Below the pieces are notes generated by a model that saw only the letters and a program-made list of their open reading frames with translations, was not told where the DNA came from and ran no database searches. A DNA stretch of 64,000 bases from an uncultured Saprospiraceae bacterium. GTDB taxonomy: Bacteria > Bacteroidota > Bacteroidia > Chitinophagales > Saprospiraceae. Positions 1-64,000 of this stretch are shown one piece after another; the stretch's first letter is position 1, and every line of letters begins with the position of its first letter. Where the stretch lies: assembly GCA_937980645.1 (NCBI GenBank), contig CALJPQ010000022.1, positions 62,001 to 126,000 of the forward strand, in the 5' to 3' direction. Both the position numbers and the translations under genes were made by a program.

Positions 1-61
1 ACTGTGGTTCGCGTTGCCCCAGCAAGTTGAGGTTTGGACCGTTCACTATTAAGATGCGCAT
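1..61 (-). CDS. aroQ: 3-dehydroquinate dehydratase type II, N-terminal fragment (cut by window edge)
   Basis: Read on the minus strand from the ATG at 61, the first 20 codons give MRILIVNGPNLNLLGQREPQ. This is the hallmark start of type II dehydroquinases (M-[KR]-I-L-[IV]-[IL]-N-G-P-N-L-N-x-L-G-x-R-[EP]-P), which dehydrate 3-dehydroquinate to 3-dehydroshikimate in the cytoplasmic shikimate pathway. The conserved Asn-Gly-Pro-Asn-Leu-Asn segment and the catalytic Arg are visible; the active-site Tyr and the rest of the protein lie outside the window. It is divergent from the small membrane-protein gene at 291. aroB, the preceding pathway step, is in the same window at about 11 kb but is not linked to it. 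Confidence 0.85.
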   Translation of the reverse strand, partial: MRILIVNGPNLNLLGQREPQ

Positions 62-208
62 ACGCAAGAGGTTAAAAATGCCGTAAAATCGGCCTGCAAA
101 AATGCGCTACAAAGAATGCTTTCTTGCGCTTACCAACACATAACTTAACCGTTTTACCTCAGAAAAATAGTCCTGGTCGAGTATGTAAAAGGATTGCTGC
201 GAATGCTT

Positions 209-216
209 TATATTTG
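209..216 (+). promoter_or_regulatory. Bacteroidota -7 promoter element (TATATTTG)
   Basis: The octamer matches TAnnTTTG, the -7 element recognised by the Bacteroidota primary sigma factor. It faces the membrane-protein gene at 291 and implies a leader of roughly 70 bases. No clear -33 TTTG was found at ideal spacing. Confidence 0.4.
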
Positions 217-290
217 CATGGTCTTTCAATAAAAAAGCGCACGCACCGTTCAGCCACAGATCACCCGTGCGCACTAACCCGGTTTGGCCT

Positions 291-716
291 ATGCTGTTTC
301 GCCGCTACACCGAGTCGTCTTTAGACCGCCTCGAGCGAGAGGCAAACGATGACTTTGGGCTTCTGAGAGATTTAGGACCAGAGCATTTTGATAGCAATCA
401 TCTGCTGGACTTGCGGGAGGAAATCCGGCAGCGTCTGGATCGCTTCGACCGCACCACGAAAATGCTCATGGCCGCAGGCGCTGCGGCAGCCGGGTGGTTT
501 ATGGGGGGTATCGGGTGCGTGTTTGCGGGCTGGAAGATTATGGCAGCCATCTGTTATGCGCTTTCGGGCCTTTTCACCTTGGGATTTTTAGGTGGGGCTT
601 GGTGGCTGAAATGGAAATACGAAAGTCGCGGCGAACTGATGTACACCCTTTTGCAGGTGGAAGAGGAACTGCGCAACCGCGCGACACTGAAAGGGCGGGG
701 AGCGACCTCTTGTTGA
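291..716 (+). CDS. Small two-helix membrane protein of unknown function
   Basis: 141 residues from the ATG at 291 (a GTG at 267 is in frame but less likely). The first 55 residues are charged and probably helical, rich in Arg, Glu and Asp. Two hydrophobic spans follow at about residues 58-82 and 85-104, the first rich in Ala and Gly, then a charged C-terminal tail with KWKYESRGEL. This suggests an inner-membrane hairpin with both ends on the same, probably cytoplasmic, side. I do not recognise the family. The gene ends 40 bases before the methyltransferase gene on the same strand, so the two may be co-transcribed. Confidence 0.55.
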   Translation: MLFRRYTESSLDRLEREANDDFGLLRDLGPEHFDSNHLLDLREEIRQRLDRFDRTTKMLMAAGAAAAGWFMGGIGCVFAGWKIMAAICYALSGLFTLGFLGGAWWLKWKYESRGELMYTLLQVEEELRNRATLKGRGATSC

Positions 717-756
717 TCCACCTTCGTCGCGCATTTATTTCTCCTGAGTTTTACTT

Positions 757-1932
757 ATGCTCGAGTCGTTCCTTGCCGCTTTCCGGGAAACCTGCGAGCG
801 CGGCACCTTTATCAAATGCACCCTTAGCCGACCCACAGCGCAAGCGCCGACCGATTTGAAAAACATCTATCTCCGGCCTGTTTTGCTCAAGAAAGGGCAT
901 CGCATTGCTTTTACCTATCGCTTCGCTACGCGCGACGAGGTAAAAAACTTTACTCTGGAAGAGGCTGAACATCAGCTGAAAGCCCTGTTGAATGGGCAAT
1001 TTCAAAATGCCGACCTTTTCAGTACCGAACAGGATTATAGCCTGTCGAAAGGGCCAAACGGAAAAACCAACTGGCAAGCTAAGCCACCCAGCCACCAGCA
1101 ATCGGCCGATCTGAGCCACGACCGCTCCAAAAAGCGCCTGCTCGAGCCCACAGCACCCTGGCTGTGCGAACTGGGCATCACCAACCGCCAGGGCCAGGTG
1201 TTGCCTAGCGCCCAGGACAAATGGAAGCAGATTAACAAGTATTTGGAAATCGTTGAAAGCCTCTTGCGGGCGCACCCGTTGCCGACCGACGCACACATTG
1301 CCGACATGGGCAGCGGAAAGGGATACCTCACCTTTGCCCTTTACGACTTTCTGACCCATCGCTTGGGCTTAACACCCACCATCGTGGGCATCGAACGGCG
1401 CAAGAACTTAGTGGAACTCTGCCAGCAAGCGGCTCAAAAAGCAGGCTTCTCAGGCTTGCAATTTCTCGCGCAAGACATTGCCGACTACCAGCCCGAGCGC
1501 TTAGATATGCTCATCGCCTTGCACGCCTGCGATACCGCCACCGACCTGGCATTAGCCGCTGGTATCCAGCGCCGGGCGCGCATCCTGCTGGCCGCCCCGT
1601 GCTGCCACAAACACGTGCGCCAGCACATGCGGCCCCAAAACGAGATGACTCCGGTAATGCGCCACGGTATCCTGGAGGAGCGCCAGGCGGAAATCCTCAC
1701 CGACGGCATCCGTGCCCTTCTGTTAGAGGCTAACGGGTACAAAACGAGTGTCTTCGAGTTCGTATCCACCGAACACACAGCCAAAAACCTGCTCATCACA
1801 GCAGTCTCGGCGGCGCTGTCCAAAGAACATCGCGCAACCGCCCTCCGGCAAGTGAACGCCCTCAAAGCCAGCTTCGGCCTGCCAGAACACTACCTCGAAC
1901 ATCTCCTGGCAGCCAGGACCGACAAGCAATGA
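757..1932 (+). CDS. Class I SAM-dependent methyltransferase (Methyltransf_32-like)
   Basis: 391 residues. An N-terminal region of about 150 residues precedes a Rossmann-type methyltransferase domain. The SAM-binding motif I is at residues 181-191 (IADMGSGKGYL); the acidic end of strand 2 follows in VGIERR, and motif IV is represented by IALHACDTATD. A later AAPCCHKH segment carries paired Cys and His residues. This arrangement matches the METTL25/Methyltransf_32 type, whose members act on RNA or protein; the substrate here cannot be told from sequence. The stop codon abuts the last base of the convergent MerR gene with no spacer. Confidence is high for the fold and low for the target. Confidence 0.8.
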   Translation: MLESFLAAFRETCERGTFIKCTLSRPTAQAPTDLKNIYLRPVLLKKGHRIAFTYRFATRDEVKNFTLEEAEHQLKALLNGQFQNADLFSTEQDYSLSKGPNGKTNWQAKPPSHQQSADLSHDRSKKRLLEPTAPWLCELGITNRQGQVLPSAQDKWKQINKYLEIVESLLRAHPLPTDAHIADMGSGKGYLTFALYDFLTHRLGLTPTIVGIERRKNLVELCQQAAQKAGFSGLQFLAQDIADYQPERLDMLIALHACDTATDLALAAGIQRRARILLAAPCCHKHVRQHMRPQNEMTPVMRHGILEERQAEILTDGIRALLLEANGYKTSVFEFVSTEHTAKNLLITAVSAALSKEHRATALRQVNALKASFGLPEHYLEHLLAARTDKQ

Positions 1933-2829
1933 CTAAACCTTGTGGCCCTTCCACTGCTCTACCAGCTGAAGCGTCTCCGGCAAACCATTGAGCCGACGCA
2001 CATTCGGAGGGAACTGCACAGGATTGGCAAATACTTGCATACCTGACACCAGCATCTGAACACTTCCCAACGCCTTCGAAGCCTTGTCTAAATACTGCTG
2101 CACCGACTGGCGCGGCAGCGGGTCGTTCAAGATAGTGTAAACGTAATCCGGTTTAAAACTCTGAACGGCGTCTTGCAGATCGCTCAAGGATACGCCCGAA
2201 CCTAAATAAAGCACCCGAATGCCTCTGCGACGCAGCAAATAAAATAGAAACAGCAGCGTCAGCTCCTGGCGCTCATCCTCAGGCAAATACAATAAAAAAC
2301 GCGGAGCATTGGGCTCAGGCTTGAGCATCTCGCTGTCAATGGCTACCATCAACTTGCGGCGGATGAGCTGGGTAATAAACTTTTCGTGCGCCAGCGAAAT
2401 GCTACGGGTCAGCCATAATTCGTTCAGGCGATTTAAAAAAGGATAAATCACGTCCAGCATGACCGGCTCGAAGCCATGTTCCCACTGATAATTCAAGAAA
2501 ATGCGCTCGAAAGCGGCCTCATCCAGGTCGAGCATGGCCAGCGTCAAGGCCTCAATGCGGTTATCTGTGGTCTCGGTGCGCCGCGTGAATTCGGCGGCTC
2601 GCGCGCTGATCTCCTCCGGCGGCATCTTAGCCAGCTTACTGATCTTATAGCCGGCGCGATTCAGAAGTGCTATGTTAAAGAGCAGGCGAAGGTTCTCATC
2701 GTTGTAATAACGAATGTTTGTCTCCGTTCGGGCGGGTAAAATAAGCCGATACCGCTTCTCCCACATCCGAATGGTATGGGCTTTGATGCCTGTAAGGCGC
2801 TCTAAGTCTCGAATGGAATAAACGCTCAT
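1933..2829 (-). CDS. MerR-family regulator with cobalamin-fold C-terminus, ligand residues missing
   Basis: 298 residues from the ATG at 2829. A longer reading from a TTG at 2844 is unlikely because that codon lies inside the -7 promoter element. Residues 1-70 form a MerR winged helix (YSIRDLERLTGIKAHTIRMW), followed by a helical bundle and a Rossmann B12-binding domain (about 175-285), as in CarH/LitR light sensors. CarH binds cobalamin through a W-x9-EH motif and an E/D-x-H-x-x-G motif. Here these read W139-x9-E149-K150 and E186-R-Q188-E-L-T191, so both histidines and the glycine are replaced. Related Bacteroidota MerR proteins are common, but cobalamin photochemistry is doubtful for this one. 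It may sense something else, or work by protein contacts. Confidence 0.85.
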   Translation of the reverse strand: MSVYSIRDLERLTGIKAHTIRMWEKRYRLILPARTETNIRYYNDENLRLLFNIALLNRAGYKISKLAKMPPEEISARAAEFTRRTETTDNRIEALTLAMLDLDEAAFERIFLNYQWEHGFEPVMLDVIYPFLNRLNELWLTRSISLAHEKFITQLIRRKLMVAIDSEMLKPEPNAPRFLLYLPEDERQELTLLFLFYLLRRRGIRVLYLGSGVSLSDLQDAVQSFKPDYVYTILNDPLPRQSVQQYLDKASKALGSVQMLVSGMQVFANPVQFPPNVRRLNGLPETLQLVEQWKGHKV

Positions 2830-2841
2830 AATTCTCGGCGG

Positions 2842-2849
2842 CAAATGTA
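2842..2849 (-). promoter_or_regulatory. -7 element (TACATTTG) of the MerR gene
   Basis: On the minus strand the octamer TACATTTG lies 12 bases before the ATG at 2829. It fits TAnnTTTG, settles the start choice and predicts a very short leader. Confidence 0.55.
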
Positions 2850-3028
2850 TGCAAACCTCTCCTTTGTTTAAATTCTTCCCGACTCAGCAGGAATAACTGT
2901 TCAACGCACATGCTTAAGAAGTGTTCGCTGCAAGCCAAAATTTCGGCAGGCTTTTTGCACAAAAGTTCTACAGCAACCGCCGCTAAACCAACAAAAAACG
3001 CCTTTCCCTAAAAAAAGCGACCGAATTC

Positions 3029-3058
3029 TTGATGAGTTTAAAAAAACACTTACCTTTG
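3029..3058 (+). promoter_or_regulatory. Promoter of the GG-leader peptide gene (TTG-N19-TACCTTTG)
   Basis: A TTG at 3029-3031 is followed after 19 bases by TACCTTTG at 3051-3058, a good match to the Bacteroidota -33/-7 consensus. The start codon is 23 bases after the -7 element. Confidence 0.65.
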
Positions 3059-3081
3059 ACGCACAAAAACTAAGCAAGGTC

Positions 3082-3291
3082 ATGCTTTCCTTTTTTAATA
3101 AGAAGTCGAACAACCAGACGCCCAAAGAGCAGCAACCGGAGTCCAAAAGCCAACTGGACAAGGTGCAAGAGAATATGCAGGTCCTGGATAAGGATGAGAT
3201 GCTCAAGGTAGAGGGCGGCAAGACGACCTCTAAGCCCTTTGGTCAGACCTTCCCCTGGAATTCCACCTTTGGCGGCACGATACCGCAGTGA
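3082..3291 (+). CDS. Small peptide with double-glycine leader (bacteriocin/RiPP-precursor-like)
   Basis: 69 residues. The first 46 look like a leader: a charged stretch followed by VLDKDEMLKVEGG, with Gly-Gly at 45-46 preceded by the acidic and hydrophobic pattern typical of peptides cleaved by C39-type peptidases during export. The remaining 23 residues (47-69) are rich in Thr, Ser, Gly, Phe and Pro and contain no Cys. It has its own promoter and a strong terminator, so it is a monocistronic unit. No peptidase-transporter, cyclase, dehydratase or immunity gene is seen nearby. It could be an exported signalling or antimicrobial peptide, or a small protein that merely resembles one. Confidence 0.6.
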   Translation: MLSFFNKKSNNQTPKEQQPESKSQLDKVQENMQVLDKDEMLKVEGGKTTSKPFGQTFPWNSTFGGTIPQ

Positions 3292-3314
3292 TCATAGCCG
3301 CATTTTGGTAACAA

Positions 3315-3357
3315 AACAAGCCTCCCAGGTTAAGCATTGCTTGCCGGGAGGCTTGTT
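3315..3357 (+). terminator. Hairpin terminator after the GG-leader peptide gene
   Basis: A perfect 12-bp stem (AACAAGCCTCCC at 3315-3326 pairing with 3346-3357) encloses a 19-base loop and is followed by a short T-rich stretch. It lies 23 bases after the peptide stop codon. Confidence 0.7.
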
Positions 3358-3452
3358 CTGTTTGTGCGTTTCGGGCTTGTGTGCGCAGGCACGGCGGCGC
3401 CCGTGTTACCTGTCTCCAATAAAAGCACTCCGCCTTCGCGTGGCCCAGCGCC

Positions 3453-3935
3453 CTATGACGGCTTTTTTGCCCGAAAGGACCACGTTACCCACACCTGCGC
3501 CGCTTCTGTGCCGTCCGGTAAGCGGCCGGTAGAGAGCACGCGCAAGGTCTGAGCTTCGCCGGTAGAAGCGGCATCCCGCACCGCCCGCCCAATCTCCTGA
3601 ACGGCCTCGCAGGTAAAGCGGAGCTGCTGGTTCGCCTTTTTCAAAAAGGCCGCTTCTACATGCGTAACCAGCATAGACACAGGCTCAGCCTGCCCCTGTA
3701 CGGCAACCCAGGCAGGCAAACCCGTAGAAAGCTCCGCAGCAGCACATTGTGCAGCGAAATAAATGGAGCGAAAAGGATTCTGCGACCGCCAACGGTAGGG
3801 CAGATCAACCATACAGCGCTCCGCATCAAGCCGCTCCAAGCGCACGCCCATAAATGCAGCAGCGGGCAACTTCCACCACAAAAAAAGGCGAAAACGCCAC
3901 GAGGAACTAAGCCAACGAGTCATCTTGTTTTGCAT
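3453..3935 (-). CDS. DUF4442 hotdog-fold protein, possible thioesterase
   Basis: 160 residues from the ATG at 3935; an in-frame ATG at 3923 is an alternative. The sequence has the DUF4442 layout: an N-terminal amphipathic helix, then a hotdog core with PYRWRSQNPFRSIYFAAQ and a later AEAVSMLVTHVEA-like strand region. Family members resemble acyl-CoA thioesterases, but substrates are mostly unknown. The -7 element TATATTTG ends only three bases before the ATG at 3935, so the transcript is probably leaderless or uses the second ATG. Further upstream ATG or GTG codons would lie before the promoter and are rejected. Confidence 0.75.
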   Translation of the reverse strand: MQNKMTRWLSSSWRFRLFLWWKLPAAAFMGVRLERLDAERCMVDLPYRWRSQNPFRSIYFAAQCAAAELSTGLPAWVAVQGQAEPVSMLVTHVEAAFLKKANQQLRFTCEAVQEIGRAVRDAASTGEAQTLRVLSTGRLPDGTEAAQVWVTWSFRAKKPS

Positions 3936-3938
3936 ACG

Positions 3939-3946
3939 CAAATATA
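3939..3946 (-). promoter_or_regulatory. -7 element (TATATTTG) touching the DUF4442 start codon
   Basis: The minus-strand octamer TATATTTG matches TAnnTTTG and ends three bases before the ATG. Transcription would begin at or inside the start codon. Confidence 0.5.
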
Positions 3947-4174
3947 CCACCCTCTCCGTCGGGCTACGAAGAACAGTTCCTTCGTCTGGCCATAGCCCAC
4001 TTAGGCACCACAATCAAGACGGCGCCTCCTGACGGCAGATGTCGTCTCAAATGCGTGCCTTCGTGGCGGCCTTGCGGCCCGAAGAGAGCGGCGTCGTTCG
4101 CAAGGGTAAAGGGACAACAGGTTTAAAAAACCATTAAGTTTATACAAAGCAAGCACACAACAGCAAGAACCCAC

Positions 4175-4182
4175 TACTTTTG
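4175..4182 (+). promoter_or_regulatory. -7 element (TACTTTTG) of the YkuK-like gene
   Basis: TACTTTTG lies 37 bases before the ATG at 4220. It is the only good TAnnTTTG match in the 284-base gap 3936-4219. The rest of that gap shows no other gene. Confidence 0.45.
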
Positions 4183-4219
4183 TAGTCGTGAGCGGGCATT
4201 TTCCAAACATACGCAATAT

Positions 4220-4690
4220 ATGAACTGGAGAAGACTCAACGGGCAACGCATCGAAAAGCCGCTCCTGGAGGCGGTAGAGGAAACCATCCGGCGGGAGGTT
4301 GCCGAAGGGCATCGGCTCAAGGTCTGCATCGGCACTGACTCGCAGGTGCTGGGCGATGAAGTACACTTCGCTACGGTCATCGTGTTCCTGCGCGAGAAAC
4401 GCGGCGGATTTATGTTCATTTCCAACGACAAAAGCACGCGCCAAATGAGCCTGCGCGAACGCATGATCCTGGAAGTGGGCCGCTCCGTCGAAGTCGCCTA
4501 CTCGCTGTGCGAACTCCTGGATCGCTACGATGTGGGCCTGGAGGTACATGCCGACATCAACACCGACCCGATGTTTGAGAGCAACGCGGCGCTGAAAGAA
4601 GCTATGGGCTACATCCTCAGCATGGGCTTCGAGTTCAAGGCCAAGCCCGATGCCTTTGCCTCCTCCTCCTGCGCCGACAAGTTCGTTTAG
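4220..4690 (+). CDS. YkuK-type RNase H-fold protein (DUF458)
   Basis: 156 residues, the usual length for the YkuK/DUF458 family, which adopts an RNase H-like fold. Typical features are GTDSQVLG near residue 38, where the Asp fits an RNase H-type metal-binding position, a following strand HFATVIVFLREKRGG, an ERMILEVGRSVEVA helix, and HADINTDP with further acidic residues. The C-terminus KPDAFASSSCADKF is also family-typical. The biochemical role of the family is not settled; a nuclease function is inferred from the fold. It is followed 134 bases later by pyrF on the same strand, which has its own promoter. Confidence 0.8.
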   Translation: MNWRRLNGQRIEKPLLEAVEETIRREVAEGHRLKVCIGTDSQVLGDEVHFATVIVFLREKRGGFMFISNDKSTRQMSLRERMILEVGRSVEVAYSLCELLDRYDVGLEVHADINTDPMFESNAALKEAMGYILSMGFEFKAKPDAFASSSCADKFV

Positions 4691-4811
4691 GACACCAGAT
4701 TGTGAAGAGAAGAGCCAGCATAAAGCACTGAGCACGCTCGGTGCGCGCACACGAGTCGCCGCCTGTGGAAAGCGAAAACGCTGCAACGTTCAGTGGCTCT
4801 TCCTTGACCCT

Positions 4812-4819
4812 TACCTTTG
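4812..4819 (+). promoter_or_regulatory. -7 element (TACCTTTG) five bases before the pyrF start
   Basis: TACCTTTG matches TAnnTTTG and leaves only five bases to the ATG at 4825, predicting a leaderless or nearly leaderless pyrF mRNA. Confidence 0.55.
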
Positions 4820-4824
4820 CTCCC

Positions 4825-5646
4825 ATGAATCGCCAAACGCTGGTCGCGGAAATTTTCCGCCGAAAAACCTTCCTATGCGTCGGGTTAGATTCCGAACCGG
4901 CGCGCCTGCCACGGCCCCTGCAAGGGCAGCCCGATGGAGTGGTCGAGTTCAACCGCCGCATCATAGACGCCACACGAGACCTCTGCGTCGCCTATAAGCC
5001 TAATTTGGCCTTCTACGAAGCACGTGGCGCAGAAGGCTGGCGCAACTTCGAGCAAACGGTGCAGTACATCGGCTCTGAGCATTTCATCATTGCCGATGCC
5101 AAGCGCGGCGACATCGGCAACACCTCCCGCCTGTACGCAGAGGCGTTTTTCCGGCATCTGCCCTGCGACGCCGTTACCGTAGCGCCCTACATGGGCGCCG
5201 ATAGCGTCGAACCGTTTCTGTCCTTCGAGGGCAAATGGGCCATCGTGTTGGCCCTGACGTCGAATGCAGGCAGTGCTGATTTTCAGCAACAGCGCCTGGC
5301 CCCGGAAGGAGCCCTGCTCTGGGAGCGCGTCATCGAGCAGGCGCGCTATTGGGGGACGTCAGAGAACCTGATGTTCGTCGTAGGTGCTACGCACCCCGGA
5401 GCGTTCGCCCGTGTGCGTGCGCTGGCTCCGGAGCATTTCCTGCTCGTGCCGGGTGTGGGCGCCCAGGGAGGCGACTTAGAGGCCGTCTGTCGTTACGGTC
5501 TCACGCGCGAGTGCGGGCTGCTCGTCAATGCCTCGCGCAGCATTCTGTATGCCTCCTCGGGCAAAGACTTCGCCGACGCCGCGCGCGCCGAGGCCCAGCG
5601 CTTGCAGCAACAAATGGCCCGCCTGTTGGAGGCCTTTACTGGTTGA
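4825..5646 (+). CDS. pyrF: Orotidine 5'-phosphate decarboxylase
   Basis: 273 residues from the ATG at 4825. It converts OMP to UMP, the last step of pyrimidine synthesis. The active-site signature is complete: D-A-K-R-G-D at residues 91-96 (FIIADAKRGDIGNT), with the upstream KPNLAFYE at 58-65 and the phosphate-binding end LVPGVGAQGGD. Length and motifs fit the longer type 2 PyrF group. Readings that start further upstream would cross the promoter. The 3' end overlaps the convergent SPFH gene by 11 bases. Confidence 0.95.
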   Translation: MNRQTLVAEIFRRKTFLCVGLDSEPARLPRPLQGQPDGVVEFNRRIIDATRDLCVAYKPNLAFYEARGAEGWRNFEQTVQYIGSEHFIIADAKRGDIGNTSRLYAEAFFRHLPCDAVTVAPYMGADSVEPFLSFEGKWAIVLALTSNAGSADFQQQRLAPEGALLWERVIEQARYWGTSENLMFVVGATHPGAFARVRALAPEHFLLVPGVGAQGGDLEAVCRYGLTRECGLLVNASRSILYASSGKDFADAARAEAQRLQQQMARLLEAFTG

Positions 5647-6544
5647 TGAGTATCGGCGCCGTCTTGCCTGAGCCCATGATGACAATTTTGGCGTTGGGTG
5701 AAGCAGCCAGCTCGCGTTGCACCTTAATCTGTTCATACTGTAGCAGCTTGTCGGTCAGCGAGGCCGTCAGAATGCGCTGATAGTCGGCGATGCCCTGCGC
5801 TTCTACGCGCTTGCGCTCGGCTTCCTGGCGCTCTTTGTCCAGGATGAATTTCATCTTTTGCGCCTCCTGCTCGGCATTAATCTTGGCCTCAATGGCAGCC
5901 TTGACCGACGGCGGCAGGTTGATGTTCCGAATAAGCACCTGTTCCAGGATGAGCCCGCGCTCTTTAAAATCCTTTTCGATGGCATCAGACAAGCGCTGTT
6001 GGAATTCGTCGCGCTTGGTCGAGTACAGCGACACCGCATCGTAGTAGGCCGCGTAGTCGCGGATCTTGGTGCGTACTAACGGGCGCACAATGACATCGCG
6101 GTAGCCCTGGCCAATCGTGCGCAAAATGTCGGGAGCCTTCTCAGGAACCACGCGGAAGAGCGCCGTCAGGTCAATGACCACTTCCAGACCGTCGGACGAC
6201 AGCACGCGAATGGCGTCGTCGCCCATGCGCTGGCTCTCGTCGTGCACGCCCGACATGGTGTAGTTTTGGGTGCGGATGTCGAAATGAATGACCTCTACAA
6301 GCGGGTTGACGAGGTTAAGGCCCTCCGTCAGGATGCCAGGTTGCACCTTGCCAAAAAGCGTCTGCACGCCCACCGTACCAGGCGAAATCTGGACGAAACA
6401 GGCACTCAGCAAGCCCAGCACAATCAGACCAAAGCCGACAAAGCGGCCAATGCGGCCAAACTGGCCAAAAGGAGAGCCGGGCGCCGGACGCCGAATCGTC
6501 AGCGAAATGGCCAGAATAATCAGGCCGAGAAAAACAAGAACCAT
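5636..6544 (-). CDS. SPFH/Band 7 (prohibitin-like) membrane protein
   Basis: 302 residues from the ATG at 6544. Two hydrophobic spans (about 1-17 and 34-52) anchor the protein. An SPFH domain follows (about 55-220, starting VQISPGTVGVQTLFGKV), then a charged helical region (EAQKMKFILDKERQEAERKRVEAQGIA) typical of prohibitin-type coiled coils. Such proteins form ring assemblies in the inner membrane and often modulate membrane proteases, but the partner here is unknown. It lies 47 bases downstream of pheS on the same strand and probably shares its transcript. Confidence 0.88.
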   Translation of the reverse strand: MVLVFLGLIILAISLTIRRPAPGSPFGQFGRIGRFVGFGLIVLGLLSACFVQISPGTVGVQTLFGKVQPGILTEGLNLVNPLVEVIHFDIRTQNYTMSGVHDESQRMGDDAIRVLSSDGLEVVIDLTALFRVVPEKAPDILRTIGQGYRDVIVRPLVRTKIRDYAAYYDAVSLYSTKRDEFQQRLSDAIEKDFKERGLILEQVLIRNINLPPSVKAAIEAKINAEQEAQKMKFILDKERQEAERKRVEAQGIADYQRILTASLTDKLLQYEQIKVQRELAASPNAKIVIMGSGKTAPILINQ

Positions 6545-6591
6545 AGCCGTGAGATTGGGATGTGGGTGAAAGTAGATGCTAAGGGCGCGCC

Positions 6592-7638
6592 TCAAAACGC
6601 ACTGGCGAACTGGCGCAGCAGGCGCACATCGTTCTCAAACAACAGGCGGATGTCCGGGATGTTGAACAAGCGCAAGGCTTGCCGTTCGATGCCCATGCCA
6701 AAGGCAAACCCGGAGTAGCGGCTGCTGTCAATGCCGCAGTTTTCGAGCACCTGTGGGTCCACCATGCCGCAGCCCAGTATTTCCAACCAGCCGGTGCCCT
6801 TGGTGAGGCGGCGGTTTTCCTCGGTGTCTGTGCCCAGCCAGATGTCCATTTCAGCGCTGGGTTCGGTGAAGGGAAAGAACGACGGCCGCAGGCGAATTTT
6901 GGGCGCGCCAAACATTTCCTGGGCAAAATAGAGCAGTGTTTGCTTCATGTCGGCAAACGAAACGCCTTCGTCCACATACAGCCCTTCCACCTGATGGAAC
7001 TGAGCGTGCGAGCGCGCCGAGATGGTCTCGTTGCGATAGACGCGCCCCGGAGCGATGATGCGAATGGGCGGCTTGCGCGTTGTCATTACGCGCGCCTGCA
7101 CGTTGCTGGTATGCGTGCGCAGGAGCATGCCCGGCGCATCCACCACATAAAAGGTATCCTGCATATCGCGTGCCGGGTGGTCTTCCGGTGTGTTCATGGC
7201 CGTAAAGTTGTACCAGTCATGCTCAATTTCCGGCCCGTCAGCCACTGCAAAGCCGATGCGCTCAAAGATGGCAATAATACGCTCCAGCGTAATGGCCACC
7301 GGATGACGCGCACCCAGTGGGAGTGGTTCGCCCGGCGCTGTCAGGTCGAGGGCGGCGGTGCTGGCCTGCTCGGCCTTGACCTCCAACTCCGCTTTAGCGC
7401 TCTGGTAGCGCTCCTCAGCAGCCTGCTTCAGGGCGTTGACTACCTGCCCGTATTCGCGCTTCTGCTCCGCCGGAATGTGACGCATCTGTTCCATGTAGGT
7501 CTTCACTAACCCTTTGGAACCGAGATAGCGCACGCGAAACTGCTCCAAAGCTTCCTCAGTGGAAATATCTTCAGCGCCCAGCGCCTCCGTAACTCGTTTT
7601 ACTTCTGCCAGTAAGTCGTTGCCAACAGGATGAGACAT
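6592..7638 (-). CDS. pheS: Phenylalanine-tRNA ligase alpha subunit
   Basis: 348 residues from the ATG at 7638. It carries the N-terminal coiled-coil region (about 1-85), then the class II synthetase core with motif 2 (the FHQVEGLYVDEGVSFADMK region) and motif 3 near GFAFGMGIERQAL. The HPARDMQDTFYV segment and HTSNVQAR are hallmark PheS sequences. It forms an alpha2-beta2 enzyme with PheT, which is not in the window, so the two subunit genes are unlinked here, as is common in Bacteroidota. The promoter is 22 bases upstream, and the SPFH gene follows. Confidence 0.97.
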   Translation of the reverse strand: MSHPVGNDLLAEVKRVTEALGAEDISTEEALEQFRVRYLGSKGLVKTYMEQMRHIPAEQKREYGQVVNALKQAAEERYQSAKAELEVKAEQASTAALDLTAPGEPLPLGARHPVAITLERIIAIFERIGFAVADGPEIEHDWYNFTAMNTPEDHPARDMQDTFYVVDAPGMLLRTHTSNVQARVMTTRKPPIRIIAPGRVYRNETISARSHAQFHQVEGLYVDEGVSFADMKQTLLYFAQEMFGAPKIRLRPSFFPFTEPSAEMDIWLGTDTEENRRLTKGTGWLEILGCGMVDPQVLENCGIDSSRYSGFAFGMGIERQALRLFNIPDIRLLFENDVRLLRQFASAF

Positions 7639-7660
7639 GCGTGTGGTTTTTTTTATGCGC

Positions 7661-7694
7661 CAAAGGTACGAGGCGATGTGCGAAGCACAGCAAA
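7661..7694 (-). promoter_or_regulatory. pheS promoter (TTTG-N22-TACCTTTG)
   Basis: Read on the minus strand, TTTG (7694-7691) is followed after 22 bases by TACCTTTG (7668-7661), then 22 bases to the start codon. The -7 element is perfect and the spacer slightly long. Confidence 0.6.
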
Positions 7695-7812
7695 ATAGCA
7701 TAGCGCCCGCAGGGCAATTACAATCCACAAACCTGTAACCGCCTCAAGGCTGCTGGCGAGGCGTCTGCAGCGTACACCTACCTGTTTGGACAAAACAGAA
7801 TGCCGTTTCCGG

Positions 7813-8811
7813 TTAGCGCAGCGCCGAATAGTACGCTGTCAGCACTTGTTCGGCGGCGGCAAAGGGCGACAGCCGACCGGCAGCTACCTCAGCTTCCAGC
7901 GTCGGCAGCAATGTGCGCACGGCAGGGTGCTGGTGAAAGCCCTGGCGCAGGCCGTCCTCGATGCTTTCGCGCAGCCAGTAAAGCGCCTGCTGCTGGCGCT
8001 GGTGGGCGAAGTAGCCGCTGTCCTGAAATTGGTGCAAGCAATCCTGTACGGCCTGCCACACTTCGGCAATGCCGGAGCCTTCCGTGCTGCTGCAGGTCAG
8101 TACGCGCGGTATCCAGCCGCTGGGGTGCGGAGGCAGCAGGCGTACGGCGTTCCGATAGTAGCCCTGCGCCTGGCGGGCCAGTTGCAGGCGCTCGCCGTCG
8201 GCTTTGTTCACCACCAACAGGTCGGCCATCTCGACAATGCCGCGCTTGATGCCTTGCAACTCGTCGCCCGCGCCGGGCAGCAACAAGAGCAGAAAAATGT
8301 CGGCAATGTGGCGGGCGGCAATTTCCGACTGGCCCACGCCTACGGTTTCTATCAGCACCAGCTCGTAGCCGGCGGCTTCTACCAGTCGGATGGTTTCGCG
8401 CGTTTTGCGGGCCACGCCGCCCAACGAGCTGCCGGCAGGCGAAGGGCGAATGAAAACGCGCTCCGAAGCCGACAGACGCTCCATGCGCGTTTTGTCGCCC
8501 AGGATGCTGCCGCCACTGACAGCGCTGGAAGGGTCAATGGCCAGCACAGCCACACGGCGGCCTTCCCCCACGGCATGCATACCGATGGCTTCGATGAACG
8601 AGCTTTTGCCCACACCCGGTGCGCCGGTGATGGCTAAGCGCAGTGTGTGCTCGCTCGAGGTATCAGCCAGCAGCCCCAAGAGTTGCTGCGCCAGCACCTG
8701 ATGGTCGGGCCGTGCGCTCTCGATGAGCGTAATGGCGCGACCCAGCGCGACGCGGTCGCCAGCGCGAATGCCTTCGGCGTACTGTTCCACAGACCATTGC
8801 GGGCGCGGCAT
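7813..8811 (-). CDS. meaB: MeaB/ArgK-family G-protein chaperone of methylmalonyl-CoA mutase
   Basis: 332 residues, normal length. Walker A GAPGVGKS is at 63-70, followed by LAIDPSS, the SGGSILGDKTRM switch region, the ETVGVGQSE segment and the NKADG base-recognition motif. MeaB guards adenosylcobalamin-dependent mutases, gating cofactor loading and removing damaged cobalamin. No mutase gene is in the window, so the partner must be elsewhere. The gene sits 75 bases downstream of the hydrolase gene on the same strand, with a weak -7 match (CATCTTTG at 8840-8833) of its own. Confidence 0.92.
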   Translation of the reverse strand: MPRPQWSVEQYAEGIRAGDRVALGRAITLIESARPDHQVLAQQLLGLLADTSSEHTLRLAITGAPGVGKSSFIEAIGMHAVGEGRRVAVLAIDPSSAVSGGSILGDKTRMERLSASERVFIRPSPAGSSLGGVARKTRETIRLVEAAGYELVLIETVGVGQSEIAARHIADIFLLLLLPGAGDELQGIKRGIVEMADLLVVNKADGERLQLARQAQGYYRNAVRLLPPHPSGWIPRVLTCSSTEGSGIAEVWQAVQDCLHQFQDSGYFAHQRQQQALYWLRESIEDGLRQGFHQHPAVRTLLPTLEAEVAAGRLSPFAAAEQVLTAYYSALR

Positions 8812-8886
8812 GGGCAGGTAGTGTTTTGGGCAAAGATGCGGGGCTTTGGGCGCACGTTTGCCGAAAATGGCGCGTCAGTGCAGACC

Positions 8887-9576
8887 TCAGGGCGCTAAAG
8901 CAGTGCGCAGCCATTGCGCCAGGGCTTCAGCAGGCACTTGCTCGATAGGATGTGGCAGGTTGGGCAGTCGCTCCAGGCGGGCGTTGGGCAGCCAGCGCGC
9001 CGCCTGCTCGGACTCCTCGAGGCTCACCATCTGGTCGCATTCGCCCAAACCAATGCGCACCGGGCAGGTTACGCGGCGCAGGTCGGCTTCGCCGAGCGCT
9101 TCGCCAGCGCCCAGCCGGCGCAGCAGGTCAGCAGTCTGGTACACCACATCGCGCCAGTCCTGTGCGCGGTGGCGTTGGGCCAATACTTCGGCAAAGGCGG
9201 GCACGCGCTCGGCCATGCGCTCGGGGTTCAGGCGCCCGGCCTCGCGCGTTGCCGTTTCGGGCGTCCAGTCGAACTTGGTGCCCAGCGTGGCAATGGCGCC
9301 CACACGCCCCGGCGCCAGCAGGGCCATACGAAGAGCCACGTAGCCACCCATGCTGTAGCCGAACACAGCTATGGGCTGGCCAACACCTTGTGCATCCAGA
9401 AAGCGCAGTGCCGCCCGTGCGAAGGCGTCTATCGAAAACGGCCCTTCGGCAGGCGCGTCGCCATGGCCCGGAAAGTTCGGTGCCAGCACATGCCACTCAC
9501 CGGCCAGTTGCGTGCGCAGGCCGTCAAATTGGGCGGCGGCGCCTAAGGCGCCGTGCAAAAGCAGTAGAGGCTCCAC
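8887..9576 (-). CDS. Alpha/beta-hydrolase fold protein
   Basis: 229 residues with a complete catalytic set: nucleophile Ser75 in GYSMGG, Asp182 in GECDQ and His210 in LPNLPHP. The N-terminal LLLLHGALG forms the oxyanion-hole region. The small size and MenH/BioH-like layout allow an esterase or C-C hydrolase role, but the substrate is unknown and no pathway neighbour points to one. It lies 104 bases downstream of gcvH and upstream of meaB on the same strand. There is no signal peptide, so it should be cytoplasmic. Confidence 0.85.
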   Translation of the reverse strand: MEPLLLLHGALGAAAQFDGLRTQLAGEWHVLAPNFPGHGDAPAEGPFSIDAFARAALRFLDAQGVGQPIAVFGYSMGGYVALRMALLAPGRVGAIATLGTKFDWTPETATREAGRLNPERMAERVPAFAEVLAQRHRAQDWRDVVYQTADLLRRLGAGEALGEADLRRVTCPVRIGLGECDQMVSLEESEQAARWLPNARLERLPNLPHPIEQVPAEALAQWLRTALAP

Positions 9577-9680
9577 GTCATTCGGAAGCAGGCAACACCC
9601 AAAAGGCTCCTACTGGCACATGAGCGGAAGTACCTCGTTGCGTGTTTATGGTGATGGTGGAAGGTGCAAAAGCAGAGCAA

Positions 9681-10073
9681 TCAGGCTAAGTGTGCCTGAT
9701 AGGCAGCTGCGTCCATTAGGGTGTTGAGGTCGTCCGGGTTTGCCAATTCTACTTTTACAATCCACCCCTGGCCGTAGGGGTCTTCGTTGATGAGCGCCGG
9801 GTTGCCGCCGCGCGCGTCATCAATGGCCGGGTTGAATTCCAGCACCGTAGCCTTCACGGGCATGAACAGGTCGGAAGTGGTCTTCACGGCTTCTACCGTG
9901 CCGAAAACACCGTGGGCGTCAATGGTTTGCCCGACGGTCTCTACCTCGATGTACACCAATTCGCCCAACTCGCTTTGGGCAAAGTCCGTGATGCCCACGT
10001 AGGCGATGTTGCCGCTTTCTAAGCGGATCCACTCGTGGTCTTCCGTGTATTTGCAGTTGTCAGGAAAGTGCAT
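9681..10073 (-). CDS. gcvH: Glycine cleavage system H protein
   Basis: 130 residues from the ATG at 10073. It is the lipoyl-carrying shuttle protein of the glycine cleavage system. The lipoylated lysine is Lys64 in [16 protein letters not shown], and the N-terminal YTEDHEWI is typical. The upstream in-frame extension crosses the promoter and is not coding. The P, T and L subunit genes are not in the window. The gene has its own near-perfect promoter and a leader of about 60 bases. Confidence 0.96.
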
Positions 10074-10140
10074 GGAGGAAAACAGGTTTTGTTTTTGATG
10101 AAAAATCAGGTTGAGCCAGCCGCCCATTTGTCGGGCGGGC

Positions 10141-10170
10141 CAAAGGTAAAGCGCCGCAAAGGTTGGCAAA
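10141..10170 (-). promoter_or_regulatory. gcvH promoter (TTTG-N18-TACCTTTG)
   Basis: On the minus strand TTTG (10170-10167) and TACCTTTG (10148-10141) are separated by 18 bases, a textbook Bacteroidota promoter. The start codon is 67 bases downstream. Confidence 0.7.
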
Positions 10171-10291
10171 TAAGCCCGGGTAGTTTTTGCGGGAGAAAAA
10201 CACCCTGTGCGTGTCTGAAAGCGCGCTTTGCCTTTCTTTGCAATTTCTCTCACCGGCAGGCGCGCAGGGCGTCGGCCACAAGGAACAGCCT

Positions 10292-10777
10292 ATGGAAGAG
10301 CATATCCGCCAGCACGAGTTTTTTATGCGTTTGGCCATCGAGCAGGCCCATCGCGGCATGGTCAATAGCGAAGGCGGCCCGTTTGGGGCGGTCGTGGTGA
10401 AAGACGGCCATGTCATTGCCACCGGCAACAACCGCGTAACGAGTACCAACGACCCCACAGCCCACGCCGAGATAGTGGCCATTCGAGAAGCCTGCTGCCG
10501 GCTGGGCAGCTTTCAGCTCGAAGGCTGTGTGCTGTACACCTCCTGCGAGCCGTGCCCCATGTGTCTGGGCGCCATTTACTGGGCCAGGCCGGCCCGCGTG
10601 TTCTTTGGCTGCACGCGCCACGATGCGGCAGCCATTGACTTCGACGACGATTTCATCTATCGAGAAATAGCAACACCGTTGCACGAGCGCCGCATCGAAA
10701 TGACGCCCCTGCTGCGCGAGGAGGCCCTGGCAGTCTTTGCCGCCTGGCGCGAGAAGGCAGACAAAACACCGTACTAA
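10292..10777 (+). CDS. guaD: Guanine deaminase (CDA-fold nucleoside deaminase)
   Basis: 161 residues. The zinc site of the cytidine deaminase fold is complete: His58 and catalytic Glu60 in TAHAE, with Cys88 and Cys91 in CEPCPMC. The segments SEGGPFGAVVVKDG, SNDPTAHAE-like TNDPTAHAE, LGAIYWARP and FIYREI match Bacillus guanine deaminase closely rather than tRNA adenosine deaminase TadA. It would convert guanine to xanthine. The last bases overlap the end of the convergent aroB gene. The start at 10292 is preceded by AGGAACAGCCT. Confidence 0.88.
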   Translation: MEEHIRQHEFFMRLAIEQAHRGMVNSEGGPFGAVVVKDGHVIATGNNRVTSTNDPTAHAEIVAIREACCRLGSFQLEGCVLYTSCEPCPMCLGAIYWARPARVFFGCTRHDAAAIDFDDDFIYREIATPLHERRIEMTPLLREEALAVFAAWREKADKTPY

Positions 10778-11880
10778 GCCTGGCCTGTTTGCCCCAGAAA
10801 GCGTTGCCAGCGGCCCTGCACGTCAGCGGGCGTCAGAGTGGTTTTGCGCATAGTGAAGGGTGCGTCGCCGGGTGTGGCTATGACGACGCGGTCGCGGTCG
10901 TTCTTTTTGTCCTGTTGCATAAAGGCCCACAGGCTGCTCCAGCAAACCTGGCTAAGCGACACGGGCGGCAGCAGCGGCTGCAGCAGGGCGATGTCGGCGG
11001 GTGACGGGTCTTCCATTTCGCACAGCATGCCCGCAGCAATAGCCTCGCCGTGGGTGATGGGTTGCCCGATGCTGAGGAAGTAGCTTTCTAGCCCGTGGCC
11101 GAACGTGTGGCCGAAGTTGAGCAGGGCGCGCAGGCCGTGTTCGAGCGGGTCTTCGCTGACAATGCGCGCTTTGACAGCGATGGAGGCGCGCAGGAGCCTG
11201 TTCCATTCGTGGGGGCTAAGGTTTTCAGGAGCATTCAATACGTGCGGTCGTTGTTGCAGGTATTGCAGCAGCTCGGGCGCGCCGATGTAGGCGTGTTTGA
11301 CTACTTCGGCCAGGCCGCTGCGCAGTTCGCGCGGGTGCAGTGTTTGCAGAAAGGTTGGGTCAATGAAGACAGCGGCGGGCTGTCGGAAAGCGCCGATAGT
11401 GTTTTTGATGTCGTCGAAGTTGATGCCCACCTTCCCGCCCAGAGCGGCGTCGGTCATGGCCAGCAGGGTGGTGGGTATCTGGACGAAGTCAATGCCCCGC
11501 TTGTAAGTGGCCGCGCAGAAGCCGCCCAAGTCGCCCGTGACGCCGCCACCCAGGATGAGCACTAAGGCGCGGCGGTCGAGTCGGGCTTCCAGCATAGCTC
11601 GCCAGATGCGCTCGCAGGAGAGCAAGGTTTTGCCCGCCTCGGCATCACCCGGCGTGTAGGTCTGCGCATCGGAGAGGATCATCGGACACCTGTGAAAGTC
11701 GCCCCACGCTTCCGACAGCGCATCCACTGCACCCTGGCCTGCGGGAAGAGCGTTGGCGTCGGCCAAAAGAAACAAGCCGGAATAAGACGCCCGATGCGCT
11801 TCTAACCACGGCAAGAGCGTCTGCTCAAGAGAGCCTATCCATGCCGGGCTGCCGGCAATGACGAAGTCATGCGCGCTCAT
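10774..11880 (-). CDS. aroB: 3-dehydroquinate synthase
   Basis: 368 residues. It makes 3-dehydroquinate from DAHP using NAD and a divalent metal. Family signatures are visible in order: GGGVTGDLGGFCAATYKRG, the PTTLLAMTDAALGGKVGIN block, the metal ligands in AEVVKHAYIG and FGHTFGHGLE, and ITHGEAIAAGM. Its ATG overlaps the TGA of the histidine-kinase gene in an ATGA arrangement, so translation of the two is probably coupled. It is the second shikimate-pathway gene in the window after aroQ. Confidence 0.96.
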   Translation of the reverse strand: MSAHDFVIAGSPAWIGSLEQTLLPWLEAHRASYSGLFLLADANALPAGQGAVDALSEAWGDFHRCPMILSDAQTYTPGDAEAGKTLLSCERIWRAMLEARLDRRALVLILGGGVTGDLGGFCAATYKRGIDFVQIPTTLLAMTDAALGGKVGINFDDIKNTIGAFRQPAAVFIDPTFLQTLHPRELRSGLAEVVKHAYIGAPELLQYLQQRPHVLNAPENLSPHEWNRLLRASIAVKARIVSEDPLEHGLRALLNFGHTFGHGLESYFLSIGQPITHGEAIAAGMLCEMEDPSPADIALLQPLLPPVSLSQVCWSSLWAFMQQDKKNDRDRVVIATPGDAPFTMRKTTLTPADVQGRWQRFLGQTGQA

Positions 11881-13172
11881 GCGTGGCCGTTGGCTAAAGG
11901 CATGTGGATGCTGACAGTGGTGCCGCGTCCGGGTTCGCTGTCCAGATCTACTTTCCAGCGGTGTTCGCGGCAGATGGTGTGCACGTAGTAAAGACCCAGA
12001 CCAAAGCCCTTGACGTTGTGCACGTTGCCGGTCGGCACGCGGTAGAATTTCTTAAAGATGTGCCGCTGGTGTTCAGGGGCAATGCCGATGCCGTGGTCTC
12101 TGACGGCGAGCACGACATGGTTATTGACGGGCATGAGCTCAACCTCGATGTGCGGTGCGTTTTTGGAGTACTTGACGCCGTTGTCCACCAGATTGTGCAG
12201 GATGTTGGTCAGGTGTAGGCGGTCAGCGCGCACTAAAGCGTGGTCGGTGTGCAGTTTGAGTTCGAGCTTGCCTTTTTTCTCCTCCGTTTTCATCTCTAAG
12301 GAGGGTTGCAGGCCCCGGATAAGGTCGGCTACGTCCACCTCTTCGAGGTTGAGCTGCAGGTGGTCGCGCTCGATTTTGGCCAATTGGAGCACCTTTTCAA
12401 CCTGAGTGTTGAGGCGCATGATTTGCTCCTTGATGATGCCGGCGTAGCGCGACAGGCGAGCGTCGCTTTGGATGAGCGGACTTTGCAAAAAGACGTCGGT
12501 CGAGATGTTGATGGTCGCAATGGGCGTCTTGAACTCGTGCGTCATGTTGTTGATGAAATCCCGCTGCAGCTCCGAGAGCTGCTTTTGCCGAAGGATGACA
12601 CTCATCGTGTAAATGAAAAACAGCACGGCCAGGAACACCAGGATGGTGAAGGCAATCACTACCCACATGTTAGCCATGATGTTCACTTCCTTGTTCGGAA
12701 AGCGCACACCGAAATAGTAGATGAAATCGCTGTCGTAGTGAGCGGGCAAGGGCGCTTGCAGTTGTGTATTGGCGTCGTTGTCTGCCTTCTTTTTGTATTT
12801 AACCAGGCGGCCACTGACCATCTGGTTGCTCGAGCAGTCGAAGATGCCGTATTGGAAATCTTCGCGCAGGCCCTGCTTTTCAAAAGCTTTTTGCAGATAA
12901 AACTCCAGCGAGGCCTCATCGAACTGGTTGTTGATGTTGACCACATAATAGTTGGACTGCACCTGCTGGATGAGTTTGGCATCCTCGAGTACGAACAGGC
13001 CGATGCGCGCCAGGTCGCGGGCGGTTTCCAACAGCGCCTGGCGCACACGGCGGTCAAAGTCTTGCTCTTGCAAATCCCACATGCGCACCACCCAGTAGGT
13101 CTGTACCGACAGCAGCCCCATGACGGTGAGTGCGCCCAGGATGATAACCCTCCTGATGGTGCGGTTGGTCAT
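11877..13172 (-). CDS. Membrane-bound sensor histidine kinase
   Basis: 431 residues from the ATG at 13172. One transmembrane helix at about 8-28, an extracytoplasmic domain of about 140 residues, a second helix at about 169-193, then a HisKA dimerisation domain with His212 in NNMTHEFKTPI and a HATPase domain (N box VDNGVKYS, G1 DHGIGI, G2 GFGLGLYYVH). The architecture and the THEFKTPIATI H-box resemble the RprX-type kinases of Bacteroidota. No response-regulator gene adjoins it, so it is orphan within this window. Its stop codon overlaps aroB, an unusual partner for a kinase. Confidence 0.92.
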   Translation of the reverse strand: MTNRTIRRVIILGALTVMGLLSVQTYWVVRMWDLQEQDFDRRVRQALLETARDLARIGLFVLEDAKLIQQVQSNYYVVNINNQFDEASLEFYLQKAFEKQGLREDFQYGIFDCSSNQMVSGRLVKYKKKADNDANTQLQAPLPAHYDSDFIYYFGVRFPNKEVNIMANMWVVIAFTILVFLAVLFFIYTMSVILRQKQLSELQRDFINNMTHEFKTPIATINISTDVFLQSPLIQSDARLSRYAGIIKEQIMRLNTQVEKVLQLAKIERDHLQLNLEEVDVADLIRGLQPSLEMKTEEKKGKLELKLHTDHALVRADRLHLTNILHNLVDNGVKYSKNAPHIEVELMPVNNHVVLAVRDHGIGIAPEHQRHIFKKFYRVPTGNVHNVKGFGLGLYYVHTICREHRWKVDLDSEPGRGTTVSIHMPLANGHA

Positions 13173-13305
13173 GAAAACGAAATATTGGATAGCCGAAAAC
13201 TTTGGATAGAGAACTATAACCAGCCTTTGAACTTTCGCTGCTGGTCTTTTCGGCAAAAATAATAGGCATCCACAGGCTTAAGGGTTTTCAAACTTGGCCC
13301 GTGTT

Positions 13306-13965
13306 TTACATCCCTCCGCTTTCCGCAGTGAGGTTAAGATACACCCCGAGATTGAAGTTGGCGTACACACTTATTCGTGCTGAGCTGATACCTGCACTCG
13401 TGCCGCCACCGGGCGACCAGCCGATGTATAGGCTCTCGTCCCAAAACGGAAGGTACAGCTGACTGTGTAGCCGCAGCCCCGCGCGGGTGTTGATGGCATA
13501 CTTCATCCCTCCAGCAAACGACACCGTGAAGCGCGTGTAGTTGTTGTACTGCGGTCGGGAGGGGTTGAATATCGTCATCCCTAAATAAGAGCCTAAGTAG
13601 CCCACCACGCGCGTGTTGCCGCTCTCTTTGATGCTACCCACCATGATATTGTGTACCTCTATCGGCCCAAGATTCTCTTCCTGGAAAACAATATCGTAGT
13701 AGCGGTAGCGCAGGTCGGTGTTGAGGTAGTTGTATTGAATTTCGATAAAGGCATTTCGCGTAAAGCCCGCACCCCAGCGACCGCTGCCTACGGCGAGACT
13801 GCCGCCGAAGTTCCAGTTGTCTGAGGTGCGCACCTTGCCGTAGTACATCTGTAAGCTAGAAGAGGTAGAGTAGCCCACGTGCGGCGTGATCTGGACGATA
13901 GGTGTTTGCGCTGCTAAAAAGAGCGCGCTACAGAAAAAGGACAAAAGAAGAAAGACAGTACGCAT
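13306..13965 (-). CDS. Predicted outer-membrane beta-barrel protein
   Basis: 219 residues from the ATG at 13965. A signal peptide (MRTVFLLLSFFCSALFLAAQ) is followed by alternating amphipathic strands rich in Tyr, Gly and Ser, ending in a strand (VYANFNLGVYLNLT). This is the look of small porin-like barrels in Bacteroidota, but I cannot name the family. It lies 40 bases downstream of a second secreted protein gene on the same strand, so the two probably form an operon. Confidence 0.65.
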   Translation of the reverse strand: MRTVFLLLSFFCSALFLAAQTPIVQITPHVGYSTSSSLQMYYGKVRTSDNWNFGGSLAVGSGRWGAGFTRNAFIEIQYNYLNTDLRYRYYDIVFQEENLGPIEVHNIMVGSIKESGNTRVVGYLGSYLGMTIFNPSRPQYNNYTRFTVSFAGGMKYAINTRAGLRLHSQLYLPFWDESLYIGWSPGGGTSAGISSARISVYANFNLGVYLNLTAESGGM

Positions 13966-14005
13966 CGTAAAAGGAAAAGAAGAAAATGGAGAAAGTAAGC
14001 AGCAC

Positions 14006-14458
14006 TTATTTTTTCCGCTCAAAAATCCATCGAACGGTCAGGCCGACGTTGCTAGCATTGAAATAGGTTTTGTTGACGAAGATAAAACTCGGCATCCAGT
14101 CGGCCTGCAGGCCCACGCGCCCCAGCCGCAGGTCAAAGCCTAAGATGCCGGAAACGCCCGCGTAAGTTTCAGTGCCGAAAATTACATTGATACCCGGGCC
14201 GAAAATGGCGGCAAACTTTTCGCTGCCGGTCAGCGGAGCCAGCTTTTCGAAGAACGGCGAAATGGCTACGCCGTCAATGGCCTTGTCGAAGTTGAAACCC
14301 GTCAGCACTTCAAGGGCTGCCGTGTTTTTACGGTTGTAGTGCTTCCAGCTCAAGCCGGAGGCGCCGCCAAAACGAGCGCCCACACTCCATTGGGCAAAGG
14401 CAGCAATACCCATAAGGATAAAGATGGCGCAGAAAAGAATTTTTCTCATCATGTTCAT
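14006..14458 (-). CDS. Small secreted or outer-membrane protein
   Basis: 150 residues from the ATG at 14458 (ATGs at 14452 and 14449 are alternatives). A signal peptide is seen (RKILFCAIFILMGIAAFAQ), then a Gly- and Phe-rich sequence with repeated short strands (VGARFGGASGLSWKHY, AIFGPGINVIFG, GFDLRLGRVGLQADWMPSF), ending in Arg/Lys. The profile suits an 8-stranded barrel of the OmpX/porin type. The final RKK is not the usual aromatic barrel end, so the assignment is tentative. It is first in a two-gene unit with the barrel gene at 13306. Confidence 0.6.
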   Translation of the reverse strand: MNMMRKILFCAIFILMGIAAFAQWSVGARFGGASGLSWKHYNRKNTAALEVLTGFNFDKAIDGVAISPFFEKLAPLTGSEKFAAIFGPGINVIFGTETYAGVSGILGFDLRLGRVGLQADWMPSFIFVNKTYFNASNVGLTVRWIFERKK

Positions 14459-14711
14459 GCAATAAAAAATAAAAGAAGGAATGAAGAAGGGAGAACTGTT
14501 TCGCCGGGACGGAGACCGATGCACGGGAGCGGCAACGCCGTTGGCATCAAAACAGGGCCGAAAATTAGGGCGAGTTTCTTAACAGAGTGCGCGATTAGCA
14601 TCTTAATTGAAATTTTTTTAGCTTTAGAGCGTAATTTAGCACCAGCATTGGTAGTAAATCGGTGCGCTACAGTACGGTGGTCGGCTGTTCCTATCTCATC
14701 AGTACTGCAAT

Positions 14712-15887
14712 ATGTCCTATGTTCGCAACAGTGCTTTGTGGTGCTTCTTCTGTTGGGCTGCCTCAGGCGTAGCCCAGCCCGATGTGGAAAAGCAATGGCA
14801 AACCCGCTTCATCCTGGCTGAAGACGGCGACACGCTCGAATTGCCTGCCGGACGCATCGAGCTGACTAACACTCTGTGGCTTGATGGCAAGCGGGGCGTC
14901 GTCTTGCGCGGCGCCGGTGCCGACCGCACCGTGTTGTCGTTCCGAGGCCAGAAGCAGGGGGCCGAGGGCCTCAAAATCACCAACGCCTCCGACATTGTGC
15001 TCGAAGGCTTTACCCTCGAAAACAGCCGCGGCGACCTGCTGAAAGCCCAACAGGTGAACGGCCTGACGCTGCGCAACCTCAAAGCCCAATGGACGGGCAA
15101 ACCGCGCAAAACCAACGGCTCCTATGCCCTCTATCCAGTGCAATGCCAGCGCGTGCGCATCGAGCGCTGCACGGCCATCGGCGCTTCCGATGCCGGCATC
15201 TACGTGGGTCAGTCTGACAGCGTGTGGGTAACCGAATGCGTCGCCTATCACAACGTGGCCGGCATCGAAATCGAAAACACCACCAACGCCTGGGTATGGA
15301 ACAACACCGCCCGCGACAACACCGGTGGTATCCTGGTCTTCGACCTGCCCGACCTGCCCAAAAAGCAGGGAGGCCGCGTATTGGTATGGAAAAACCAGGT
15401 GTTGCACAACAACCACAAAAACTTCGCCCCTAAGGGCAACATCGTAGCCAAAGTGCCGCCCGGCACCGGCATCATGGTGCTGGCCACGCGCCATGTGGAA
15501 ATCGCCGAAAACACCGTGCTCGATAACCGCACTGCCCCCACGGCCATCGTCAGCTACTATCTTGCCCAAACGCCCCTTCAGGACAAAGACTACTCGCCCT
15601 ATGCTGCCGACGTGCATGTGCACGACAACACGTACTCTGCCGGCAAGCGCCGCCCCACCTGGCGCCACCGCTTAGGCTTCCTGCTCTGGCTCAAATTCGG
15701 ACGCCGCCCGCCCAACATCGTGTACGACGGTATCACCGACCCTAACACATCCCACGCGCGCATTTGCCTGCGGCAAAACACCAACGGCTCGTTTGCCAAC
15801 GTGAAAGCGGCACAGGGCTTCAAAAACATCACCACCGATCTGGCTCCGTATGATTGCTCGCTTCCGCCTTTGCCCCGGCCCAAATAG
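14712..15887 (+). CDS. Secreted parallel beta-helix protein (TIGR03805-like)
   Basis: 391 residues with a signal-like N-terminus ending near GVAQ. The body shows stacked beta-helix turns (LTLRNLKAQ, VRIERCTAI, VWVTECVAYHN, AWVWNNTARDNT, VEIAENTVLDN), each a short strand with Asn/Thr turns. The gene is directly followed, with a 38-base overlap, by a diheme cytochrome of the HNE_0200 type. TIGR03805 and TIGR03806 proteins are known to occur as such two-gene pairs, which supports this call. The substrate is unknown; beta-helix proteins often bind or cleave polysaccharides. Secretion to the periplasm or cell surface is inferred. Confidence 0.75.
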   Translation: MSYVRNSALWCFFCWAASGVAQPDVEKQWQTRFILAEDGDTLELPAGRIELTNTLWLDGKRGVVLRGAGADRTVLSFRGQKQGAEGLKITNASDIVLEGFTLENSRGDLLKAQQVNGLTLRNLKAQWTGKPRKTNGSYALYPVQCQRVRIERCTAIGASDAGIYVGQSDSVWVTECVAYHNVAGIEIENTTNAWVWNNTARDNTGGILVFDLPDLPKKQGGRVLVWKNQVLHNNHKNFAPKGNIVAKVPPGTGIMVLATRHVEIAENTVLDNRTAPTAIVSYYLAQTPLQDKDYSPYAADVHVHDNTYSAGKRRPTWRHRLGFLLWLKFGRRPPNIVYDGITDPNTSHARICLRQNTNGSFANVKAAQGFKNITTDLAPYDCSLPPLPRPK

Positions 15888-16923
15888 GCCGCTCCTGGCT
15901 GCCCTGGCCTCAATGGCTGCCCTCCTGCTGCTGGCGGCATTTAGCCGCCCCGATGGGCCACCCAGACCCGCGCAGCGCCTGTCGGAATACGGCTTCTTCA
16001 TCGGCCCATTGGCCGATCTGCAGCCTGCAGAGGGCGTATTCCCATACACCGTCAACGCACCGCTCTTCAGCGATTACGCCGAAAAGGCCCGTTTCATCGC
16101 CCTGCCTAAAGGCGCGCGCATGGGCTTTCGGGCCGAAGGGCCGTTCGACTTCCCCGCTGGCAGTGTCATCCTCAAAAACTTTTTCTACCTCAACGACGTC
16201 CGAAAGCCCGAGCAGGGCCGCCGCATCGTGGAAACCCGCCTACTCGTGCGCGAGGCCGGCGGCTGGAAAGCCCTGACCTACGTGTGGAACGCCGACCAGA
16301 CCGATGCCCTGCTCGAAGTGGCCGGCACCGAAGTGCTCATCCGCTGGACGGACGCCACCGGCAAACACCGCACCCTCCAGTACCACGTGCCCAACCTCAA
16401 CCAGTGCAAAGGCTGCCACGCCGCCGACGGCCAGCTGGTGCCCATCGGCGTCTGTGCCGAACAGCTACACCGCCCGGATACCCCCCACGGCAGCCTCCTC
16501 GAACGCTGGAGCGCCGAAGGCCGCTTGAAAGGTATCAACGCCGCAGCATTGGCCGCTATAACGCCCCTGGCCGACTACGAAAACCCTGGCCTTCCCCTCA
16601 ATGCTCGCGCCCGCGCTTACCTGCACGCCAACTGCGCCCATTGCCACCACCCGCGCGGCCCCGCCAGTACTAGCGGCCTCTTCTTAGACGCCGCCCAAAC
16701 CGACCCCATGCGCCTCGGCATCTATAAACCACCTGTAGCCGCCGGACGCGGTAGCGGAAACCGAAAATACAGCATTGCCCCCGGAAAACCCCACGAAAGC
16801 ATCCTCCTCTTCCGAATGGAACACAACGACCCCGGTATCCGAATGCCCGAACTCGGACGCCAGATGCCCCACCGTGAAGGCATCGAACTTATCCGCCAGT
16901 GGATCCGCCAACTCCCCCCGTAA
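15850..16923 (+). CDS. Diheme c-type cytochrome-like protein (HNE_0200/SO2930 family)
   Basis: 357 residues. An N-terminal hydrophobic segment (about 15-31) should export it. Two heme c attachment motifs are present: C186-K-G-C189-H190 and C262-A-H-C265-H266 (NCAHCHHPRGP). The conserved N-terminal YGFF and PYTVNAPLFSDYAEK blocks identify the family partner of beta-helix protein TIGR03805. It may pass electrons in a periplasmic oxidation, but the reaction is unknown. Its start lies inside the upstream gene, so the pair is almost certainly co-translated. Confidence 0.82.
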   Translation: MIARFRLCPGPNRPLLAALASMAALLLLAAFSRPDGPPRPAQRLSEYGFFIGPLADLQPAEGVFPYTVNAPLFSDYAEKARFIALPKGARMGFRAEGPFDFPAGSVILKNFFYLNDVRKPEQGRRIVETRLLVREAGGWKALTYVWNADQTDALLEVAGTEVLIRWTDATGKHRTLQYHVPNLNQCKGCHAADGQLVPIGVCAEQLHRPDTPHGSLLERWSAEGRLKGINAAALAAITPLADYENPGLPLNARARAYLHANCAHCHHPRGPASTSGLFLDAAQTDPMRLGIYKPPVAAGRGSGNRKYSIAPGKPHESILLFRMEHNDPGIRMPELGRQMPHREGIELIRQWIRQLPP

Positions 16924-16949
16924 CCGCCAAACTTGTTTGGCCCAGTGCC

Positions 16950-16967
16950 GGCCAAATTTATTTGGCC
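16950..16967. terminator. Hairpin between convergent genes
   Basis: GGCCAAAT at 16950-16957 pairs perfectly with 16960-16967. A competing longer-range stem (GCCGGCC at 16947-16953 with 16974-16980) is also possible. It lies between the cytochrome gene and the M4 protease gene, which converge, but lacks a good T-run on either strand. Confidence 0.4.
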
Positions 16968-17038
16968 AAAAAGGGCCGGCGCAGTCCCCCCACGCCGACC
17001 CCTCAGGTCGCTCGCCCTGCAGAGGGCAAGTTTTTTTC

Positions 17039-20000
17039 TCACTGCTTCACCACCTTCAGCGCTGCCATGACCTCGCCCGCCCACAGGCGCACCACGTACG
17101 TACCGGTGGGCAGCCCTTGCAGGTCCAGTTCGAGTTGCTGCTTTCCGGCGGGCAGTTCTTGTGCCATTGTGCGTGTGGTACGGCCGAGCAGGTCGGTTAT
17201 TTCGGCGCGTACGGGGCTGTTTTGTGGCAGTTCAAACGTCAGGCGCAGCGCGTCGGTGGTCGGGTTGGGGCTGGCTGTCAGTTGGAGTGCGGCGGCGTCG
17301 GGTGTGGGGGCGCTCACTTGCAGGCTGCGCGTGCCAAAGCCGAACCAGCGGCCCCAGTCGTGGGCCGAGATGACCAATGGTGCCGAGGTGCCTGTGCCCT
17401 GGATGCGGTTGGGTGCTACCGTGCGCTGGTAGAGGTTGTACTGGTTGTTGACGCGGCGTTCGAAGAGCAGCGTGTTGTCGGTACGTGTGTAGCTGGGCCA
17501 GCCCAGTACGCCGTTGTCGGGCACGAGGAAGTCCACATCGCCGGTTTGCACGTTGGCGCCTAGTACGTGGTATTGGTCGGCCAGGCCGTCCACGTAGTCG
17601 AAGGCGATGACAAACGGTGCCATTTGTGAAAACACTGGATTGCCCACGCTGGCGCCTGGGGGCAGGCCGTTGAAAAGTTTGGAGATGGGCGGCGTTGCTG
17701 CGGACGTGAAGGCATTGTTTTGCCAGAAGCGCATGAAGCCGATGTCCCAGTATTCCAGCGTCTGGCCGGTGGTGCTGGTCAGGCGGTTGAAGGCGTCGTA
17801 CATGATGTATTCGCCCGAGTAGTCGAACTCCAGCACGTCGGCATAGCGTACGTCGCTGGTGGTCTGTCCGGTTGAGTAGGTGGGGTTGTACAGGGTGAAC
17901 ACGCGCGAGTTGCCCAGCGGGTCGCCCAGGTCGAACACATAGACGCGGTTATCGGCCGTTTGGGTGATGGCGGCTAAGAAGCGGCCGTTTTTCGAGATAG
18001 CCACGTTGCGCCATTCGGGGAACTGGCTGAGTTGGCCCACCTGATAGATGAAATTGGGTGCCACGTACTGCAGGTCTATGGCGATGATGTGGCCCTGGGT
18101 GTTGACAAAAACAATTTGCAGCCCGTCGTCCGACACACTGGGTCGGCTGGCGACGCCGCCGTTGTACAGGGTGCCGATGTACTGCCCGTTGTCGCGGTGC
18201 AGGTCGAGCAGGGCGCCGTTATTGTTTTTGGATACGATGAGGCCGAAGCCCGGATTTTCCTTGAGCAGGCCGAAGGGGTTGGACGGTTGGCCACTGCCGA
18301 TGCCGACGGTGGTGAATGCGCTGGCGGCGGCGTTGGCCACTGCGCTGCCGTAGAGGTCGGTAGCGGCCTGGATGACGGCTAAGCGGCAGTCCACGAACTG
18401 GCTGGACTTGACTAAGTAGTCGCGTAGGGCTTTGTAATAGACGCGCTCGGCCCGCTCTAAGCCCACGGCGGTGTGGGTGGCGAAGAGGACAAAGGCGCGG
18501 TTGACGATGCCCGAGTTGATGTGGACGCCGCCGTTGTCTTGCGGGCCGTTGTACTTTTCGCTCATGTGCTTGGGCTGTGCGGGCGAGCCGTTGTTGGGAA
18601 ATTGCATGTCGCGCAGGCAGTTGTTGGGCGTAGCACCTGGGCGCACGACGTCTTCGCCGATGAGCCAGTTGCCGCGATCCACGCAGACGCCGAAGATGTC
18701 GGCAAAGGACTCGTTGAGGGCGCCGCTCTCGTTTTGGTATTCTAAATTGGCCGTGTTTTCGATGACGCCATGGCCCATTTCATGGGCGCCTACGTCGAGG
18801 CCGCGCGCCAGGTCGAAGAACAAGGTGTTGCCGGCGCCGTACCACATGGCGAAGCCGTTCCAGAACGCATTGTCCATGGGGCCTCCGTTGTCGTCGGCGA
18901 CGTTGAAGAACGAGAGGATGTTGCCACCTTTACCGTCAATAGAGTTGCGTCCATGTGTGCTCCGGAAGTAGTCGTGGCTCTGGATGGCGTTCCAGTGGGC
19001 GCTTACGGCGCTTTTGTTGTTGAACACCGTGGAGTTGGAAATAAAAATAGTGTAGTCGAACGTGTTGGGTTTGGTCGGCGTGGTGTTTTTGGCGTTGAGG
19101 GTAACGATGGCACCCACGGGCTTGCTGGGCATTTGCGAGGCGGCGGCGTTGAACATGGGTTTGCTGGCGTCTTCCAGATAATAGCTGGAGCCGATTTGCC
19201 AGGCGCCGAAGGTGCGGTTGATGTTTTTCAGGTCTAAGCCGCTGCCCGTTACCGGGTTGCCGTTGCCGGCGGTGGTGGCGTCGTGGGTGTGGTCGCACAG
19301 GGCTGGCGCGGTAGTGAGCGTTGGTGCGGACGCGTCGTGGAAGGGCGCGATGCGGCATGTGTGGTCGAAGTGGTGCAAGATGCTGCCGTCGTGGGCATCC
19401 ACGAAATAGACTTTGCGGTGCAGCAGGTCGGCATACAGCGTGATCACCCACGCGAGGCGTTCGGCGTCGAGGCGACGTTCGAGGTGATGGATGACCAATT
19501 CTGCGCGGGCTTCCTGGCCACCCACTAAGGCGCGTTCTTCATCGGTCCAATGTGTCTTGTGCGGGCCGAGGTGTGCGCGCGCGTGTTGAATGGCCTCTTC
19601 AGCGCTAAGCGTGGGGGTTACGGAGGCGAGTTGTGGGGTAGGGTAGTAGCGTCCATTGAGCAGGGCAAAGGTGCCATTCTGCGTGTGGGCAATTACCTCC
19701 GCGCCATAGACGGGAACGCCTTGATAGACCTGCTCTAAGCGAATATGCCAGGCGCCTTGCTCATCCTGGTGTGCGCGCCGGGCGACAAACTCTGCCTCCG
19801 GGCGCTCGATGCCGTTGGGGCGCAGGGCCCTCACGTAAGCCAGCGCACGCGACTCAATGGGCCGATTGGCGTCGGCCACTTCGGCACTCTTCACTTGCCC
19901 GCTGAACCAGATGGGAAGCCCGCTGTCGGCGTCCAGCGTGCGCGCTACCAACGGCGCTTCTGCCGGCACTTCCGGCAGTTGCAGTACACCAATAGGGCGG

Positions 20001-20191
20001 AAAGCAAAAGGCTCGGCCATCAAAGGTGGCGCCGCCAGCGGCACACTCGCCCGACCGGGCCAGGGATTGATTTGAAGCCGCTCGGGCGCCGGCTGAGGGC
20101 CGTCGGCAGGTGGGTGCATTTTGGCGCTCTGACCAAAGGCAGCGTGCTGAAGGAGGGCTGCGCACGCCAGCAACAGGAGGCGTTGTTTCAT
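17039..20191 (-). CDS. Secreted M4 (thermolysin-type) metalloprotease with T9SS type A sorting domain
   Basis: 1050 residues. Signal peptide (1-20), then a fungalysin/thermolysin propeptide region (about 80-270), the M4 catalytic domain with zinc site H470-E-M-G-H474 and third ligand Glu494 in NESFAD, a long region with beta-propeller-like strands (about 620-960), and a C-terminal T9SS type A domain (LTASPNPTTDALRLTFELP to GTYVVRLWAGEVMAALKVVKQ). Cargo of this kind crosses the outer membrane through the type IX system and is released or anchored at the surface. Expected role: degradation of external protein. The promoter TTG-N19-GACCTTTG is found upstream. Confidence 0.92.
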   Translation of the reverse strand: MKQRLLLLACAALLQHAAFGQSAKMHPPADGPQPAPERLQINPWPGRASVPLAAPPLMAEPFAFRPIGVLQLPEVPAEAPLVARTLDADSGLPIWFSGQVKSAEVADANRPIESRALAYVRALRPNGIERPEAEFVARRAHQDEQGAWHIRLEQVYQGVPVYGAEVIAHTQNGTFALLNGRYYPTPQLASVTPTLSAEEAIQHARAHLGPHKTHWTDEERALVGGQEARAELVIHHLERRLDAERLAWVITLYADLLHRKVYFVDAHDGSILHHFDHTCRIAPFHDASAPTLTTAPALCDHTHDATTAGNGNPVTGSGLDLKNINRTFGAWQIGSSYYLEDASKPMFNAAASQMPSKPVGAIVTLNAKNTTPTKPNTFDYTIFISNSTVFNNKSAVSAHWNAIQSHDYFRSTHGRNSIDGKGGNILSFFNVADDNGGPMDNAFWNGFAMWYGAGNTLFFDLARGLDVGAHEMGHGVIENTANLEYQNESGALNESFADIFGVCVDRGNWLIGEDVVRPGATPNNCLRDMQFPNNGSPAQPKHMSEKYNGPQDNGGVHINSGIVNRAFVLFATHTAVGLERAERVYYKALRDYLVKSSQFVDCRLAVIQAATDLYGSAVANAAASAFTTVGIGSGQPSNPFGLLKENPGFGLIVSKNNNGALLDLHRDNGQYIGTLYNGGVASRPSVSDDGLQIVFVNTQGHIIAIDLQYVAPNFIYQVGQLSQFPEWRNVAISKNGRFLAAITQTADNRVYVFDLGDPLGNSRVFTLYNPTYSTGQTTSDVRYADVLEFDYSGEYIMYDAFNRLTSTTGQTLEYWDIGFMRFWQNNAFTSAATPPISKLFNGLPPGASVGNPVFSQMAPFVIAFDYVDGLADQYHVLGANVQTGDVDFLVPDNGVLGWPSYTRTDNTLLFERRVNNQYNLYQRTVAPNRIQGTGTSAPLVISAHDWGRWFGFGTRSLQVSAPTPDAAALQLTASPNPTTDALRLTFELPQNSPVRAEITDLLGRTTRTMAQELPAGKQQLELDLQGLPTGTYVVRLWAGEVMAALKVVKQ

Positions 20192-20251
20192 GATAAGAAG
20201 TGGTGTTGTTTAGGTGGTTAAATAAAAGGCAGAGCAGCACCCCGCCGCGTC

Positions 20252-20281
20252 CAAAGGTCGCAATTTGCGTGGCAATGCCAA
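20252..20281 (-). promoter_or_regulatory. Promoter of the M4 protease gene (TTG-N19-GACCTTTG)
   Basis: On the minus strand TTG (20281-20279) and GACCTTTG (20259-20252) are 19 bases apart. One position of the -7 element differs from TAnnTTTG. The leader would be about 55 bases. Confidence 0.5.
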
Positions 20282-20287
20282 TTATTT

Positions 20288-20722
20288 TTAGGGCAAAACG
20301 CCGTGAAAGCGCAGCAGATGCTGGGGCGCCTGCTCATTGTAAACGCACAAAATGAGCGCATTGCGCAAGCGGGCCTCGCGCGGAAACAAAATCTTGATGG
20401 GGTTGTGCATATACCCGTGTTCGCCAAACAACTCCAGCTGTGGCGAACGCGGACGGCGAAACAACTTCAACTCCGCCGCATTGGCCGGCAGCGGCACATC
20501 GCCGTAGCCCTCCTCTTGCAAAAAACGCCGAATCATGTCAAACGTGTCGGCCAGCGTCTTGCCGGCAAAAACACTGCGGTACTCCCAACCGTCGCTCCGA
20601 CCGCCCAAATACTCTGCCCCTGCCGGTGGAAAACGCTCCCGCATCGGCACATGTGGCTCCTCCGCACCCGGCGTCGCCTCCGGAAGCAAAAAACCAAACT
20701 CATCGTATCGCGGAGCATTCAT
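20288..20722 (-). CDS. Conserved-looking cytoplasmic protein of unknown function
   Basis: 144 residues from the ATG at 20722; longer readings would start before the promoter. No signal peptide or membrane segment is present. The sequence begins MNAPRYDEFGFLLPEA, has a middle part rich in Arg, Gly and Glu, and ends in a likely alpha/beta region (LELFGEHGYMHNPIKILFPREARLRNALILCVYNE). I recognise no family. The start codon lies eight bases after a perfect -7 element TACTTTTG, so the message is probably leaderless. It is divergent from the M1 aminopeptidase gene. Confidence 0.6.
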   Translation of the reverse strand: MNAPRYDEFGFLLPEATPGAEEPHVPMRERFPPAGAEYLGGRSDGWEYRSVFAGKTLADTFDMIRRFLQEEGYGDVPLPANAAELKLFRRPRSPQLELFGEHGYMHNPIKILFPREARLRNALILCVYNEQAPQHLLRFHGVLP

Positions 20723-21050
20723 TGCGGCGACAAAAGTAAAGCAATCCTCCCAGCCTAAGAGGAAGCCCTTCAAAGATGCACCGCATCCGTTTAAAGATGT
20801 CGCCTCCTCATACCTTGCAGACGACACTTTAAACATCTTGAAGCACCATCTCCCTTTGAGAGGTGCTGCCTCAATTCAATTTAAAATAGCACCTTTGCGC
20901 CAACAAATATCATCCTGCATTATTAGAGGAAGAAAGGTCGCAGCAGCGTTAATTGCCCATGCGAGGCGTCAGATCCTTTCTCCGTTTGGTAGGTGCGATA
21001 ATCGCTGATGTTGAAAAGCACAGACTCGACCATTCACATCCCAATTTTTT
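20723..21050. other. Divergent intergenic region with inverted repeat
   Basis: 328 bases between divergent genes. It holds the -7 element TACTTTTG at 20738-20731 (minus strand) for the 20722 gene, and a 13-bp inverted repeat (GTTTAAAG plus TGTCG at 20789-20802, with a one-base bulge, pairing with 20822-20834). A weak plus-strand -7 match CACCTTTG lies near 20890-20897. I see no further gene. Confidence 0.5.
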
Positions 21051-23747
21051 ATGAGAAAAACACCTTTAGCATGGGCTGCTACCTTTGCCCTGCTGTTTGC
21101 TTTTGCCTGTACGCCCAAAACCGGCGAGAAAACTTCCACAGGTCCTGTGAAGCCCGTTGTCCCGCCTGCTCAGTGGGACACTCTTGGAAAGCCCATCATC
21201 GGGGCGGAAGCCGATGAGCCGGATACCAGTGCATTCAATGATGAAGAATGGATGCGTCTCCTGGGCGCCGATGAAGATAAGGCTGACGCGGAGGAGCGTT
21301 CCGACGAACTGCCTCGTTACAACCCCTCGCACACGCTCGTTCACGACCTCATTCACACGCGCTTAGAGCTGTCGTTTGACTGGGGAAAACGGCGCGTCAA
21401 CGGCAAGGCTACCCTCACTTTACGTCCGTGGTTTTACGCGACCGACCGGCTGGTGCTGGATGCTAAAAACTTCGACATCCATTACGTTGGTTTTGAGGGC
21501 AAAAAGGACACGCTCCGATACGAGTACGACAATAAGGAGTTGAGCATCTCTTTGGGCCGCACTTTCACGCGCAAGGACACTTTCCGCGTCGTTGTTCATT
21601 ACACAGCCAAACCCGAAGAGCGCGACGACTTTAGCGGCAGCGCGGCCATTACTTCCGATAAGGGTCTTTTTTTCATTAACCCCGACGGCAGCGACCCGGC
21701 CAAACCACGCCAGATCTGGACGCAAGGCGAAACGGAGCACAATTCGCGCTGGTTTCCTACCTTAGACAAACCCAACCAGCGCTGCACCCAGGAAATGTAC
21801 CTGACTGTAGAAGACCGCTACAAAACCCTCTCGAACGGTGTGCTCAAATCTTCTAGGAAAAATCCCGACGGTACGCGCACCGACTACTGGGTCATGGATA
21901 AGCCGCATGCTCCATACCTGTTCATGCTGGCTGTAGGCGAGTACGCCGTCGTTCGCGATCGTTGGCGTAACATCCCGGTGGAGTACTACGTCGAGCCTAA
22001 ATACGAGGCTTATGCCCGCGACATCTTTCCTTATACGCCCGAAATGCTGGAGTTTTTTAGCCAAAAACTGAACTACCCTTATCCATGGCCTAAATATGCT
22101 CAGGTGGTGGTGCGCGACTTTGTCAGCGGTGCTATGGAAAACACCACCGCTGTCGTTTTTGGCGACTTTGTGCAGAAAAACCGCCGCGCACTTATAGACC
22201 AGCAAAAGGAAAACGAGCGCATTGTAGCGCATGAAATGTTCCACCATTGGTTTGGCGACTTAGTAACAACCGAAAGCTGGGCCAACCTGACGCTCAACGA
22301 AGGCTTTGCCAACTACTCTGAATATCTGTGGTTCGAACACAAGTATGGGCGCGAAGAGGCAGACTTCCATTATTTCAATGAGCGCCAGGGCTACCTCGCT
22401 TCAGCGGAAGATGGCGGCCATCCGCTCATCCACTTCGGCTACGAAAATAAAGAGGACATGTTCGACGCTCACTCCTACAACAAGGGGGGCGCTGTGCTCC
22501 ATATGCTGCGCTATTATGTGGGCGATGAGGCCTTCTGGGCGGCGCTCAACAACTACCTGACGCAGCACGCTTACGCTTCCGTTGAGGTGCACGACCTTCG
22601 GCTCGCTTTTGAAAAGGTTACAGGGCAAGACCTCAACTGGTTTTTCAACCAGTGGTTCCTCAGTGCGGGCCATCCGAAACTCGACATCGAATACGGCTGG
22701 GACGACGAAGCCCGCCAGGCCATTGTTACCATCACGCAAACGCAGGAGGCTGAAAACGGTGTCCCTTATGTCTTCGACCTGCCGCTCAAGGTGGACATCT
22801 ACGACGCTGCCGGCAAACGCCCCACGCGCCACGACATCCGCGTAACCAAACGCAGCCAGACCTTCACCTTCGACCTGCCCCGGCAGCCGGCCCTCATCAA
22901 TGTGGATGCCGACAAGACGCTGCTGGCCGAGAAGAACGACCAGCACACGCCCGAAGAATGGGCCTTCATGTACCGCAACGCTCCGCTGTGGCAAGACCGC
23001 TTCGAGGCGCTACAGGGCCTGCAGGCGCTCGAGACACCGCTGTACGCTGCTCTGCTGCAGGAGGCTCTGCGCGACCGCCACTGGGTGCTGCGCATCTACG
23101 CGCTGTTTCAAAGCGACATGGAAGACCCAAACGTGGCCTCTATAGTAGCCCAAATGGCTGAAAACGACCCGCATCCGCGTGTGCGCGCCCAGGCTATTGA
23201 GACGTTGGGCAGCCTGGAAAAGCCCGAATACAAGTCTGTCTTTGAGAAAGGAATTAGTGCCGATGTGTCGTACAGCATACTAAGCGCTTCGCTGTCAGCA
23301 TTGGCGCGCATAGACAGAAATGCGGCCCTCAAGGCGGCGCAAACCTGCCGGGATGAAGAAGACGAAGGCGTTGCCATGACCGTAGCGGCCCTCTATTCGG
23401 CGGAAGGTGCCGACGCGGCCAATGCCGAATGGTTCCTTAAAACGGCCCGCTGGATGGACAACTCCTCCACGTACTCCTTCTTCGATTACTACACCAATTA
23501 CCTCATCCAGCTGGATAACCCGGCGCTGACCCAGCCAGCGGTGGACTTCTTCTATGCCACCGCCACTACGCCGAGCGCCAGCCTGATGCGTCGCTTCTCT
23601 TCTACCCGCAGCATCTATGTACTGCTCAACCACCTGCGCGAAAACGAGCGCCGCGTCGAGGCCGAAACCTTAGAGCGCCTGCTGGCCGACATCCGTGCAA
23701 AGGAAAAAGACGAACTGCTGCAACTATATTACAACATGTTTGAGTAA
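21051..23747 (+). CDS. M1-family zinc aminopeptidase, lipoprotein
   Basis: 898 residues. A lipoprotein signal (LLFAFAC with the lipid-accepting Cys at 20) anchors it in the envelope. M1 hallmarks are complete: G360-A-M-E-N364, the zinc site H394-E-M-F-H398 with Glu417, and a following WWFGD-like HWFGDLVTTESWANLTLNEGFA block. The C-terminal part (about 640-890) is built of helical repeats, as in ERAP-like members. It should remove N-terminal residues from peptides in the periplasm or at the surface, complementing the secreted M4 protease. It is monocistronic, with a strong terminator after the stop. Confidence 0.94.
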   Translation: MRKTPLAWAATFALLFAFACTPKTGEKTSTGPVKPVVPPAQWDTLGKPIIGAEADEPDTSAFNDEEWMRLLGADEDKADAEERSDELPRYNPSHTLVHDLIHTRLELSFDWGKRRVNGKATLTLRPWFYATDRLVLDAKNFDIHYVGFEGKKDTLRYEYDNKELSISLGRTFTRKDTFRVVVHYTAKPEERDDFSGSAAITSDKGLFFINPDGSDPAKPRQIWTQGETEHNSRWFPTLDKPNQRCTQEMYLTVEDRYKTLSNGVLKSSRKNPDGTRTDYWVMDKPHAPYLFMLAVGEYAVVRDRWRNIPVEYYVEPKYEAYARDIFPYTPEMLEFFSQKLNYPYPWPKYAQVVVRDFVSGAMENTTAVVFGDFVQKNRRALIDQQKENERIVAHEMFHHWFGDLVTTESWANLTLNEGFANYSEYLWFEHKYGREEADFHYFNERQGYLASAEDGGHPLIHFGYENKEDMFDAHSYNKGGAVLHMLRYYVGDEAFWAALNNYLTQHAYASVEVHDLRLAFEKVTGQDLNWFFNQWFLSAGHPKLDIEYGWDDEARQAIVTITQTQEAENGVPYVFDLPLKVDIYDAAGKRPTRHDIRVTKRSQTFTFDLPRQPALINVDADKTLLAEKNDQHTPEEWAFMYRNAPLWQDRFEALQGLQALETPLYAALLQEALRDRHWVLRIYALFQSDMEDPNVASIVAQMAENDPHPRVRAQAIETLGSLEKPEYKSVFEKGISADVSYSILSASLSALARIDRNAALKAAQTCRDEEDEGVAMTVAALYSAEGADAANAEWFLKTARWMDNSSTYSFFDYYTNYLIQLDNPALTQPAVDFFYATATTPSASLMRRFSSTRSIYVLLNHLRENERRVEAETLERLLADIRAKEKDELLQLYYNMFE

Positions 23748-23828
23748 CGGAGATTTCGCAAGGCTGCCGCCAGGATATTTCTGCGCAAAAGTGAAGCAAA
23801 GCCCACGTCTGACTCAGGTGTAAAAAGT

Positions 23829-23862
23829 ATAGGGCAGAGGCGATTAGCGTCCTCTGCCCTAT
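23829..23862. terminator. Bidirectional hairpin terminator
   Basis: A perfect 12-bp stem (ATAGGGCAGAGG at 23829-23840 with 23851-23862) and a 10-base loop lie between the convergent aminopeptidase and lipoprotein genes. On the minus strand the stem is followed by ACTTTTTAC, giving a usable T-run. Confidence 0.7.
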
Positions 23863-23901
23863 CGGCTACTCTAGGTATGGGCTGACCTTAGAGGAATATA
23901 C

Positions 23902-24582
23902 TCATTGGCAGCCGTTCTTGAGCGCAGCCAGCTCGTCGGCGTTGTTGACAGTGATGATTTCTCCCGTTCTGCGCATCTTCACTTGCACCGGGAATGCCAC
24001 TGTAGGCCGCTCCGTAGAGGCAGGATTGTTGCGCTTCCAGGTATGAATGATCTGGCGCATAGCGCGTTGATTGTCGGCCTGGGCGGTGGTGCCATCGGGA
24101 AATACGATGGTTATCGGGAAAACAAACTCGAAGCAGGCAGCTCCGTGCTGCCCGTGTCCCTGGTGCCCATGATGTTCAAATGTGCCTTTACACTCAGCAC
24201 GTAACTGGCGCAGCTGAGCTTCGCTTTCTACTACGATAATTTCACCGTTAGCATTCGTTACCGAGATAGGATAGACGAATGAAAAGGCATGATGAGCACC
24301 GCGCTTTGGCCGGCCTACGGTTTGGAAATAGTTGCGTAGCTGTTGGGCGATTTCTTCGTAGGAGTTGACCTCAACAGTGGTGTTATTGGGCAATTGGATA
24401 GTTACCGGGAAGATGAGCTCATAGCAACCGTAGCTGCCCAGTCCGCCGCGCTCTTGCACGGTGTAAAGGGCCTGGTCAATGGCCTCATCGGTAGTGAGGG
24501 TGTCGTCGGCTTTCGTGCAGGCGAAGAAGATCGCCGCAGCCAGCAGAGCCGAAGGGATCAGAAACTTCAGTGCTTTTACCAT
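23902..24582 (-). CDS. Lipoprotein made of four related repeats, unknown function
   Basis: 226 residues from the ATG at 24582. Lipobox IFFAC places the lipidated Cys at 22. Four repeats of about 33 residues follow, at about 53-85, 99-131, 150-182 and 193-225. Each has the pattern (C/F)-x-(L/F)-x-(F/Y)-P-(I/V)-x-(V/I), a short acidic or polar turn (N-N-T, N-G-E, D-G-T, T-G-E), another strand, then an N/E-rich helix (SYEEIAQQL, SEAQLRQL, NQRAMRQI, NADELAAL). A His/Gly-rich linker (HHGHQGHGQHG, 138-147) separates repeats two and three and could bind metal. I cannot name the family. It is exposed to the periplasm or surface. Confidence 0.7.
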   Translation of the reverse strand: MVKALKFLIPSALLAAAIFFACTKADDTLTTDEAIDQALYTVQERGGLGSYGCYELIFPVTIQLPNNTTVEVNSYEEIAQQLRNYFQTVGRPKRGAHHAFSFVYPISVTNANGEIIVVESEAQLRQLRAECKGTFEHHGHQGHGQHGAACFEFVFPITIVFPDGTTAQADNQRAMRQIIHTWKRNNPASTERPTVAFPVQVKMRRTGEIITVNNADELAALKNGCQ

Positions 24583-24673
24583 AATTCGGTGCAGGTTGTT
24601 TTTTGAAAAAAGTGGGTGAACATGTGTTTGCAACCGGTTGCACTTTATCAGGTCGGCCTAACGTAAAAGGGTT

Positions 24674-24704
24674 GCACGCAGGGTACATTTTTCGCCCTGC
24701 GTGC
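24674..24704 (-). terminator. htpG terminator
   Basis: A perfect 10-bp stem (GCACGCAGGG at 24674-24683 with 24695-24704) lies just after the htpG stop on the minus strand and is followed on that strand by CAACCCTTTTAC. Confidence 0.65.
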
Positions 24705-24719
24705 GGTGAAAGTTGAGCC

Positions 24720-26585
24720 TTAGAGTTTCTGCAGCGTTTTTTCCACGAACTTCGTCAGTGCTTCGCCGCGCAGCATGCCCTGCTGCAGTTGAGCCAGTTC
24801 GTAGAGGTATTGGGCCAGTTCGGTGCGGGCGGTGTCGTCGTCGGTGTGGGCCAGTTTGGAGGCGATGAGCGGGTGGTTGGTATTGACGACCACGTTGTAG
24901 GCGTCCATAAAGCCATCGCTGCCCATGCCGTGCAGGGTCTGCATCTCCTTCATGCGGCGCAGATATTCGGGCCGCGTAATGGACACGGGTGCGTCGTCGG
25001 GCGACAGAGCGCTGCATTCTACCACGGCATGCAGTTCGGCACTGATAACTTTCTCAAAGGTGTTTTTGACCCGCTCGATCTCCTGCTCACTGAGCACTGA
25101 GGGGGTTTCTTCGTCCTTTTGCACCAGTTGGTCTAAGGTGTTAGAGTCTATGCGGGCGAAGGCGATGTCTAAATTGGCGTGGTACTCCAAGTGCTGCATC
25201 CAGTGGTTGTCCAGCACAGTGTCCATGCGCAGCACATCGTATCCGCGGTTTTGGGCGGCCTTGATGAGGGCATCGTGTGCTTCGGGGTCGTGAGTGTAGA
25301 TGAAGACGGTTTTGCCGTGCTTATCGGTCTGGTTGGCCTTGACCTTTTCTTTGTAATCGGGCAGGGTGTAGTATTCGCCCTTGACGTTACTGACTAAGGC
25401 GAAGTTCATGGCGCGCTCCTGAAATTTGGCATCGGCAATCATGCCGTACTTGACGAATACGCCTACGTCGCGCCATTTGGCCTGGAAGGCCTCGCGGTCG
25501 CGCTTGAAAATGTCCTGGAGTTTTTCGGCCACCTTCCGGGCGATGTACTCGCTGATTTTCTTGACATTAGCATCGCTTTGGAGGTAGGAACGCGACACGT
25601 TGAGCGGGATGTCGGGCGAGTCAATGACGCCATGCAGCAGTTGGAGCCATTCGGGCACAATGTCGCGCACGTCGTCGGTAACGAACACCTGGTTGCAGTA
25701 CAGGTGAATTTTATTGCGCGAGGTTTCTATGACGTTGCCCAGTTTAGGGAAGTAGAGCACGCCGGTGAGGTGGAAGGGGTAGTCAATGTTCAGGTGGATC
25801 CAGAACATAGGGTCTTCCGCCATAGGATAGAGCAGGCGGTAGAAGCGCAGGTAGTCTTCATCGTTGAGGTCAGTAGGCGTTTGCTTCCACAGTGGGCGCG
25901 TTTCGTTGATGATGTTGGGCACCTCGCGTTTTTCTTTTCGGGCCTCTTTGCCTTCACCAACGGTTTCGTACTCGGTGCGTGTGCCGAATTGGATGGGCAC
26001 GGGCAGGAAGCGGCAGTATTTGAGCAGCAGCTGCTCGATGCGCAAGCGGTCGAGAAACTCCGAATTTTCGTCGTTGATGTAGAGGATGACATCGGTGCCG
26101 CGTTCGGCTTTTTCAGCCGGTTCGAGTGTAAAATCCGGCGAGCCTTCACACGTCCAGCGCACGGCAGGTGCGTCGGGCTGATAAGATTTGGTGAGTACTT
26201 CCACCTTATTAGCCACCATGAAGGCAGAGTAGAAGCCTAAGCCGAATTTGCCGATGATGCTGCTGTCCTTGTATTTTTCCAGAAATTCGGCAGCGCTGCT
26301 GAAGGCTATCTGATTGAGGTATCGGTTGACTTCCTCTTCCGTCATGCCGATGCCGCGGTCGCGCACGATCAGGCGCTTTTGGTCAGGTTCTACGATGACT
26401 TCGATAGTGGTGTCGCCGATTTCGCCTACGGGTTCGCCGCGTTGGGCAAGCGCCTGCAATTTTGTCGTGGCATCTACGGCGTTAGACACCAGCTCGCGCA
26501 GGAATATCTCATGGTCGGAATAGAGGAATTTCTTGATAATGGGAAAAATATTCTCCGTCTGAACCGAAATGGTACCTTTCTGCAT
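24720..26585 (-). CDS. htpG: Molecular chaperone HtpG (Hsp90)
   Basis: 621 residues. It begins MQKGTISVQTENIFPIIKKF and carries the GHKL ATPase motifs: LRELVSNAVDA, RDRGIGMTEEEV and GKFGLGFYSAFMV. The middle domain and C-terminal dimerisation region follow at normal length for the family. It is the cytoplasmic bacterial Hsp90 that assists folding and remodelling of client proteins. No CIRCE-like operator was found upstream, so heat control, if any, is by another route. The 520-base region upstream contains several hairpins that are described separately. Confidence 0.97.
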   Translation of the reverse strand: MQKGTISVQTENIFPIIKKFLYSDHEIFLRELVSNAVDATTKLQALAQRGEPVGEIGDTTIEVIVEPDQKRLIVRDRGIGMTEEEVNRYLNQIAFSSAAEFLEKYKDSSIIGKFGLGFYSAFMVANKVEVLTKSYQPDAPAVRWTCEGSPDFTLEPAEKAERGTDVILYINDENSEFLDRLRIEQLLLKYCRFLPVPIQFGTRTEYETVGEGKEARKEKREVPNIINETRPLWKQTPTDLNDEDYLRFYRLLYPMAEDPMFWIHLNIDYPFHLTGVLYFPKLGNVIETSRNKIHLYCNQVFVTDDVRDIVPEWLQLLHGVIDSPDIPLNVSRSYLQSDANVKKISEYIARKVAEKLQDIFKRDREAFQAKWRDVGVFVKYGMIADAKFQERAMNFALVSNVKGEYYTLPDYKEKVKANQTDKHGKTVFIYTHDPEAHDALIKAAQNRGYDVLRMDTVLDNHWMQHLEYHANLDIAFARIDSNTLDQLVQKDEETPSVLSEQEIERVKNTFEKVISAELHAVVECSALSPDDAPVSITRPEYLRRMKEMQTLHGMGSDGFMDAYNVVVNTNHPLIASKLAHTDDDTARTELAQYLYELAQLQQGMLRGEALTKFVEKTLQKL

Positions 26586-26822
26586 ACTCGCGTTTTATTT
26601 TTGGCGAACCTCACCCAAAGGGCGTGCCATCCGTCTGTGGGGTGACAAAATGGCGCAAGCCATACCTCAAACAGGTAAATTACGGGGTTCTGGTATGAAA
26701 ACCAGCCTGTGCGAGCACAGGCTTGGCACAATCCTTGCGTGTTGGAGTTGCCGGTAAACGGTATTAAACTACGAGAAAGCGGCTATAGATATCCCGGATA
26801 AGGCATTAAGCAGCTTAAAGGA

Positions 26823-27021
26823 TTAGGGCCAAATGTGGCCTTAAGCCCGTGGGCGAGGGGCCAGTCCGCTGGGGGGTAGGGCTGGTCTCCTCACCACAAT
26901 TACAGAGGAATAACCCAGGCTTGCTGCGCGCGGTAGTAGGGAAGCATCAAGCGCGAAAGAAGCAGCAGGCATTCGATTTCAAAGTGCGGGGCGACGCTGG
27001 CGGCAGTCAGCGTCGCTTTTT
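26823..27021 (+). ncRNA. Candidate structured RNA ending in an intrinsic terminator
   Basis: Four helices follow one another on the plus strand: 26823-26844 (9 bp, tetraloop AATG); 26849-26897 (about 16 bp, GGCCAGTCC with GGGCTGGTC plus an outer GAGG/CCTC and GTG/CAC); 26923-26966 (GCTGC plus GCGC pairing across a bulge); and 26991-27016 (GCGACGCTG/CAGCGTCGC) followed by TTTTTG. The last is a good intrinsic terminator, yet no plus-strand protein gene precedes it. I do not recognise tmRNA, RNase P RNA, SRP RNA or a riboswitch class. The 5' end is undefined. Confidence 0.35.
26991..27021 (+). terminator. Intrinsic terminator without an upstream protein gene
   Basis: A 9-bp perfect stem (26991-26999 with 27008-27016) with an 8-base loop and five T residues, oriented on the plus strand. 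It would end a transcript arising within 26586-26990. Confidence 0.6.
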
Positions 27022-27105
27022 GCATTAGGGCGTATCCGACGCCGCTATCTTTGTCGTTGATAGGGCCATTTGCCGTTTGGCCTGAGCAAGGCCCTTGCAT
27101 TCTCC

Positions 27106-29355
27106 ATGCGCCGTTACCGCACGTTGCTGTATTACTCTTTTCCGTTTCAGCTGGTGGTGCTGCATTTTCGCAACCACCTGATGCTGGTGGCGCTATGGTT
27201 GTTCATGGGGCTACTGATTACGGGGCACATTGGCCACTTTTTTGGGGTGTACCACCTGTTGCTGACGCCGGAGTATTTGGGTGAGGTGAACTTTTGGAGC
27301 TTCCTGCTCACCGGAGCGGCTTGCGGTGCCTTTTTTCTCATCTGGAATTTGACGACGTACCTGCTGTGCTCGCACCGGTTTCCGTTTCTGGCTACACTGA
27401 AGGCTCCGTTTACCCTTTTTTCGCTGAATAACAGCGTTTTCCCTTTAATTTTCGTCATCGTTTACGTCAGTACGTCGGTGATTTTTCAGGTGCGCGACGA
27501 ACTGGCCAGTTTCTGGGATGTGATAAAGAATATCGCTGGGCTGCTCATCGGCATGGGGTTAATGCTGGGCTTTCTGGCGGCCTACCTGCATTTGACCAAC
27601 AAAGACCTGGCTTCTATTCTGAAGGCTGGCGATCTGACGCCCAGACCCGGCAGCCGGCTGTTGGCGCCAGGGGCTCACGTGCCCACGTTGCGCGAAATTC
27701 GGAGCGGCGCCACCGCCTGGCGCGTGGATACGTATCTGACGGAGCGCTTGCATGTGCGCTTAGTGCGCAGTATCGCCCATTACGACCGGCGGCTGTTGTC
27801 CAAAGTTTTTCAGCAAAACCACCTCAATGCGGTATTGGTGCAGCTCATCGCTCTGCTGGTTATCATGTTCCTGAGCTTGTTCATGGAGCAGCCCTGGGCG
27901 CGTATTCCCACCGGCGCTACTATTTTTTTGCTGGCCAGCATGTTTATGGCCCTCTTTGGTGCCATTGTCTATTGGTTTCGGCGCTGGGCGGTACTGGTTT
28001 TTCTTGCCTTAATAGCAACCATTAACATCATCACCGGCTGGGGGCTGTTTTACTATCGCAACCGCGCCTACGGTATTGACTACACCGACGAGCACCGGAC
28101 CGCCTATACACACGAGCAACTCGAGCGCCTGTGCGCGCCCGACACCATCGCGCGCGACCTGGCCAATACTCGACGTATCCTGAACCGATGGGCCGCGCGC
28201 AACCGAGGTCCCAACGGCGAAAAACCCAAAATGGTGCTCGTGTGCGTCAGTGGCGGTGGCATGCGCTCCGCCGTATGGACGATGCACGCCCTGCAACAGG
28301 CCGACCGGGCCACCCAGGGCCGCCTGATGCGCCACTCCGTCCTCATCAGCGGTGCCTCGGGCGGCATCCTCGGCGCCGCCTATTGGCGCGAACTTTACCT
28401 GCGCCAACAATTAGGCGAAGACGTGGACCACAATCACCCCCAACACGTGGCCGAAATCGGTGCCGACCTGCTCAATGCCGTTAGCTTTGCCATCCTGACC
28501 AACGACCTGTTCTTCCCGTTCCGAAAATTCCAGTCCGGCAACTTCACCTACCGCAAAGACCGGGGCTACCTGTTTGAATACCAGCTTAACGAAAACTGCC
28601 GCGGACGCCTCAACCGCCGATTGGCCGATTACAGACCCTACGAAAAACAGGCCCACATCCCGATGATGATCGTCTCGCCCTTCATCATCAACGACGCTCG
28701 CCGCCTGCTCATTAGCCCGCAAGGCGTCTCCTACCTGATGCGGCCACCCGGAACCCCGGCCAGCATCCAGCCCGAAATTGACGCTGTGGACTTCGGACGC
28801 CTCTTCGCCCACCAGCAGGCCGACAGCCTCGCCTTCACCTCAGCCCTGCGCATGAACTGCTCCTACCCGCTCATCCTTCCACCCGCATGGCTGCCCACCG
28901 ACCCACCCATAGAGGCTATGGACGCCGGCTTTCGCGACAACTATGGCATCGCTACCGCCGCCCGCTTTGCCCATGCGCTGAGCGACTGGATACAAAACAA
29001 CACCAGCGGCGTCGTCATCCTGCAGGTCCGATGCTGGGAAAAACGGCGGCCCATCGAAGCCAGTACCTACAAAGGCATCGTCGAAAACATGCTCTCCCCC
29101 TTCAGCGCCGCCGCCAGCCTGACGGCCATGCAGGACTTCGAACAGGACAACACCCTGGCCCTCCTGCGCGACCTGCTCGGACCCAACCACCTGCAAGTCA
29201 TCCGACTGGTTTATCGCCCGCAAAACAAAGAAAACGAGGCCTCTATGAGCTTCCACCTCAGCAAACGCGAAAAACGCGACATCCTCGACGCCATACGCGA
29301 CCCCGATGTACAACACGGCCTGCAACAACTGCGCCGCTTATTGGCCCAGCGTTGA
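27106..29355 (+). CDS. Integral-membrane patatin-like phospholipase
   Basis: 749 residues from the ATG at 27106 (a TTG at 27070 is in frame but less likely). The N-terminal 320 residues hold several transmembrane helices (about 20-45, 70-100, 115-140, 150-175, 255-275, 280-305, 310-330). The patatin domain follows, with the oxyanion loop G383-G-G-M-R387, nucleophile Ser418 in GASGG and catalytic Asp606 in MDAGFRDNYG. Members hydrolyse acyl groups from phospholipids. Base use differs between the two halves: G/T-ending codons in the membrane part, C-ending codons in the catalytic part. Alkaline phosphatase follows 23 bases later. Confidence 0.85.
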   Translation: MRRYRTLLYYSFPFQLVVLHFRNHLMLVALWLFMGLLITGHIGHFFGVYHLLLTPEYLGEVNFWSFLLTGAACGAFFLIWNLTTYLLCSHRFPFLATLKAPFTLFSLNNSVFPLIFVIVYVSTSVIFQVRDELASFWDVIKNIAGLLIGMGLMLGFLAAYLHLTNKDLASILKAGDLTPRPGSRLLAPGAHVPTLREIRSGATAWRVDTYLTERLHVRLVRSIAHYDRRLLSKVFQQNHLNAVLVQLIALLVIMFLSLFMEQPWARIPTGATIFLLASMFMALFGAIVYWFRRWAVLVFLALIATINIITGWGLFYYRNRAYGIDYTDEHRTAYTHEQLERLCAPDTIARDLANTRRILNRWAARNRGPNGEKPKMVLVCVSGGGMRSAVWTMHALQQADRATQGRLMRHSVLISGASGGILGAAYWRELYLRQQLGEDVDHNHPQHVAEIGADLLNAVSFAILTNDLFFPFRKFQSGNFTYRKDRGYLFEYQLNENCRGRLNRRLADYRPYEKQAHIPMMIVSPFIINDARRLLISPQGVSYLMRPPGTPASIQPEIDAVDFGRLFAHQQADSLAFTSALRMNCSYPLILPPAWLPTDPPIEAMDAGFRDNYGIATAARFAHALSDWIQNNTSGVVILQVRCWEKRRPIEASTYKGIVENMLSPFSAAASLTAMQDFEQDNTLALLRDLLGPNHLQVIRLVYRPQNKENEASMSFHLSKREKRDILDAIRDPDVQHGLQQLRRLLAQR

Positions 29356-29366
29356 CGAGGACGCCG

Positions 29367-29374
29367 TACTTTTG
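29367..29374 (+). promoter_or_regulatory. -7 element (TACTTTTG) four bases before the alkaline phosphatase start
   Basis: TACTTTTG matches TAnnTTTG and lies in the 23-base gap after the patatin stop. It predicts an independent, leaderless transcript. Confidence 0.5.
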
Positions 29375-29378
29375 GCAC

Positions 29379-30509
29379 ATGAAATACCTCATCCTTCTCT
29401 CCGCTATTGTGCTGGCGTTCCAGAGCAGCCGCTGGCGCTCGAACCCCGCAAACCTGGACATCGCTCCGGAACCCGCCGCCGCCACCCGCCTGCCACGCAA
29501 CATCATTCTTCTCATCGGCGACGGCATGGGCATCGCCCAAATTACCGCCGGCATTTACGCGCGCGCCGACAAACTCCACATTGAGCACCTCCCTATTACC
29601 GGCCTGATGAAAACCCATTCGGCCAAAAACCTCATCACCGACTCCGCTGCTGGTGCCACTGCTTTTGCCTGCGGATGCAAAACCTTCAACGGCGCCATCG
29701 GCGTGGACGCCCAAAAAAGGCCCTGCCGAACTATCCTGGAAGACGCCGCCGCTGCCGGTATGGCCACGGGTCTGGTCGCCACCTCCAGCATCACACACGC
29801 CACACCGGCCGCCTTCATCGCCCACGTCAGCAAACGCTCCGAAATGGAAGAAATCGCTCCCTTCTTCCTCAAAACCCGCATAGACTTCTTCATCGGCGGC
29901 GGCCTCAGCTACTTCAACCAGCGCACTGACGGGCGCGACCTGTGCCGCGAACTGCAGGCCAAAGGCTTCGATATCCACACCTACCAGCAGCGCACCCTCC
30001 AACAGTGCCGCCCCGACCCGGCCCGACCCTTCGCCTGGTTCTCGGCCGACAAGGAACCTGAAGGCGTCCACAAAGGCCGCGACTATCTGCCCTTAGCCGC
30101 CCGCATCGCACCGCCCTTCCTGGCCCAACGCAGCGAAAAAGGCTTCTTCCTCATGATAGAAGGCTCCCAAATTGACTGGGCCTGCCACAAAAACAACGGC
30201 GAACAGGCCGTACAGGAAATGCTCGACTTCGACAACGCCATCGGCGAAGTGCTCCAGTTCGCCCAACAGGACGGAAACACCTTAGTCATCGTAACCGCCG
30301 ACCACGAAACCGGTGGCATGGCCCTGTTGCGCGGCAGCGATAAAAAAGAACTGAAAATCAAGTTTTCTACCCTCAACCACACGGCTACGCTGGTGCCCGT
30401 CTTTGCTTATGGCCCGGGCGCCGAGGCCTTTAGTGGCGTCTATGACAACACTGACCTGCACGCCAAAATGAAAGCACTTTTGCAATTGGGCACCGTAGAG
30501 GCGCGCTGA
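29379..30509 (+). CDS. Alkaline phosphatase
   Basis: 376 residues from the ATG at 29379. A signal peptide (MKYLILLSAIVLAFQSS) exports it. The metal and nucleophile signature is present: Asp48 in LLIGDGMG, active-site Ser89 in ITDSAAGATAFACG, the THATPAAF segment, EGSQIDWACHKN, and the metal ligands in TADHETGGMA. It matches the alkaline phosphatase superfamily (PhoA/PhoB-type of Bacteroidota), releasing phosphate from monoesters outside the inner membrane. The enzyme is slightly short, so it is a compact form. ppk1 in the same window suggests stored phosphate is also important. Confidence 0.92.
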   Translation: MKYLILLSAIVLAFQSSRWRSNPANLDIAPEPAAATRLPRNIILLIGDGMGIAQITAGIYARADKLHIEHLPITGLMKTHSAKNLITDSAAGATAFACGCKTFNGAIGVDAQKRPCRTILEDAAAAGMATGLVATSSITHATPAAFIAHVSKRSEMEEIAPFFLKTRIDFFIGGGLSYFNQRTDGRDLCRELQAKGFDIHTYQQRTLQQCRPDPARPFAWFSADKEPEGVHKGRDYLPLAARIAPPFLAQRSEKGFFLMIEGSQIDWACHKNNGEQAVQEMLDFDNAIGEVLQFAQQDGNTLVIVTADHETGGMALLRGSDKKELKIKFSTLNHTATLVPVFAYGPGAEAFSGVYDNTDLHAKMKALLQLGTVEAR

Positions 30510-30536
30510 AGGCTCTGCACACACGCATACACACCA

Positions 30537-30588
30537 GATTTGGCGAGGCGCCCGCCTCGTCGAAATCTATTCCCAGGGTTCCACCCTG
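30537..30588. repeat. Two adjacent hairpins, REP-like
   Basis: A 14-bp imperfect hairpin (30537-30550 with 30553-30567, one wobble pair and one bulge, loop CC) is followed by a 6-bp hairpin CAGGGT/ACCCTG at 30574-30588. They lie after alkaline phosphatase in a 298-base gap that shows no further gene. They may act as a terminator or be a degenerate palindromic repeat. Confidence 0.45.
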
Positions 30589-30796
30589 ACTTCCACCCAG
30601 CCCCCATTCAACATCCTAACAGGGCGCACATAAGAAGGTTTTTTTGAGAAAACACCCGCCTCTGCGGTACTCTGGGAGCGCTCCTGCTTTCCATGTCCTC
30701 TTGGCGTCTGCCTTTTCAAAGCGCCAACCGTTGGAAAAAATCCTCTTGGATGCGGAGCCAGCGCATTTTAGCGCTATATTGTCTGCGCAAACAGAA

Positions 30797-30805
30797 TAGC
30801 CTTTG
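30797..30805 (+). promoter_or_regulatory. Near-consensus -7 element (TAGCCTTTG) two bases before a start codon
   Basis: TAGCCTTTG has one extra base relative to TAnnTTTG and ends two bases before the ATG at 30808. A leaderless message is likely if it is used. Confidence 0.35.
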
Positions 30806-30807
30806 TC

Positions 30808-31437
30808 ATGAAAAAAATCGTCGCTTCCCTGTTATTCATCGCTCTGGCGTACACCCTGGTGCTGGCTCAGTCCTTCAAAGGGCGCCTCATGCTCAACCTG
30901 CACAATTACGCACCGCATATTCCTTACGATTTCAACCTCCCCCTGTCGGGCAATGCGTTTGGGTTTACCGTGCGAACCGAAAAGATCAGCCGCGGGCGTT
31001 CTTCGGATGAGCTGAAAACCAGCCAATTAGGCGCTTCGTTGAGCGCGCATTATTTTTTTGCGAAAAACCTTTCTGCTGGCCTCAACCTTAGCGGCAGTAC
31101 TCTGAGTGTACGGGGCATCTTTTCGAGTTTTTCCGGCAGCATATACACGGTTGGGCCGGAGTTGCGGGGGTATCTGCCGGTGGGCTGGCGCACGTATCTG
31201 CAGGCCAGTGTGCAGATGGCCTGGGGCCGTATGTTGTACAGCGACCGGGCCGATATGCGTCTCCGCCGGCAGAGCCTGGCGCTGGGGACGGTGTTTTTCC
31301 TCAGAGACTACTTAGCTTTCAATGCCGGTGTTGCGCAGGGCGGTCACCGCTTTCGCGGTGATTATGAGGAGAAGGAAACGGAAGTCTCCAGCCGTGGGCT
31401 GACGTTTGATGTGGGCGTTTCGCTATTTTTCCGATAG
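30808..31437 (+). CDS. Outer-membrane beta-barrel protein
   Basis: 209 residues. A signal peptide (MKKIVASLLFIALAYTLVLAQ) leads into a short motif SFKGRLMLNLHNYAPHIPYDFNLPLSGNAFGF and then eight or so amphipathic strands (LGASLSAHYFFAKNLSAGLNLSG, TYLQASVQMAWGRMLY, LALGTVFFLRDYLAFNAGVAQGG), ending with the aromatic terminal strand TFDVGVSLFFR. This fits the porin/OmpW-like barrel family with a C-terminal Phe signature. No enzyme function is suggested. It is monocistronic and faces the thioredoxin gene. Confidence 0.7.
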   Translation: MKKIVASLLFIALAYTLVLAQSFKGRLMLNLHNYAPHIPYDFNLPLSGNAFGFTVRTEKISRGRSSDELKTSQLGASLSAHYFFAKNLSAGLNLSGSTLSVRGIFSSFSGSIYTVGPELRGYLPVGWRTYLQASVQMAWGRMLYSDRADMRLRRQSLALGTVFFLRDYLAFNAGVAQGGHRFRGDYEEKETEVSSRGLTFDVGVSLFFR

Positions 31438-31513
31438 GAAGGAAGCGATAGGGTTTGTGCCTTTTCGCGGTTTTATCCCACTGGCGGGCAGACCAGATGG
31501 TACTGTGGTGGGT

Positions 31514-31843
31514 TCAGGCCTGGGTGGGTGGTGTGAGCGTCTGTTGCTCGGCAGCGCGGATGACCTGCAGCAGACCTTCTTTGGTGAGCGTGCCGGCATG
31601 CCGCCACAGCTCTTTGCCGCGTCGGAAGAGGATGAGAGTAGGCACACCCATGACGCGCTGCTGTACGGCTAAGGAGGTGCATTCGTCCACGTCTATTTTT
31701 TCGAGGTGCAGGCGGTCGGAGAGTTCGGCCTGCACCTCGTCGAGCATGGGCATCATGGCCCTGCACGGGGCGCACCACGTGGCGTGGAAGTCCACTAATG
31801 TCAGCGTATTGGCGCTGATGAGGGTTTCAAAATCGAGTATCAT
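31514..31843 (-). CDS. Thioredoxin-family protein with a WCAPC active site
   Basis: 109 residues from the ATG at 31843, normal thioredoxin length. The redox pair is Cys24/Cys27 in WCAPC, instead of the usual WCGPC; the Ala variant is known but less common. The cis-Pro region GVPTLILFRRGKE is intact. No signal peptide, so it is a cytoplasmic disulphide reductase. It lies 33 bases downstream of the FG-GAP protein gene on the same strand, which is probably a transcriptional link rather than a functional one. Confidence 0.93.
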   Translation of the reverse strand: MILDFETLISANTLTLVDFHATWCAPCRAMMPMLDEVQAELSDRLHLEKIDVDECTSLAVQQRVMGVPTLILFRRGKELWRHAGTLTKEGLLQVIRAAEQQTLTPPTQA

Positions 31844-31876
31844 AGGCCGGATAAAGGCGCGAAGGCGGTGCAAAGT

Positions 31877-34165
31877 TCACCATTTCACAAAGGAAGCCTG
31901 TTCGCGGCGTTCGCCGTCGGGTGTGTGCAGGTGGAGGTGATACAGGCCAGGTGCCCAATCGGAGACTGGGATGAACTGTGGTGCATTGGCGGCGGTGCTT
32001 CCTTGAGCTGCTAAGCGGCCCAGGGCATCGCGGATGGACCACTGGAAGGGCTGGCCGATGGGCCACTCGAGGCGCAGGCTGTGGCGCGCGGGGTTGGGCC
32101 ACAGGGCAACGGCGGGTGTGGCAGCGGGTGTGGGTGTCTGTGTGCTGACGGTACAGTCCTTCAGCTCGGTGCGAAAGATGGACAGGCCACCGCGCAGGTT
32201 GCCAACGACGACTTCCAGCCTTCCGTCGCCGTCTAAGTCGCCGAAGGCGGGAGAGGAGCGTTCACCTTCGTCCACATTGCCCCAGGTTTTGGAGACGATG
32301 GGAAAGGCGGCGTCGGTGGGGCTGAGGCCGATATAGGCTTCGAGTGTGCCGTCTAAGTTGCCGCAGACCACCCATCGTTCGCCGTTGGGCTGGGTAATGA
32401 CGGCCGGGCGGCTGAAGCCCACGCCGATGGGGGTGCGCGTGTCAATGGCACCCAGACGGCTGATGGTGGGCTGGGTGCCAAAAATGGGGTTGTCGGGCGC
32501 GCCGATGTTTCGGAAATAGGCAATGGAGCCGTTGCGACGGCCCACAACGATGTCCATAGCACCATCCTGGTCCACATCCACGATGAAGGGTGCGCTGAAG
32601 GTGCCGGTGTTCAGGCTGGCCCACATGGGGCGGAAGTCCTGTTGCAGTTGCATGGGCTGGCTTGGCCCAGCGGTATTGAGGAAGCAGTAGAGACCTGAGG
32701 CATTGCTACCGATGAGCAGGTCGAGGTCGCCGTCGTTGTCTAAGTCGCCAAAGGCGGGGGCATAGTCGCTGCTGATGTTGGCGTAGGCCGAGAGGCCCAG
32801 CCAGTCGCTGTTCGTCAGTTCGAAGCGGGGCGCTGTGGGCGTGCCGGTATTGAGCCACAGGTAGAGTGTGGCCGTTCCGATGGGGCTGGTGGTGTAAAAG
32901 CCGGCGTTGCCCACGACGATGTCGAGCAGGCCGTCGCCGTTCACATCGGCGATAGCCGGATGGGTGGCGCTGCCCACGTCAATCATGTCGCCGACTAAGA
33001 AGCGGCGGTTTTCCAGTTCAAAGTAGTGGCCTACGGTGGCCGTGTTTTCGTAAAGCCACACATTGTTGCGATCTTCACCGCCATAGCGGGTGTTGGGGGC
33101 GACGATCATATCGCCTTTACCGTCGTTATTGACATCTACGTAGTAAGCGCCCGGGAATTGCGGCAGGTCCACCGGCGTGCTATACGAGGGAAATGTGGCG
33201 TCCTGTTCGGCCATCCAGGCCTGTTGAGGGGTGCCGTAATTGATCATTTGGTTGAGGCAGCGGAAGGAGACGTCGCCGCTGACCATTTCCAGGTCGCCGT
33301 CGCCGTCGTCGTCGTAGAGCATGAGGGTAGAGCCGGGGTGTCGCTGTTTTTTGCGCGCATCGGCGGGGTCGCTGGCGAAAAAGTCCACGCACGTATCGGG
33401 GCGCGGGCTGAGGTTGTTCTGACAGCCGTTCAGGCCAGTTTCGAAGAAGCGGCCCCAGCAGCGGTCTTCTACCACAAAATGGAGGCTATCGCGGCCAAAG
33501 CCTTTTTCTACGGAGGTGTTTTTGACCCACCACACGTGGCCGCCGACAACGCCCTCGAAGGTCAGGATGTCTAAATCGCCGTCGCCGTCCACGTCGGCGA
33601 TGCCGGGCACGTCCGTTTGGGCAATGACTAAATTGAGCCACGCGCCCGGGATGACAGAGGGGTAGTAGATCAGCGCATTGTTGCAGTTGGAACAACCCGG
33701 ATAATGGAAGATAAAGGGTCTGAATTTGAGCGTGTTGTTTTCAAAATAGCCCTGAAAGACCTGCATTTCCTGCGATCCCGGAGCTAGCGCGTAGCAAAAG
33801 ATGTCGGCGGCGCCGTCGCCGTTGAAGTCGCGCAGCACGGCGTACTCGCGCAGGCGCGGGAGGTGGCAGGCGTATTCCGGAGCGTACCGGTAGCTGATGG
33901 TGTTGGGTTTGCCTTCGTTGAGGAAGGTCAGGAAGACGTCGCCAGCCCGGTCGAAGATGACCAGGTCGAGTATGCCGTCCTTGTTAAGGTCGGCAGCGTT
34001 GAACTGTGGAGCATTGAGCCCACCCGCAAAAGCGTATGGCAAAAGGCGCCCGCCCTGCACAGCGGGAAAGTTGAGCGCGGGGAACTGCTGTTGGCTGAGG
34101 AGGTTGCCCGACAGGAGCAGTGCCGCGGCCCAATTGCAGAGAGCAAGAAACCGATATTTCATCAT
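31877..34165 (-). CDS. FG-GAP/VCBS repeat protein with T9SS type A sorting domain
   Basis: 762 residues. After a signal peptide (about 1-25), repeated FG-GAP units carry Ca-binding D-x-D/N-x-D-G loops (DLNKDGILD, DVDGDGDLD, DDDGDGDLE, DVNNDGKGD, DVNGDGLLD, DLDNDGDLD, DVDQDGAMD, DLDGDGRLE), forming a predicted beta-propeller. The C-terminus (ALWPNPARHSLRLEW to YHLHLHTPDGERREQASFVKW) is a T9SS type A sorting domain. It should be a surface or released protein, perhaps for adhesion or ligand binding; no catalytic motif is seen. The promoter TAAGTTTG is 39 bases upstream. Confidence 0.88.
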   Translation of the reverse strand: MMKYRFLALCNWAAALLLSGNLLSQQQFPALNFPAVQGGRLLPYAFAGGLNAPQFNAADLNKDGILDLVIFDRAGDVFLTFLNEGKPNTISYRYAPEYACHLPRLREYAVLRDFNGDGAADIFCYALAPGSQEMQVFQGYFENNTLKFRPFIFHYPGCSNCNNALIYYPSVIPGAWLNLVIAQTDVPGIADVDGDGDLDILTFEGVVGGHVWWVKNTSVEKGFGRDSLHFVVEDRCWGRFFETGLNGCQNNLSPRPDTCVDFFASDPADARKKQRHPGSTLMLYDDDGDGDLEMVSGDVSFRCLNQMINYGTPQQAWMAEQDATFPSYSTPVDLPQFPGAYYVDVNNDGKGDMIVAPNTRYGGEDRNNVWLYENTATVGHYFELENRRFLVGDMIDVGSATHPAIADVNGDGLLDIVVGNAGFYTTSPIGTATLYLWLNTGTPTAPRFELTNSDWLGLSAYANISSDYAPAFGDLDNDGDLDLLIGSNASGLYCFLNTAGPSQPMQLQQDFRPMWASLNTGTFSAPFIVDVDQDGAMDIVVGRRNGSIAYFRNIGAPDNPIFGTQPTISRLGAIDTRTPIGVGFSRPAVITQPNGERWVVCGNLDGTLEAYIGLSPTDAAFPIVSKTWGNVDEGERSSPAFGDLDGDGRLEVVVGNLRGGLSIFRTELKDCTVSTQTPTPAATPAVALWPNPARHSLRLEWPIGQPFQWSIRDALGRLAAQGSTAANAPQFIPVSDWAPGLYHLHLHTPDGERREQASFVKW

Positions 34166-34204
34166 GAAACGAGTAGCAGATGTGCATAAACTTTATTGAA
34201 CGTG

Positions 34205-34212
34205 CAAACTTA
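34205..34212 (-). promoter_or_regulatory. -7 element (TAAGTTTG) of the FG-GAP gene
   Basis: The minus-strand octamer TAAGTTTG fits TAnnTTTG, 39 bases before the start. No good -33 match is seen. Confidence 0.45.
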
Positions 34213-34303
34213 TCGCATGGGTTTCAGCTAACGGCTCAAAAGCGCGCTTTTGCCCAAAATAGGCAGGAGTCGCAGGGAATGGTTGACAGGCGGGCCAATC
34301 GTT

Positions 34304-35008
34304 TTAGAGTTTCCCTTCGTCGGCGAAGCTGTAATAGGCGCCTTCGCCGACGATGATGTGGTCGAGTAGGGGCAATTGCAGGGCTTTTCCGACAGTTTTT
34401 AAGCACTGCGTGAGTTCGATGTCGGGCTGGCTAGGGCTTAGGCTGCCGCTAGGATGGTTGTGTACGGCGATAATGGCGGTGGCCTGGGCGATAAGCGCCT
34501 TTTGAAACACGATTTTAGCATCTACGGTGGTGGCGTGCATGCCGCCGCTGCTGATGCGCTCGTGGCGGATGACCTCGTTGCGTCGGTTGAGCATGAGGAG
34601 CCAGAATTCCTCGTGGTGCAGGTCGGCAATCAGGGGGGCTATGTAATGGTAGGCATCGCGGCTGCAGGTAATGTGCGGTCGCTCGCGCAAGTCGGCCACC
34701 TGGCGGCGTCGGCCCAGTTCAAGGGCGGCGACGATGGTAATGGCTTTGGCTTCGCCCATGCCTTTGAATTGCTTGAGGTCGTGGATGCTGCGACGGCCCA
34801 GCTCGTGCAAGTTGTTGTGTACAGACTTGAGAATTTCGCGGGCCAGGTCAACGGCGCTGATGCCTCGAGTGCCGGAGCCGAGCAGGATGGCCAGCAGCTC
34901 GGCGTCGGAGAGCGCCTCGCGGCCTTTGAGCAGCATCTTTTCGCGCGGGCGGTCTTCTTCTGCCCAGGCGTTAATGGGGCGATATTCGGGAGGGTCGCTT
35001 TTCGCCAT
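34304..35008 (-). CDS. radC: RadC-family (JAB/MPN domain) protein
   Basis: 234 residues from the ATG at 35008, chosen because MAKSDPPEYRPINAWAEEDRPREKML aligns with the conserved RadC start. An N-terminal helix-hairpin-helix part (ELGRRSIHDLKQFKGMGEAKA) is followed by a JAMM metal motif (HNHPSGSLSPSQPD). The historical link to DNA repair is doubtful; members are found near mobile or competence functions in many bacteria, and the enzymatic role is unclear. It is divergent from kdsD, the two starts being only 49 bases apart, so their promoters overlap. Confidence 0.92.
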   Translation of the reverse strand: MAKSDPPEYRPINAWAEEDRPREKMLLKGREALSDAELLAILLGSGTRGISAVDLAREILKSVHNNLHELGRRSIHDLKQFKGMGEAKAITIVAALELGRRRQVADLRERPHITCSRDAYHYIAPLIADLHHEEFWLLMLNRRNEVIRHERISSGGMHATTVDAKIVFQKALIAQATAIIAVHNHPSGSLSPSQPDIELTQCLKTVGKALQLPLLDHIIVGEGAYYSFADEGKL

Positions 35009-35034
35009 GCCGGTGCTTTTGAGCTCAAAGGTGA

Positions 35035-35042
35035 TACTTTTG
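35035..35042 (+). promoter_or_regulatory. -7 element (TACTTTTG) of kdsD
   Basis: TACTTTTG lies 15 bases before the ATG at 35058, within the 49-base gap to the divergent radC gene. Confidence 0.55.
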
Positions 35043-35057
35043 CGCACATTTTCCAAC

Positions 35058-36044
35058 ATGGATACCGCTTCGCCCACTGCTTCCTTTCCGCTCGACGTTG
35101 CGCAGCAAACCATACGCTTAGAGGCTCAGGCGCTTCTGGCGCTGGCCGATAGCCTGGATCAATCGCTCGACTTTCAGGCCTGTGTCGAGGCCATCTTCCA
35201 AAGTCGTGGGCGCGTCGTGCTCACAGGCGTTGGCAAAAGCGCCATTGTGGCCCAAAAGATCGCTGCCACCCTTAATTCTACCGGGCAGCCGGCCCTCTTC
35301 CTACACGCCGCCGACGCCATTCATGGTGACCTGGGCATGGTGCAGCCCGGCGATTTAGTCGTATGCCTGTCGAAAAGCGGCGAAACGCCCGAAGTAAAAG
35401 TGCTCGCTTCATTGGTTAAAGGCTTGGGCAATCGCCTCATCGCCATTACGGCTAACCGCCAAAGTACATTGGCCCGGCAGGCCGATTACACCCTCTGGAC
35501 ACCCGTCGAACAAGAAGCCGACCCTAACAACTTAGCGCCCACAGTCAGTACCACCAGTCAGATGGCGCTAGGCGATGCTTTAGCGACTGCCCTCATCAGT
35601 CTGCGCGGCTTCTCCCCTGAAGATTTCGCCCGCTTTCATCCTGGCGGTGCCCTGGGTAAACAACTCTACTTGCGCGTGGGCGAACTCAGCGCCCGAAACG
35701 AACGACCCGCTGTAACCTTAGATGCCCCTTTGAGTGAAGTCATCATCGAAATGACTACCAAACGCTTGGGCGTAACGGCCGTGCTCGACCACAACAGCCG
35801 TGTCGTCGGCATCATCACCGACGGCGACCTGCGTCGAATGCTCCAAAAAAATGCCGACATCACGACCATCACCGCACAACAGATCATGACCAAATACCCC
35901 AAATGTGTACCACCCGACACCTTAGCTGCCCGCGCCCTGGAAATGATGCGACAGCATGCCATCACGCAGCTCATTGTCCTCGAGAACGAACAATACCTCG
36001 GTATTGTACACCTGCATGACCTGCTGCGCGAAGGAATCGTTTGA
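35058..36044 (+). CDS. kdsD: Arabinose-5-phosphate isomerase (SIS plus two CBS domains)
   Basis: 328 residues from the ATG at 35058. It interconverts ribulose 5-phosphate and arabinose 5-phosphate, the first step toward Kdo for lipopolysaccharide. The SIS domain (about 35-165) shows GVGKSAIVAQKIAATLNSTG, ADAIHGDLGM, LSKSGETPEV and PTVSTTSQMALGDALA; two CBS domains follow (about 200-328). Length and layout match KdsD/KpsF/GutQ. The remaining Kdo genes are not in the window. Confidence 0.94.
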   Translation: MDTASPTASFPLDVAQQTIRLEAQALLALADSLDQSLDFQACVEAIFQSRGRVVLTGVGKSAIVAQKIAATLNSTGQPALFLHAADAIHGDLGMVQPGDLVVCLSKSGETPEVKVLASLVKGLGNRLIAITANRQSTLARQADYTLWTPVEQEADPNNLAPTVSTTSQMALGDALATALISLRGFSPEDFARFHPGGALGKQLYLRVGELSARNERPAVTLDAPLSEVIIEMTTKRLGVTAVLDHNSRVVGIITDGDLRRMLQKNADITTITAQQIMTKYPKCVPPDTLAARALEMMRQHAITQLIVLENEQYLGIVHLHDLLREGIV

Positions 36045-36173
36045 ATAGAGGAAAAAAGAGCGTTGAAACCGCTTCCCTGGGCCTTGCCCCCGGGGCGCCC
36101 TGTTGTGTACCCCATGCGTGGATACATGCGATTGTACTCAGGTAACTTTCATCAACGGCTGGGCTATTGCGCG

Positions 36174-36181
36174 TATCTTTG
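36174..36181 (+). promoter_or_regulatory. -7 element (TATCTTTG) of the ECF sigma gene
   Basis: TATCTTTG matches the primary-sigma -7 element, 26 bases before the ATG at 36208. It suggests basal expression by the housekeeping sigma factor rather than strict autoregulation. Confidence 0.5.
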
Positions 36182-36207
36182 CCCCTGCGGAAAACGCCCT
36201 GTTCGTC

Positions 36208-36771
36208 ATGTCTTCGCAAGATATTCTCATCGAGCGGCTCAAGCAACGAGACGCCAACGCCTTGAATGCATTGTACGATGCGTACAGCGGCGCCTTGTAC
36301 GGGGTGGTGTTGCGCATTGTGCGTACGCCGGAGCTGGCTGAGCAGGTGCTGCAAGACGTTTTCTTGAAAGCATGGCGTAATATTGAGCACTACGACCCGG
36401 CCAAAGGGCGGTTGTTCACGTGGTTGGTCAATATCGCGCGGAATGCGGCCATTGACACCGTGCGTTCGGCTCAGTATCGGCAGCAGCAGAAAACCGACGC
36501 TCTGGATGCACTCGTACATAATCCCGGTATTCAAGGTATCAATCCGGAACACATCGGTGTTCGGGAATTGGTGGCCCAGTTGGAAGAAAAGCATCGTGTA
36601 CTCATTGAGCTGCTTTACTTCCAGGGCTACACCCAGGAGGAGGCTGCTGAGGCGGTCGGTATTCCGTTGGGTACGGTGAAGACACGCGTGCGCCAGGCCC
36701 TTCGCGAGTTGCGGCGTGCGTTTGGCGAGCACGTATCGGCGCTACTGCTGCTGACTTTGTGGGTACCCTAA
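36208..36771 (+). CDS. ECF sigma factor (sigma-70 family, group 4)
   Basis: 187 residues from the ATG at 36208. Sigma region 2 (LIERLKQRDANALNALYDAYS to FTWLVNIARNAAIDTVRS) is joined by a short linker to region 4 (EEKHRVLIELLYFQGYTQEEAAEAVGIP, then TVKTRVRQALRELR). It is followed 41 bases later by an RskA-like anti-sigma gene on the same strand, the typical partner arrangement. Its similarity to the SigK branch is suggested by the partner type and by the fasciclin gene downstream. The regulon cannot be read from this sequence alone. Confidence 0.93.
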   Translation: MSSQDILIERLKQRDANALNALYDAYSGALYGVVLRIVRTPELAEQVLQDVFLKAWRNIEHYDPAKGRLFTWLVNIARNAAIDTVRSAQYRQQQKTDALDALVHNPGIQGINPEHIGVRELVAQLEEKHRVLIELLYFQGYTQEEAAEAVGIPLGTVKTRVRQALRELRRAFGEHVSALLLLTLWVP

Positions 36772-36812
36772 GCGCTCAAGGAAGACGCAAAAAGTGGATT
36801 AGTTAGCACATC

Positions 36813-37586
36813 ATGGATGTCAAATCCTTCATAGAATCCGGCCTTTTAGAGGTTTATGCCCTGGGTCAATGTACGCCTGAGGAGCGTGCTTTAGTGGAAC
36901 GCATGCTCGAGCAGCACCCTGCGCTTCGAACCGAGCTGGAGGCAGTAGAGCGAGCGCTGGAGCAGGTGGCTCAGGCATATGCGGTATCGCCGCCGCCCGG
37001 GCTGAAGGTGCGTATCCTGGAGCAGGCGCAGGCCGAAGCACCGACGGCTGGCCCATCCGAACGAGGTAGGGCTGGGCATTTCTGGCGCCTGGTGCTCACT
37101 TGGCTCGCAGTGGTCGCGTTAGCTGTTGCACTGGGCTGGCAACTATGGCAGAAAACGCGCCTTTCCGAACGGGTGATCGCCTTAGAGCAACAAGCAGCCG
37201 ATTGTGAAAAGCGCATCCAGCAGCAGGCGCGTCTGCAAGAAGTGGTAGCCCTGCTACGCCACCGCGATACGCGCGCCATTGTCCTGAGCGATGCGGCCGG
37301 CAATGGCTCAGCCAAAATAACCGCCACTGTGTGGCATAACCCGGTGCGCGGCGAAACCGTGCTCGATATCAATACCTTGCCCGCGCCGCCGCCGGGCCGA
37401 TACTTCCAATTCTGGGCCATCGTCGAGGGCAAACCCGTCAGTATGGGCATGGTCAACTTGCGCGGCGACGACGCCTTTCAGACGCTTCCTTTTCACCCTG
37501 AAGCACAGGCCTTTGCCATTTCGGCCGAAGACAATCCCAACGGAAACCCTGCCCCCACGCAGGTGGTGTTAGTGGGTAAAATATAG
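36813..37586 (+). CDS. RskA-like anti-sigma factor, membrane-bound
   Basis: 257 residues. The cytoplasmic N-terminus (about 1-75) starts MDVKSFIESGLLEVYALGQCTPEERALVERML, as in Bacteroidota anti-sigma factors that lack a zinc HxxxCxxC motif. A single transmembrane helix is at about 91-111, followed by a short coiled stretch and an extracytoplasmic RskA C-terminal domain (about 150-257, ending PTQVVLVGKI). It should hold the adjacent ECF sigma inactive until cleaved or released by an envelope signal. Its last 18 bases overlap the convergent gene at 37569. Confidence 0.9.
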   Translation: MDVKSFIESGLLEVYALGQCTPEERALVERMLEQHPALRTELEAVERALEQVAQAYAVSPPPGLKVRILEQAQAEAPTAGPSERGRAGHFWRLVLTWLAVVALAVALGWQLWQKTRLSERVIALEQQAADCEKRIQQQARLQEVVALLRHRDTRAIVLSDAAGNGSAKITATVWHNPVRGETVLDINTLPAPPPGRYFQFWAIVEGKPVSMGMVNLRGDDAFQTLPFHPEAQAFAISAEDNPNGNPAPTQVVLVGKI

Positions 37587-38087
37587 CCCTGCATATTCGC
37601 AACGCAGGCGTATGTGCACAGACCGAAACTGCACGCGCCCGCCAATGCGGCCTACGTCGTCGCCAAACGTATCGGTAACGATGTAGGCGCGGCGAATAAG
37701 CCCACGCCCGGCATACCAGCGCGGCCCACGTGCACCAATGTTCGGGCCGCTGACGATACCACTGCTCGGGTCGGCTTCCTGAGCACACCAGTGGTAATCG
37801 CTCGCAAAGGGCAACGCCACACGGCGCCGAACGTGCCCGACAATGATGCTGGAGTCGTTCGCTTTTTCGTGAAAAGCAATATAGCCATTGAGTGTAATGC
37901 TATCACCGTCCAGCATTACCCGGAATGTGCAATACCAATCCCCCATGCCATAAATGTCGGCGTCGCCACGCAATACACGGTCGGCTGTAATGGACACATC
38001 GGGTAGCTGTACCGTCAGCACGGGTTGGGCATGCAGTAGCGAAGTGGATAAAAGCAGTGTGAAAAACGGAAAACGAAAGATGACCAT
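37569..38087 (-). CDS. Secreted protein of unknown function
   Basis: 172 residues from the ATG at 38087. A signal peptide (MVIFRFPFFTLLLSTSLLHAQ) is followed by a beta-rich sequence with several Cys (WYCTF, WCAQE, LRCEY) and many Arg, Asp and Gly. No family is recognised. It is convergent with, and overlaps by 18 bases, the anti-sigma gene, and is divergent from the barrel gene at 38350, with which it may share an operator region. Confidence 0.6.
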   Translation of the reverse strand: MVIFRFPFFTLLLSTSLLHAQPVLTVQLPDVSITADRVLRGDADIYGMGDWYCTFRVMLDGDSITLNGYIAFHEKANDSSIIVGHVRRRVALPFASDYHWCAQEADPSSGIVSGPNIGARGPRWYAGRGLIRRAYIVTDTFGDDVGRIGGRVQFRSVHIRLRCEYAGLYFTH

Positions 38088-38197
38088 AGTGCACGTGATT
38101 CGGAAGGCCGCGTTCCGTAGGGATGCCTGTCGGGCGGCTTTCACAGAAAATATCACGTATTTACGGGTATAACACTAACCAGGTTTTTTGGAGAAAT

Positions 38198-38212
38198 TAT
38201 TCATCATGAATA
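38198..38212. promoter_or_regulatory. 15-base palindrome, possible operator
   Basis: TATTCAT-C-ATGAATA is a perfect inverted repeat with 7-base arms in the 262-base divergent gap between the secreted-protein gene and the barrel gene. It could bind a dimeric regulator. Confidence 0.35.
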
Positions 38213-38298
38213 GTAACACGTTTAGATGTTTGGCTGATTTTCTGAATTTTTTTTGACAAGATAAAACCGATATTGCGCTGGTGCTCGTAGATGGATGC

Positions 38299-38312
38299 TG
38301 TAAGGCCTTACA
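38299..38312. promoter_or_regulatory. 14-base perfect palindrome upstream of the barrel gene
   Basis: TGTAAGGCCTTACA is perfectly self-complementary and ends 37 bases before the ATG at 38350. Position and symmetry fit a repressor or activator site. Confidence 0.4.
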
Positions 38313-38349
38313 CCGCAAACCATCACCGTTTTTTAAAACAGCATCTGTT

Positions 38350-39228
38350 ATGCGAACCCATCTTATCCTTACTGCAATGCTGCTGGGCGCTGTGGCGTTC
38401 ACGGCATCGGCACAAAGTATCGTCAACGGCTTTTTTAGCGGCAAGGGCCACGGGGCTGTGGCGCTGTCGTATTCCGCCGAGCACTACGACAATGTTTTTC
38501 TGGTACCTAACGAAGTGAAGGGTGTTCCCATCTTTCGTGAGGTGAGTGTCAACAGCGTATCTGTGTTTGCGACCTATGGCGTTACGGATCGCCTGGAGGC
38601 TTCTTTGACCTTACCCTACATCACGGCCAGGGGCAATGCTGACCCTGCAGTGTTGGAAGGTTTGGGTTTCGAGAATGAGCGCAAGGGCCTGCAAGACCTT
38701 TCGCTGGCGCTCAAGTATCTCGCTTATCGCCTGAATGTGGGCGCTGGCAGGCTCGATGTAGCGGTGTCAGCGGGTCTGCGCACGCCGGTGGGCAATTATC
38801 GCGTGGACGAAGGGCTTCAGAGCATTCTGGCCATTGGCAACCGCGCTACGGCGGTTACGAGTTTGGCATTGTTACACTGGCAATCGGCCATGGGGCTCTT
38901 CGTTACGGCCCAGGGCGGTTATAGCGTGCGCAGCGGTGAAGTGCCTGACGCCTGGGTAGGCGAGCTGAAGGCCGGTTATGCGCATCGGGCGTTCTACGTG
39001 GACGTGTGGTATGCTGGCCAGCGCTCTACTGGAGGCGTCAACATCCTGGGCGAGGGCTTTACAGGCTTCTTTCCGGCCACGGACGTAACGTTTACGCGCG
39101 CTGGCCTGAGCGCTTTTGTGCCCGTTGTGGGCGGCTTAGGCCTTTCGGGCGGTGTCAGTAAGTACCTGACGGGCCGCAATGTTGGAGAGGCCACAGGCTT
39201 CTACGGCGGAGTCGTTTACAACTTCTAA
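38350..39228 (+). CDS. Outer-membrane beta-barrel (transporter-like)
   Basis: 292 residues from the ATG at 38350. A signal peptide (MRTHLILTAMLLGAVAFTASAQ) is followed by many amphipathic strands (GHGAVALSYSAEHYDNVFLV, VNSVSVFATYGVTDRLEASLTLPYI, LDVAVSAGLRTPVGNYRV, GLFVTAQGGYSVRSG, AFYVDVWYAGQRS) and an aromatic C-terminus (GFYGGVVYNF). The length and the GVTDRLEASLTLPYI block resemble the phenol-degradation meta-pathway type of barrel. It lies 32 bases upstream of a fasciclin lipoprotein on the same strand, so the two form an operon, and downstream of a sigma/anti-sigma pair. Confidence 0.78.
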   Translation: MRTHLILTAMLLGAVAFTASAQSIVNGFFSGKGHGAVALSYSAEHYDNVFLVPNEVKGVPIFREVSVNSVSVFATYGVTDRLEASLTLPYITARGNADPAVLEGLGFENERKGLQDLSLALKYLAYRLNVGAGRLDVAVSAGLRTPVGNYRVDEGLQSILAIGNRATAVTSLALLHWQSAMGLFVTAQGGYSVRSGEVPDAWVGELKAGYAHRAFYVDVWYAGQRSTGGVNILGEGFTGFFPATDVTFTRAGLSAFVPVVGGLGLSGGVSKYLTGRNVGEATGFYGGVVYNF

Positions 39229-39260
39229 CCCATTTTTTTTATCAAAAAAACACTCTTATC

Positions 39261-40247
39261 ATGTTATCTGTAAAAAAATACCTGTTGCTGTCGGGCCTTA
39301 TTGCGGCTTTATGGAGCCTGCCGGCCTGCCAAAAAGAGGAGGCGCCGCTGCCAAGCATTGCTGCTATTGCCGTAACCAATCCTGACTTTAGTACCCTGGA
39401 GGATGCCGCCGTGTTGGGTGGGGTGGCGGCTGTGCTGTCTAACCCTAACCCAAACGACCCACAAGGTGCCTACACAGTGTTTGCACCCAATAATGCCGCT
39501 TTTGCTCGCCTGGGCCTTAATAGCGGGGCCGACCTGCGCGTGTTGCAGCCGGCGTTTCTGACCAGCACCCTGCTCTACCACGTGTCGGGCGGCAACCTGC
39601 GCGGCGACCGCCTGACGAATGGGGCCTCTTCCGCTTCAGCGCTCGGACCGACACGCCGTGTCGTCGTGCGCGGCAGCGACCGCTATCTAAACGGCTCTAA
39701 AATACTGGCCACCGATGTGGCAGCATCTAATGGCACCGTGCACGTCATTGATAAGGTGCTGCTGGCTACCGGAGCCGACATCGTGCAATCAGCCTTAGCC
39801 TTGCGCGATGCCAAAGTGTTCGTTGGGCCGGAGTTATCGTTCTTAGTGGAGGCTGTACTCTATGCCGAACTGGCTGATGCGCTGACGGCAAAGCCCGGTA
39901 GCCCGTCGTTCACGGTCTTTGCACCCACTGACGCGGCATTCAGACAACTGGGCCAAGACCTGGGCGTGCCGCTCAAGGTGCCTGCCGACATCCGCAAGTT
40001 GCCCAAAGACGTGGTAACCAACGTGCTGCTCAATCACGTAGTAGCTGATGGCGGCAAATTCAACCCGGAAATGAATGCCGGCTCGATAATGCCACTGGGC
40101 GGCACACCGCTGACGATAGGCGCCTTTGCCAATGGCGTTGTAACCGTGCGCGGCAAGGGCAACGATGCAGCAGCAAACATGGTCATCCCGGATGTGCAAA
40201 CAACCAACGGAGTGGTGCATGTGATTGATAGAGTGCTGTTGCCTTGA
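39261..40247 (+). CDS. Lipoprotein with two fasciclin (FAS1) domains
   Basis: 328 residues. Lipobox SLPAC gives a lipidated Cys23. Two FAS1 domains follow, about 36-177 and 180-328, each with the H1 box (TVFAPNNAAFARLG; TVFAPTDAAFRQLG) and H2 end (NGTVHVIDKVLL; NGVVHVIDRVLL). FAS1 proteins mediate adhesion or bind small ligands; the mycobacterial relatives MPT70 and MPT83 are controlled by SigK and RskA. The gene is second in an operon with the barrel at 38350 and ends with a strong terminator. Confidence 0.93.
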   Translation: MLSVKKYLLLSGLIAALWSLPACQKEEAPLPSIAAIAVTNPDFSTLEDAAVLGGVAAVLSNPNPNDPQGAYTVFAPNNAAFARLGLNSGADLRVLQPAFLTSTLLYHVSGGNLRGDRLTNGASSASALGPTRRVVVRGSDRYLNGSKILATDVAASNGTVHVIDKVLLATGADIVQSALALRDAKVFVGPELSFLVEAVLYAELADALTAKPGSPSFTVFAPTDAAFRQLGQDLGVPLKVPADIRKLPKDVVTNVLLNHVVADGGKFNPEMNAGSIMPLGGTPLTIGAFANGVVTVRGKGNDAAANMVIPDVQTTNGVVHVIDRVLLP

Positions 40248-40279
40248 TATGACAACCTTACAAAAATCAGGCGCAAAAA

Positions 40280-40319
40280 GGCAGTGAGACTATCGGCTTC
40301 GGCGGATAGTCTCGCTGCC
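40280..40319 (+). terminator. Terminator after the fasciclin gene
   Basis: A 15-bp stem (40280-40294 with 40305-40319, one G-T pair) with a 10-base loop is followed by TCTTTG. It also rules out long N-terminal extensions of the next gene. Confidence 0.75.
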
Positions 40320-40511
40320 TCTTTGCAAAGCACCCCGTGGACGGCAGATTTTACTGTGCCGCCAGAAGCGGAAAAGAGGCGTTTTGTCCATGCTCTTTTG
40401 GCAGGTAGCACTTCTGTTTTTAAGTGCCACCTTTGCAAGCGTTTCCAGCTACGCGCGAACACGTTGAACAGGATAAACACATCAGGCGCCGGCCCCTTTT
40501 GGAGGAGCGCA

Positions 40512-42239
40512 ATGGCAGGCGAAGGTTTAAAGAAGCACAGGCTTTGGGCGTTTGTCGCGGGTGTTTTTGCCCTTCATTTTTTGCCTTTGCTGCTCAATGG
40601 CTCTCATGCGTATGTGCGCATTCACGATAACTTAGAGGGCGAATGGGCCTGGCTGATGCTGTTGGTGAAGTGGGGTCAGGCGCTGAATTTTTCGCCGGAG
40701 GCGGTGATCCCGCAGCTGTTGGGCGGTCAGCCCAGGATGGTGTTGCCCACAGGGCTTTCGGTCAATACGTTGCTTATCTGGCTTTTGGGTGGGCTGGGTG
40801 GTTACAAAGTCAGCTACATGCTGACGCGCCTGCTGGCGTTTGGGGGCATGTATCGGTTGTTGCGCACGTATTTTTTGCCCGATGAGAGCGATGCTTTTTT
40901 GCGTGTCGGGGTTGCACTGGCGTTCAGTCTTGTGCCTTTCTATGTACAATTTGGGGGGGCTTTGCAGCCCTTTTTGCTGTATAGCTTGCTTCAGCTGCTC
41001 CGGCGCAAAGACACCTGGACGGACTGGATGTGTTTGCTGGTAGTTCCGCTTTACTCCAGCATTGTGTGGATGGGTACCTCAACGGTCATGGTGGCAGGCC
41101 TGCTGTGGCTGGGCTGGAGCGTCTGGAAGCGTCGGGTGCACTTGCGGCCCGCCATAGGGGTAGGCGTATTAGCAGCATCTTACGCAGTGGTGAACTTTCC
41201 GCTATTACAATTATATTGGGCTGAAGATTTTACCTCGCATCGCAAGGCATACGATGCGCTGGCCATGCTGGATATCAATTTTTACGGCAGCCTGTTAGAG
41301 GCCATTTTCCTCTGTACTGTGGGGCACTACCATGTGGGCACAGTGGTGGCGTTACCGCTATTAGTAGGTGCTGGAGTGGCCTTACTCAAAGGGCGGTCTC
41401 AGGGCATTGGAGGAATGTTTCGCTATCGCCTCTTGCAATTGGGGTTGTGCTTAGGGTTAGTTGGCATCCTCTCGTTGGTTTATGCGCTCTATCCTTATTT
41501 GGCCGCGCCGCTGGACGATTTCTTGCCGTTGCTCTCGGAGCTGCGCCTCAATCGCATGATCATCCTACTGCCCTTGCTGTTTTTTGTGGTGTTTGCCCTG
41601 ACGCTGGGGCTTCTGAGGTATATGGGCTTCGCTCGCTCAGCATTGGGCGTGCTGGTGGCATCTCAGCTGGTTATGGGCTTTTGGGCCAACGACGAATGGC
41701 TGCACAATATGCGGCCCTTAATGGGGGCTTCGGTCAAACCCGGATATGCCGAGTTTTGGGCAGAAGGCTTGTTCCGGCGCATTGCTGCGCATATCGGAGC
41801 GCCGCAGTACACCTATCGGGTCGTGAGCCTGGGCATTCACCCAGTGGTGGCGCAGTACAATGGTTTTTATACCTTAGATGGCCTTTTGCCACTGTACAGC
41901 CTGCAACAAAAACAGCGCTTTCGGGCAATTATCGCCGACGAAATCAGCAAAGACCCGCGCCTGCTGGCTTATTTCGACGAATGGGGCAACCGCTGCTACC
42001 TCTTCTCTGCAGAGCTGGGGCTTTCGGACCAGAACTATCTGATTGGGAAAGACAGGTCGGTAACCCTCAAAGATTTTCATTTCAACGCTGACGCCTTTCG
42101 GCAGCTGGGCGGGCGCTACATTTTTTCATCTGTGCGGCTTGAACACAGCGAACGCATTGGGCTGCGTCTTTCAGCCGTTTTTGAACCCAAACCCGGCGAG
42201 CATAGCTGGTGGAAAGTGTATTTGTATGAAGTCATCTGA
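40512..42239 (+). CDS. Large multi-pass membrane protein (DUF6044/YkoS-like)
   Basis: 575 residues from the ATG at 40512; longer readings would contain the upstream terminator. About eleven hydrophobic helices span roughly residues 10-460, with an early NGSHAYVRIHDNLEGEW motif and a soluble C-terminal part (about 465-575) containing YAEFWAEGLF and YNGFYTLDGLLPLYSL. The conserved D-N after the first helix and the overall plan recall DUF6044 proteins (YkoS of Bacillus) and GT-C-fold glycosyltransferases. A sugar-transfer role is inference only. A 44-residue membrane peptide gene overlaps its 3' end. Confidence 0.72.
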   Translation: MAGEGLKKHRLWAFVAGVFALHFLPLLLNGSHAYVRIHDNLEGEWAWLMLLVKWGQALNFSPEAVIPQLLGGQPRMVLPTGLSVNTLLIWLLGGLGGYKVSYMLTRLLAFGGMYRLLRTYFLPDESDAFLRVGVALAFSLVPFYVQFGGALQPFLLYSLLQLLRRKDTWTDWMCLLVVPLYSSIVWMGTSTVMVAGLLWLGWSVWKRRVHLRPAIGVGVLAASYAVVNFPLLQLYWAEDFTSHRKAYDALAMLDINFYGSLLEAIFLCTVGHYHVGTVVALPLLVGAGVALLKGRSQGIGGMFRYRLLQLGLCLGLVGILSLVYALYPYLAAPLDDFLPLLSELRLNRMIILLPLLFFVVFALTLGLLRYMGFARSALGVLVASQLVMGFWANDEWLHNMRPLMGASVKPGYAEFWAEGLFRRIAAHIGAPQYTYRVVSLGIHPVVAQYNGFYTLDGLLPLYSLQQKQRFRAIIADEISKDPRLLAYFDEWGNRCYLFSAELGLSDQNYLIGKDRSVTLKDFHFNADAFRQLGGRYIFSSVRLEHSERIGLRLSAVFEPKPGEHSWWKVYLYEVI

Positions 42240-42360
42240 ACGACCCTGGACCCCGCAAGAGCGTTGGCTGGTGCTCTTATTTGTGCTTTTTGCCTGTCTG
42301 AGTGTGGTGGTCTTCACGTGGGGGCGCTGGTTTTTCCCGCTCTTGGATTCGTTTTACTGA
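42226..42360 (+). CDS. Small single-pass membrane protein overlapping the upstream gene
   Basis: 44 residues: a short charged N-terminus (MKSSERPWTPQERW), one transmembrane helix (about 15-34, LVLLFVLFACLSVVVFTW) and a short aromatic tail ending in FY. Its ATG lies 14 bases before the end of the DUF6044 gene, so it would be translated from the same mRNA. The family is unknown. The clean membrane helix and overlap support a real gene, but its small size keeps confidence moderate. Confidence 0.45.
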   Translation: MKSSERPWTPQERWLVLLFVLFACLSVVVFTWGRWFFPLLDSFY

Positions 42361-42513
42361 CTGACCCGACACCGGCAAGGCAAAGAGCTGCTTCCCGAAA
42401 ACGGCGTTGTTCTACCCTTACAGGAACAGAATAAGTGCATTGACAATTGTCTCAAAAAGATTTTATTTCATCGGGTAGAATCCGTGAACTTTGTTTTCCA
42501 AATAATTTTTCCC

Positions 42514-42957
42514 ATGAAAAACACTTCGCTTCCTCCTGTTATCCTGTTTGCTGTGGTGGTTTTCCTTGCGCAACAATGCGCCACTCCTTACACCCCTGAG
42601 CGTTTGCCGGCCCAATACCTGTGCTTTGGCGCTGGCGGCGGCTTTAGTGGGGAGGTAACGACCTGGACGCTGTTGCCCAATGGCCAGATTTTCAAGTCTG
42701 TCGGCCTCGATGGCCCGATGATGGAGTGGAAAGGGCATGTGCGTCGCGAAGGCCGAAAGGCGTTTCGGGAGGCGGAGGCCCTGCGGCTGGCCGACAGGCC
42801 GCCGTTTTCACATCCGGGCAATCGGTACTCCTTCGTGGAATGGATCGAGGGTGAGCGCAGGCAGCGCATTACTTGGGGTAGCCGTGAGCATGCCGTGGAT
42901 AGTGCTGTGGAGGCTCTGCACAGGCGGCTGATGGCGCTGACGCGCACAAGGGAGTAG
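42514..42957 (+). CDS. Small lipoprotein of unknown function
   Basis: 147 residues from the ATG at 42514. Lipobox FLAQQC gives a lipidated Cys at about 22. The mature part has GAGGGFSGEVTTWTLLPNGQIFK, a helix with many Arg and Glu, and NRYSFVEWIEGERRQRITWG. This pattern occurs in small envelope lipoproteins of Bacteroidota, but I cannot give a named family. It ends four bases before the convergent rlmN gene. Confidence 0.6.
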   Translation: MKNTSLPPVILFAVVVFLAQQCATPYTPERLPAQYLCFGAGGGFSGEVTTWTLLPNGQIFKSVGLDGPMMEWKGHVRREGRKAFREAEALRLADRPPFSHPGNRYSFVEWIEGERRQRITWGSREHAVDSAVEALHRRLMALTRTRE

Positions 42958-42961
42958 AGGG

Positions 42962-44014
42962 CTATTTGTTGGCCAGCTGCCCGCAGGCGGCGTCAATGTC
43001 TTTTCCGCGGCTACGCCGCACGGTAACCGTTACACCGTGGTTGGCCAGATAGGCGGCGAAGGCGTTGAGGCGGTCTTCATCCGATTTTTCAAAAGTGACG
43101 CCCTCGATGGGGTTATATTCGATGATGTTGACGCGCACCGGGAAACGGCGGCGGCACAGGCGCACCAAGCGAGCGGCGTCGTCTAAAGAGTCGTTGAAGC
43201 GCTCGAAGGCAATGTATTCATAAGAGATGCGGTTATGCGTGTGGGCGTAGAAGTATTCGAGCGCCTGCATAAGCGCTTCAAGGTGGTTGGTTTCGTTAAT
43301 GGGCATGACGGTGTTTCGTTTGGCGTCGTCGGCGGCGTGCAGGCTGAGGGCGAGGTTGGAGCGATAGCCGTCGTCGGCCAGTTGGCGGATCATTTTGGCG
43401 ATGCCGGCCGTGCTGATAGTGATGCGGTGAGCGCCCATGCCCAAGCCTTCGGGGGCCGGCGCGGTGAGGCGGCGCACGCTTTCTAAGGTGTTGGCGTAGT
43501 TGAGTAAGGGTTCGCCCATGCCCATATAGACGACGTTGGTGATGGCGTGCCCGTAGGTTTGCTGGCACTGGCGGTTGACCAGCACGACCTGGTCGTAGAT
43601 TTCATAGGCTGTCAGGTTGCGTTTGCGGCCCATGCGGCCGGTGGCGCAGAAGGAACAGGTGAGGCTACAACCCACCTGGGTGCTGACGCAGACGGTGTAG
43701 CGCCCGTCTTCGGGCACGGGGATGAGGACGCTCTCGATGCGGTGGCCGTCGTGGGTGATCCAGCGTGTCTTGAGCGTTCCGTCGGCGCTGTGTTGCACCA
43801 CTTCGGCCCGCAGCGTGTGGAAGGTGAAGGTGTCGCGCAGGCGTTGGCGCAGCCCTTTGGGCAGGTTGGTCATAGCGTCCCAGTCGGTAGCACCTTTGGC
43901 CCACAGCCATTCATAGAGCTGGCGAGCGCGGAAGCGCGGTTCGCCCCACGATAGCAGGAGCGCCTCTATGTCGGGCAGCGACAGGGTGCGGATATCTCGC
44001 AGGGTGGCGGTCAT
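42962..44014 (-). CDS. rlmN: 23S rRNA (A2503-C2)/tRNA (A37-C2)-methyltransferase, radical SAM
   Basis: 350 residues, the usual length. The radical-SAM cluster Cys are 116, 120 and 123 in VGCSLTCSFCATG. Other RlmN marks are YMGMGEPLLN, the SLHAADD block and VTVRRSRGKDIDAACGQL at the C-terminus, with the methyl-carrying Cys. The enzyme methylates C2 of A2503 in 23S rRNA and A37 in some tRNAs. It lies six bases downstream of ftsK on the same strand and is likely co-transcribed with it. Confidence 0.96.
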   Translation of the reverse strand: MTATLRDIRTLSLPDIEALLLSWGEPRFRARQLYEWLWAKGATDWDAMTNLPKGLRQRLRDTFTFHTLRAEVVQHSADGTLKTRWITHDGHRIESVLIPVPEDGRYTVCVSTQVGCSLTCSFCATGRMGRKRNLTAYEIYDQVVLVNRQCQQTYGHAITNVVYMGMGEPLLNYANTLESVRRLTAPAPEGLGMGAHRITISTAGIAKMIRQLADDGYRSNLALSLHAADDAKRNTVMPINETNHLEALMQALEYFYAHTHNRISYEYIAFERFNDSLDDAARLVRLCRRRFPVRVNIIEYNPIEGVTFEKSDEDRLNAFAAYLANHGVTVTVRRSRGKDIDAACGQLANK

Positions 44015-44020
44015 GGCAGG

Positions 44021-46483
44021 TCAGGCATTTCGGCGGGCGCGCAATTCGGTCAGGTAGCGTTCCAGTTCGGCCATGTCGTAGTAGAGCACTTCGCGGGGCT
44101 TGGAGCCTTCGGCGGGGCCGACGATGCCAAGGGCTTCGAGCTGGTCCATGATGCGTCCGGCGCGGTTGTAGCCCAATTTGAGGCGGCGCTGGATCATACT
44201 GGTAGAGCCGTGTTGAGTTTCGACCACCAGACGGGCAGCGTCCTCGAGCATGTCGTCCATTTCAGAAAGGCTAAACGATTTGGCATTCTCTTCGGCGCCG
44301 TCGGGGTGGAATTCGGGCAGGAAGAACGGCTCCGGAAAGCCCTGTTGGCGCGCGATGAAGTCAATGACGCGCTCCACTTCAGGAGTGTCAATGAAAGCTG
44401 ATTGCAGGCGAATGATGTCGCCGCCCACAGACAGGAGCATATCGCCTTTACCGGTGAGTTGCTCGGCACCGCCGGCGTCTAAGATAGTGCGGCTGTCCAC
44501 CTTCGAAACGACCTTGAAGGCCAGTCGGGCCGGGAAGTTGGCCTTAATGACGCCAGTGATGATATTGACCGATGGGCGTTGGGTAGCAATGATGAGGTGA
44601 ATGCCCACCGCACGCGACAGCTGGGCCAGCCGCCCAATGGGCATTTCCACCTCCTTGCCGGCGGTCATGATGAGGTCGGCAAACTCATCAATGACCAGCA
44701 CGATGTAGGGCAGGAAGCGATGGCCCTTGTTGGGGTTGAGGCGTCGGGCCACGAATTTGTCGTTGTACTCGGCAATGTTGCGTACTTCGGCCAGCTTGAG
44801 CAGGTCGTAACGGCTCTCCATTTCGATGAGGAGTGAGTTGAGGGTACTCACCACCTTGCTCGTGTCCGTAACGATGGGTTCGGGTTGCTCGGGCAAAAAG
44901 CCCAGGAAGTGGTTCTCTAAGCGTGCATAGGGGAACAGTTCCACTTTCTTGGGGTCAATGAGGATGAGTTTGACCTGCGAAGGGTGTTTTTTGTAAAGCA
45001 GGCAGTTGAGGATGACGTTGATGCCCACCGATTTGCCCTGGCCCGTAGCGCCGGCGATGAGCAGGTGGGGCATCTTGGTCAGGTCGGCTACGAAGACCTC
45101 GTTCTGGATGTTTTTTCCCAGTGCGATGGGCAATTCCATTTTGGCGCGTTTGAAGCGCTCGTCCATGAGCACCTCGCGCATGCCGACGGTCTGGCGCTTC
45201 TTGTTGGGCACTTCGATGCCAATGGTGCCCTTGCCCGGTATAGGGGCAATGATGCGGATGCCCAGTGCCGAAAGGCTTAGGGCGATGTCGTCTTCCAGAT
45301 TTTTGATTTTGGAAATGCGGATACCGCGCGCCGGCACGATTTCGTAGAGGGTAACGGTAGGGCCGATGGTCGCCTTGATTTTTTCAATGTCAATTTTGAA
45401 ATTCATCAAGGTGCTCACAATCTGGTTTTTGTTTTGCTCCAATTCGTCGCGGTCAATTTCCAGTTGCGAGTTGTCGTACTCGTGGAGCAGTTGCAGGTGT
45501 GGGTACTCGTAGTGGGGCAGTTCGAGCGTAGGGTCGTAAGGTTCGCTGAAGTTGGGCGTATCTTCCTGGATGACCTGTACAGGCGGTTTGTAGGCGGGTG
45601 CTTCGTCGGGCGTGGTGGGTGGTGGGGTGGGAGGGGCTTCCACGATTTCCAGTTCGGTATCTTCGGCGCTATCGGGAGCGCTGGCAGGCGTGTCGTCGGC
45701 GAAAAGGGCGCTTTTTTGCGACAGATCGAAGGTCAGCTGAGCGCCGGAGGTGGCGGGCTTGGGCTTGGGCGCAGGCTCAGGTGCAGTAGGTTCGGGAGCG
45801 GGCGTTTGGCTCGAGGCTTCGGTTGCAGCCGCAGCGACGGGTGGCGTCGCAGATCGGCGTTTCTTACCGTATTGGCCGCTGAGCAGGTCGAGCCAGGCGC
45901 GCCGGGTTTCATAAATGAGCTGCCGCCAGGTGAAGTCCGACAGGTCAGGGTTGTTGCTCCAAACAAAAACGATGACCAGCGTGAAGAGCATCAGCAGCAA
46001 GGTGCCAGCCACGCCGAGAAACTTCTGCACCCAGGAACTGACCGATTGGCCAAAGACACCCCCCACGGGAAACTCCACCCATTGCAAGAAGAACGAACCC
46101 AAAATAGAGACGACAACCGTCAGAATGATCGTGCGCACCAGTAGGCCGCTCAGGTGCCCCAGCGGCACACGCCGGATGAGCGCCATGCCGTACTTGTAGC
46201 ACAGGTACACCAAGGAGAACGAACCCACACCAAAACCCCAGTAGATCAGACTATCCGCCACATAAGCACCTAAGCGCCCCAGCCAATTCTCTACGGCTAC
46301 ATCACCTAAAAAGATTTCCCACGAAAAGCGGTGTACAATATCGTGGTCGTTGTCCCAGGTAAAGAGGTACGAGACAAAGGCGATGGCTAAATAGCAGGCT
46401 GCAAACAGCAACAGCAACCCCATGATTTTGGGCGTCCGTTCGCTGTTAAAATCTAAGATAAGTAAGCGCTTGCCTTTGGCCAT
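44021..46483 (-). CDS. ftsK: DNA translocase FtsK
   Basis: 820 residues from the ATG at 46483. Four or five membrane helices in the first 200 residues, a Pro/Ala-rich linker (about 230-320), then the motor with Walker A at 478-485 (GATGQGKS), Walker B (VLVIDEFADL) and the RecA-fold. The gamma DNA-reading domain ends the protein (RRLKLGYNRAGRIMDQLE). It pumps DNA at the division septum and activates dimer resolution. The -7 element TACCTTTG lies 50 bases upstream. Confidence 0.96.
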   Translation of the reverse strand: MAKGKRLLILDFNSERTPKIMGLLLLFAACYLAIAFVSYLFTWDNDHDIVHRFSWEIFLGDVAVENWLGRLGAYVADSLIYWGFGVGSFSLVYLCYKYGMALIRRVPLGHLSGLLVRTIILTVVVSILGSFFLQWVEFPVGGVFGQSVSSWVQKFLGVAGTLLLMLFTLVIVFVWSNNPDLSDFTWRQLIYETRRAWLDLLSGQYGKKRRSATPPVAAAATEASSQTPAPEPTAPEPAPKPKPATSGAQLTFDLSQKSALFADDTPASAPDSAEDTELEIVEAPPTPPPTTPDEAPAYKPPVQVIQEDTPNFSEPYDPTLELPHYEYPHLQLLHEYDNSQLEIDRDELEQNKNQIVSTLMNFKIDIEKIKATIGPTVTLYEIVPARGIRISKIKNLEDDIALSLSALGIRIIAPIPGKGTIGIEVPNKKRQTVGMREVLMDERFKRAKMELPIALGKNIQNEVFVADLTKMPHLLIAGATGQGKSVGINVILNCLLYKKHPSQVKLILIDPKKVELFPYARLENHFLGFLPEQPEPIVTDTSKVVSTLNSLLIEMESRYDLLKLAEVRNIAEYNDKFVARRLNPNKGHRFLPYIVLVIDEFADLIMTAGKEVEMPIGRLAQLSRAVGIHLIIATQRPSVNIITGVIKANFPARLAFKVVSKVDSRTILDAGGAEQLTGKGDMLLSVGGDIIRLQSAFIDTPEVERVIDFIARQQGFPEPFFLPEFHPDGAEENAKSFSLSEMDDMLEDAARLVVETQHGSTSMIQRRLKLGYNRAGRIMDQLEALGIVGPAEGSKPREVLYYDMAELERYLTELRARRNA

Positions 46484-46533
46484 GTGTGTGCGTAAGGTCT
46501 TTTCTGGCTGTTTTTGAGCATGATAGGCAGCGG

Positions 46534-46541
46534 CAAAGGTA
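46534..46541 (-). promoter_or_regulatory. ftsK -7 element (TACCTTTG)
   Basis: A perfect TAnnTTTG match on the minus strand, 50 bases before the ftsK start. Confidence 0.55.
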
Positions 46542-46654
46542 GCGCATTTCACCGCTACTTGCCATCAACAGCAAAAAGGCGTATGGCAATTACATTTGAT
46601 TGGTTCGTTGCCATAAATAAACGAGTTGATATGCGAATTACCCGTCCCTTTGTG

Positions 46655-46699
46655 CCTTTCCGAGGCGATACCTCCGCCCGGAGGTGTCGTCTCGGAAGG
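46655..46699. repeat. Long palindromic element with CC loop
   Basis: The two arms (46655-46676 and 46679-46699) form a 21-bp stem with two wobble pairs and one bulged T, closed by a two-base CC loop. No T-run follows on either strand, so it is more like a REP-type element than a terminator. An 11-base part of its right arm (GAGGTGTCGTC) recurs inverted at 46770-46780. Confidence 0.55.
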
Positions 46700-46795
46700 A
46701 CCCCTTTGCGGTAAACCTCATTCGTGTGTTGGTTCTTGCTTCAGAGATGCCGCCTTTTCGTGCCCCGAAGACGACACCTCTGTGGCAGTCCCTGT

Positions 46796-47467
46796 TTAGT
46801 CGTCTTTGCCCGAAACGACGAGCACGATTTCGCCCCTGACCTCGCGGCTGCCAAAGGCAGTGAGCAGATCTGCCAACGGAGCGGTGGCGACCTCTTCGTG
46901 TACCTTCGTCAGCTCGCGTGCCACACAGGCCATGCGTTCGGGGCCACAGACCTCCACCAGCTCGCTCAGGCAGCGCAGCAGCCGGTGTGGCGACTCGTAC
47001 AGCACAAACGTGTGCGGCAAGGCGGCTAAGTACTTCAGGCGCGTCTGGCGTCCCTTTTTGTGCGGCAGGAAGCCCTCGAAGTGGAAGCGGTCGCACGGCA
47101 AACCACTGGCTACCAGCGCCGGCACAAAAGCCGTTGGGCCGGGCAGGCATTCAACGCGCACGCCCGCCTGTCGGCACGCCCGCACGAGCAGGAAGCCCGG
47201 ATCGCTAATGCCCGGCGTGCCGGCGTCGGAGACCAGCGCCATCGAAGCACCAGCGGCCAGTTCGGCCACAATCTTGCTCACAGTAGCATGTTCGTTGTGC
47301 GCGTGAAAGGCGCGCAGCGGCGTGCGAATTTCGTAGCGCTCCAGCAGGTGCCGCGTCGTGCGCGTATCTTCGGCTAGAATGACCGATACCCCCTCGCGCA
47401 GGATGCGCAGAGCGCGCAGCGTGATGTCTTCCAGATTGCCAATCGGCGTAGGCACTACGTACAGCAC
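46796..47467 (-). CDS. rsmI: 16S rRNA (cytidine1402-2'-O)-methyltransferase
   Basis: 223 residues. It has the tetrapyrrole-methylase fold with the RsmI signatures VPTPIGNLEDITLRAL at the start, ILAEDTRTTRHLL, LVSDAGTPGISDPG and the FEGFLPHKKGR motif. It methylates the ribose of C1402 in the ribosomal P site. Slightly shorter than the E. coli enzyme, it lacks the extended C-terminal domain, as in other Bacteroidota. It lies 19 bases downstream of purS, probably in one transcript. Confidence 0.95.
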   Translation of the reverse strand: MLYVVPTPIGNLEDITLRALRILREGVSVILAEDTRTTRHLLERYEIRTPLRAFHAHNEHATVSKIVAELAAGASMALVSDAGTPGISDPGFLLVRACRQAGVRVECLPGPTAFVPALVASGLPCDRFHFEGFLPHKKGRQTRLKYLAALPHTFVLYESPHRLLRCLSELVEVCGPERMACVARELTKVHEEVATAPLADLLTAFGSREVRGEIVLVVSGKDD

Positions 47468-47486
47468 GGCCCAAAGACGCGCCCGT

Positions 47487-47738
47487 TCAGGCGCTGTGCA
47501 ACTGATAGGTATAGAACTCTACAATCGGGTTGGCCAGCAACTGCGAGCATGCCGTCTCCACCGTCTGGCGGGCTTCGGCCTCTGAGGGCGCTTCCAGCGT
47601 CAGCGTAACGTGGCGACCAATGCGAACATCCGTAACGCCACTCAAGTGCAAGTGCCCCAGATTGTTGAGCACTGCTTTGCCCTGAGGGTCGAGCAGCTCG
47701 CGGTGCGGCATGATGTCTATCTCGGCAACGAATTTCAT
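47487..47738 (-). CDS. purS: Phosphoribosylformylglycinamidine synthase subunit PurS
   Basis: 83 residues from the ATG at 47738, preceded by the good ribosome site AGGAAGGA. The sequence starts MKFVAEIDIMPHRELLDPQGKAV and contains the strand-helix pattern of PurS (VTDVRIGRHVTLTLEAPSEAEARQTVE), the small bridging subunit of the PurSQL purine synthase. PurQ and PurL are not nearby, which is unusual, and the partner gene here is rsmI. Confidence 0.9.
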   Translation of the reverse strand: MKFVAEIDIMPHRELLDPQGKAVLNNLGHLHLSGVTDVRIGRHVTLTLEAPSEAEARQTVETACSQLLANPIVEFYTYQLHSA

Positions 47739-48167
47739 GTGCGTTCCTTCCTGGCGAAATGCGCCAGCGGCGGCAAACATCCACAAAAATCCGCGAACCC
47801 CCACTCCAAACCACGGGAAAAAAGACCGCCGCCTCTTGAACGCAAAAGGCTGTTGACATCTGCCTTGAATAAGACCTTTTTGATTTTAGTGCCAATCCCG
47901 TTGCACCTTCGCTACAAAAAAGCGCTTTAGTGCTAAAATCTTCGTCGCAAGCAACGTTTTTCGTATATCCATGCACCTGAATACATCGGCGTCCGTTAGT
48001 TTTGCTCAGTTTTTTACTGCGTAATCTCACCCCTACCTTGCGGAGCTTTTGCGATACCTCGGCAAGGCGGCCTATACTAATGCGGTAAGCCCGTTAAAAT
48101 AGCCAGCACCGAAATAGCGCCAGTAGCCGACCGTTCTACAAATCATCACCAGCACACATATTGCTCT
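47739..48167. other. Divergent intergenic region between purS and the coiled-coil gene
   Basis: 429 bases. It contains an 8-base inverted repeat (GATTTTAG at 47882-47889 with CTAAAATC at 47933-47940) enclosing an AT-rich hairpin (CGCT/AGCG). No clear TAnnTTTG element was found before the coiled-coil gene. I see no further gene. Confidence 0.45.
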
Positions 48168-51100
48168 ATGACGCTTTTTACTCCCTTCCGCAGCCTTGCC
48201 CTGACTGCCATCCTCTGCACCGTTTCCTATTGCTTACCCGCCCAGGATTGTTCCGCTCTCATCAAGGAGAACAAGAAAGTGGCAGGTGTCCAAATTGTTC
48301 GTACCGACAACGTTACCGTTGTGGTGCGCGGCAGCTACAATTACAGCATATCTTTTATCGCAGATGACAAGGGCATTTATGCCCGCGTAACCTCCACGGG
48401 CGGTACCGAGTTGAATCAGGACGACCAGGTGGTTTTTGTGGACTTCTCCGGCAAAGAGCGCGTTTACAAATTCACGTCGTTGGGCGAGGTCGTTACCGGC
48501 AGCGTTCCGACGCATCGAAATAACCTTCGCTTAGACCTGGATGCCGTACGTTGGTTGGCCAGTACCACCATTACCGACATCCATTTCATCAACTTTGTCG
48601 AGCGCCAGAAGTACAAGTTTACCGTAAACCCCAACCGCCAGAGCGAATTTCGCAACCTGTGCGTGTGTTTCCACAACGCCCTCGAAGAAGGCGCAGTAAA
48701 AGACACCCCGGGCGCAGAAATTGAGCGCAAATCGAGCAGTACCTCCCCCAGCGCCAGCACACCGTCCGGCAGCGGTAGTGGCGCAGCATCGGGCAAACCC
48801 GCTACCGGCAGTACGCCCACTACCGGCACACGCCCTGCCTCCTCCAACGCGCCAGCCAGCGACGAGGAACTGGTTAGTCTGCGGCGCGATCTGGAAAAAA
48901 CCAAAGAGGCCGTTCGGGCCGAAATAAAGGCCGAACGCGAACGCGCCGACGCCATCAAGATGCAGATCCAGCAAGAAGTAGCCGCTGCCCGCGAAGCCGC
49001 CAACCAGAAAAAACTGGAATACGCCAACGAGGTGTTGGAAGCCCGCAAAGCCAGCTTGGCCGAAATCGAAAAAGCCCGCGCCGAAGCCCAGGCCGCTATC
49101 GCTGAAAGCCGCCTGCGCGCCGACTCCATCACCGCGCGCCTCCAAATGAACGTCGAGGAAGAGCGCCGAAAGGCAGCCGAAGAAATCCAGAAAGCCCGAC
49201 TGACCGCTGCCGAAGAGGTGAAGAAAGCCCGCGAAAGCGCTGCCGCCGAAATCGCCCGCATCAAAGAACGCCTCGAGCAGTCGAAACTGCAATACAGCGA
49301 CGAAATTGCCACAGCACGGGCCAACGCAGAAGACGAGATACGCCGCATCCGCGAAGAAAATGCCCGCGCTATCGCCGAAGCCCGCCAGCGGGCCGTGCAG
49401 GAAAAAGAAAAAACTGCCGGCGATGTAGAAGAAGCCAAACGCACTGCTGCCGACGAAATCCTCAAAATCCGCGAAGAAGCGGCCAATGAGGTGGCCCGCA
49501 CCCGCGAAAATGCTGTGCTCGAAAAGCAGCGTATTGCCAACGAGGTCTCCGAAGCGCGCCGCAAGGCAGCCCAGGAGAAGGCCCTGCTGGAGCAGAACAG
49601 CGCCTCCGAACTGGCCGACTTGCGCGAGAGCGTGGCCAAACAAAAAGAAGCCAGCGCACTGGAAGTGGGCGAAGCCAAAAAACGCGCCGCCGACGAAATA
49701 GAGCGCATCCGCCGCGAAGTGCAACTCTACCGCGAACAGGCCGAAATAGAGAAGTCTAATATCGCCAAAGAAGTGGCCGAAAACCGCCAGCGCGCCGCTC
49801 AGAACGTCCAGCAGATCCAGGAAGAAGCCAACAAGGCCATCGTCGAAGCGCAAAAACGCGCCCAGCAACAGCGCGACTCCATCACTGCCACCGTACAGAT
49901 GGCCCGCCAGCGCGCCGCAGAGGAAATCGCCAAAATTCAAGAGGAGACCAACAAGACCCTGGCTGCCATCAAGGAGAAGGAAGCGCGCATCAAGCAAGAG
50001 AGCGCCGAAGAGGTGCAACGCGCCCGCGAGCGCGCCGCCCAAGAGGTGGCCAAGGCCCAGGAGGAAGCACGCGCCCGCGTGCAAGCGGCCAATGCCAATG
50101 CCGACGAAGCCCAGCGTAAATACGCCGAAGAAATCGGCGCGGCCAAACAGACGGCCGACCAAAAGCTGCAGCAAATTCAGCAAGAAGCCGCTGCCGCCGT
50201 GGCAGAGGCGCGTCGCAAGCAGCAGGAGACCAGTCAGGCCTCAGCGCAAGAAGTGCAGTCGGCTCGCGAACGTGCCGCCGCCGAGATTGCCGCTGCCCGC
50301 GAGCGCGCGGCCCAAGAAGTTGCCGCCGCCCGTGAGGCTGCCGTGCGCGCCCAGCAAGAGTCGGCCAATGTCGTGGCCGAAGCCAAACGTCAGAGCGCCC
50401 AGGCCATCGCAGCCATCCGCAGCGCCGAAGCCGACAGCATCCGCATCGCCCGCGAGCGTGCCGCCGAAGAGCGCCAGCGCTTAGCCGCCGAACTGGCCAG
50501 CGCCCGCGAGCGCGCCGCTCAGGAAATTGCCGCCGCCAACCAGCAGGCCGCCGAAGAAACAAAGACCGCCCGCGAAAACGCTGCTCGCGCTCGTCAGGAG
50601 AGCGCCGAAGCCGTCGCTAAAGCGCGCGAAGAAGCCGCCGCCGAAGTGGCCAGAGCTAAAGAAGGCGCCGCTCGTGAGGTAGCCGCCGCCAAGCAGCAGG
50701 CCGTGGAAGCCGTCGCCCAGGCCCGCCGCGAAGCCGAAGAGCGCAAAGCCGCCCTGGCCCGCGAGGTCAGCGAAGCCCAGGAGCGCGCCCGCCGCGAAAT
50801 GGAAGAGGCCCGAAACCAGGCCGCCCAGGAGGTGGCTAACGCCCGCAAAGAGGCCGAAAACAAACGCCGGCAGTACGCCAACGAAGTAGAAGAGGCCCGC
50901 AAACGCGCCGCCGAAGAAGCCGCTCAGGCCCAAAAAGAAGCCGCCCAAGCCGTGCAGACTGCCCGCCAGGAAAGCGCCGCCGAAATCGCCCGTGTGCGTG
51001 CTGAAGTCGGCGAAAAAATCCGGGAAGAACAGCAAAAAATCGGGCAAAAACAGCAAGAGCTCATCCAGAAGCAACAAGAAGTGGAGCGCGCCCAACAACA

Positions 51101-51209
51101 ACTGCAGGCCCTCCAGGCCGACATCCAACGCGCCCAGGCCGAGTTGCAGCGCCTCCAGGAAGAAGCCCGCAAACAGCGCACCTCTTCCGGAGGAGGCAAT
51201 AATCGCTAA
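48168..51209 (+). CDS. Giant secreted coiled-coil protein with 40-residue (11+11+18) superrepeat
   Basis: 1013 residues. A signal peptide (about 1-25), a beta-rich N-terminal domain (about 27-180, DCSALIKENKKVAGVQIVR to FHNALEEG), a Ser/Gly/Pro/Thr linker (188-231), then a continuous Ala/Glu/Arg-rich helix to about 1000 and a short SSGGGNNR tail. The helix is divided into 11-residue units such as AAEEIAKIQEE and 18-residue units such as AAEERQRLAAELASARER, arranged as 11+11+18. Of 15 consecutive groups from about residue 282, twelve are exactly 40 residues, two are 51 and one is 36. Such hendecads favour straight or right-handed coiled coils. No enzyme motif is seen. It could be a long periplasmic or surface rod. 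Large minus-strand frames opposite it are artefacts of the low-complexity sequence. Confidence 0.85.
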   Translation: MTLFTPFRSLALTAILCTVSYCLPAQDCSALIKENKKVAGVQIVRTDNVTVVVRGSYNYSISFIADDKGIYARVTSTGGTELNQDDQVVFVDFSGKERVYKFTSLGEVVTGSVPTHRNNLRLDLDAVRWLASTTITDIHFINFVERQKYKFTVNPNRQSEFRNLCVCFHNALEEGAVKDTPGAEIERKSSSTSPSASTPSGSGSGAASGKPATGSTPTTGTRPASSNAPASDEELVSLRRDLEKTKEAVRAEIKAERERADAIKMQIQQEVAAAREAANQKKLEYANEVLEARKASLAEIEKARAEAQAAIAESRLRADSITARLQMNVEEERRKAAEEIQKARLTAAEEVKKARESAAAEIARIKERLEQSKLQYSDEIATARANAEDEIRRIREENARAIAEARQRAVQEKEKTAGDVEEAKRTAADEILKIREEAANEVARTRENAVLEKQRIANEVSEARRKAAQEKALLEQNSASELADLRESVAKQKEASALEVGEAKKRAADEIERIRREVQLYREQAEIEKSNIAKEVAENRQRAAQNVQQIQEEANKAIVEAQKRAQQQRDSITATVQMARQRAAEEIAKIQEETNKTLAAIKEKEARIKQESAEEVQRARERAAQEVAKAQEEARARVQAANANADEAQRKYAEEIGAAKQTADQKLQQIQQEAAAAVAEARRKQQETSQASAQEVQSARERAAAEIAAARERAAQEVAAAREAAVRAQQESANVVAEAKRQSAQAIAAIRSAEADSIRIARERAAEERQRLAAELASARERAAQEIAAANQQAAEETKTARENAARARQESAEAVAKAREEAAAEVARAKEGAAREVAAAKQQAVEAVAQARREAEERKAALAREVSEAQERARREMEEARNQAAQEVANARKEAENKRRQYANEVEEARKRAAEEAAQAQKEAAQAVQTARQESAAEIARVRAEVGEKIREEQQKIGQKQQELIQKQQEVERAQQQLQALQADIQRAQAELQRLQEEARKQRTSSGGGNNR

Positions 51210-51364
51210 GCTTCGCCACCCCCAAGTCGAGTGCAACGAAAGCGCAGAAATACCTGCGAATTTCAAGAATACACCCTTCGGCGGGTGCCTTGAAGAGACG
51301 CGAAAAAGGTGCCCGCCGTTACGGCACTGGATCTTCTGGCTTTGCCCGCTCTTTTGTCTGCATC

Positions 51365-53035
51365 ATGTCTGTATCGCCTTTGCTTTCCGTTCGCGATTTG
51401 CGCGTATCCTTTGGGCCTCCGGGCCGGGCGGTGGCGGCACTCAAAGGGCTGACGTTTGACCTTTTAACAAGTGAGTCGCTGGGTGTAGTGGGCGAGTCAG
51501 GTTCGGGCAAGAGCACGCTGGCACTGGCTGTGATGGGGTTATTGCCCCCTGAAGCGCGCGTGGAGGGGCAGGTGCTGCTCGGCGATGCTCCGTTTTCGGC
51601 GCAAATGCGCGGGCGTGCCATGGGCATGGTCTTTCAAGAGCCGGCCACGGCGTTACATCCGCTGTTTCGCTGTGGGTTTCAGATAGAGGAGGCCGTTCGG
51701 CAGCATCAGGGTTTGCCCGCGCGAGAGGCGCGCCGTCGAGTGTTGGCTTTGCTAGAGCGCGTGCAGTTGGCCGAGCCAGAGCGCGTATTCCGGGCCTACC
51801 CGCACGAGCTGTCGGGCGGGCAACGGCAGCGGGTCATGCTGGCTATGGCTTTGGCCGGTCGTCCGCGCCTGCTCATTGCCGACGAGCCAACGACAGCGCT
51901 GGACACCGTTACCCAGCAGGGCATTTTGCAACTGCTACAGCACTTGCGGCGCGAAGAAGGCCTGTCGCTGCTGTTCATCAGCCACGACCTGGGCGTCATC
52001 GGGCGCGTGGCCGACAGAGTACTCGTTTTGCGCGAAGGCGAGGCCGTAGAAACGGATACTGCCAAAAAGTTGCTCCGCCGCCCAAAGCATGCCTACACGC
52101 GCGGTCTGCTGGCCTGCCGACCGACTACTCAACAGCGCTTAGAGCGGCTGCCCTCCCTGAGCGAAGCACTGCGCACCGGCGAGGCCTATGTGCCACCGCC
52201 GCCAAGAGCCGCCGAAGACGTGGCGCGTCGGCGTGCGCATTTGTACGCTCAAACACCCGTGATACGCACCGAAAAAGTGAGCGTCCGCTACCCGGTGCAC
52301 CGCTATTTCTGGTCGAAAGCGCAGCACTGGATAGAAGCGCTGAGGGAAATCAGCCTGGAGGTTTTTCCCGGTGAAATGTTCGGCATCGCCGGCGAGTCGG
52401 GTTCAGGCAAGAGCACGCTGGGCCGCATCCTGGCCGGCTTGCAAATGCCTTCGGACGGGCGGGTGCATTACCGCAGCCTGCCGCTCGACACCATGCCGCC
52501 TGAGGTGCAGCGCCAGATGCGCCGCGAAGTGCAGCTCGTATTTCAGGACCCCTACCGCTCGCTTAACCCACGCCTGACAGTGGGCGAGGCTCTGCGCGAA
52601 CCCATGGCCGCACACCGGCTGCACGCTACCGAACGCCAGCGCCAGAGCGCCGTGGCCGAACTGCTGGAGCGCGTCGGGCTACCACCCGATTTCAGCCGCC
52701 GCTACCCACACGAACTCTCCGGCGGACAGCGGCAGCGCGTCTGCCTGGCGCGTGCGCTCTCCGTGCAACCCCGCCTGCTCGTATGCGACGAAATCACTTC
52801 CGCCTTAGACGTGTCTGTACAGGCCGACATCCTCAACCTGCTGCTCGACCTGCAGCGTCATTCGGGCCTGACATGCATCCTCATCTCGCACGACCTAAGC
52901 GTACTGTACCAGATGTGCGACCGCATACTGGTGCTCCAACAGGGCCAAGCCGATGCCCTGGATACCCCCGAACGCCTGCTCGCCAACCCTCCAACGCCCT
53001 ATGTGCACCAATTGATAGACGCCCTGCCGCGCTAA
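51365..53035 (+). CDS. ABC transporter ATPase with two nucleotide-binding domains (oligopeptide/nickel type)
   Basis: 556 residues from the ATG at 51365. Two complete ATPase domains are fused. The first has Walker A GESGSGKS at 43-50, signature LSGGQRQR and Walker B LLIADEP; the second has Walker A GESGSGKS, LSGGQRQR and LLVCDEI with ITSALD. Each is followed by an oligopeptide-type C-terminal extension (LLRRPKHAYTRGLL; LLANPPTPYVHQLIDALP), as in DppD/DppF fusions and YejF. Permease and binding-protein genes are absent nearby, so its partners are unlinked. Confidence 0.92.
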   Translation: MSVSPLLSVRDLRVSFGPPGRAVAALKGLTFDLLTSESLGVVGESGSGKSTLALAVMGLLPPEARVEGQVLLGDAPFSAQMRGRAMGMVFQEPATALHPLFRCGFQIEEAVRQHQGLPAREARRRVLALLERVQLAEPERVFRAYPHELSGGQRQRVMLAMALAGRPRLLIADEPTTALDTVTQQGILQLLQHLRREEGLSLLFISHDLGVIGRVADRVLVLREGEAVETDTAKKLLRRPKHAYTRGLLACRPTTQQRLERLPSLSEALRTGEAYVPPPPRAAEDVARRRAHLYAQTPVIRTEKVSVRYPVHRYFWSKAQHWIEALREISLEVFPGEMFGIAGESGSGKSTLGRILAGLQMPSDGRVHYRSLPLDTMPPEVQRQMRREVQLVFQDPYRSLNPRLTVGEALREPMAAHRLHATERQRQSAVAELLERVGLPPDFSRRYPHELSGGQRQRVCLARALSVQPRLLVCDEITSALDVSVQADILNLLLDLQRHSGLTCILISHDLSVLYQMCDRILVLQQGQADALDTPERLLANPPTPYVHQLIDALPR

Positions 53036-53068
53036 CCTTTGCCGCCTCTCGCCTGCTTTCAACGCACT

Positions 53069-53980
53069 ATGGACTTTGGAAAACTGCCCTCCGTGGATGC
53101 CGTGGACTTCTCGCTGCCGCCAGAACCACCGGAAAATGCCGAAGTACTGGACGGCATCCGCCGCTCCCTGCGCGTGTACGTGGGTGCCACCGGCTACAAC
53201 ATGAAAGCATGGGTAGGTCGCTGGTATCCTGCCGGCACACCAGAACGCCAATTTCTTGCCGGCTACGGCCGACAGTTCAACACCATCGAGTTCAACACGA
53301 CGCATTACCGCATTCCGGACGCCGCCACCGTAGCGCGCTGGCGCACAGCCGTGCCCGACGATTTCCGCTTTTGCCCCAAAATTCCACAAACGGTTAGCCA
53401 TGCCCGCCGATTGATAGGCGCTCGCGCCGATATGGAACAGTTTTGCGACGCCATCCTGGGCTTAGGCGATGTGTTGGGCTGCTGCTTTATGCAACTCCCA
53501 CCGCACTTTGGCCCAGAGCGCCTGACCGATTTGGCGTACTTTCTGGAGGTATTTGCCCCGAAAATCCCGTTAGCCGTCGAGGTGCGTCATCCAGCCTTCT
53601 TTTCCGACACCGAAGCCGGGCAGGCGCTGTTTTCGCTCCTGCATGCCCACCAGACGACTGCCGTAATCACCGATGTGGCCGGGCGGCGCGACGTGTGCCA
53701 CGGGCGCCTGACCACCCGCCGCACACTCATCCGCTTCGTGGGCAATGCTTTGCACCCCACCGACTTCTCCCGCACCCGCGCATGGGCCGAACGCCTGGCT
53801 TATTGGGCCGAAAAGGGCCTGGAAGAGACCTATTTCTTTGGCCACGAACCCGACAACCTGCTCGCACCCGAACTGGCGGCCTTTGCTGTACAAACCTTCC
53901 GCCAACACTTGCCAAACGCCCAACTGCGCGGCCCAACCCCCGAAATACCCCCAGCCCGACAAATGACCTTATTTCAATAG
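53069..53980 (+). CDS. DUF72 (YecE) family protein
   Basis: 303 residues from the ATG at 53069. The TIM-barrel DUF72 signature is present: VYVGATGYNMKAWVGRWYP, FNTIEFNTTHYRIP, FRFCPKIPQTVSH, LGCCFMQLPPHFGP, AVEVRHPAFF, and a late ETYFFGHEPDNLLAP. The function of the family is unknown, with a possible link to nucleic acid or iron-sulphur proteins. It begins 33 bases after the ABC ATPase and may share its transcript. Confidence 0.9.
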   Translation: MDFGKLPSVDAVDFSLPPEPPENAEVLDGIRRSLRVYVGATGYNMKAWVGRWYPAGTPERQFLAGYGRQFNTIEFNTTHYRIPDAATVARWRTAVPDDFRFCPKIPQTVSHARRLIGARADMEQFCDAILGLGDVLGCCFMQLPPHFGPERLTDLAYFLEVFAPKIPLAVEVRHPAFFSDTEAGQALFSLLHAHQTTAVITDVAGRRDVCHGRLTTRRTLIRFVGNALHPTDFSRTRAWAERLAYWAEKGLEETYFFGHEPDNLLAPELAAFAVQTFRQHLPNAQLRGPTPEIPPARQMTLFQ

Positions 53981-54068
53981 GTTGGCTCTTTTTGGCCAAA
54001 CCCATTGCGCACCGTGCCAGGGTAAATGCAGACTTTTGCCGCCAGATACGGCACCCTTTCCCCTTGTC

Positions 54069-56156
54069 ATGGAAGAATACCCCTTCGTCCACCGCGATAT
54101 TTCCTGGCTCTCCTTCAATTACCGCGTTTTGCAGGAGGCCAAAGACGCCTCCGTGCCCTTGCTGGAACGCCTGAAGTTTCTGGCCATTTACTCGTCCAAC
54201 CTCGACGAGTTTTTCCGCATCCGCGTGGCCAACATCCGAAACCTGAAAAAGGTCGGTAAAAAAACCAAAGCCGAGCTGGACTTCGTGCCCGGCGAGGTGC
54301 TCAAGCAAATCCACCAAATTGTCAATCGCCACCAGGAGGAGGTTTCCTGGATTTTTGAAAATCAAATAGTGCCCGAATTGGCCCGGCACAACATCCATAT
54401 CCTGCGCCGCCTCGACCTGAACGCCGAGCAGCGCCATTTCGTGGAAAACTACTTCCACGACCACCTGCTGCCGTTCGTCATGCCGGTGCTGTTGGTCAAA
54501 CACCGCATCCGCCCTTTTTTGGCCAATGCACACCTCTATTTAGCAGTGCACCTGCGCCCCAAAAAGAAGCCACTGGCCCCCAGCGAGTATGCCTTAGTCA
54601 AAATTCCTTCCGACCAGCTGCCGCGCTTCGTCCCGCTGCCCTCCGAACCCGGACGCCACGACGTCATCTTGCTCGACGACATCGTGCGCCACTCGGTATC
54701 GTGGCTCTTCCCGGGCTACGACATCCAGGACACCTATTCTATCAAACTCACCCGCGACGCCGAACTTTACATTGATGACGAGTTTTCGGGTGATTTGGTG
54801 GAAAAAATCAAGGCCAGCTTAGCCAAACGTCAGGTCGGCCCAACGAGCCGCTTCGTCTATGACCGCGAAATGCCGCAGCACTTGCTGGAATACCTCAAGG
54901 AAACCTTCGACTTAGGCAAAAACGACATGCTGCCCGAAGGGCGCTACCACAACAACTTCGATTTTTTCCGCTTCCCGGATTTCGGGATGCACCACCTGAA
55001 GAACAAACCGCTGCCGCCGTTGCCACATCCGGTGCTACATCACGCCGAGGCTCCCTTCGATGCTATTCGCACCGGCGACCAGCTGCTGCATTATCCCTAC
55101 CATTCCTACGACGCAGTGGTGAACTTCTTCCAGCATGCTGCCGAAGACCCCAACGTTACGCACATCAAAATCATTCAATACCGCGTGGCGCGCCGCAGCC
55201 GCATTATGGAAGCGCTCATGGAAGCCGTGCGCCGCGGCAAACAGGTGTCGGTGTTTGTCGAAATCAAGGCGCGCTTCGATGAGGCGGCCAACTTAGAGTG
55301 GGGCGAACGCTTAGAGCGCGCTGGCGTGCGCGTCTATTACTCGTTCCCGGGTGTCAAGGTGCATTCCAAACTCGCCTTGGTACGCCGCATGGAAGGCGGC
55401 AAACCCCGCCTGTACGCCTATCTGTCCACCGGCAATTTCCACGAGGAAACGGCCCAGATTTACTCCGATCTCGGCCTCTTTACCGCCGACCCGCGCCTGA
55501 CCAGTGAGGTGAGTAACCTGTTTTCTTTTCTGGAAAACGTCAAACCACCCCGGCAGGAGTTCAAGCACCTGATGGTGGGCAAATTCAACCTGCGCCCTGC
55601 CCTATATGCCCTCATTGACGCTGAAATTGCAGCCGCGCGGGCCGGAAAGCCCGCTCATATCATCATCAAAACCAACAACCTGGAGGACAAAGAGGTCGTC
55701 CGAAAACTCTACGAGGCCTCGCAAGCCGGCGTCCGCATTCAGCTCATCGTTCGCAGCATTTGCTGCTTAGCGCCCGGCATCCCGGAGGTGAGCGATAACA
55801 TTGAGGCCATCAGCATCGTGGACCGCTTCCTCGAACATGCGCGCGTGTTCATCTTCCACCACGGCGGCGAAGAACGCATCTTCCTCTCAAGCGCCGACCT
55901 GATGCAGCGCAACCTGTCGTATCGCATCGAAACGGCCTTTCCTATTTACGACCCCGCGCTCAAGGCTGAAATCCGAGACATCATCAACCTGCAACTGGAA
56001 GACAACGTCAAAGCCCGCTGCATTGACGCCGACGCGCTCAACCGCTATCGCCGCACCGAAAGCGACATCCCGGTGCGCGCGCAATTGGAAACCTATTTCT
56101 ACTACAAGCGCAAAAGTGAACAGGCGCATCACGGCAGCGCCCAGAAGTCGGTGTAA
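54069..56156 (+). CDS. ppk1: Polyphosphate kinase 1
   Basis: 695 residues from the ATG at 54069. It makes polyphosphate from ATP. The N-domain start (PFVHRDISWLSFNYRVLQEA), the SNLDEFFRIR block, the catalytic histidine region GVKVHSKLALVRR, the YLSTGNFHEETAQIYSD segment and the second HKD-like region (FHHGGEERIFLSSADLMQRNLS) are all in order. Length fits Ppk1. It occupies its own unit, with a strong bidirectional terminator after it. Together with alkaline phosphatase it indicates active phosphate storage and recovery. Confidence 0.96.
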   Translation: MEEYPFVHRDISWLSFNYRVLQEAKDASVPLLERLKFLAIYSSNLDEFFRIRVANIRNLKKVGKKTKAELDFVPGEVLKQIHQIVNRHQEEVSWIFENQIVPELARHNIHILRRLDLNAEQRHFVENYFHDHLLPFVMPVLLVKHRIRPFLANAHLYLAVHLRPKKKPLAPSEYALVKIPSDQLPRFVPLPSEPGRHDVILLDDIVRHSVSWLFPGYDIQDTYSIKLTRDAELYIDDEFSGDLVEKIKASLAKRQVGPTSRFVYDREMPQHLLEYLKETFDLGKNDMLPEGRYHNNFDFFRFPDFGMHHLKNKPLPPLPHPVLHHAEAPFDAIRTGDQLLHYPYHSYDAVVNFFQHAAEDPNVTHIKIIQYRVARRSRIMEALMEAVRRGKQVSVFVEIKARFDEAANLEWGERLERAGVRVYYSFPGVKVHSKLALVRRMEGGKPRLYAYLSTGNFHEETAQIYSDLGLFTADPRLTSEVSNLFSFLENVKPPRQEFKHLMVGKFNLRPALYALIDAEIAAARAGKPAHIIIKTNNLEDKEVVRKLYEASQAGVRIQLIVRSICCLAPGIPEVSDNIEAISIVDRFLEHARVFIFHHGGEERIFLSSADLMQRNLSYRIETAFPIYDPALKAEIRDIINLQLEDNVKARCIDADALNRYRRTESDIPVRAQLETYFYYKRKSEQAHHGSAQKSV

Positions 56157-56235
56157 CAATCCCGAAAGGCATGGTAGCCTCCGGCCGTTTGGGAAGCCTT
56201 GCCAAAAACCGTGCGCCGCATTGGCCATGAATCAG

Positions 56236-56271
56236 GCTGCCGTTGTCGGGCAACATACCGACAACGGCAGC
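56236..56271. terminator. Bidirectional hairpin terminator
   Basis: A perfect 14-bp stem (GCTGCCGTTGTCGG at 56236-56249 with 56258-56271) with an 8-base loop, between the convergent ppk1 and adhesin-like genes. T-runs are weak. Confidence 0.65.
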
Positions 56272-56330
56272 GGTTTCGCATGGTTATCCAACAAGTGCTT
56301 AGCGGCAGCTGCTGGGTTGTTCTTCCCTGG

Positions 56331-59300
56331 TCAGTCCACTATCGTTACATCTCCGCGCATTTGGATGCGTTCGCCGCCACCCAGTTCGATGTCGGCCCAC
56401 CAGGTGAAGACTTCCGGGTTGAGGCGGCGTCCGTTGTAGGTGCCGTCCCAGCCGTTGCGGTAGTCGTTGGGCAGCATGTCGTCGCGCAGGAAAATGAGGT
56501 TGCCCCAGCGGTCGAAGACCTGGAGGCGGCGAATGGCCTTCACGGCGCCTTCGCGGGCGAAGATGAGGAAGGTGCTGTTCAGCCCATCGGCAGCGCCGGG
56601 CTTGATGACGTTGGGCACATAGATGTCGGGGTCGCCCACGCGAATGACGAGGTTGGCATGGGCCTGGCAGCCGTCTTTGTTCACCAATGTAACCTTGTAG
56701 CGCCCCGATTGGAAAGGCTGGGCCGTGAACTCGTTCACCTTGTCGGTCGGGGTGATGCCCGTCGGAGGCGACCAGGTGATGCTTTGCACCTCACCAGGTG
56801 GGATGTTAATTTGCAGGAAGATGCGCTCGCTTTCGCCGTATTCGAGCGAGATTTCAGGCGTAACGCTCACCTCCGGCTCGATGGGCGGGAAGAGGGTAAA
56901 CACCGTTTCGTATTCGCAGCCGTTGGCGTCTTGCACTACAATTTCATAATTGCCAGGCTTCAGATTGCCAAAGGTCTCCTGTGAGAAGAAATCGCGCCCT
57001 TCGTTGATGGAGAAAACATACGGGCCTATGCCTCCTACTACCCCCAGCACCTGCACCGACCCGGGCTGATTGTTGCAAGCGGGCTGCTTGATGTTGAGAT
57101 TGAGCGCAGTGGGGTAGTTGGTGTTTTCTGTTACTACGGTCTGGGCAGTGGCTGTGCATCCGTTGACCGTGTTCGTTACCAGCAGTACGTACGTTCCCGG
57201 CGCACTGGCGCTGATGGTGGGGCTGTTGCTGGGGCCGACGATGCGCCCATCGGCGGTGCTCCAGGCATAGGTGAAGTTGGCGCCTGCGGAGGAGCCGTTG
57301 CTGTTGAGGCCCACTTCGCGCACCGAGCAGGTGAGTTCGCCGAGCGTGCGTGCAGCGGCATTGGGTGGCGTTACATCTTTAGAGGCAGCGGCGCTGGCCA
57401 CGGCCGTACAGCCGTTGGCGTCGGTAACGGTGGCCGCGTATGTGCCGCTGTTGGTGAAGGTCGTTGTTGGGGTATTACTACCCGTGTTCCAGGCATATTG
57501 GTAAGGCAGCACACCGCCTTGCGCGCTCACCCGTGCACTGCCGGTAGGGGTGTAGCAGTTGATGTTGACCACATCCAGCACCATGGCAGTCAGCTGTGGC
57601 GGCTCCGTGAGCGCAGCTACAGCCGTGGCCGTACAACCTTGCGGGGTGGTTACCGTCAGAGCATAGACGCCTGCAGGTTGGTTGACCAACACCGGCAGAT
57701 TGCCGCCCGTGCTCCATTGATATGTTACGGTACTGGCATTGGTGGTTACGTTGGGCTGAATGGATCCGCGCCCGCCAAAACACGGTGGGTTGTTTGGCGT
57801 CAGGCTAACGGATACCGAGAACGTTTGAGCCGTAGCGGTTCCGCTCACCGTGCCCGTGCAGCCGGCCTGAGAGACCACCGACGTGAGGGTGTACGTTCCG
57901 CTTTGCGATACCGTGAAGGTGGCGGGCGATGAGGTGAACGTCTGCGATACGGGTGTGCCCGCGGCGTTGATGCCTACCAACCACGGGCCGTTGCCGGTGA
58001 AGTTGAGCGTAATCTCACCCTGTGCACCCGCACAGAACTGGGCTGCGCCGCTGATGCTGGCCGTGGGTGTCAGGTCAACGGTTGCCGTAGCGGCTGCCAC
58101 AGCCGTCAGACCGCAAGCATCCGAGACCGTGAGCGAGTAGGCGTTGCTGCCCTGCGCCGTTTGCACGAGTGTAGGCGCTGTCGTGTTGTTACTCCACTGG
58201 TAGGTGTAGGGTGGCAGGCCACCCGAAACAACAGGTGTCAGCACGGCATTAGCGCTGCATGCCAGATGGTCGTTCAAGGTGGCGGATACAGGCAGGTAAT
58301 CTTCAATGACGAAGGTAACCTCCTGTTGCTCGCAGCTGCATGAGTTTTCGATGCGGATTTTGAACCACTCCGAGCCTTCGGTCAGCTGGTCCAGAATGAC
58401 GTTTACCGGCACAAGCACTTGCGTCTGCCCGGCGGGAATGACAATGGAAGTGGGCAGCGGTTCAAAGTCCACGCCCATTTGGGCCGTGCTGTTGGGGTCG
58501 AGGGTGTAGTTGACCGTGAGCGGTTGGCTGATGTCGCCCGTGCCGCGGTAGAAGCGGATAAAGCTGTTAGCGCAGCCTTCGCGCGTAAAGGCCTGATTGG
58601 TCGAAGGATAGACCACCTCGGCCAGCACGCGCCCGCCGGCGCTAAACGAATTGGCCCGTAGGAAGACTGCTGAGGCAAAGTTAGCGTCGCCGATGTCGGC
58701 AATGGCCAGCTTGATGCGATACGTGGCGCACGGGATGAGGTTGGCGCGCGCCGTCAGCACGGTAGTGAAGCCATCGAGCTGAATGTCGTTGAGGTTGACC
58801 ACCGGCTGGAAAGTGCAAATGCCCTGGTTGTTGTTGTTGCGATAGTAGGCCTGGTTTTTCAGGTGGTTGACGTTGTTGACCGTAATAGGCGTGTTTGTAC
58901 CCGGTATGACGGCTAAGTTGAGCAAGCCGTTAATGCCTGGGCCGCTGATGAAGAACCCAAAAGCGTCGTTGTACTGGCTGTTGACGTATTCGCAATACTC
59001 CTCGGAGCCAAACACGAAGTCGAACTGTACCATATCGGTAGTGGGCTTGAAGTCGAATTCGATGATGCTCACGTCGTACTGGTTGCCGTTGGTCAGCGTG
59101 GCGATAGCGGGGTCATTAGGCGAGTCATCGCCAAAGCCGCCGTTGGCGTTGGGCAGGTTATTGGGGCCTGGCAGGATACTGGTTGGGCCGGTGCACAACA
59201 CCAGGCCGTTGCTGATATTGATGGTGCTCTGGCCCTGCGAGAAGGTGCCTCGCGAGCGGCTATCGCCCCGGCTGCTGATGTTTTTTACATCGAAGCAATC

Positions 59301-59819
59301 ACCGCCAATGAGCACATTCGTAACCAATTGGGTGGCGCTGTTGCCCTGGGTAGTAACCAGATTGGCAGCTGCTGACTCGGCCAGTTTTTCCACTAATTTC
59401 TGCTGGGCTTCGGCCCGTTCGGGGCAGTCCAGACAGCCTACCGACAGGTACATCGGTATTTCCGTGTTTGGGCCGGTGGAGGCGTTGGCATTCACCTCAA
59501 GCGCCAAGCATTCGCCCACAGCGCGGACGCGCAGTGCCTCTGGACGCCCTGGCAAGGGCTGGACGAGGAGGTCGGGCGCCGCCGAACGCAGTTCAAAATC
59601 GGCTTCCTGACCGTAAAAGGCAGCATTGGCAACGAACTGGTACGTTTTGCCGGCTTCCAGGCCGCAGATGCGGAATGTCGTCTTTCCCGGAAAGACATTC
59701 ATAGGCGCCCGATGCGGCAGGGCAGGTAGCGTAATGTCTTGCGGTTGGTTTTGTCCGTGCGAGGCGGTCGCGAAAAGGAGGGTGCACAGCACCGAGAGTA
59801 GTGTTTCCCGTTGTAACAT
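56331..59819 (-). CDS. Large adhesin-like protein with choice-of-anchor L domain and T9SS type B C-terminus
   Basis: 1162 residues from the ATG at 59819. A signal peptide is followed by a region of unknown fold, a choice-of-anchor L domain (about 165-420, with the FVFGSEEYCEYVNSQYNDAFGFFISG core), a Calx-beta-like domain (about 425-520), several PKD/SprB-type repeats (each with GGxxPYxYxWSxG and TVTDxxGC, about 525-1000), and a gliding-motility-type C-terminal domain (IYVPNVIKPGAADGLNSTFLIF to MRGDVTIVD) that marks T9SS type B cargo. It should be a surface or released adhesin. No catalytic motif is seen. Confidence 0.92.
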   Translation of the reverse strand: MLQRETLLSVLCTLLFATASHGQNQPQDITLPALPHRAPMNVFPGKTTFRICGLEAGKTYQFVANAAFYGQEADFELRSAAPDLLVQPLPGRPEALRVRAVGECLALEVNANASTGPNTEIPMYLSVGCLDCPERAEAQQKLVEKLAESAAANLVTTQGNSATQLVTNVLIGGDCFDVKNISSRGDSRSRGTFSQGQSTINISNGLVLCTGPTSILPGPNNLPNANGGFGDDSPNDPAIATLTNGNQYDVSIIEFDFKPTTDMVQFDFVFGSEEYCEYVNSQYNDAFGFFISGPGINGLLNLAVIPGTNTPITVNNVNHLKNQAYYRNNNNQGICTFQPVVNLNDIQLDGFTTVLTARANLIPCATYRIKLAIADIGDANFASAVFLRANSFSAGGRVLAEVVYPSTNQAFTREGCANSFIRFYRGTGDISQPLTVNYTLDPNSTAQMGVDFEPLPTSIVIPAGQTQVLVPVNVILDQLTEGSEWFKIRIENSCSCEQQEVTFVIEDYLPVSATLNDHLACSANAVLTPVVSGGLPPYTYQWSNNTTAPTLVQTAQGSNAYSLTVSDACGLTAVAAATATVDLTPTASISGAAQFCAGAQGEITLNFTGNGPWLVGINAAGTPVSQTFTSSPATFTVSQSGTYTLTSVVSQAGCTGTVSGTATAQTFSVSVSLTPNNPPCFGGRGSIQPNVTTNASTVTYQWSTGGNLPVLVNQPAGVYALTVTTPQGCTATAVAALTEPPQLTAMVLDVVNINCYTPTGSARVSAQGGVLPYQYAWNTGSNTPTTTFTNSGTYAATVTDANGCTAVASAAASKDVTPPNAAARTLGELTCSVREVGLNSNGSSAGANFTYAWSTADGRIVGPSNSPTISASAPGTYVLLVTNTVNGCTATAQTVVTENTNYPTALNLNIKQPACNNQPGSVQVLGVVGGIGPYVFSINEGRDFFSQETFGNLKPGNYEIVVQDANGCEYETVFTLFPPIEPEVSVTPEISLEYGESERIFLQINIPPGEVQSITWSPPTGITPTDKVNEFTAQPFQSGRYKVTLVNKDGCQAHANLVIRVGDPDIYVPNVIKPGAADGLNSTFLIFAREGAVKAIRRLQVFDRWGNLIFLRDDMLPNDYRNGWDGTYNGRRLNPEVFTWWADIELGGGERIQMRGDVTIVD

Positions 59820-60112
59820 AATGGTGCGCGATTTAAAAAAAGGATGGGTGTGGGTTTGCTCGTGCAAAACCAGGCGCGGGGACGGGAGAAAGAGTAGATT
59901 ACAGCAGCTTAAGAAGAATAGCCACAATGGCTGGAGTCCTTCTCAAGAAATTGAACGGGAGACAAAGTCAGGTGGGATTGAAAGCGCGGGCTTCTTTTGG
60001 CGGATGGTAGCCCGTGTAGTGGAAGTCGAACGCCTCGTCAGAGCCTCAACTCTGCGAGGCGAAAGTAAAAACATTTCCAAATCTGGGGGGGGCTGATTTT
60101 TTTTCTCCGGCT

Positions 60113-60928
60113 TTAGCGATAGTTCGGGCAGCGGATTTCGCCGAAATAGTACTGCAGGCCGACGCCGAGGAAGAGGTACACGTCGTTGTTTTTGCCGTTG
60201 CCGCGTTGGCGTCCGGGTTGGCCGATGTTTGCCTCGCCTGAGCGGTCGGCCAGAGCAGCGGCCAGATCGCCGCGCAAGGCCCGGATGTCGCGGACGTCGG
60301 CATAAACGCCGCTGACGTCGTCTAAATAATCGGTGAACAGGTAGCGGCTATTCAGTTCTACCGTCAGGCTCCAGCGGTATGAGAAGTCAAATTTAAGACC
60401 GAAGCCGTACGCCAGCGCGGGCTGTACGGTGGTGTACTCCTCTCCACGGAATTGCCCTTCGGTACCTAAAGGAGCCAGTCGGTACCAACGGCCTTCGTAT
60501 TCGGCTACAGGATTGAAATAGAAAAAGGCCGGCCCGGCGAACACGTAGGGGGTAAAGTAGTAATCGCGGTGCCCGTGCATGTAGGGCATGAAGTTGAACT
60601 CCAGTAACAGGGCGCCGTCCACGATGTCGCTTCGGAACGAGAGGTTGCGCGTACGCTCGTACACGTTTTTCGAGTCAGCGTCGGTAGCGCTGATGCGGCC
60701 GTAGCTGGCCCCGAAGCGCACCGCTAAGCGCTCGTTGAAGTTGTAGCGCGTCAGGATGCCCGCTGCTGGGTGGGCGCGGTTGAGGCGGTAGTTGGTGTTC
60801 AGGTCGCCAAAATAGTTAGAGGCACCTATCCAGCCACCTAATTCCCAGCCTTTCATCTGGGCAAAAGAAGCAGGATTGGAAAGGCCGAAAGCCGTGCATA
60901 GCGCCAGGAAAAATCGGAAAAGTCTCAT
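60113..60928 (-). CDS. DUF6089 outer-membrane protein, PorG-like T9SS component
   Basis: 271 residues from the ATG at 60928. A signal peptide is followed by the family signature GWELGGWIGASNYFGDLNT, then repeated barrel strands (RFGASYGRISATDADS, LLLEFNFMPYM, YYFTPYVFAGPAFFYFNP, LAYGFGLKFDFSYRWSLTVEL) and DVYLFLGVGLQYYFG near the end. The family includes PorG, an outer-membrane barrel needed for type IX secretion. It fits the presence of three T9SS cargo proteins here. A long leader of about 90 bases precedes it, with -7 element TATTTTTG at 61026-61019. Confidence 0.82.
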   Translation of the reverse strand: MRLFRFFLALCTAFGLSNPASFAQMKGWELGGWIGASNYFGDLNTNYRLNRAHPAAGILTRYNFNERLAVRFGASYGRISATDADSKNVYERTRNLSFRSDIVDGALLLEFNFMPYMHGHRDYYFTPYVFAGPAFFYFNPVAEYEGRWYRLAPLGTEGQFRGEEYTTVQPALAYGFGLKFDFSYRWSLTVELNSRYLFTDYLDDVSGVYADVRDIRALRGDLAAALADRSGEANIGQPGRQRGNGKNNDVYLFLGVGLQYYFGEIRCPNYR

Positions 60929-61236
60929 GTTATCGGTCAATAGATGCCGGTGAAGCCATTACCTGCAACGACCCGGCTGTAATCTGTTTGGGTTGCCTGC
61001 CCGCTAAAAAATAGCGCGCAAAAATAGGCGGCATTTCCCGACGGAAGCCCAAAGCGCGCATTTTCGCCGCCACAAACGCCCGCACAGGGTGTTGTGGTAT
61101 GCACACCTGACAGCCCTCCTGAACCTTTTTCGGATTGAATACCGCTGAAAAATCTACAGTCAGAATAAAAATATAAGGTGTACAAAACCTCGTATGTTCA
61201 TGCGAACTTTGTTCCTTACTGCCTAATTACGTACGT
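60929..61236. other. Divergent intergenic region between the PorG-like gene and recX
   Basis: 308 bases. The minus-strand -7 element TATTTTTG (61026-61019) serves the PorG-like gene. A weak plus-strand match (GAACTTTG near 61205-61212) may serve recX. No further gene is seen. Confidence 0.45.
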
Positions 61237-61689
61237 ATGCCCAACGATTGGACCTCCATCCGCCGCTCCTTAGAGTACTTCTGCGCCCGCCGCGAGCGCG
61301 CCCCCTCAGAGGTGCGGCGCCGCATGGCCGAACTGGGCCTGACAGAAGTGGAAGTCCAGACCCTGTGGGAATACTTGGAACGCGAGCGCTACGTGGACGA
61401 ACACCGCTACGCTCGAGCCTTTGCCAACGACAAGGTGCGTCTTGAGCGCCGGGGTCGCCAGCACATCCGCCAGGCGCTGCGCCAGAAAGGCATCTCCGCA
61501 GCCATCATTGAGCAAACCCTAAACGACCTCGACCCCGAAGAGTATGCCACCGCCTTCCGACAGGCCCTTGCTCAAAAACGCCGACATTACGCTGGCCAGC
61601 CCAATGCTTCTCTCAAAGTGCGCGCGGCCCTCTTCCGCGCCGGCTTCGAGCCGGAACTTTTCGAGCAAATAGACGACTCAGAAACCTGA
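61237..61689 (+). CDS. recX: Regulatory protein RecX
   Basis: 150 residues, typical of RecX, which binds RecA filaments and limits their activity. The three tandem three-helix repeats are visible, with the hallmark YVDEHRYARAFANDKVRLERRGRQHIRQALRQKGI block and a C-terminal third repeat (SLKVRAALFRAGFEPELFEQI). recA is not in the window, as in many genomes. A 103-base gap separates it from the precursor-peptide gene on the same strand. Confidence 0.93.
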   Translation: MPNDWTSIRRSLEYFCARRERAPSEVRRRMAELGLTEVEVQTLWEYLERERYVDEHRYARAFANDKVRLERRGRQHIRQALRQKGISAAIIEQTLNDLDPEEYATAFRQALAQKRRHYAGQPNASLKVRAALFRAGFEPELFEQIDDSET

Positions 61690-61792
61690 TTTTTGGGTAA
61701 AAATGTAATTCAGCCGCCTTGAGCGACGTGCCACAAAAGCCTTAACTTGCTGCGTAAAATATAACCATCATCGCTCAAACTACTGCATCGTT

Positions 61793-62026
61793 ATGGCAAA
61801 GACAAAACTAACGCTGAAAGAGCTGCAACTGCAAAGTTTCGTTACTGCGCTCGAGCCGGAGCAAATGACCCAAGTTAAGGGCGGTCGCTACGAAATTCGC
61901 GGGCGCCGTTTCACCTATCGCACGCGCTGGACGTCGGTGGATACCCGTTCCGACGAGCTGGAGGACACTAACCCCAACACCGCTCTGGGTGGCGACCACG
62001 CCGACATGCCGCGCACGATGTTCTAA
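61793..62026 (+). CDS. Pinensin-like RiPP precursor peptide without core cysteine
   Basis: 77 residues. Residues 1-31 (starting KTKLTLKELQLQSFVTALEP and ending VKGG) match the leader of pinensin-family class I lanthipeptides from Chitinophaga-type bacteria, with Gly-Gly at 30-31. The 46-residue remainder is rich in Arg, Thr, Asp and Ser but has no Cys, so classical lanthionine rings cannot form. No LanB dehydratase, LanC cyclase or peptidase-transporter gene is nearby. It may be modified in another way, be processed by distant enzymes, or act unmodified. The stop lies two bases before the convergent TPR-like gene. Confidence 0.65.
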   Translation: MAKTKLTLKELQLQSFVTALEPEQMTQVKGGRYEIRGRRFTYRTRWTSVDTRSDELEDTNPNTALGGDHADMPRTMF

Positions 62027-62028
62027 CC

Positions 62029-63570
62029 TTAGTGCCCGCCGGTTTGACGCTTCCACTTGTCGCGAACCACAGCGGCAAACGAGCGCCTCTGAAGCTGAGC
62101 TTCTACCCAGGCCGCCAGGTCAAAGGTTTGCAGCAGGGCGTACGCTTCGGGCTGGTTGGACAGCTGGCGTATGTCCTGCTGCATTTTTTGAAAAACAGTG
62201 CGCCGCGCGGCCGCATCGGGGGCGTTGAGCAGCTCGCTCATGCCGTGGAAGAAGCGCCGTTCGAGGTCGTAGAGGCGTTTTTTGCGGCGCAGCAGCTGGG
62301 CGGTAGAGCGTAAGAGCGAGTCGAGCAGCAGAGTGTTGCCCATTTCAAAATGAAGAATCATGGCCAGAATGCGGCCCAGGCTCTGGAGGTCTTCACGCTC
62401 TAAGGTGCGGGGCTGGTTGTTCCAGGCGTTCAAGTAGGTGAGGGCCTGGTTGTAGTCGGCACAACCAAAGCAGATGCAGCAGTATTGGAAATAAAAGCTA
62501 GCGGTTTCGTATTCGTGCGGTGCGAAGAAAGTGGCTTCCTGTTGGCAGTGCTCCATTTCGCGGCGGCCCTCCTCGAAGGCGCCGGTGTAGATGCACAGGG
62601 CGAAGCGGTTGGTGTAGTACTGGCGGTGGATTTTGAGCGCGTCATCGCGCGTGAGTGGTTTGATTTTCTTGAGCTTGCCCAGTGTTTTTTCCACTTCATC
62701 GTATCGCCCGGTGAGGCCGCAGGAGAGGATGTAGTTACTAAGGGCGGCGATGTAGTCGGCCTGGTTTTCGCGCAGGAAGTGCGGCTGACTTTCGAGCAGT
62801 TCCACTAATTTTTTTCCGCTTTGATAGAAGGCATCGCGTTCGCCGGCGGCGTAATGGCACAGGTTGAGCGTGCGATAGCAGAGCACCCGTGTAGTGTGGG
62901 AGTGTGTCTGATCAGGGTGTTGTAGCAGGGGGTGGTTGCGCAGGGCGCGCAATTGCTCCTGGCCTTTTTCGGTGTGCAAGAGGGCTTCGCGTTTTATCAG
63001 CAGGTAGGCCTGAAAGAACAGGCTGCGGTACTCGATGACTTCGGCCAATTGGGTGGCGGCCTCGCGTTCGCGTTTGAGCAGGAGGTCGAGCTGTTTGTGC
63101 AGCAAGTCTACATCCATTTGGGTGTAGGCCAGATGCTTTTGCCAGCGCACCACGTCGAGCTGGTGCGAAAAGGACTCGTAGCGTCGGGCCAGATTTTCGG
63201 CTTTGTGCAGGCAGTCGTGGCAGGCTTCGTAATGGCCGCGCCGATACAGCACGGCAGCGCTTTGCAGCAGGTGGTTGAGCCGAAATTCGGCAGAGCGCTC
63301 TTCGTCGTAGGCCTGCAGGCTCTTGAGCACGAGGTCAAATAAGTAGTTCTTCAGCTCGGCGTATTTCTGGCTGCTCTCCGGCTCATCTGGATAGATATGC
63401 TGGCACCAGGCCTTGTCGTCGAATTGCGCGCTGCTCGCCATGGCGTCGAACAGCTGAGCGTATTTGCTGCGCGCCTGCGTACTGCCGATAAAAACATGGA
63501 AATACCGCTTTTCGGCGGGCGTCAGGCTGCGAATGAGCCGATACAGTTTGTCGGACGGCGATTTAGCCAT
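62029..63570 (-). CDS. Helical repeat (TPR-like) protein of unknown function
   Basis: 513 residues, no signal peptide, almost entirely alpha-helical. The start MAKSPSDKLYRLIRSLTPAEKRYFHVF is typical of a group of large Bacteroidota proteins. Helix pairs with Tyr, Ala, Leu and Cys at regular points (RRGHYEACHDCLHKAENLARR, LNLCHYAAGERDAFYQSGKKLVELL, FALCIYTGAFEEGRREMEHCQ, CADYNQALTYLNAWNNQ) suggest degenerate TPR repeats and a protein-interaction scaffold. It is convergent with the pinensin-like peptide gene; whether they act together is unknown. Confidence 0.6.
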   Translation of the reverse strand: MAKSPSDKLYRLIRSLTPAEKRYFHVFIGSTQARSKYAQLFDAMASSAQFDDKAWCQHIYPDEPESSQKYAELKNYLFDLVLKSLQAYDEERSAEFRLNHLLQSAAVLYRRGHYEACHDCLHKAENLARRYESFSHQLDVVRWQKHLAYTQMDVDLLHKQLDLLLKREREAATQLAEVIEYRSLFFQAYLLIKREALLHTEKGQEQLRALRNHPLLQHPDQTHSHTTRVLCYRTLNLCHYAAGERDAFYQSGKKLVELLESQPHFLRENQADYIAALSNYILSCGLTGRYDEVEKTLGKLKKIKPLTRDDALKIHRQYYTNRFALCIYTGAFEEGRREMEHCQQEATFFAPHEYETASFYFQYCCICFGCADYNQALTYLNAWNNQPRTLEREDLQSLGRILAMILHFEMGNTLLLDSLLRSTAQLLRRKKRLYDLERRFFHGMSELLNAPDAAARRTVFQKMQQDIRQLSNQPEAYALLQTFDLAAWVEAQLQRRSFAAVVRDKWKRQTGGH

Positions 63571-63697
63571 GATGCGTTCGGGCGCGCTAATGTGCGACAG
63601 AGCACCGCTTTTTGCCGCGCCCGACGGCTAAGTTACGACATTTCAGAAACCTGATTTTCGCCCTTAACTGAGCTTGTAGAGATAGAGGGCGACGAGG

Positions 63698-63705
63698 CAC
63701 TTTTG
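63698..63705 (+). promoter_or_regulatory. Near-consensus -7 element (CACTTTTG) of the LytTR gene
   Basis: CACTTTTG differs from TAnnTTTG at the first base; a TTG at 63674-63676 is 21 bases upstream. The start codon is 37 bases downstream. Confidence 0.35.
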
Positions 63706-63742
63706 TATCCAGAAACGCACCACAATTAAAACGACTGCCGCC

Positions 63743-64000
63743 ATGTTTCCGTCCATCATTGCCCTGGCTCCCGAAGACGCGCTCAAACTGAACGACGGCG
63801 CCTTGTTGCAACCGCGCCTGCGCAAACACCGCCACAGCGCACCGGATGCGCCAAAGTGCAAAAAACTGGCTCTGCCTACCCTGGAGGGCTTCGTTTTTGA
63901 AAAAATCAACCGCATCCTCTACTTAGAGGCCAAAGGCAACTACACCGCTTTGCACCTGACCGACGGAAGACAGCTGCTGCTGTGTCGCCAATTAGGCGAT
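63743..64000 (+). CDS. LytTR-type DNA-binding protein, N-terminal fragment (cut by window edge)
   Basis: 86 codons are visible from the ATG at 63743 to the right edge without a stop. After a short N-terminal stretch (about 1-42), a LytTR domain begins: LPTLEGFVFEKINRILYLEAKGNYTALHL, with the family's EA-x-GNYT motif and later LLLCRQLGD. No receiver domain precedes it, so it is probably a stand-alone LytTR protein, a common form in Bacteroidota. Its targets are unknown and the C-terminal recognition strands lie outside the window. Confidence 0.85.
   Translation, partial: MFPSIIALAPEDALKLNDGALLQPRLRKHRHSAPDAPKCKKLALPTLEGFVFEKINRILYLEAKGNYTALHLTDGRQLLLCRQLGD

Follow-up and report, generated by a model that had tools for sequence, protein, structure and literature searches.

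A SigK-like sigma factor and an RskA-type anti-sigma factor beside a conserved outer-membrane barrel-fasciclin gene pair in an uncultured Saprospiraceae bacterium

The mycobacterial SigK-RskA system (ECF18/19) is the closest described counterpart of the locus analyzed here. Part of PMC9861118 describes mpt83, dipZ, and mpt70 as a mycobacterial triad in which every gene has its own SigK-dependent promoter. Passages of PMC7509140 report that the mpt83-sigK-rskA cassette of Yersinia carries a SigK site, that such cassettes extend to Gram-negatives (citing Veyrier 2008), and that the signal activating SigK-RskA is unknown even in M. tuberculosis. A cassette joining SigK, RskA, and a fasciclin (FAS1) gene is thus already known, including from Yersinia (same passages of PMC7509140), and what is new here is a Bacteroidota variant with a barrel-FAS1 operon. 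For Bacteroidota, an excerpt of PMC7406223 puts the share of ECFs found to be linked to class I anti-sigma domains at only 6%. The literature that we searched, with most subscription journals outside its coverage, held no report of a barrel-FAS1 operon, nothing on fasciclin in Saprospiraceae, and nothing joining fasciclin, an ECF sigma factor, and an anti-sigma factor in Bacteroidetes.

The window, i.e., the whole stretch of 64,000 nucleotides that was analyzed, holds a locus that resembles the mycobacterial system in the following features: (i) SigK is the best sequence match of its sigma factor; (ii) an RskA_C anti-sigma gene lies downstream, and FAS1 proteins are encoded as neighbors; and (iii) the FAS1 operon has a promoter-like site of the class found upstream of RskA-linked sigma genes. 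In contrast to that system, the sigma factor lacks cysteines, the partner is an outer-membrane barrel in place of DipZ, the FAS1 protein is two-domain and bears a surface-export signal, and, among the genomes checked, only that of the window has the sigma gene next to the barrel-FAS1 operon. Divergent FAS1 and ECF-RskA cassettes from the same family share the regulator family and the motif class with the window, but their FAS1 proteins are single-domain, secreted, and divergently encoded, and their anti-sigma factors belong to another group.

The sequence-only reading of this DNA had placed here an ECF sigma factor, an RskA anti-sigma factor, a secreted gene on the opposite strand, a barrel, and a two-domain FAS1 lipoprotein, and all of them were found where it had put them (Table 1). 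Its description of a phylum distant from mycobacteria also held, since the kin of the host genome (3.94 Mb) are Saprospiraceae and other Bacteroidota. The best start codon of the barrel gene is ATG 38350, and for the opposite-strand gene the most likely start is 38087, where a signal peptide is apparent by eye, rather than GTG 38156. Predicted sigma-70-type promoters and terminators in the region were about as numerous as in shuffled sequences.

Table 1. Features of the sigma/anti-sigma and barrel-FAS1 locus (positions in the window)
Feature	Position	Strand	Remark
ECF sigma factor, SigK-like (187 aa, no cysteine)	36208..36771	+	
RskA-type anti-sigma factor: N-terminal sigma-binding region, TM helix at about residues 88-110 (by eye), periplasmic RskA_C	36813..37586	+	
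Secreted 172-aa protein, unknown fold	37569..38087	-	ORF open to GTG 38156
ECF-type promoter-like site facing the opposite-strand gene, AAAACC...CGTAAATA	38158..38187	-	
ECF-type promoter-like site upstream of the barrel gene, AAAACCGAT...CTCGTA	38263..38289	+	
Outer-membrane beta-barrel channel, ~12 strands, 292 aa	38350..39228	+	predicted structure
Two-domain FAS1 lipoprotein, 328 aa	39261..40247	+	

The sigma factor matched Sigma70_r2 (66 bits) and Sigma70_r4 (49 bits), both above cut-off. Its top NCBIfam model, the best among 102 matched families, was SigK (PRK09646; 137.6 bits, under the cut-off of 226), and its best PDB sequence match was M. tuberculosis SigK (4nqw; E 1.5e-23). The conserved SigK cysteine pair (positions 133 and 183) is absent. 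According to part of PMC7509140, this pair occurs in 94% of ECF18 and 56% of ECF19, so that its absence is compatible with ECF19 membership. Because both the curated SigK cut-off and the cysteines failed, we name the sigma factor SigK-like and not SigK. Its putative partner exceeded the cut-offs of RskA_C (67 bits; cut-off 29.4) and of the NCBIfam model "anti-sigma factor" (NF052375; 115.9 bits, cut-off 100). As expected of a SigK-RskA pair, this RskA_C anti-sigma factor has one TM segment (by eye) and is encoded 41 bases 3' of the sigma gene; it is the single RskA_C gene (n = 1) of its genome.

The barrel protein matched no Pfam family. Its AlphaFold model (pLDDT 75.9, pTM 0.76) has ~12 long strands, and the top Foldseek matches of this medium-confidence model were outer-membrane channels (TM 0.63-0.66, E ~1e-8), the nearest being a COG4313 channel (4rl8) and FapF (5o65). 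The likeness is one of barrel fold (TM ~0.65), whereas identity to the window barrel is 16-17% for 4rl8 and 10% for 5o65. The FAS1 protein matched PF02469 (148 bits) with two domains, and its lipoprotein cysteine (C23) is unchanged in 18 of 18 orthologues. Cys23 is followed by Q-K-E-E, which matches the Bacteroidetes surface-export signal C-X-K-(D/E)2, defined in C. canimorsus (part of PMC5080379), although the K is missing in several orthologues. Judging from this signal, the FAS1 lipoprotein is probably displayed on the cell surface. Its AlphaFold model (pLDDT 79.6) had human TGFBIp as top match, and fasciclin I, MPT70, and the carotenoid-binding AstaP were among the other fold matches.

A conserved neighborhood, as envisaged in the sequence-only reading, was not found. 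Within the family, RskA_C occurs in 66 of 100 genomes (93 matches listed), and we examined the surroundings of all listed matches, i.e., 90 loci besides the window. A FAS1 gene adjoins the ECF/RskA pair in 25 of these 90, in all 25 divergently, and encodes a single-domain protein (one wrong-strand seed, L053, remained in the FAS1 profile; the matches counted have E < 1e-13). However, a tree of 86 anti-sigma factors places all 25 FAS1-linked ones in a single group with 42 members (support 96/95) that excludes the window's anti-sigma factor, whose neighbor in the tree is one without FAS1. FAS1 is therefore tied to ECF/RskA pairs in the family, but the window carries a different kind of pair. Neither a barrel nor a FAS1 gene adjoins L113, the closest anti-sigma factor among the 100 family genomes. 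In a genome of the same genus (G040), radC and kdsD lie side by side with none of the four genes at that site, and neither RskA_C nor FAS1 was matched in the genome.

The barrel and FAS1 genes, by comparison, form a fixed pair. A scan of named genomes gave 18 barrel relatives (48-63% identity) in Saprospiraceae, Chitinophagaceae, Flavobacteriaceae, Pedobacter, and others, and a two-domain FAS1 gene adjoins the barrel in all 18 of these loci (divergently in Pedobacter). Likewise, a 395-genome sample of the phylum yielded six further orthologues (>340 bits), each with an adjoining FAS1 gene, two of them divergent. Thus, all 24 orthologous loci, which span Bacteroidota, have the barrel next to a two-domain FAS1 gene (L206 and L093 are one contig and were counted once), whereas 0 of 23 further loci of lower-scoring barrel paralogues (<=206 bits) have FAS1 within the flanks examined. 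No RskA gene was found in the examined flanks of the 24 other barrel-FAS1 loci (0/24), several of which stop at contig ends (e.g., L205, L210, L211, L212, L214, L220, and L221), and no relative examined has sigma, anti-sigma, barrel, and FAS1 genes together. The earlier proposal that the barrel replaces other partners of the regulator is hence better put as a fixed two-gene pair of barrel and FAS1, mostly encoded apart from the regulator. An adjacency seen in 0 of 24 other loci, and missing at the corresponding site of the same-genus genome, is also what chance neighbors would give, i.e., a lineage-specific rearrangement that joined unrelated pairs, with another ECF sigma factor reading the barrel promoter.

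The sequences upstream of the barrel gene bear on this alternative. The motif AAWCC-N16-19-CGTA occurs in 19 of 24 such regions (mean 0.18 and maximum 3 in 500 shuffles), 26 to ~175 bases 5' of the start codon, and its two blocks are separated by a spacer of 16-17 bases. Among controls, it was found upstream of 0 of 6 paralogous barrels and of 7 of ~264 other ORFs of the same loci (25 of 288 when 18 barrels are counted in). A relaxed form (ATCC, then CGTA) precedes FAS1 genes divergent from ECF/RskA pairs in 11 of 25 cases versus 0.17 expected. Moreover, a matrix trained only on ECF/RskA-FAS1 and sigma upstream regions, with barrel upstream regions excluded from training, reached p <= 0.01 in 17 of 24 barrel upstream regions. 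The motif (spacer 15-19) also lies directly upstream of RskA-linked sigma genes, at ~-45, in 18 of 30 phylum loci, which are the best-scoring RskA matches and mostly of one family (shuffle mean 0.19), and in 7 of 26 loci from barrel genomes (shuffle mean 0.11). Toward the sigma gene it is rare in the family sample (0 of 23 and 2 of 45; control ORFs, 15 of 393). Sigma and FAS1 start codons in these scans were set by rule (Met in a length range) and are uncurated.

In the window, the site upstream of the barrel gene (38263, +), ~60 bases 5' of the start codon, has the third best score over both strands, and its score of 12.8 is weaker than that of most other barrel sites. The site facing the opposite-strand gene (38187, -) ranks seventh among all positions on both strands, and its pattern has 2 exact matches in the 3.94-Mb genome, of which it is one. 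Stricter motif patterns matched 4 and 2 times genome-wide, with one match of each in the intergenic region between the barrel and opposite-strand genes. The top-scoring window site (36489), which lies inside the sigma gene, was taken as a coding coincidence, because a similar match in another genome (G493) apparently also lies inside its sigma gene, over a similar peptide (by eye). Upstream of the sigma gene itself, no motif was found (the best site there scores 5.2 and ranks 46th in the window), and chance neighbors would also account for this missing autoregulatory site. Of the two genes for which a search for a shared promoter motif had been suggested, the barrel gene thus has the motif and the sigma gene lacks it. 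Recognition of the barrel promoter by other ECF sigma factors is also conceivable.

All 25 genomes with the barrel-FAS1 operon, including that of the window, carry RskA_C, compared with 155 of 395 in the phylum sample. Within that sample, all seven operon genomes have RskA_C, but these come from four genera (84 of 171 genera have RskA), so that kinship inflates the co-occurrence and weakens the test. Among seven genomes whose best barrel scored 140-206 bits, RskA was present in two. In an enlarged tree, which left out L147 and L166 (duplicates) and L190 and L201 (long branches), the window's anti-sigma factor joins three from operon genomes (G490, G491, and G507; support 99), and the motif lies upstream of the adjacent sigma gene in two of these three (L296 and L299). 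These observations argue against chance neighbors: the barrel promoter is of the class seen upstream of RskA-linked sigma genes, RskA accompanies the operon in 25 of 25 genomes with a single RskA_C gene in the window's own, and the motif precedes two of the three nearest sigma orthologues. Random placement would, by our estimate, bring the pairs within ~2 kb of each other in a 3.9-Mb genome about once in 1,000 cases. Adjacency as pure coincidence, our second reading, was reversed by the promoter result, and we now consider chance neighbors unlikely.

The explanation that we hold to be probable is an envelope-stress switch of the SigK/RskA type, some of whose target genes have become its neighbors in this lineage. 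Until some envelope signal frees it, the ECF sigma factor would be held by the membrane anti-sigma factor; once free, it would bring RNA polymerase to AAA(A/T)CC-N16-17-CGTA promoters, one of which would serve the barrel-FAS1 operon and the other, in the opposite direction, the gene for the small secreted protein. This would lead to production of an outer-membrane channel together with the FAS1 lipoprotein, which has two domains and is probably surface-displayed. In most relatives, the gene pair lies elsewhere behind a promoter of the same class and would be controlled in trans; the regulon would thus comprise the barrel-FAS1 operon plus, in this lineage, the divergent secreted gene. The motif distribution suggests that a switch of this type controls the barrel-FAS1 pair across the phylum, and from it we infer that the window's sigma factor reads the barrel promoter; the barrel and FAS1 proteins presumably work together. 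The target link proposed in the sequence-only reading therefore gains support from the ECF-type promoter and none from synteny. Its idea of an ancient module has a precedent in the Gram-negative mpt83-sigK-rskA cassettes (passages of PMC7509140), but the four-gene locus is not conserved.

A true conserved module of sigma, anti-sigma, barrel, and FAS1 genes, lost or scattered elsewhere, would agree with the finding that 25 of the 90 family loci have FAS1 genes flanking the ECF/RskA pair. Those FAS1 proteins are nonetheless single-domain and divergently encoded, with another anti-sigma group that excludes the window's pair, and the arrangement was seen in no relative examined; this module is largely refuted and highly improbable. 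A conserved sigma-to-FAS1 locus, our first hypothesis, was abandoned because of synteny and anti-sigma phylogeny. Equally improbable is that the AAWCC...CGTA element, known here from sequence, is an operator for a DNA-binding regulator, since its two blocks, 16-17-base spacer, distance of 26 to ~175 bases from the start codon, and recurrence at ~-45 of RskA-linked sigma genes fit an ECF promoter.

A broader version of the SigK/RskA-type switch, which we regard as quite unlikely in its entirety, would give Bacteroidota a SigK-type regulon of their own. Its conserved products, an outer-membrane channel and a FAS1 lipoprotein on the surface, would act as one complex and perhaps handle a ligand of hydrophobic or pigment-like nature during photo-oxidative stress, and the control of FAS1 by RskA-type sigma factors would be an ancient connection common to Actinobacteria, Proteobacteria, and Bacteroidota. 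As hints, FAS1 genes of M. kansasii are light-induced (part of PMC9861118), and a FAS1 gene of Rhodobacter is upregulated under photo-oxidative stress (part of PMC7074977). The AstaP fold match is likewise a hint.

With the conserved pair, the concrete motif, and the named carriers (Lewinella, Neolewinella, Aquimarina, Psychroflexus, and Pedobacter), the FAS1 link can be put to the test in environmental bacteria, and the locus offers a candidate sigma-promoter pair for a phylum with few ECFs linked to class I anti-sigma factors. The other FAS1 gene of the window's genome, on contig C13, is single-domain and lacks such a site (best motif score 1.1). The opposite-strand protein has no Pfam, NCBIfam, or significant PDB relative, and homologues with 48% identity are encoded next to the barrel gene, divergently, in two of the named loci (L204 and L205).

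Single-domain secreted FAS1 genes stand divergent from ECF/RskA pairs (an ECF sigma gene with an RskA_C anti-sigma gene) at 25 loci among L113-L202, fetched from relatives, including L125, L134, L138, L139, L144, L148, L152, L154, and L156. The intergenic region between the FAS1 genes and the pairs carries a shared element, AAATCCAA...TCGTA. The same promoter-like motif faces other exported genes divergent from sigma at six ECF/RskA loci that have no FAS1 gene (L158, L182, L181, L188, L136, and L132); at four of them the product is a TPR protein whose start resembles that of a lipoprotein, and the other products are one DUF4331 protein and one large CHRD-repeat protein.

Near the Chitinophagaceae barrel operon (outer-membrane barrel and two-domain FAS1 lipoprotein genes), further ORFs with the motif upstream, of 230 and 431 aa, are possible additional regulon members. 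The sole other FAS1 gene of the window's genome is single-domain, with neither a sigma gene nor the motif in its vicinity. Two motif-like matches fall within sigma coding sequence, where apparently the same peptide is encoded at both, and are probably a coding coincidence. Separately, the window encodes a secreted protein with FG-GAP/EF-hand-like repeats and a putative type IX secretion sorting tail.

Coordinates of the individual features (L, fetched locus; G, genome; C, contig)
Feature	Position	Strand
230-aa ORF	L212:12023, L215:12021	
431-aa ORF	L212:5750, L214:2813, L215:5752	
Other FAS1 gene	G000:C13:22100-22468 (L203)	
Motif-like match	window 36489	+
Motif-like match	G493:C3:105762	
762-aa secreted protein	window 31877-34165	-

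Follow-up and report, generated by a model that had tools for sequence, protein, structure and literature searches.

What kind of protein is encoded by the open reading frame at 48168-51209 (plus strand, ATG start, 1013 amino acids) of the window, a stretch of 64,000 nucleotides from an uncultured Saprospiraceae bacterium, and what might its very long helical part be for? The gene is present as a single copy per genome and its family is unnamed. An earlier note on this DNA had read the protein as a secreted rod in which two units of 11 residues and one of 18 make up a 40-residue superrepeat. We therefore examined the repeat, its conservation, the remaining parts of the protein and the known systems that resemble it. 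The layout is given in Table 1.

Table 1. Coordinates of the protein parts in the window and of the related fusion genes at other loci
Feature	Coordinates	Strand	Basis or remark
Signal peptide, residues 1-25	48168..48242	+	predicted signal-peptidase-I cleavage LPA↓QDC, non-lipobox
Head (mature residues 1-150), a beta sandwich with two helices	48243..48692	+	AlphaFold2, family alignment
Ser/Thr/Gly/Pro-rich variable linker, residues ~176-230	48693..48857	+	family alignment; model pLDDT about 30-40
Rod, residues ~232-930, 40-residue superrepeat (heptad and 3 hendecads)	48861..50957	+	local period 3.62-3.65 throughout
Unit of 36 residues (480-515) with the neighbouring indel hot spot near residue 525 (base ~49742)	49605..49748	+	
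51-residue unit, residues 836-886 (40+11), holding second indel place at ~863	50673..50825	+	
C-terminal coil, residues 931-1013, variable length, polar tail	50958..51206	+	heptad period ~3.5
Head-TPR-CHAT gene	L147:4852-8784	-	
Head-TPR-CHAT gene	L182:1356-6656	-	
Head-TPR-CHAT gene	L183:1708-4605	-	
Head-TPR-CHAT gene	L184:1566-4415	+	
Head-TPR-CHAT gene	L185:1597-4443	-	

The 40-residue superrepeat

Residues 282-920 were compared with themselves at increasing lags, 500 composition shuffles serving as the null. Lag 40 gave the top signal by identity (z=13.6) as well as by BLOSUM62 (z=15.6). It was followed, by identity, by lags 80 (z=11.2), 91 (z=10.2), 120 (z=8.8) and 51 (z=8.2), while lags 11, 18 and 29 reached 7.5, 7.1 and 6.9, and lag 7 merely 1.0. 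The DNA correlates with itself at lag 120 (z=9.2, with shuffled codons as the null), so that a signal is present at all the lags singled out beforehand (11, 18, 29 and 40 in the protein, 120 in the DNA), with 40 the strongest in the protein. Despite the signal at lag 120, no tandem DNA repeat of 120-base length is found in the rod gene, and the repeats are therefore old. A parse by EM/dynamic programming, blind to the boundaries in the earlier note, placed the unit starts at residues 233, 269, 320, 360, 400, 440, 480, 516, 556 and so on to 836, 887 and 927, that is, with spacings of 36, 51, 40 (four times), 36, 40 (eight times), 51 and 40. From residue 269 to 887 these are the same 15 groups that had been counted before (twelve of 40 residues, two of 51 and one of 36). 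When the sub-blocks (11, 7, 11, 11) were shuffled within units, the best of 2000 nulls scored 1.275 at lag 40 and their mean was 0.854, against an observed score of 1.518 (z=4.4). The identity of each 11-mer slot contributes modestly (z=2.4); the periodic feature is chiefly where the heptad falls.

In a profile built over the family, the core of the 40-residue unit occupies positions 3, 6, 10, 13/14, 17, 21, 24, 28, 32, 35 and 39, of which 3, 21 and 32 are filled by aliphatic residues at 87-94%. The spacings between them (3,4,3,4,4,3,4,4,3,4,4) are those of one heptad and three hendecads. By the same core spacing 40 is 7+11+11+11, 36 is 7+11+11+7, and 51 is 40+11, or 7+4x11. Hence the superrepeat of 40 residues read from the 11+11+18 order stands, and its 18-residue unit is better taken as a hendecad plus a heptad (11+7). 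Hydrophobic, Glu and acidic periodicities each peak at 3.634 (hydrophobic power 46), Ala makes up 22% of the rod, and the period stays at 3.62-3.65 in every 90-residue segment of it. The great length proposed for the coil is likewise supported. In the last ~80 residues the period is 3.52 and ordinary leucine heptads are present; the final ~75 residues switch to a normal, left-handed heptad coil.

Eleven core positions per 40 residues correspond to 3.636 residues per turn. The value for an undistorted helix is 3.63, that for hendecads 3.667 (PMC9858780). Since 3.636 almost equals the undistorted value, the rod should be nearly straight; of the "straight or right-handed" coil suggested at 40/11, the first term holds and right-handedness is not needed. 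At 0.15 nm per residue the rod, with its 699 residues, would be about 105 nm long; for the whole helix the figure is about 116 nm. The protein is not an SAH (a seam-less charged helix), as a hydrophobic seam is present with a period of 3.634. The straight hydrophobic stripe and the Ala/Glu/Lys-rich 11-mers could also belong to an amphipathic helix lying on a membrane, or to a LEA-like protectant that folds on drying. This seems very unlikely, because the seam is narrow and made of single aliphatic residues with charged flanks, the register is fixed with a heptad in every 40 residues, invariant residues occur, a heptad zipper stands at the end, and no LEA family matches in Pfam at E<=1.

Conservation, length and distribution

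Across the 24 members of the genus the 699 rod residues align gap-free, variation being confined to the linker and the last ~80 residues. Outside the genus, lag 40 ranked first or second in 32 of 32 rods from 27 other genera, so the 40-residue spacing is kept in all homologues tested. Lag 40 is thus significant and the spacing in homologues is not random, the two points on which the earlier note had staked its superrepeat. Rod lengths were compared in 55 proteins, with the very divergent outlier L146 set aside. Eight lengths were found (688, 692, 699, 703, 710, 721, 747 and 750), and every net difference (-11, -7, +4, +11, +22, +48 and +51) can be written as a sum of 11s and 7s. Nearly all changes lie at two places, one at ~525 beside the 36-residue unit, which is the main site of rod-length change between genera, and one at ~863 inside the 51-residue unit.

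These two places might be taken for the turns of a single chain folded back as an antiparallel bundle, particularly as the full-length AlphaFold2 model also interrupts the helix twice. However, that single-chain model is weak (pLDDT 66, pTM 0.29) and informative only as "helical", and its two interruptions are of low confidence and lie away from the indel places. Furthermore, the inserts conserve phase, and because they are hendecad-like and free of Pro the helix should run through them without a break. A folded-back chain is accordingly judged highly improbable.

The sequence of the rod is conserved along with its length. Between genera, units at the same position are 42% identical and different units 28%, which means that the units had acquired their individual identities by the time the family diverged. 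Mean pairwise identity between genera is 50% for the rod core, 37% for the non-core rod and 40% for the head, and dN/dS of the rod is 0.02-0.04 between close species, similar to that of the head. The rods contain almost no Pro and no Cys or Trp, except one Trp in L146. A simple possibility is that the rod is a passive spacer, in which length and helix phase alone matter and the surface is free to change. The quantised length changes and the long gap-free stretches would agree with this, and length-conserved coiled coils are often spacers, yet spacers diverge in sequence (PMC5082667). The rod, constrained as strongly as the head, does not, its units keep their individual identity, and even its non-core positions have the 37% identity given above. 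Such constraint argues for contacts along the rod; a passive spacer seems unlikely, and is less probable than a strut or scaffold that makes contacts throughout its length.

A search with the head found one copy in 24 of 41 near relatives, all 24 of one genus; order-wide, 60 of 398 genomes were positive, all within one family. A wider head profile detected the gene in 150 of 298 Saprospiraceae genomes (66 of 112 genera) and, in searches of 395 genomes from the class and 395 from the phylum, in none outside the family. A rod-only profile, which scores a true orthologue at E about 1e-213 and finds a single locus in the window's genome, produced no match in head-negative genera and no generic coiled-coil matches. 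Because it finds nothing there, the absence of the gene from about half of Saprospiraceae genera is real, and the rod protein is not essential to the family. One "absence" within the genus is a contig break (G018). Homologous open frames nearly always have about 890-1,080 codons, the shorter ones probably lying at contig ends. A copy of the gene with 72% identity (L054) lies on a contig deposited under Thermoanaerobaculia (Acidobacteriota); that contig is probably mis-binned. The plasmid collection gave no match.

Leader, head and neighbouring genes

The leader has Arg-8 and a hydrophobic stretch, LALTAILCTVSYC, followed by A-Q-D-C, as read from the sequence. In homologues it is also hydrophobic and ends in ...A↓Q(D/N)C; cleavage at A↓QDC is typical for signal peptidase I of Bacteroidota. 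The claimed export signal is thus supported by the leader, by its predicted cleavage and by its retention in homologues. Inspection of the sequence revealed no hydrophobic segment beyond the leader. The rod protein has no Pfam match at E<=1, and thus no LEA, DivIVA, SLH or barrel-anchor match, and no NCBIfam match at E<=1, T9SS sorting domain included. No PHROG family was found for the protein or its head, and a PDB sequence search with head and full-length profiles gave nothing significant. N-terminal of the rod, the linker is the sole part that varies in length in the alignment.

The beta-rich head of the earlier note corresponds to a confident AlphaFold2 prediction from 41 homologues (mean pLDDT 92, pTM 0.86), a beta sandwich with two helices. 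Residues C3, R29, Y34, D61, F77, N93 and C142 are invariant in the family alignment A3, and the Cys residues at mature positions 3 and 142 probably form a disulfide. The head belongs to no Pfam or NCBIfam family, and Foldseek with its model found nothing at E<=0.001. VIA-align superimposed it on IalB (3dtd) over 132 residues with Z 7.6 and rmsd 4.7, a Z range that is common by the tool's own account. We regard the head as a new exported domain in Saprospiraceae.

The head domain occurs in further genes as well, where one to about four copies stand before TPR and CHAT regions, in two Saprospiraceae genera (Table 1). The CHAT (caspase-like) region was recognised by Pfam in the protein P0002 (E 3e-57) and by eye in the other fusions. 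P0002 has a leader and, at its C-terminus, a hydrophobic (TM) segment followed by KRK; leader and TM segment together would place its head in the periplasm. The fusions possibly represent an exported CHAT system with a sensor or binding domain. Second head copies with in-frame stops were seen at G378:C91:34688-35140 and G951:C492:3587-4045, and are apparently decaying duplicates.

Comparison of neighbourhoods across loci gave no gene neighbour common to the whole rod-gene family. Same-genus loci have folE (16 loci) and a 6-pyruvoyl-tetrahydropterin-synthase-like gene nearby, while pyrR- and pyrB-like genes lie upstream on the same strand at about 15 loci of other genera (among L116-L148), all these genes being named by eye. 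They look like housekeeping neighbours rather than partners. The rod gene has shifted relative to its neighbours between genera. The antisense frames at 48464-49708 (minus strand, 414 aa) and 48531-50183 (minus strand, 550 aa) are not genes. They are mirror frames, open because of the Ala/Glu/Arg codon bias of the rod, and such frames are likewise open opposite the homologues.

Precedents and possible role

Scy of Streptomyces is said to have a hendecad-based superrepeat of 51 residues, reportedly described by Walshaw et al. in 2010. This is one hendecad over 40, and the rod protein itself holds two 51-residue units. The opinion that no protein was known with this 40-residue order was therefore half right. 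A search of open-access papers found no 40-residue coiled-coil repeat, while Scy/FilP are built in the same way, with a unit longer by one hendecad. Scy and FilP are DivIVA-like filament proteins that form dimers with Ala-rich hendecad cores (PMC9858780), and the rod protein is likewise a very long Ala-rich hendecad coil with a hendecad-based superrepeat. In contrast, they are cytoplasmic proteins of Actinomycetota with a DivIVA-like N-terminus, whereas the rod protein is an exported protein of Saprospiraceae with a beta-sandwich head and a 40-residue unit. DivIVA (PF05103) has no match in the window's genome and none in the rod protein (Pfam, E<=1). The missing motif and the export signal exclude membership in the Scy/FilP group, which, compared by description, is the closest precedent in construction.

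Omp-alpha of Thermotoga maritima, a periplasmic coiled-coil spacer of ~50 nm (PMC5082667) with reported undecad-type core layers (PMC6191539), is also an exported, rod-like envelope spacer. However, it is an outer-membrane protein, half as long, with no sequence relation to the rod protein found, and anchors of its type (SLH domain, membrane or barrel) are absent from the latter, judged by Pfam and by hydrophobic segments. Giantin, ROCK2 and Ndc80 are long spacer or ruler coils in which length is conserved while sequence drifts (PMC5082667). The ROCK2 coil, at 107 nm, is about the size of the rod, but all three are eukaryotic heptad coils, and in the rod the sequence is also constrained. Tetrabrachion of Staphylothermus, a tetrameric surface-layer protein of archaea, has a right-handed 11-residue coiled coil that forms an extracytoplasmic rod ~70 nm long. 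Its hendecads are pure (3.667), whereas the rod protein inserts a heptad every 40 residues. Taken together, these comparisons assign the protein to a family that is new among the long non-heptad coiled-coil rods, as is the length of its superrepeat.

Tetrabrachion projects a protease and trimeric adhesins project their heads, and on these models the rod might leave the cell as an extracellular fibre or adhesin and hold its head ~100 nm from the surface. The leader peptide, the globular head with its flexible linker, and the rod's extreme length would all suit such a fibre, and a conserved length fits a stalk. We consider it doubtful, since Pfam, NCBIfam and the sequence show no surface anchor or signal for export across the outer membrane, no T9SS domain, lipobox or C-terminal barrel, and since the head adjoins the leader at the N-terminus while the C-terminus is a polar tail.

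Preferably, and with a probability of about 0.5, the protein is an exported envelope protein whose disulfide-bonded head, flexible linker and nearly unsupercoiled rod of ~105 nm serve as a strut or scaffold whose length is fixed. Export signal, predicted head fold, core pattern, heptad end, phase-preserving length steps and purifying selection are the points that appear from sequence. By analogy with Scy/FilP, two chains may form a parallel homodimer, in which a heptad every 40 residues would lower the average period to 3.636 from the 3.667 of hendecads and so keep the rod straight, and the C-terminal heptad zipper would close it. The heads may hold one envelope partner, and the individually conserved units might contact partners or other rods laterally in a register-specific way. 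The lack of an outer-membrane, T9SS or lipid anchor suggests a periplasmic location. As 105 nm exceeds the ordinary depth of the periplasm, the rod must either run tangentially or extend out of the cell; in the strut or scaffold favoured here it would lie in the periplasm along the surface. The "purpose-built spacer" of the earlier note is plausible in this sense.

More tentatively, the protein could form a periplasmic filament or ruler specific to Saprospiraceae, in which unsupercoiled 105-nm rods assemble laterally and the units are successive docking sites. The 40/11 repeat would then keep both straightness and a fixed register. Such an assembly, if real, would amount to an extracytoplasmic skeleton resembling intermediate filaments. 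The family offers a natural, family-wide test case of the way in which straightness is tuned in a coiled coil, by one heptad per three hendecads, with a rod length that evolves solely in phase-preserving steps. Saprospiraceae are abundant in activated sludge and in the sea, and their envelope has been little studied; to it are now added a strongly conserved, previously uncharacterised protein and a new exported domain.
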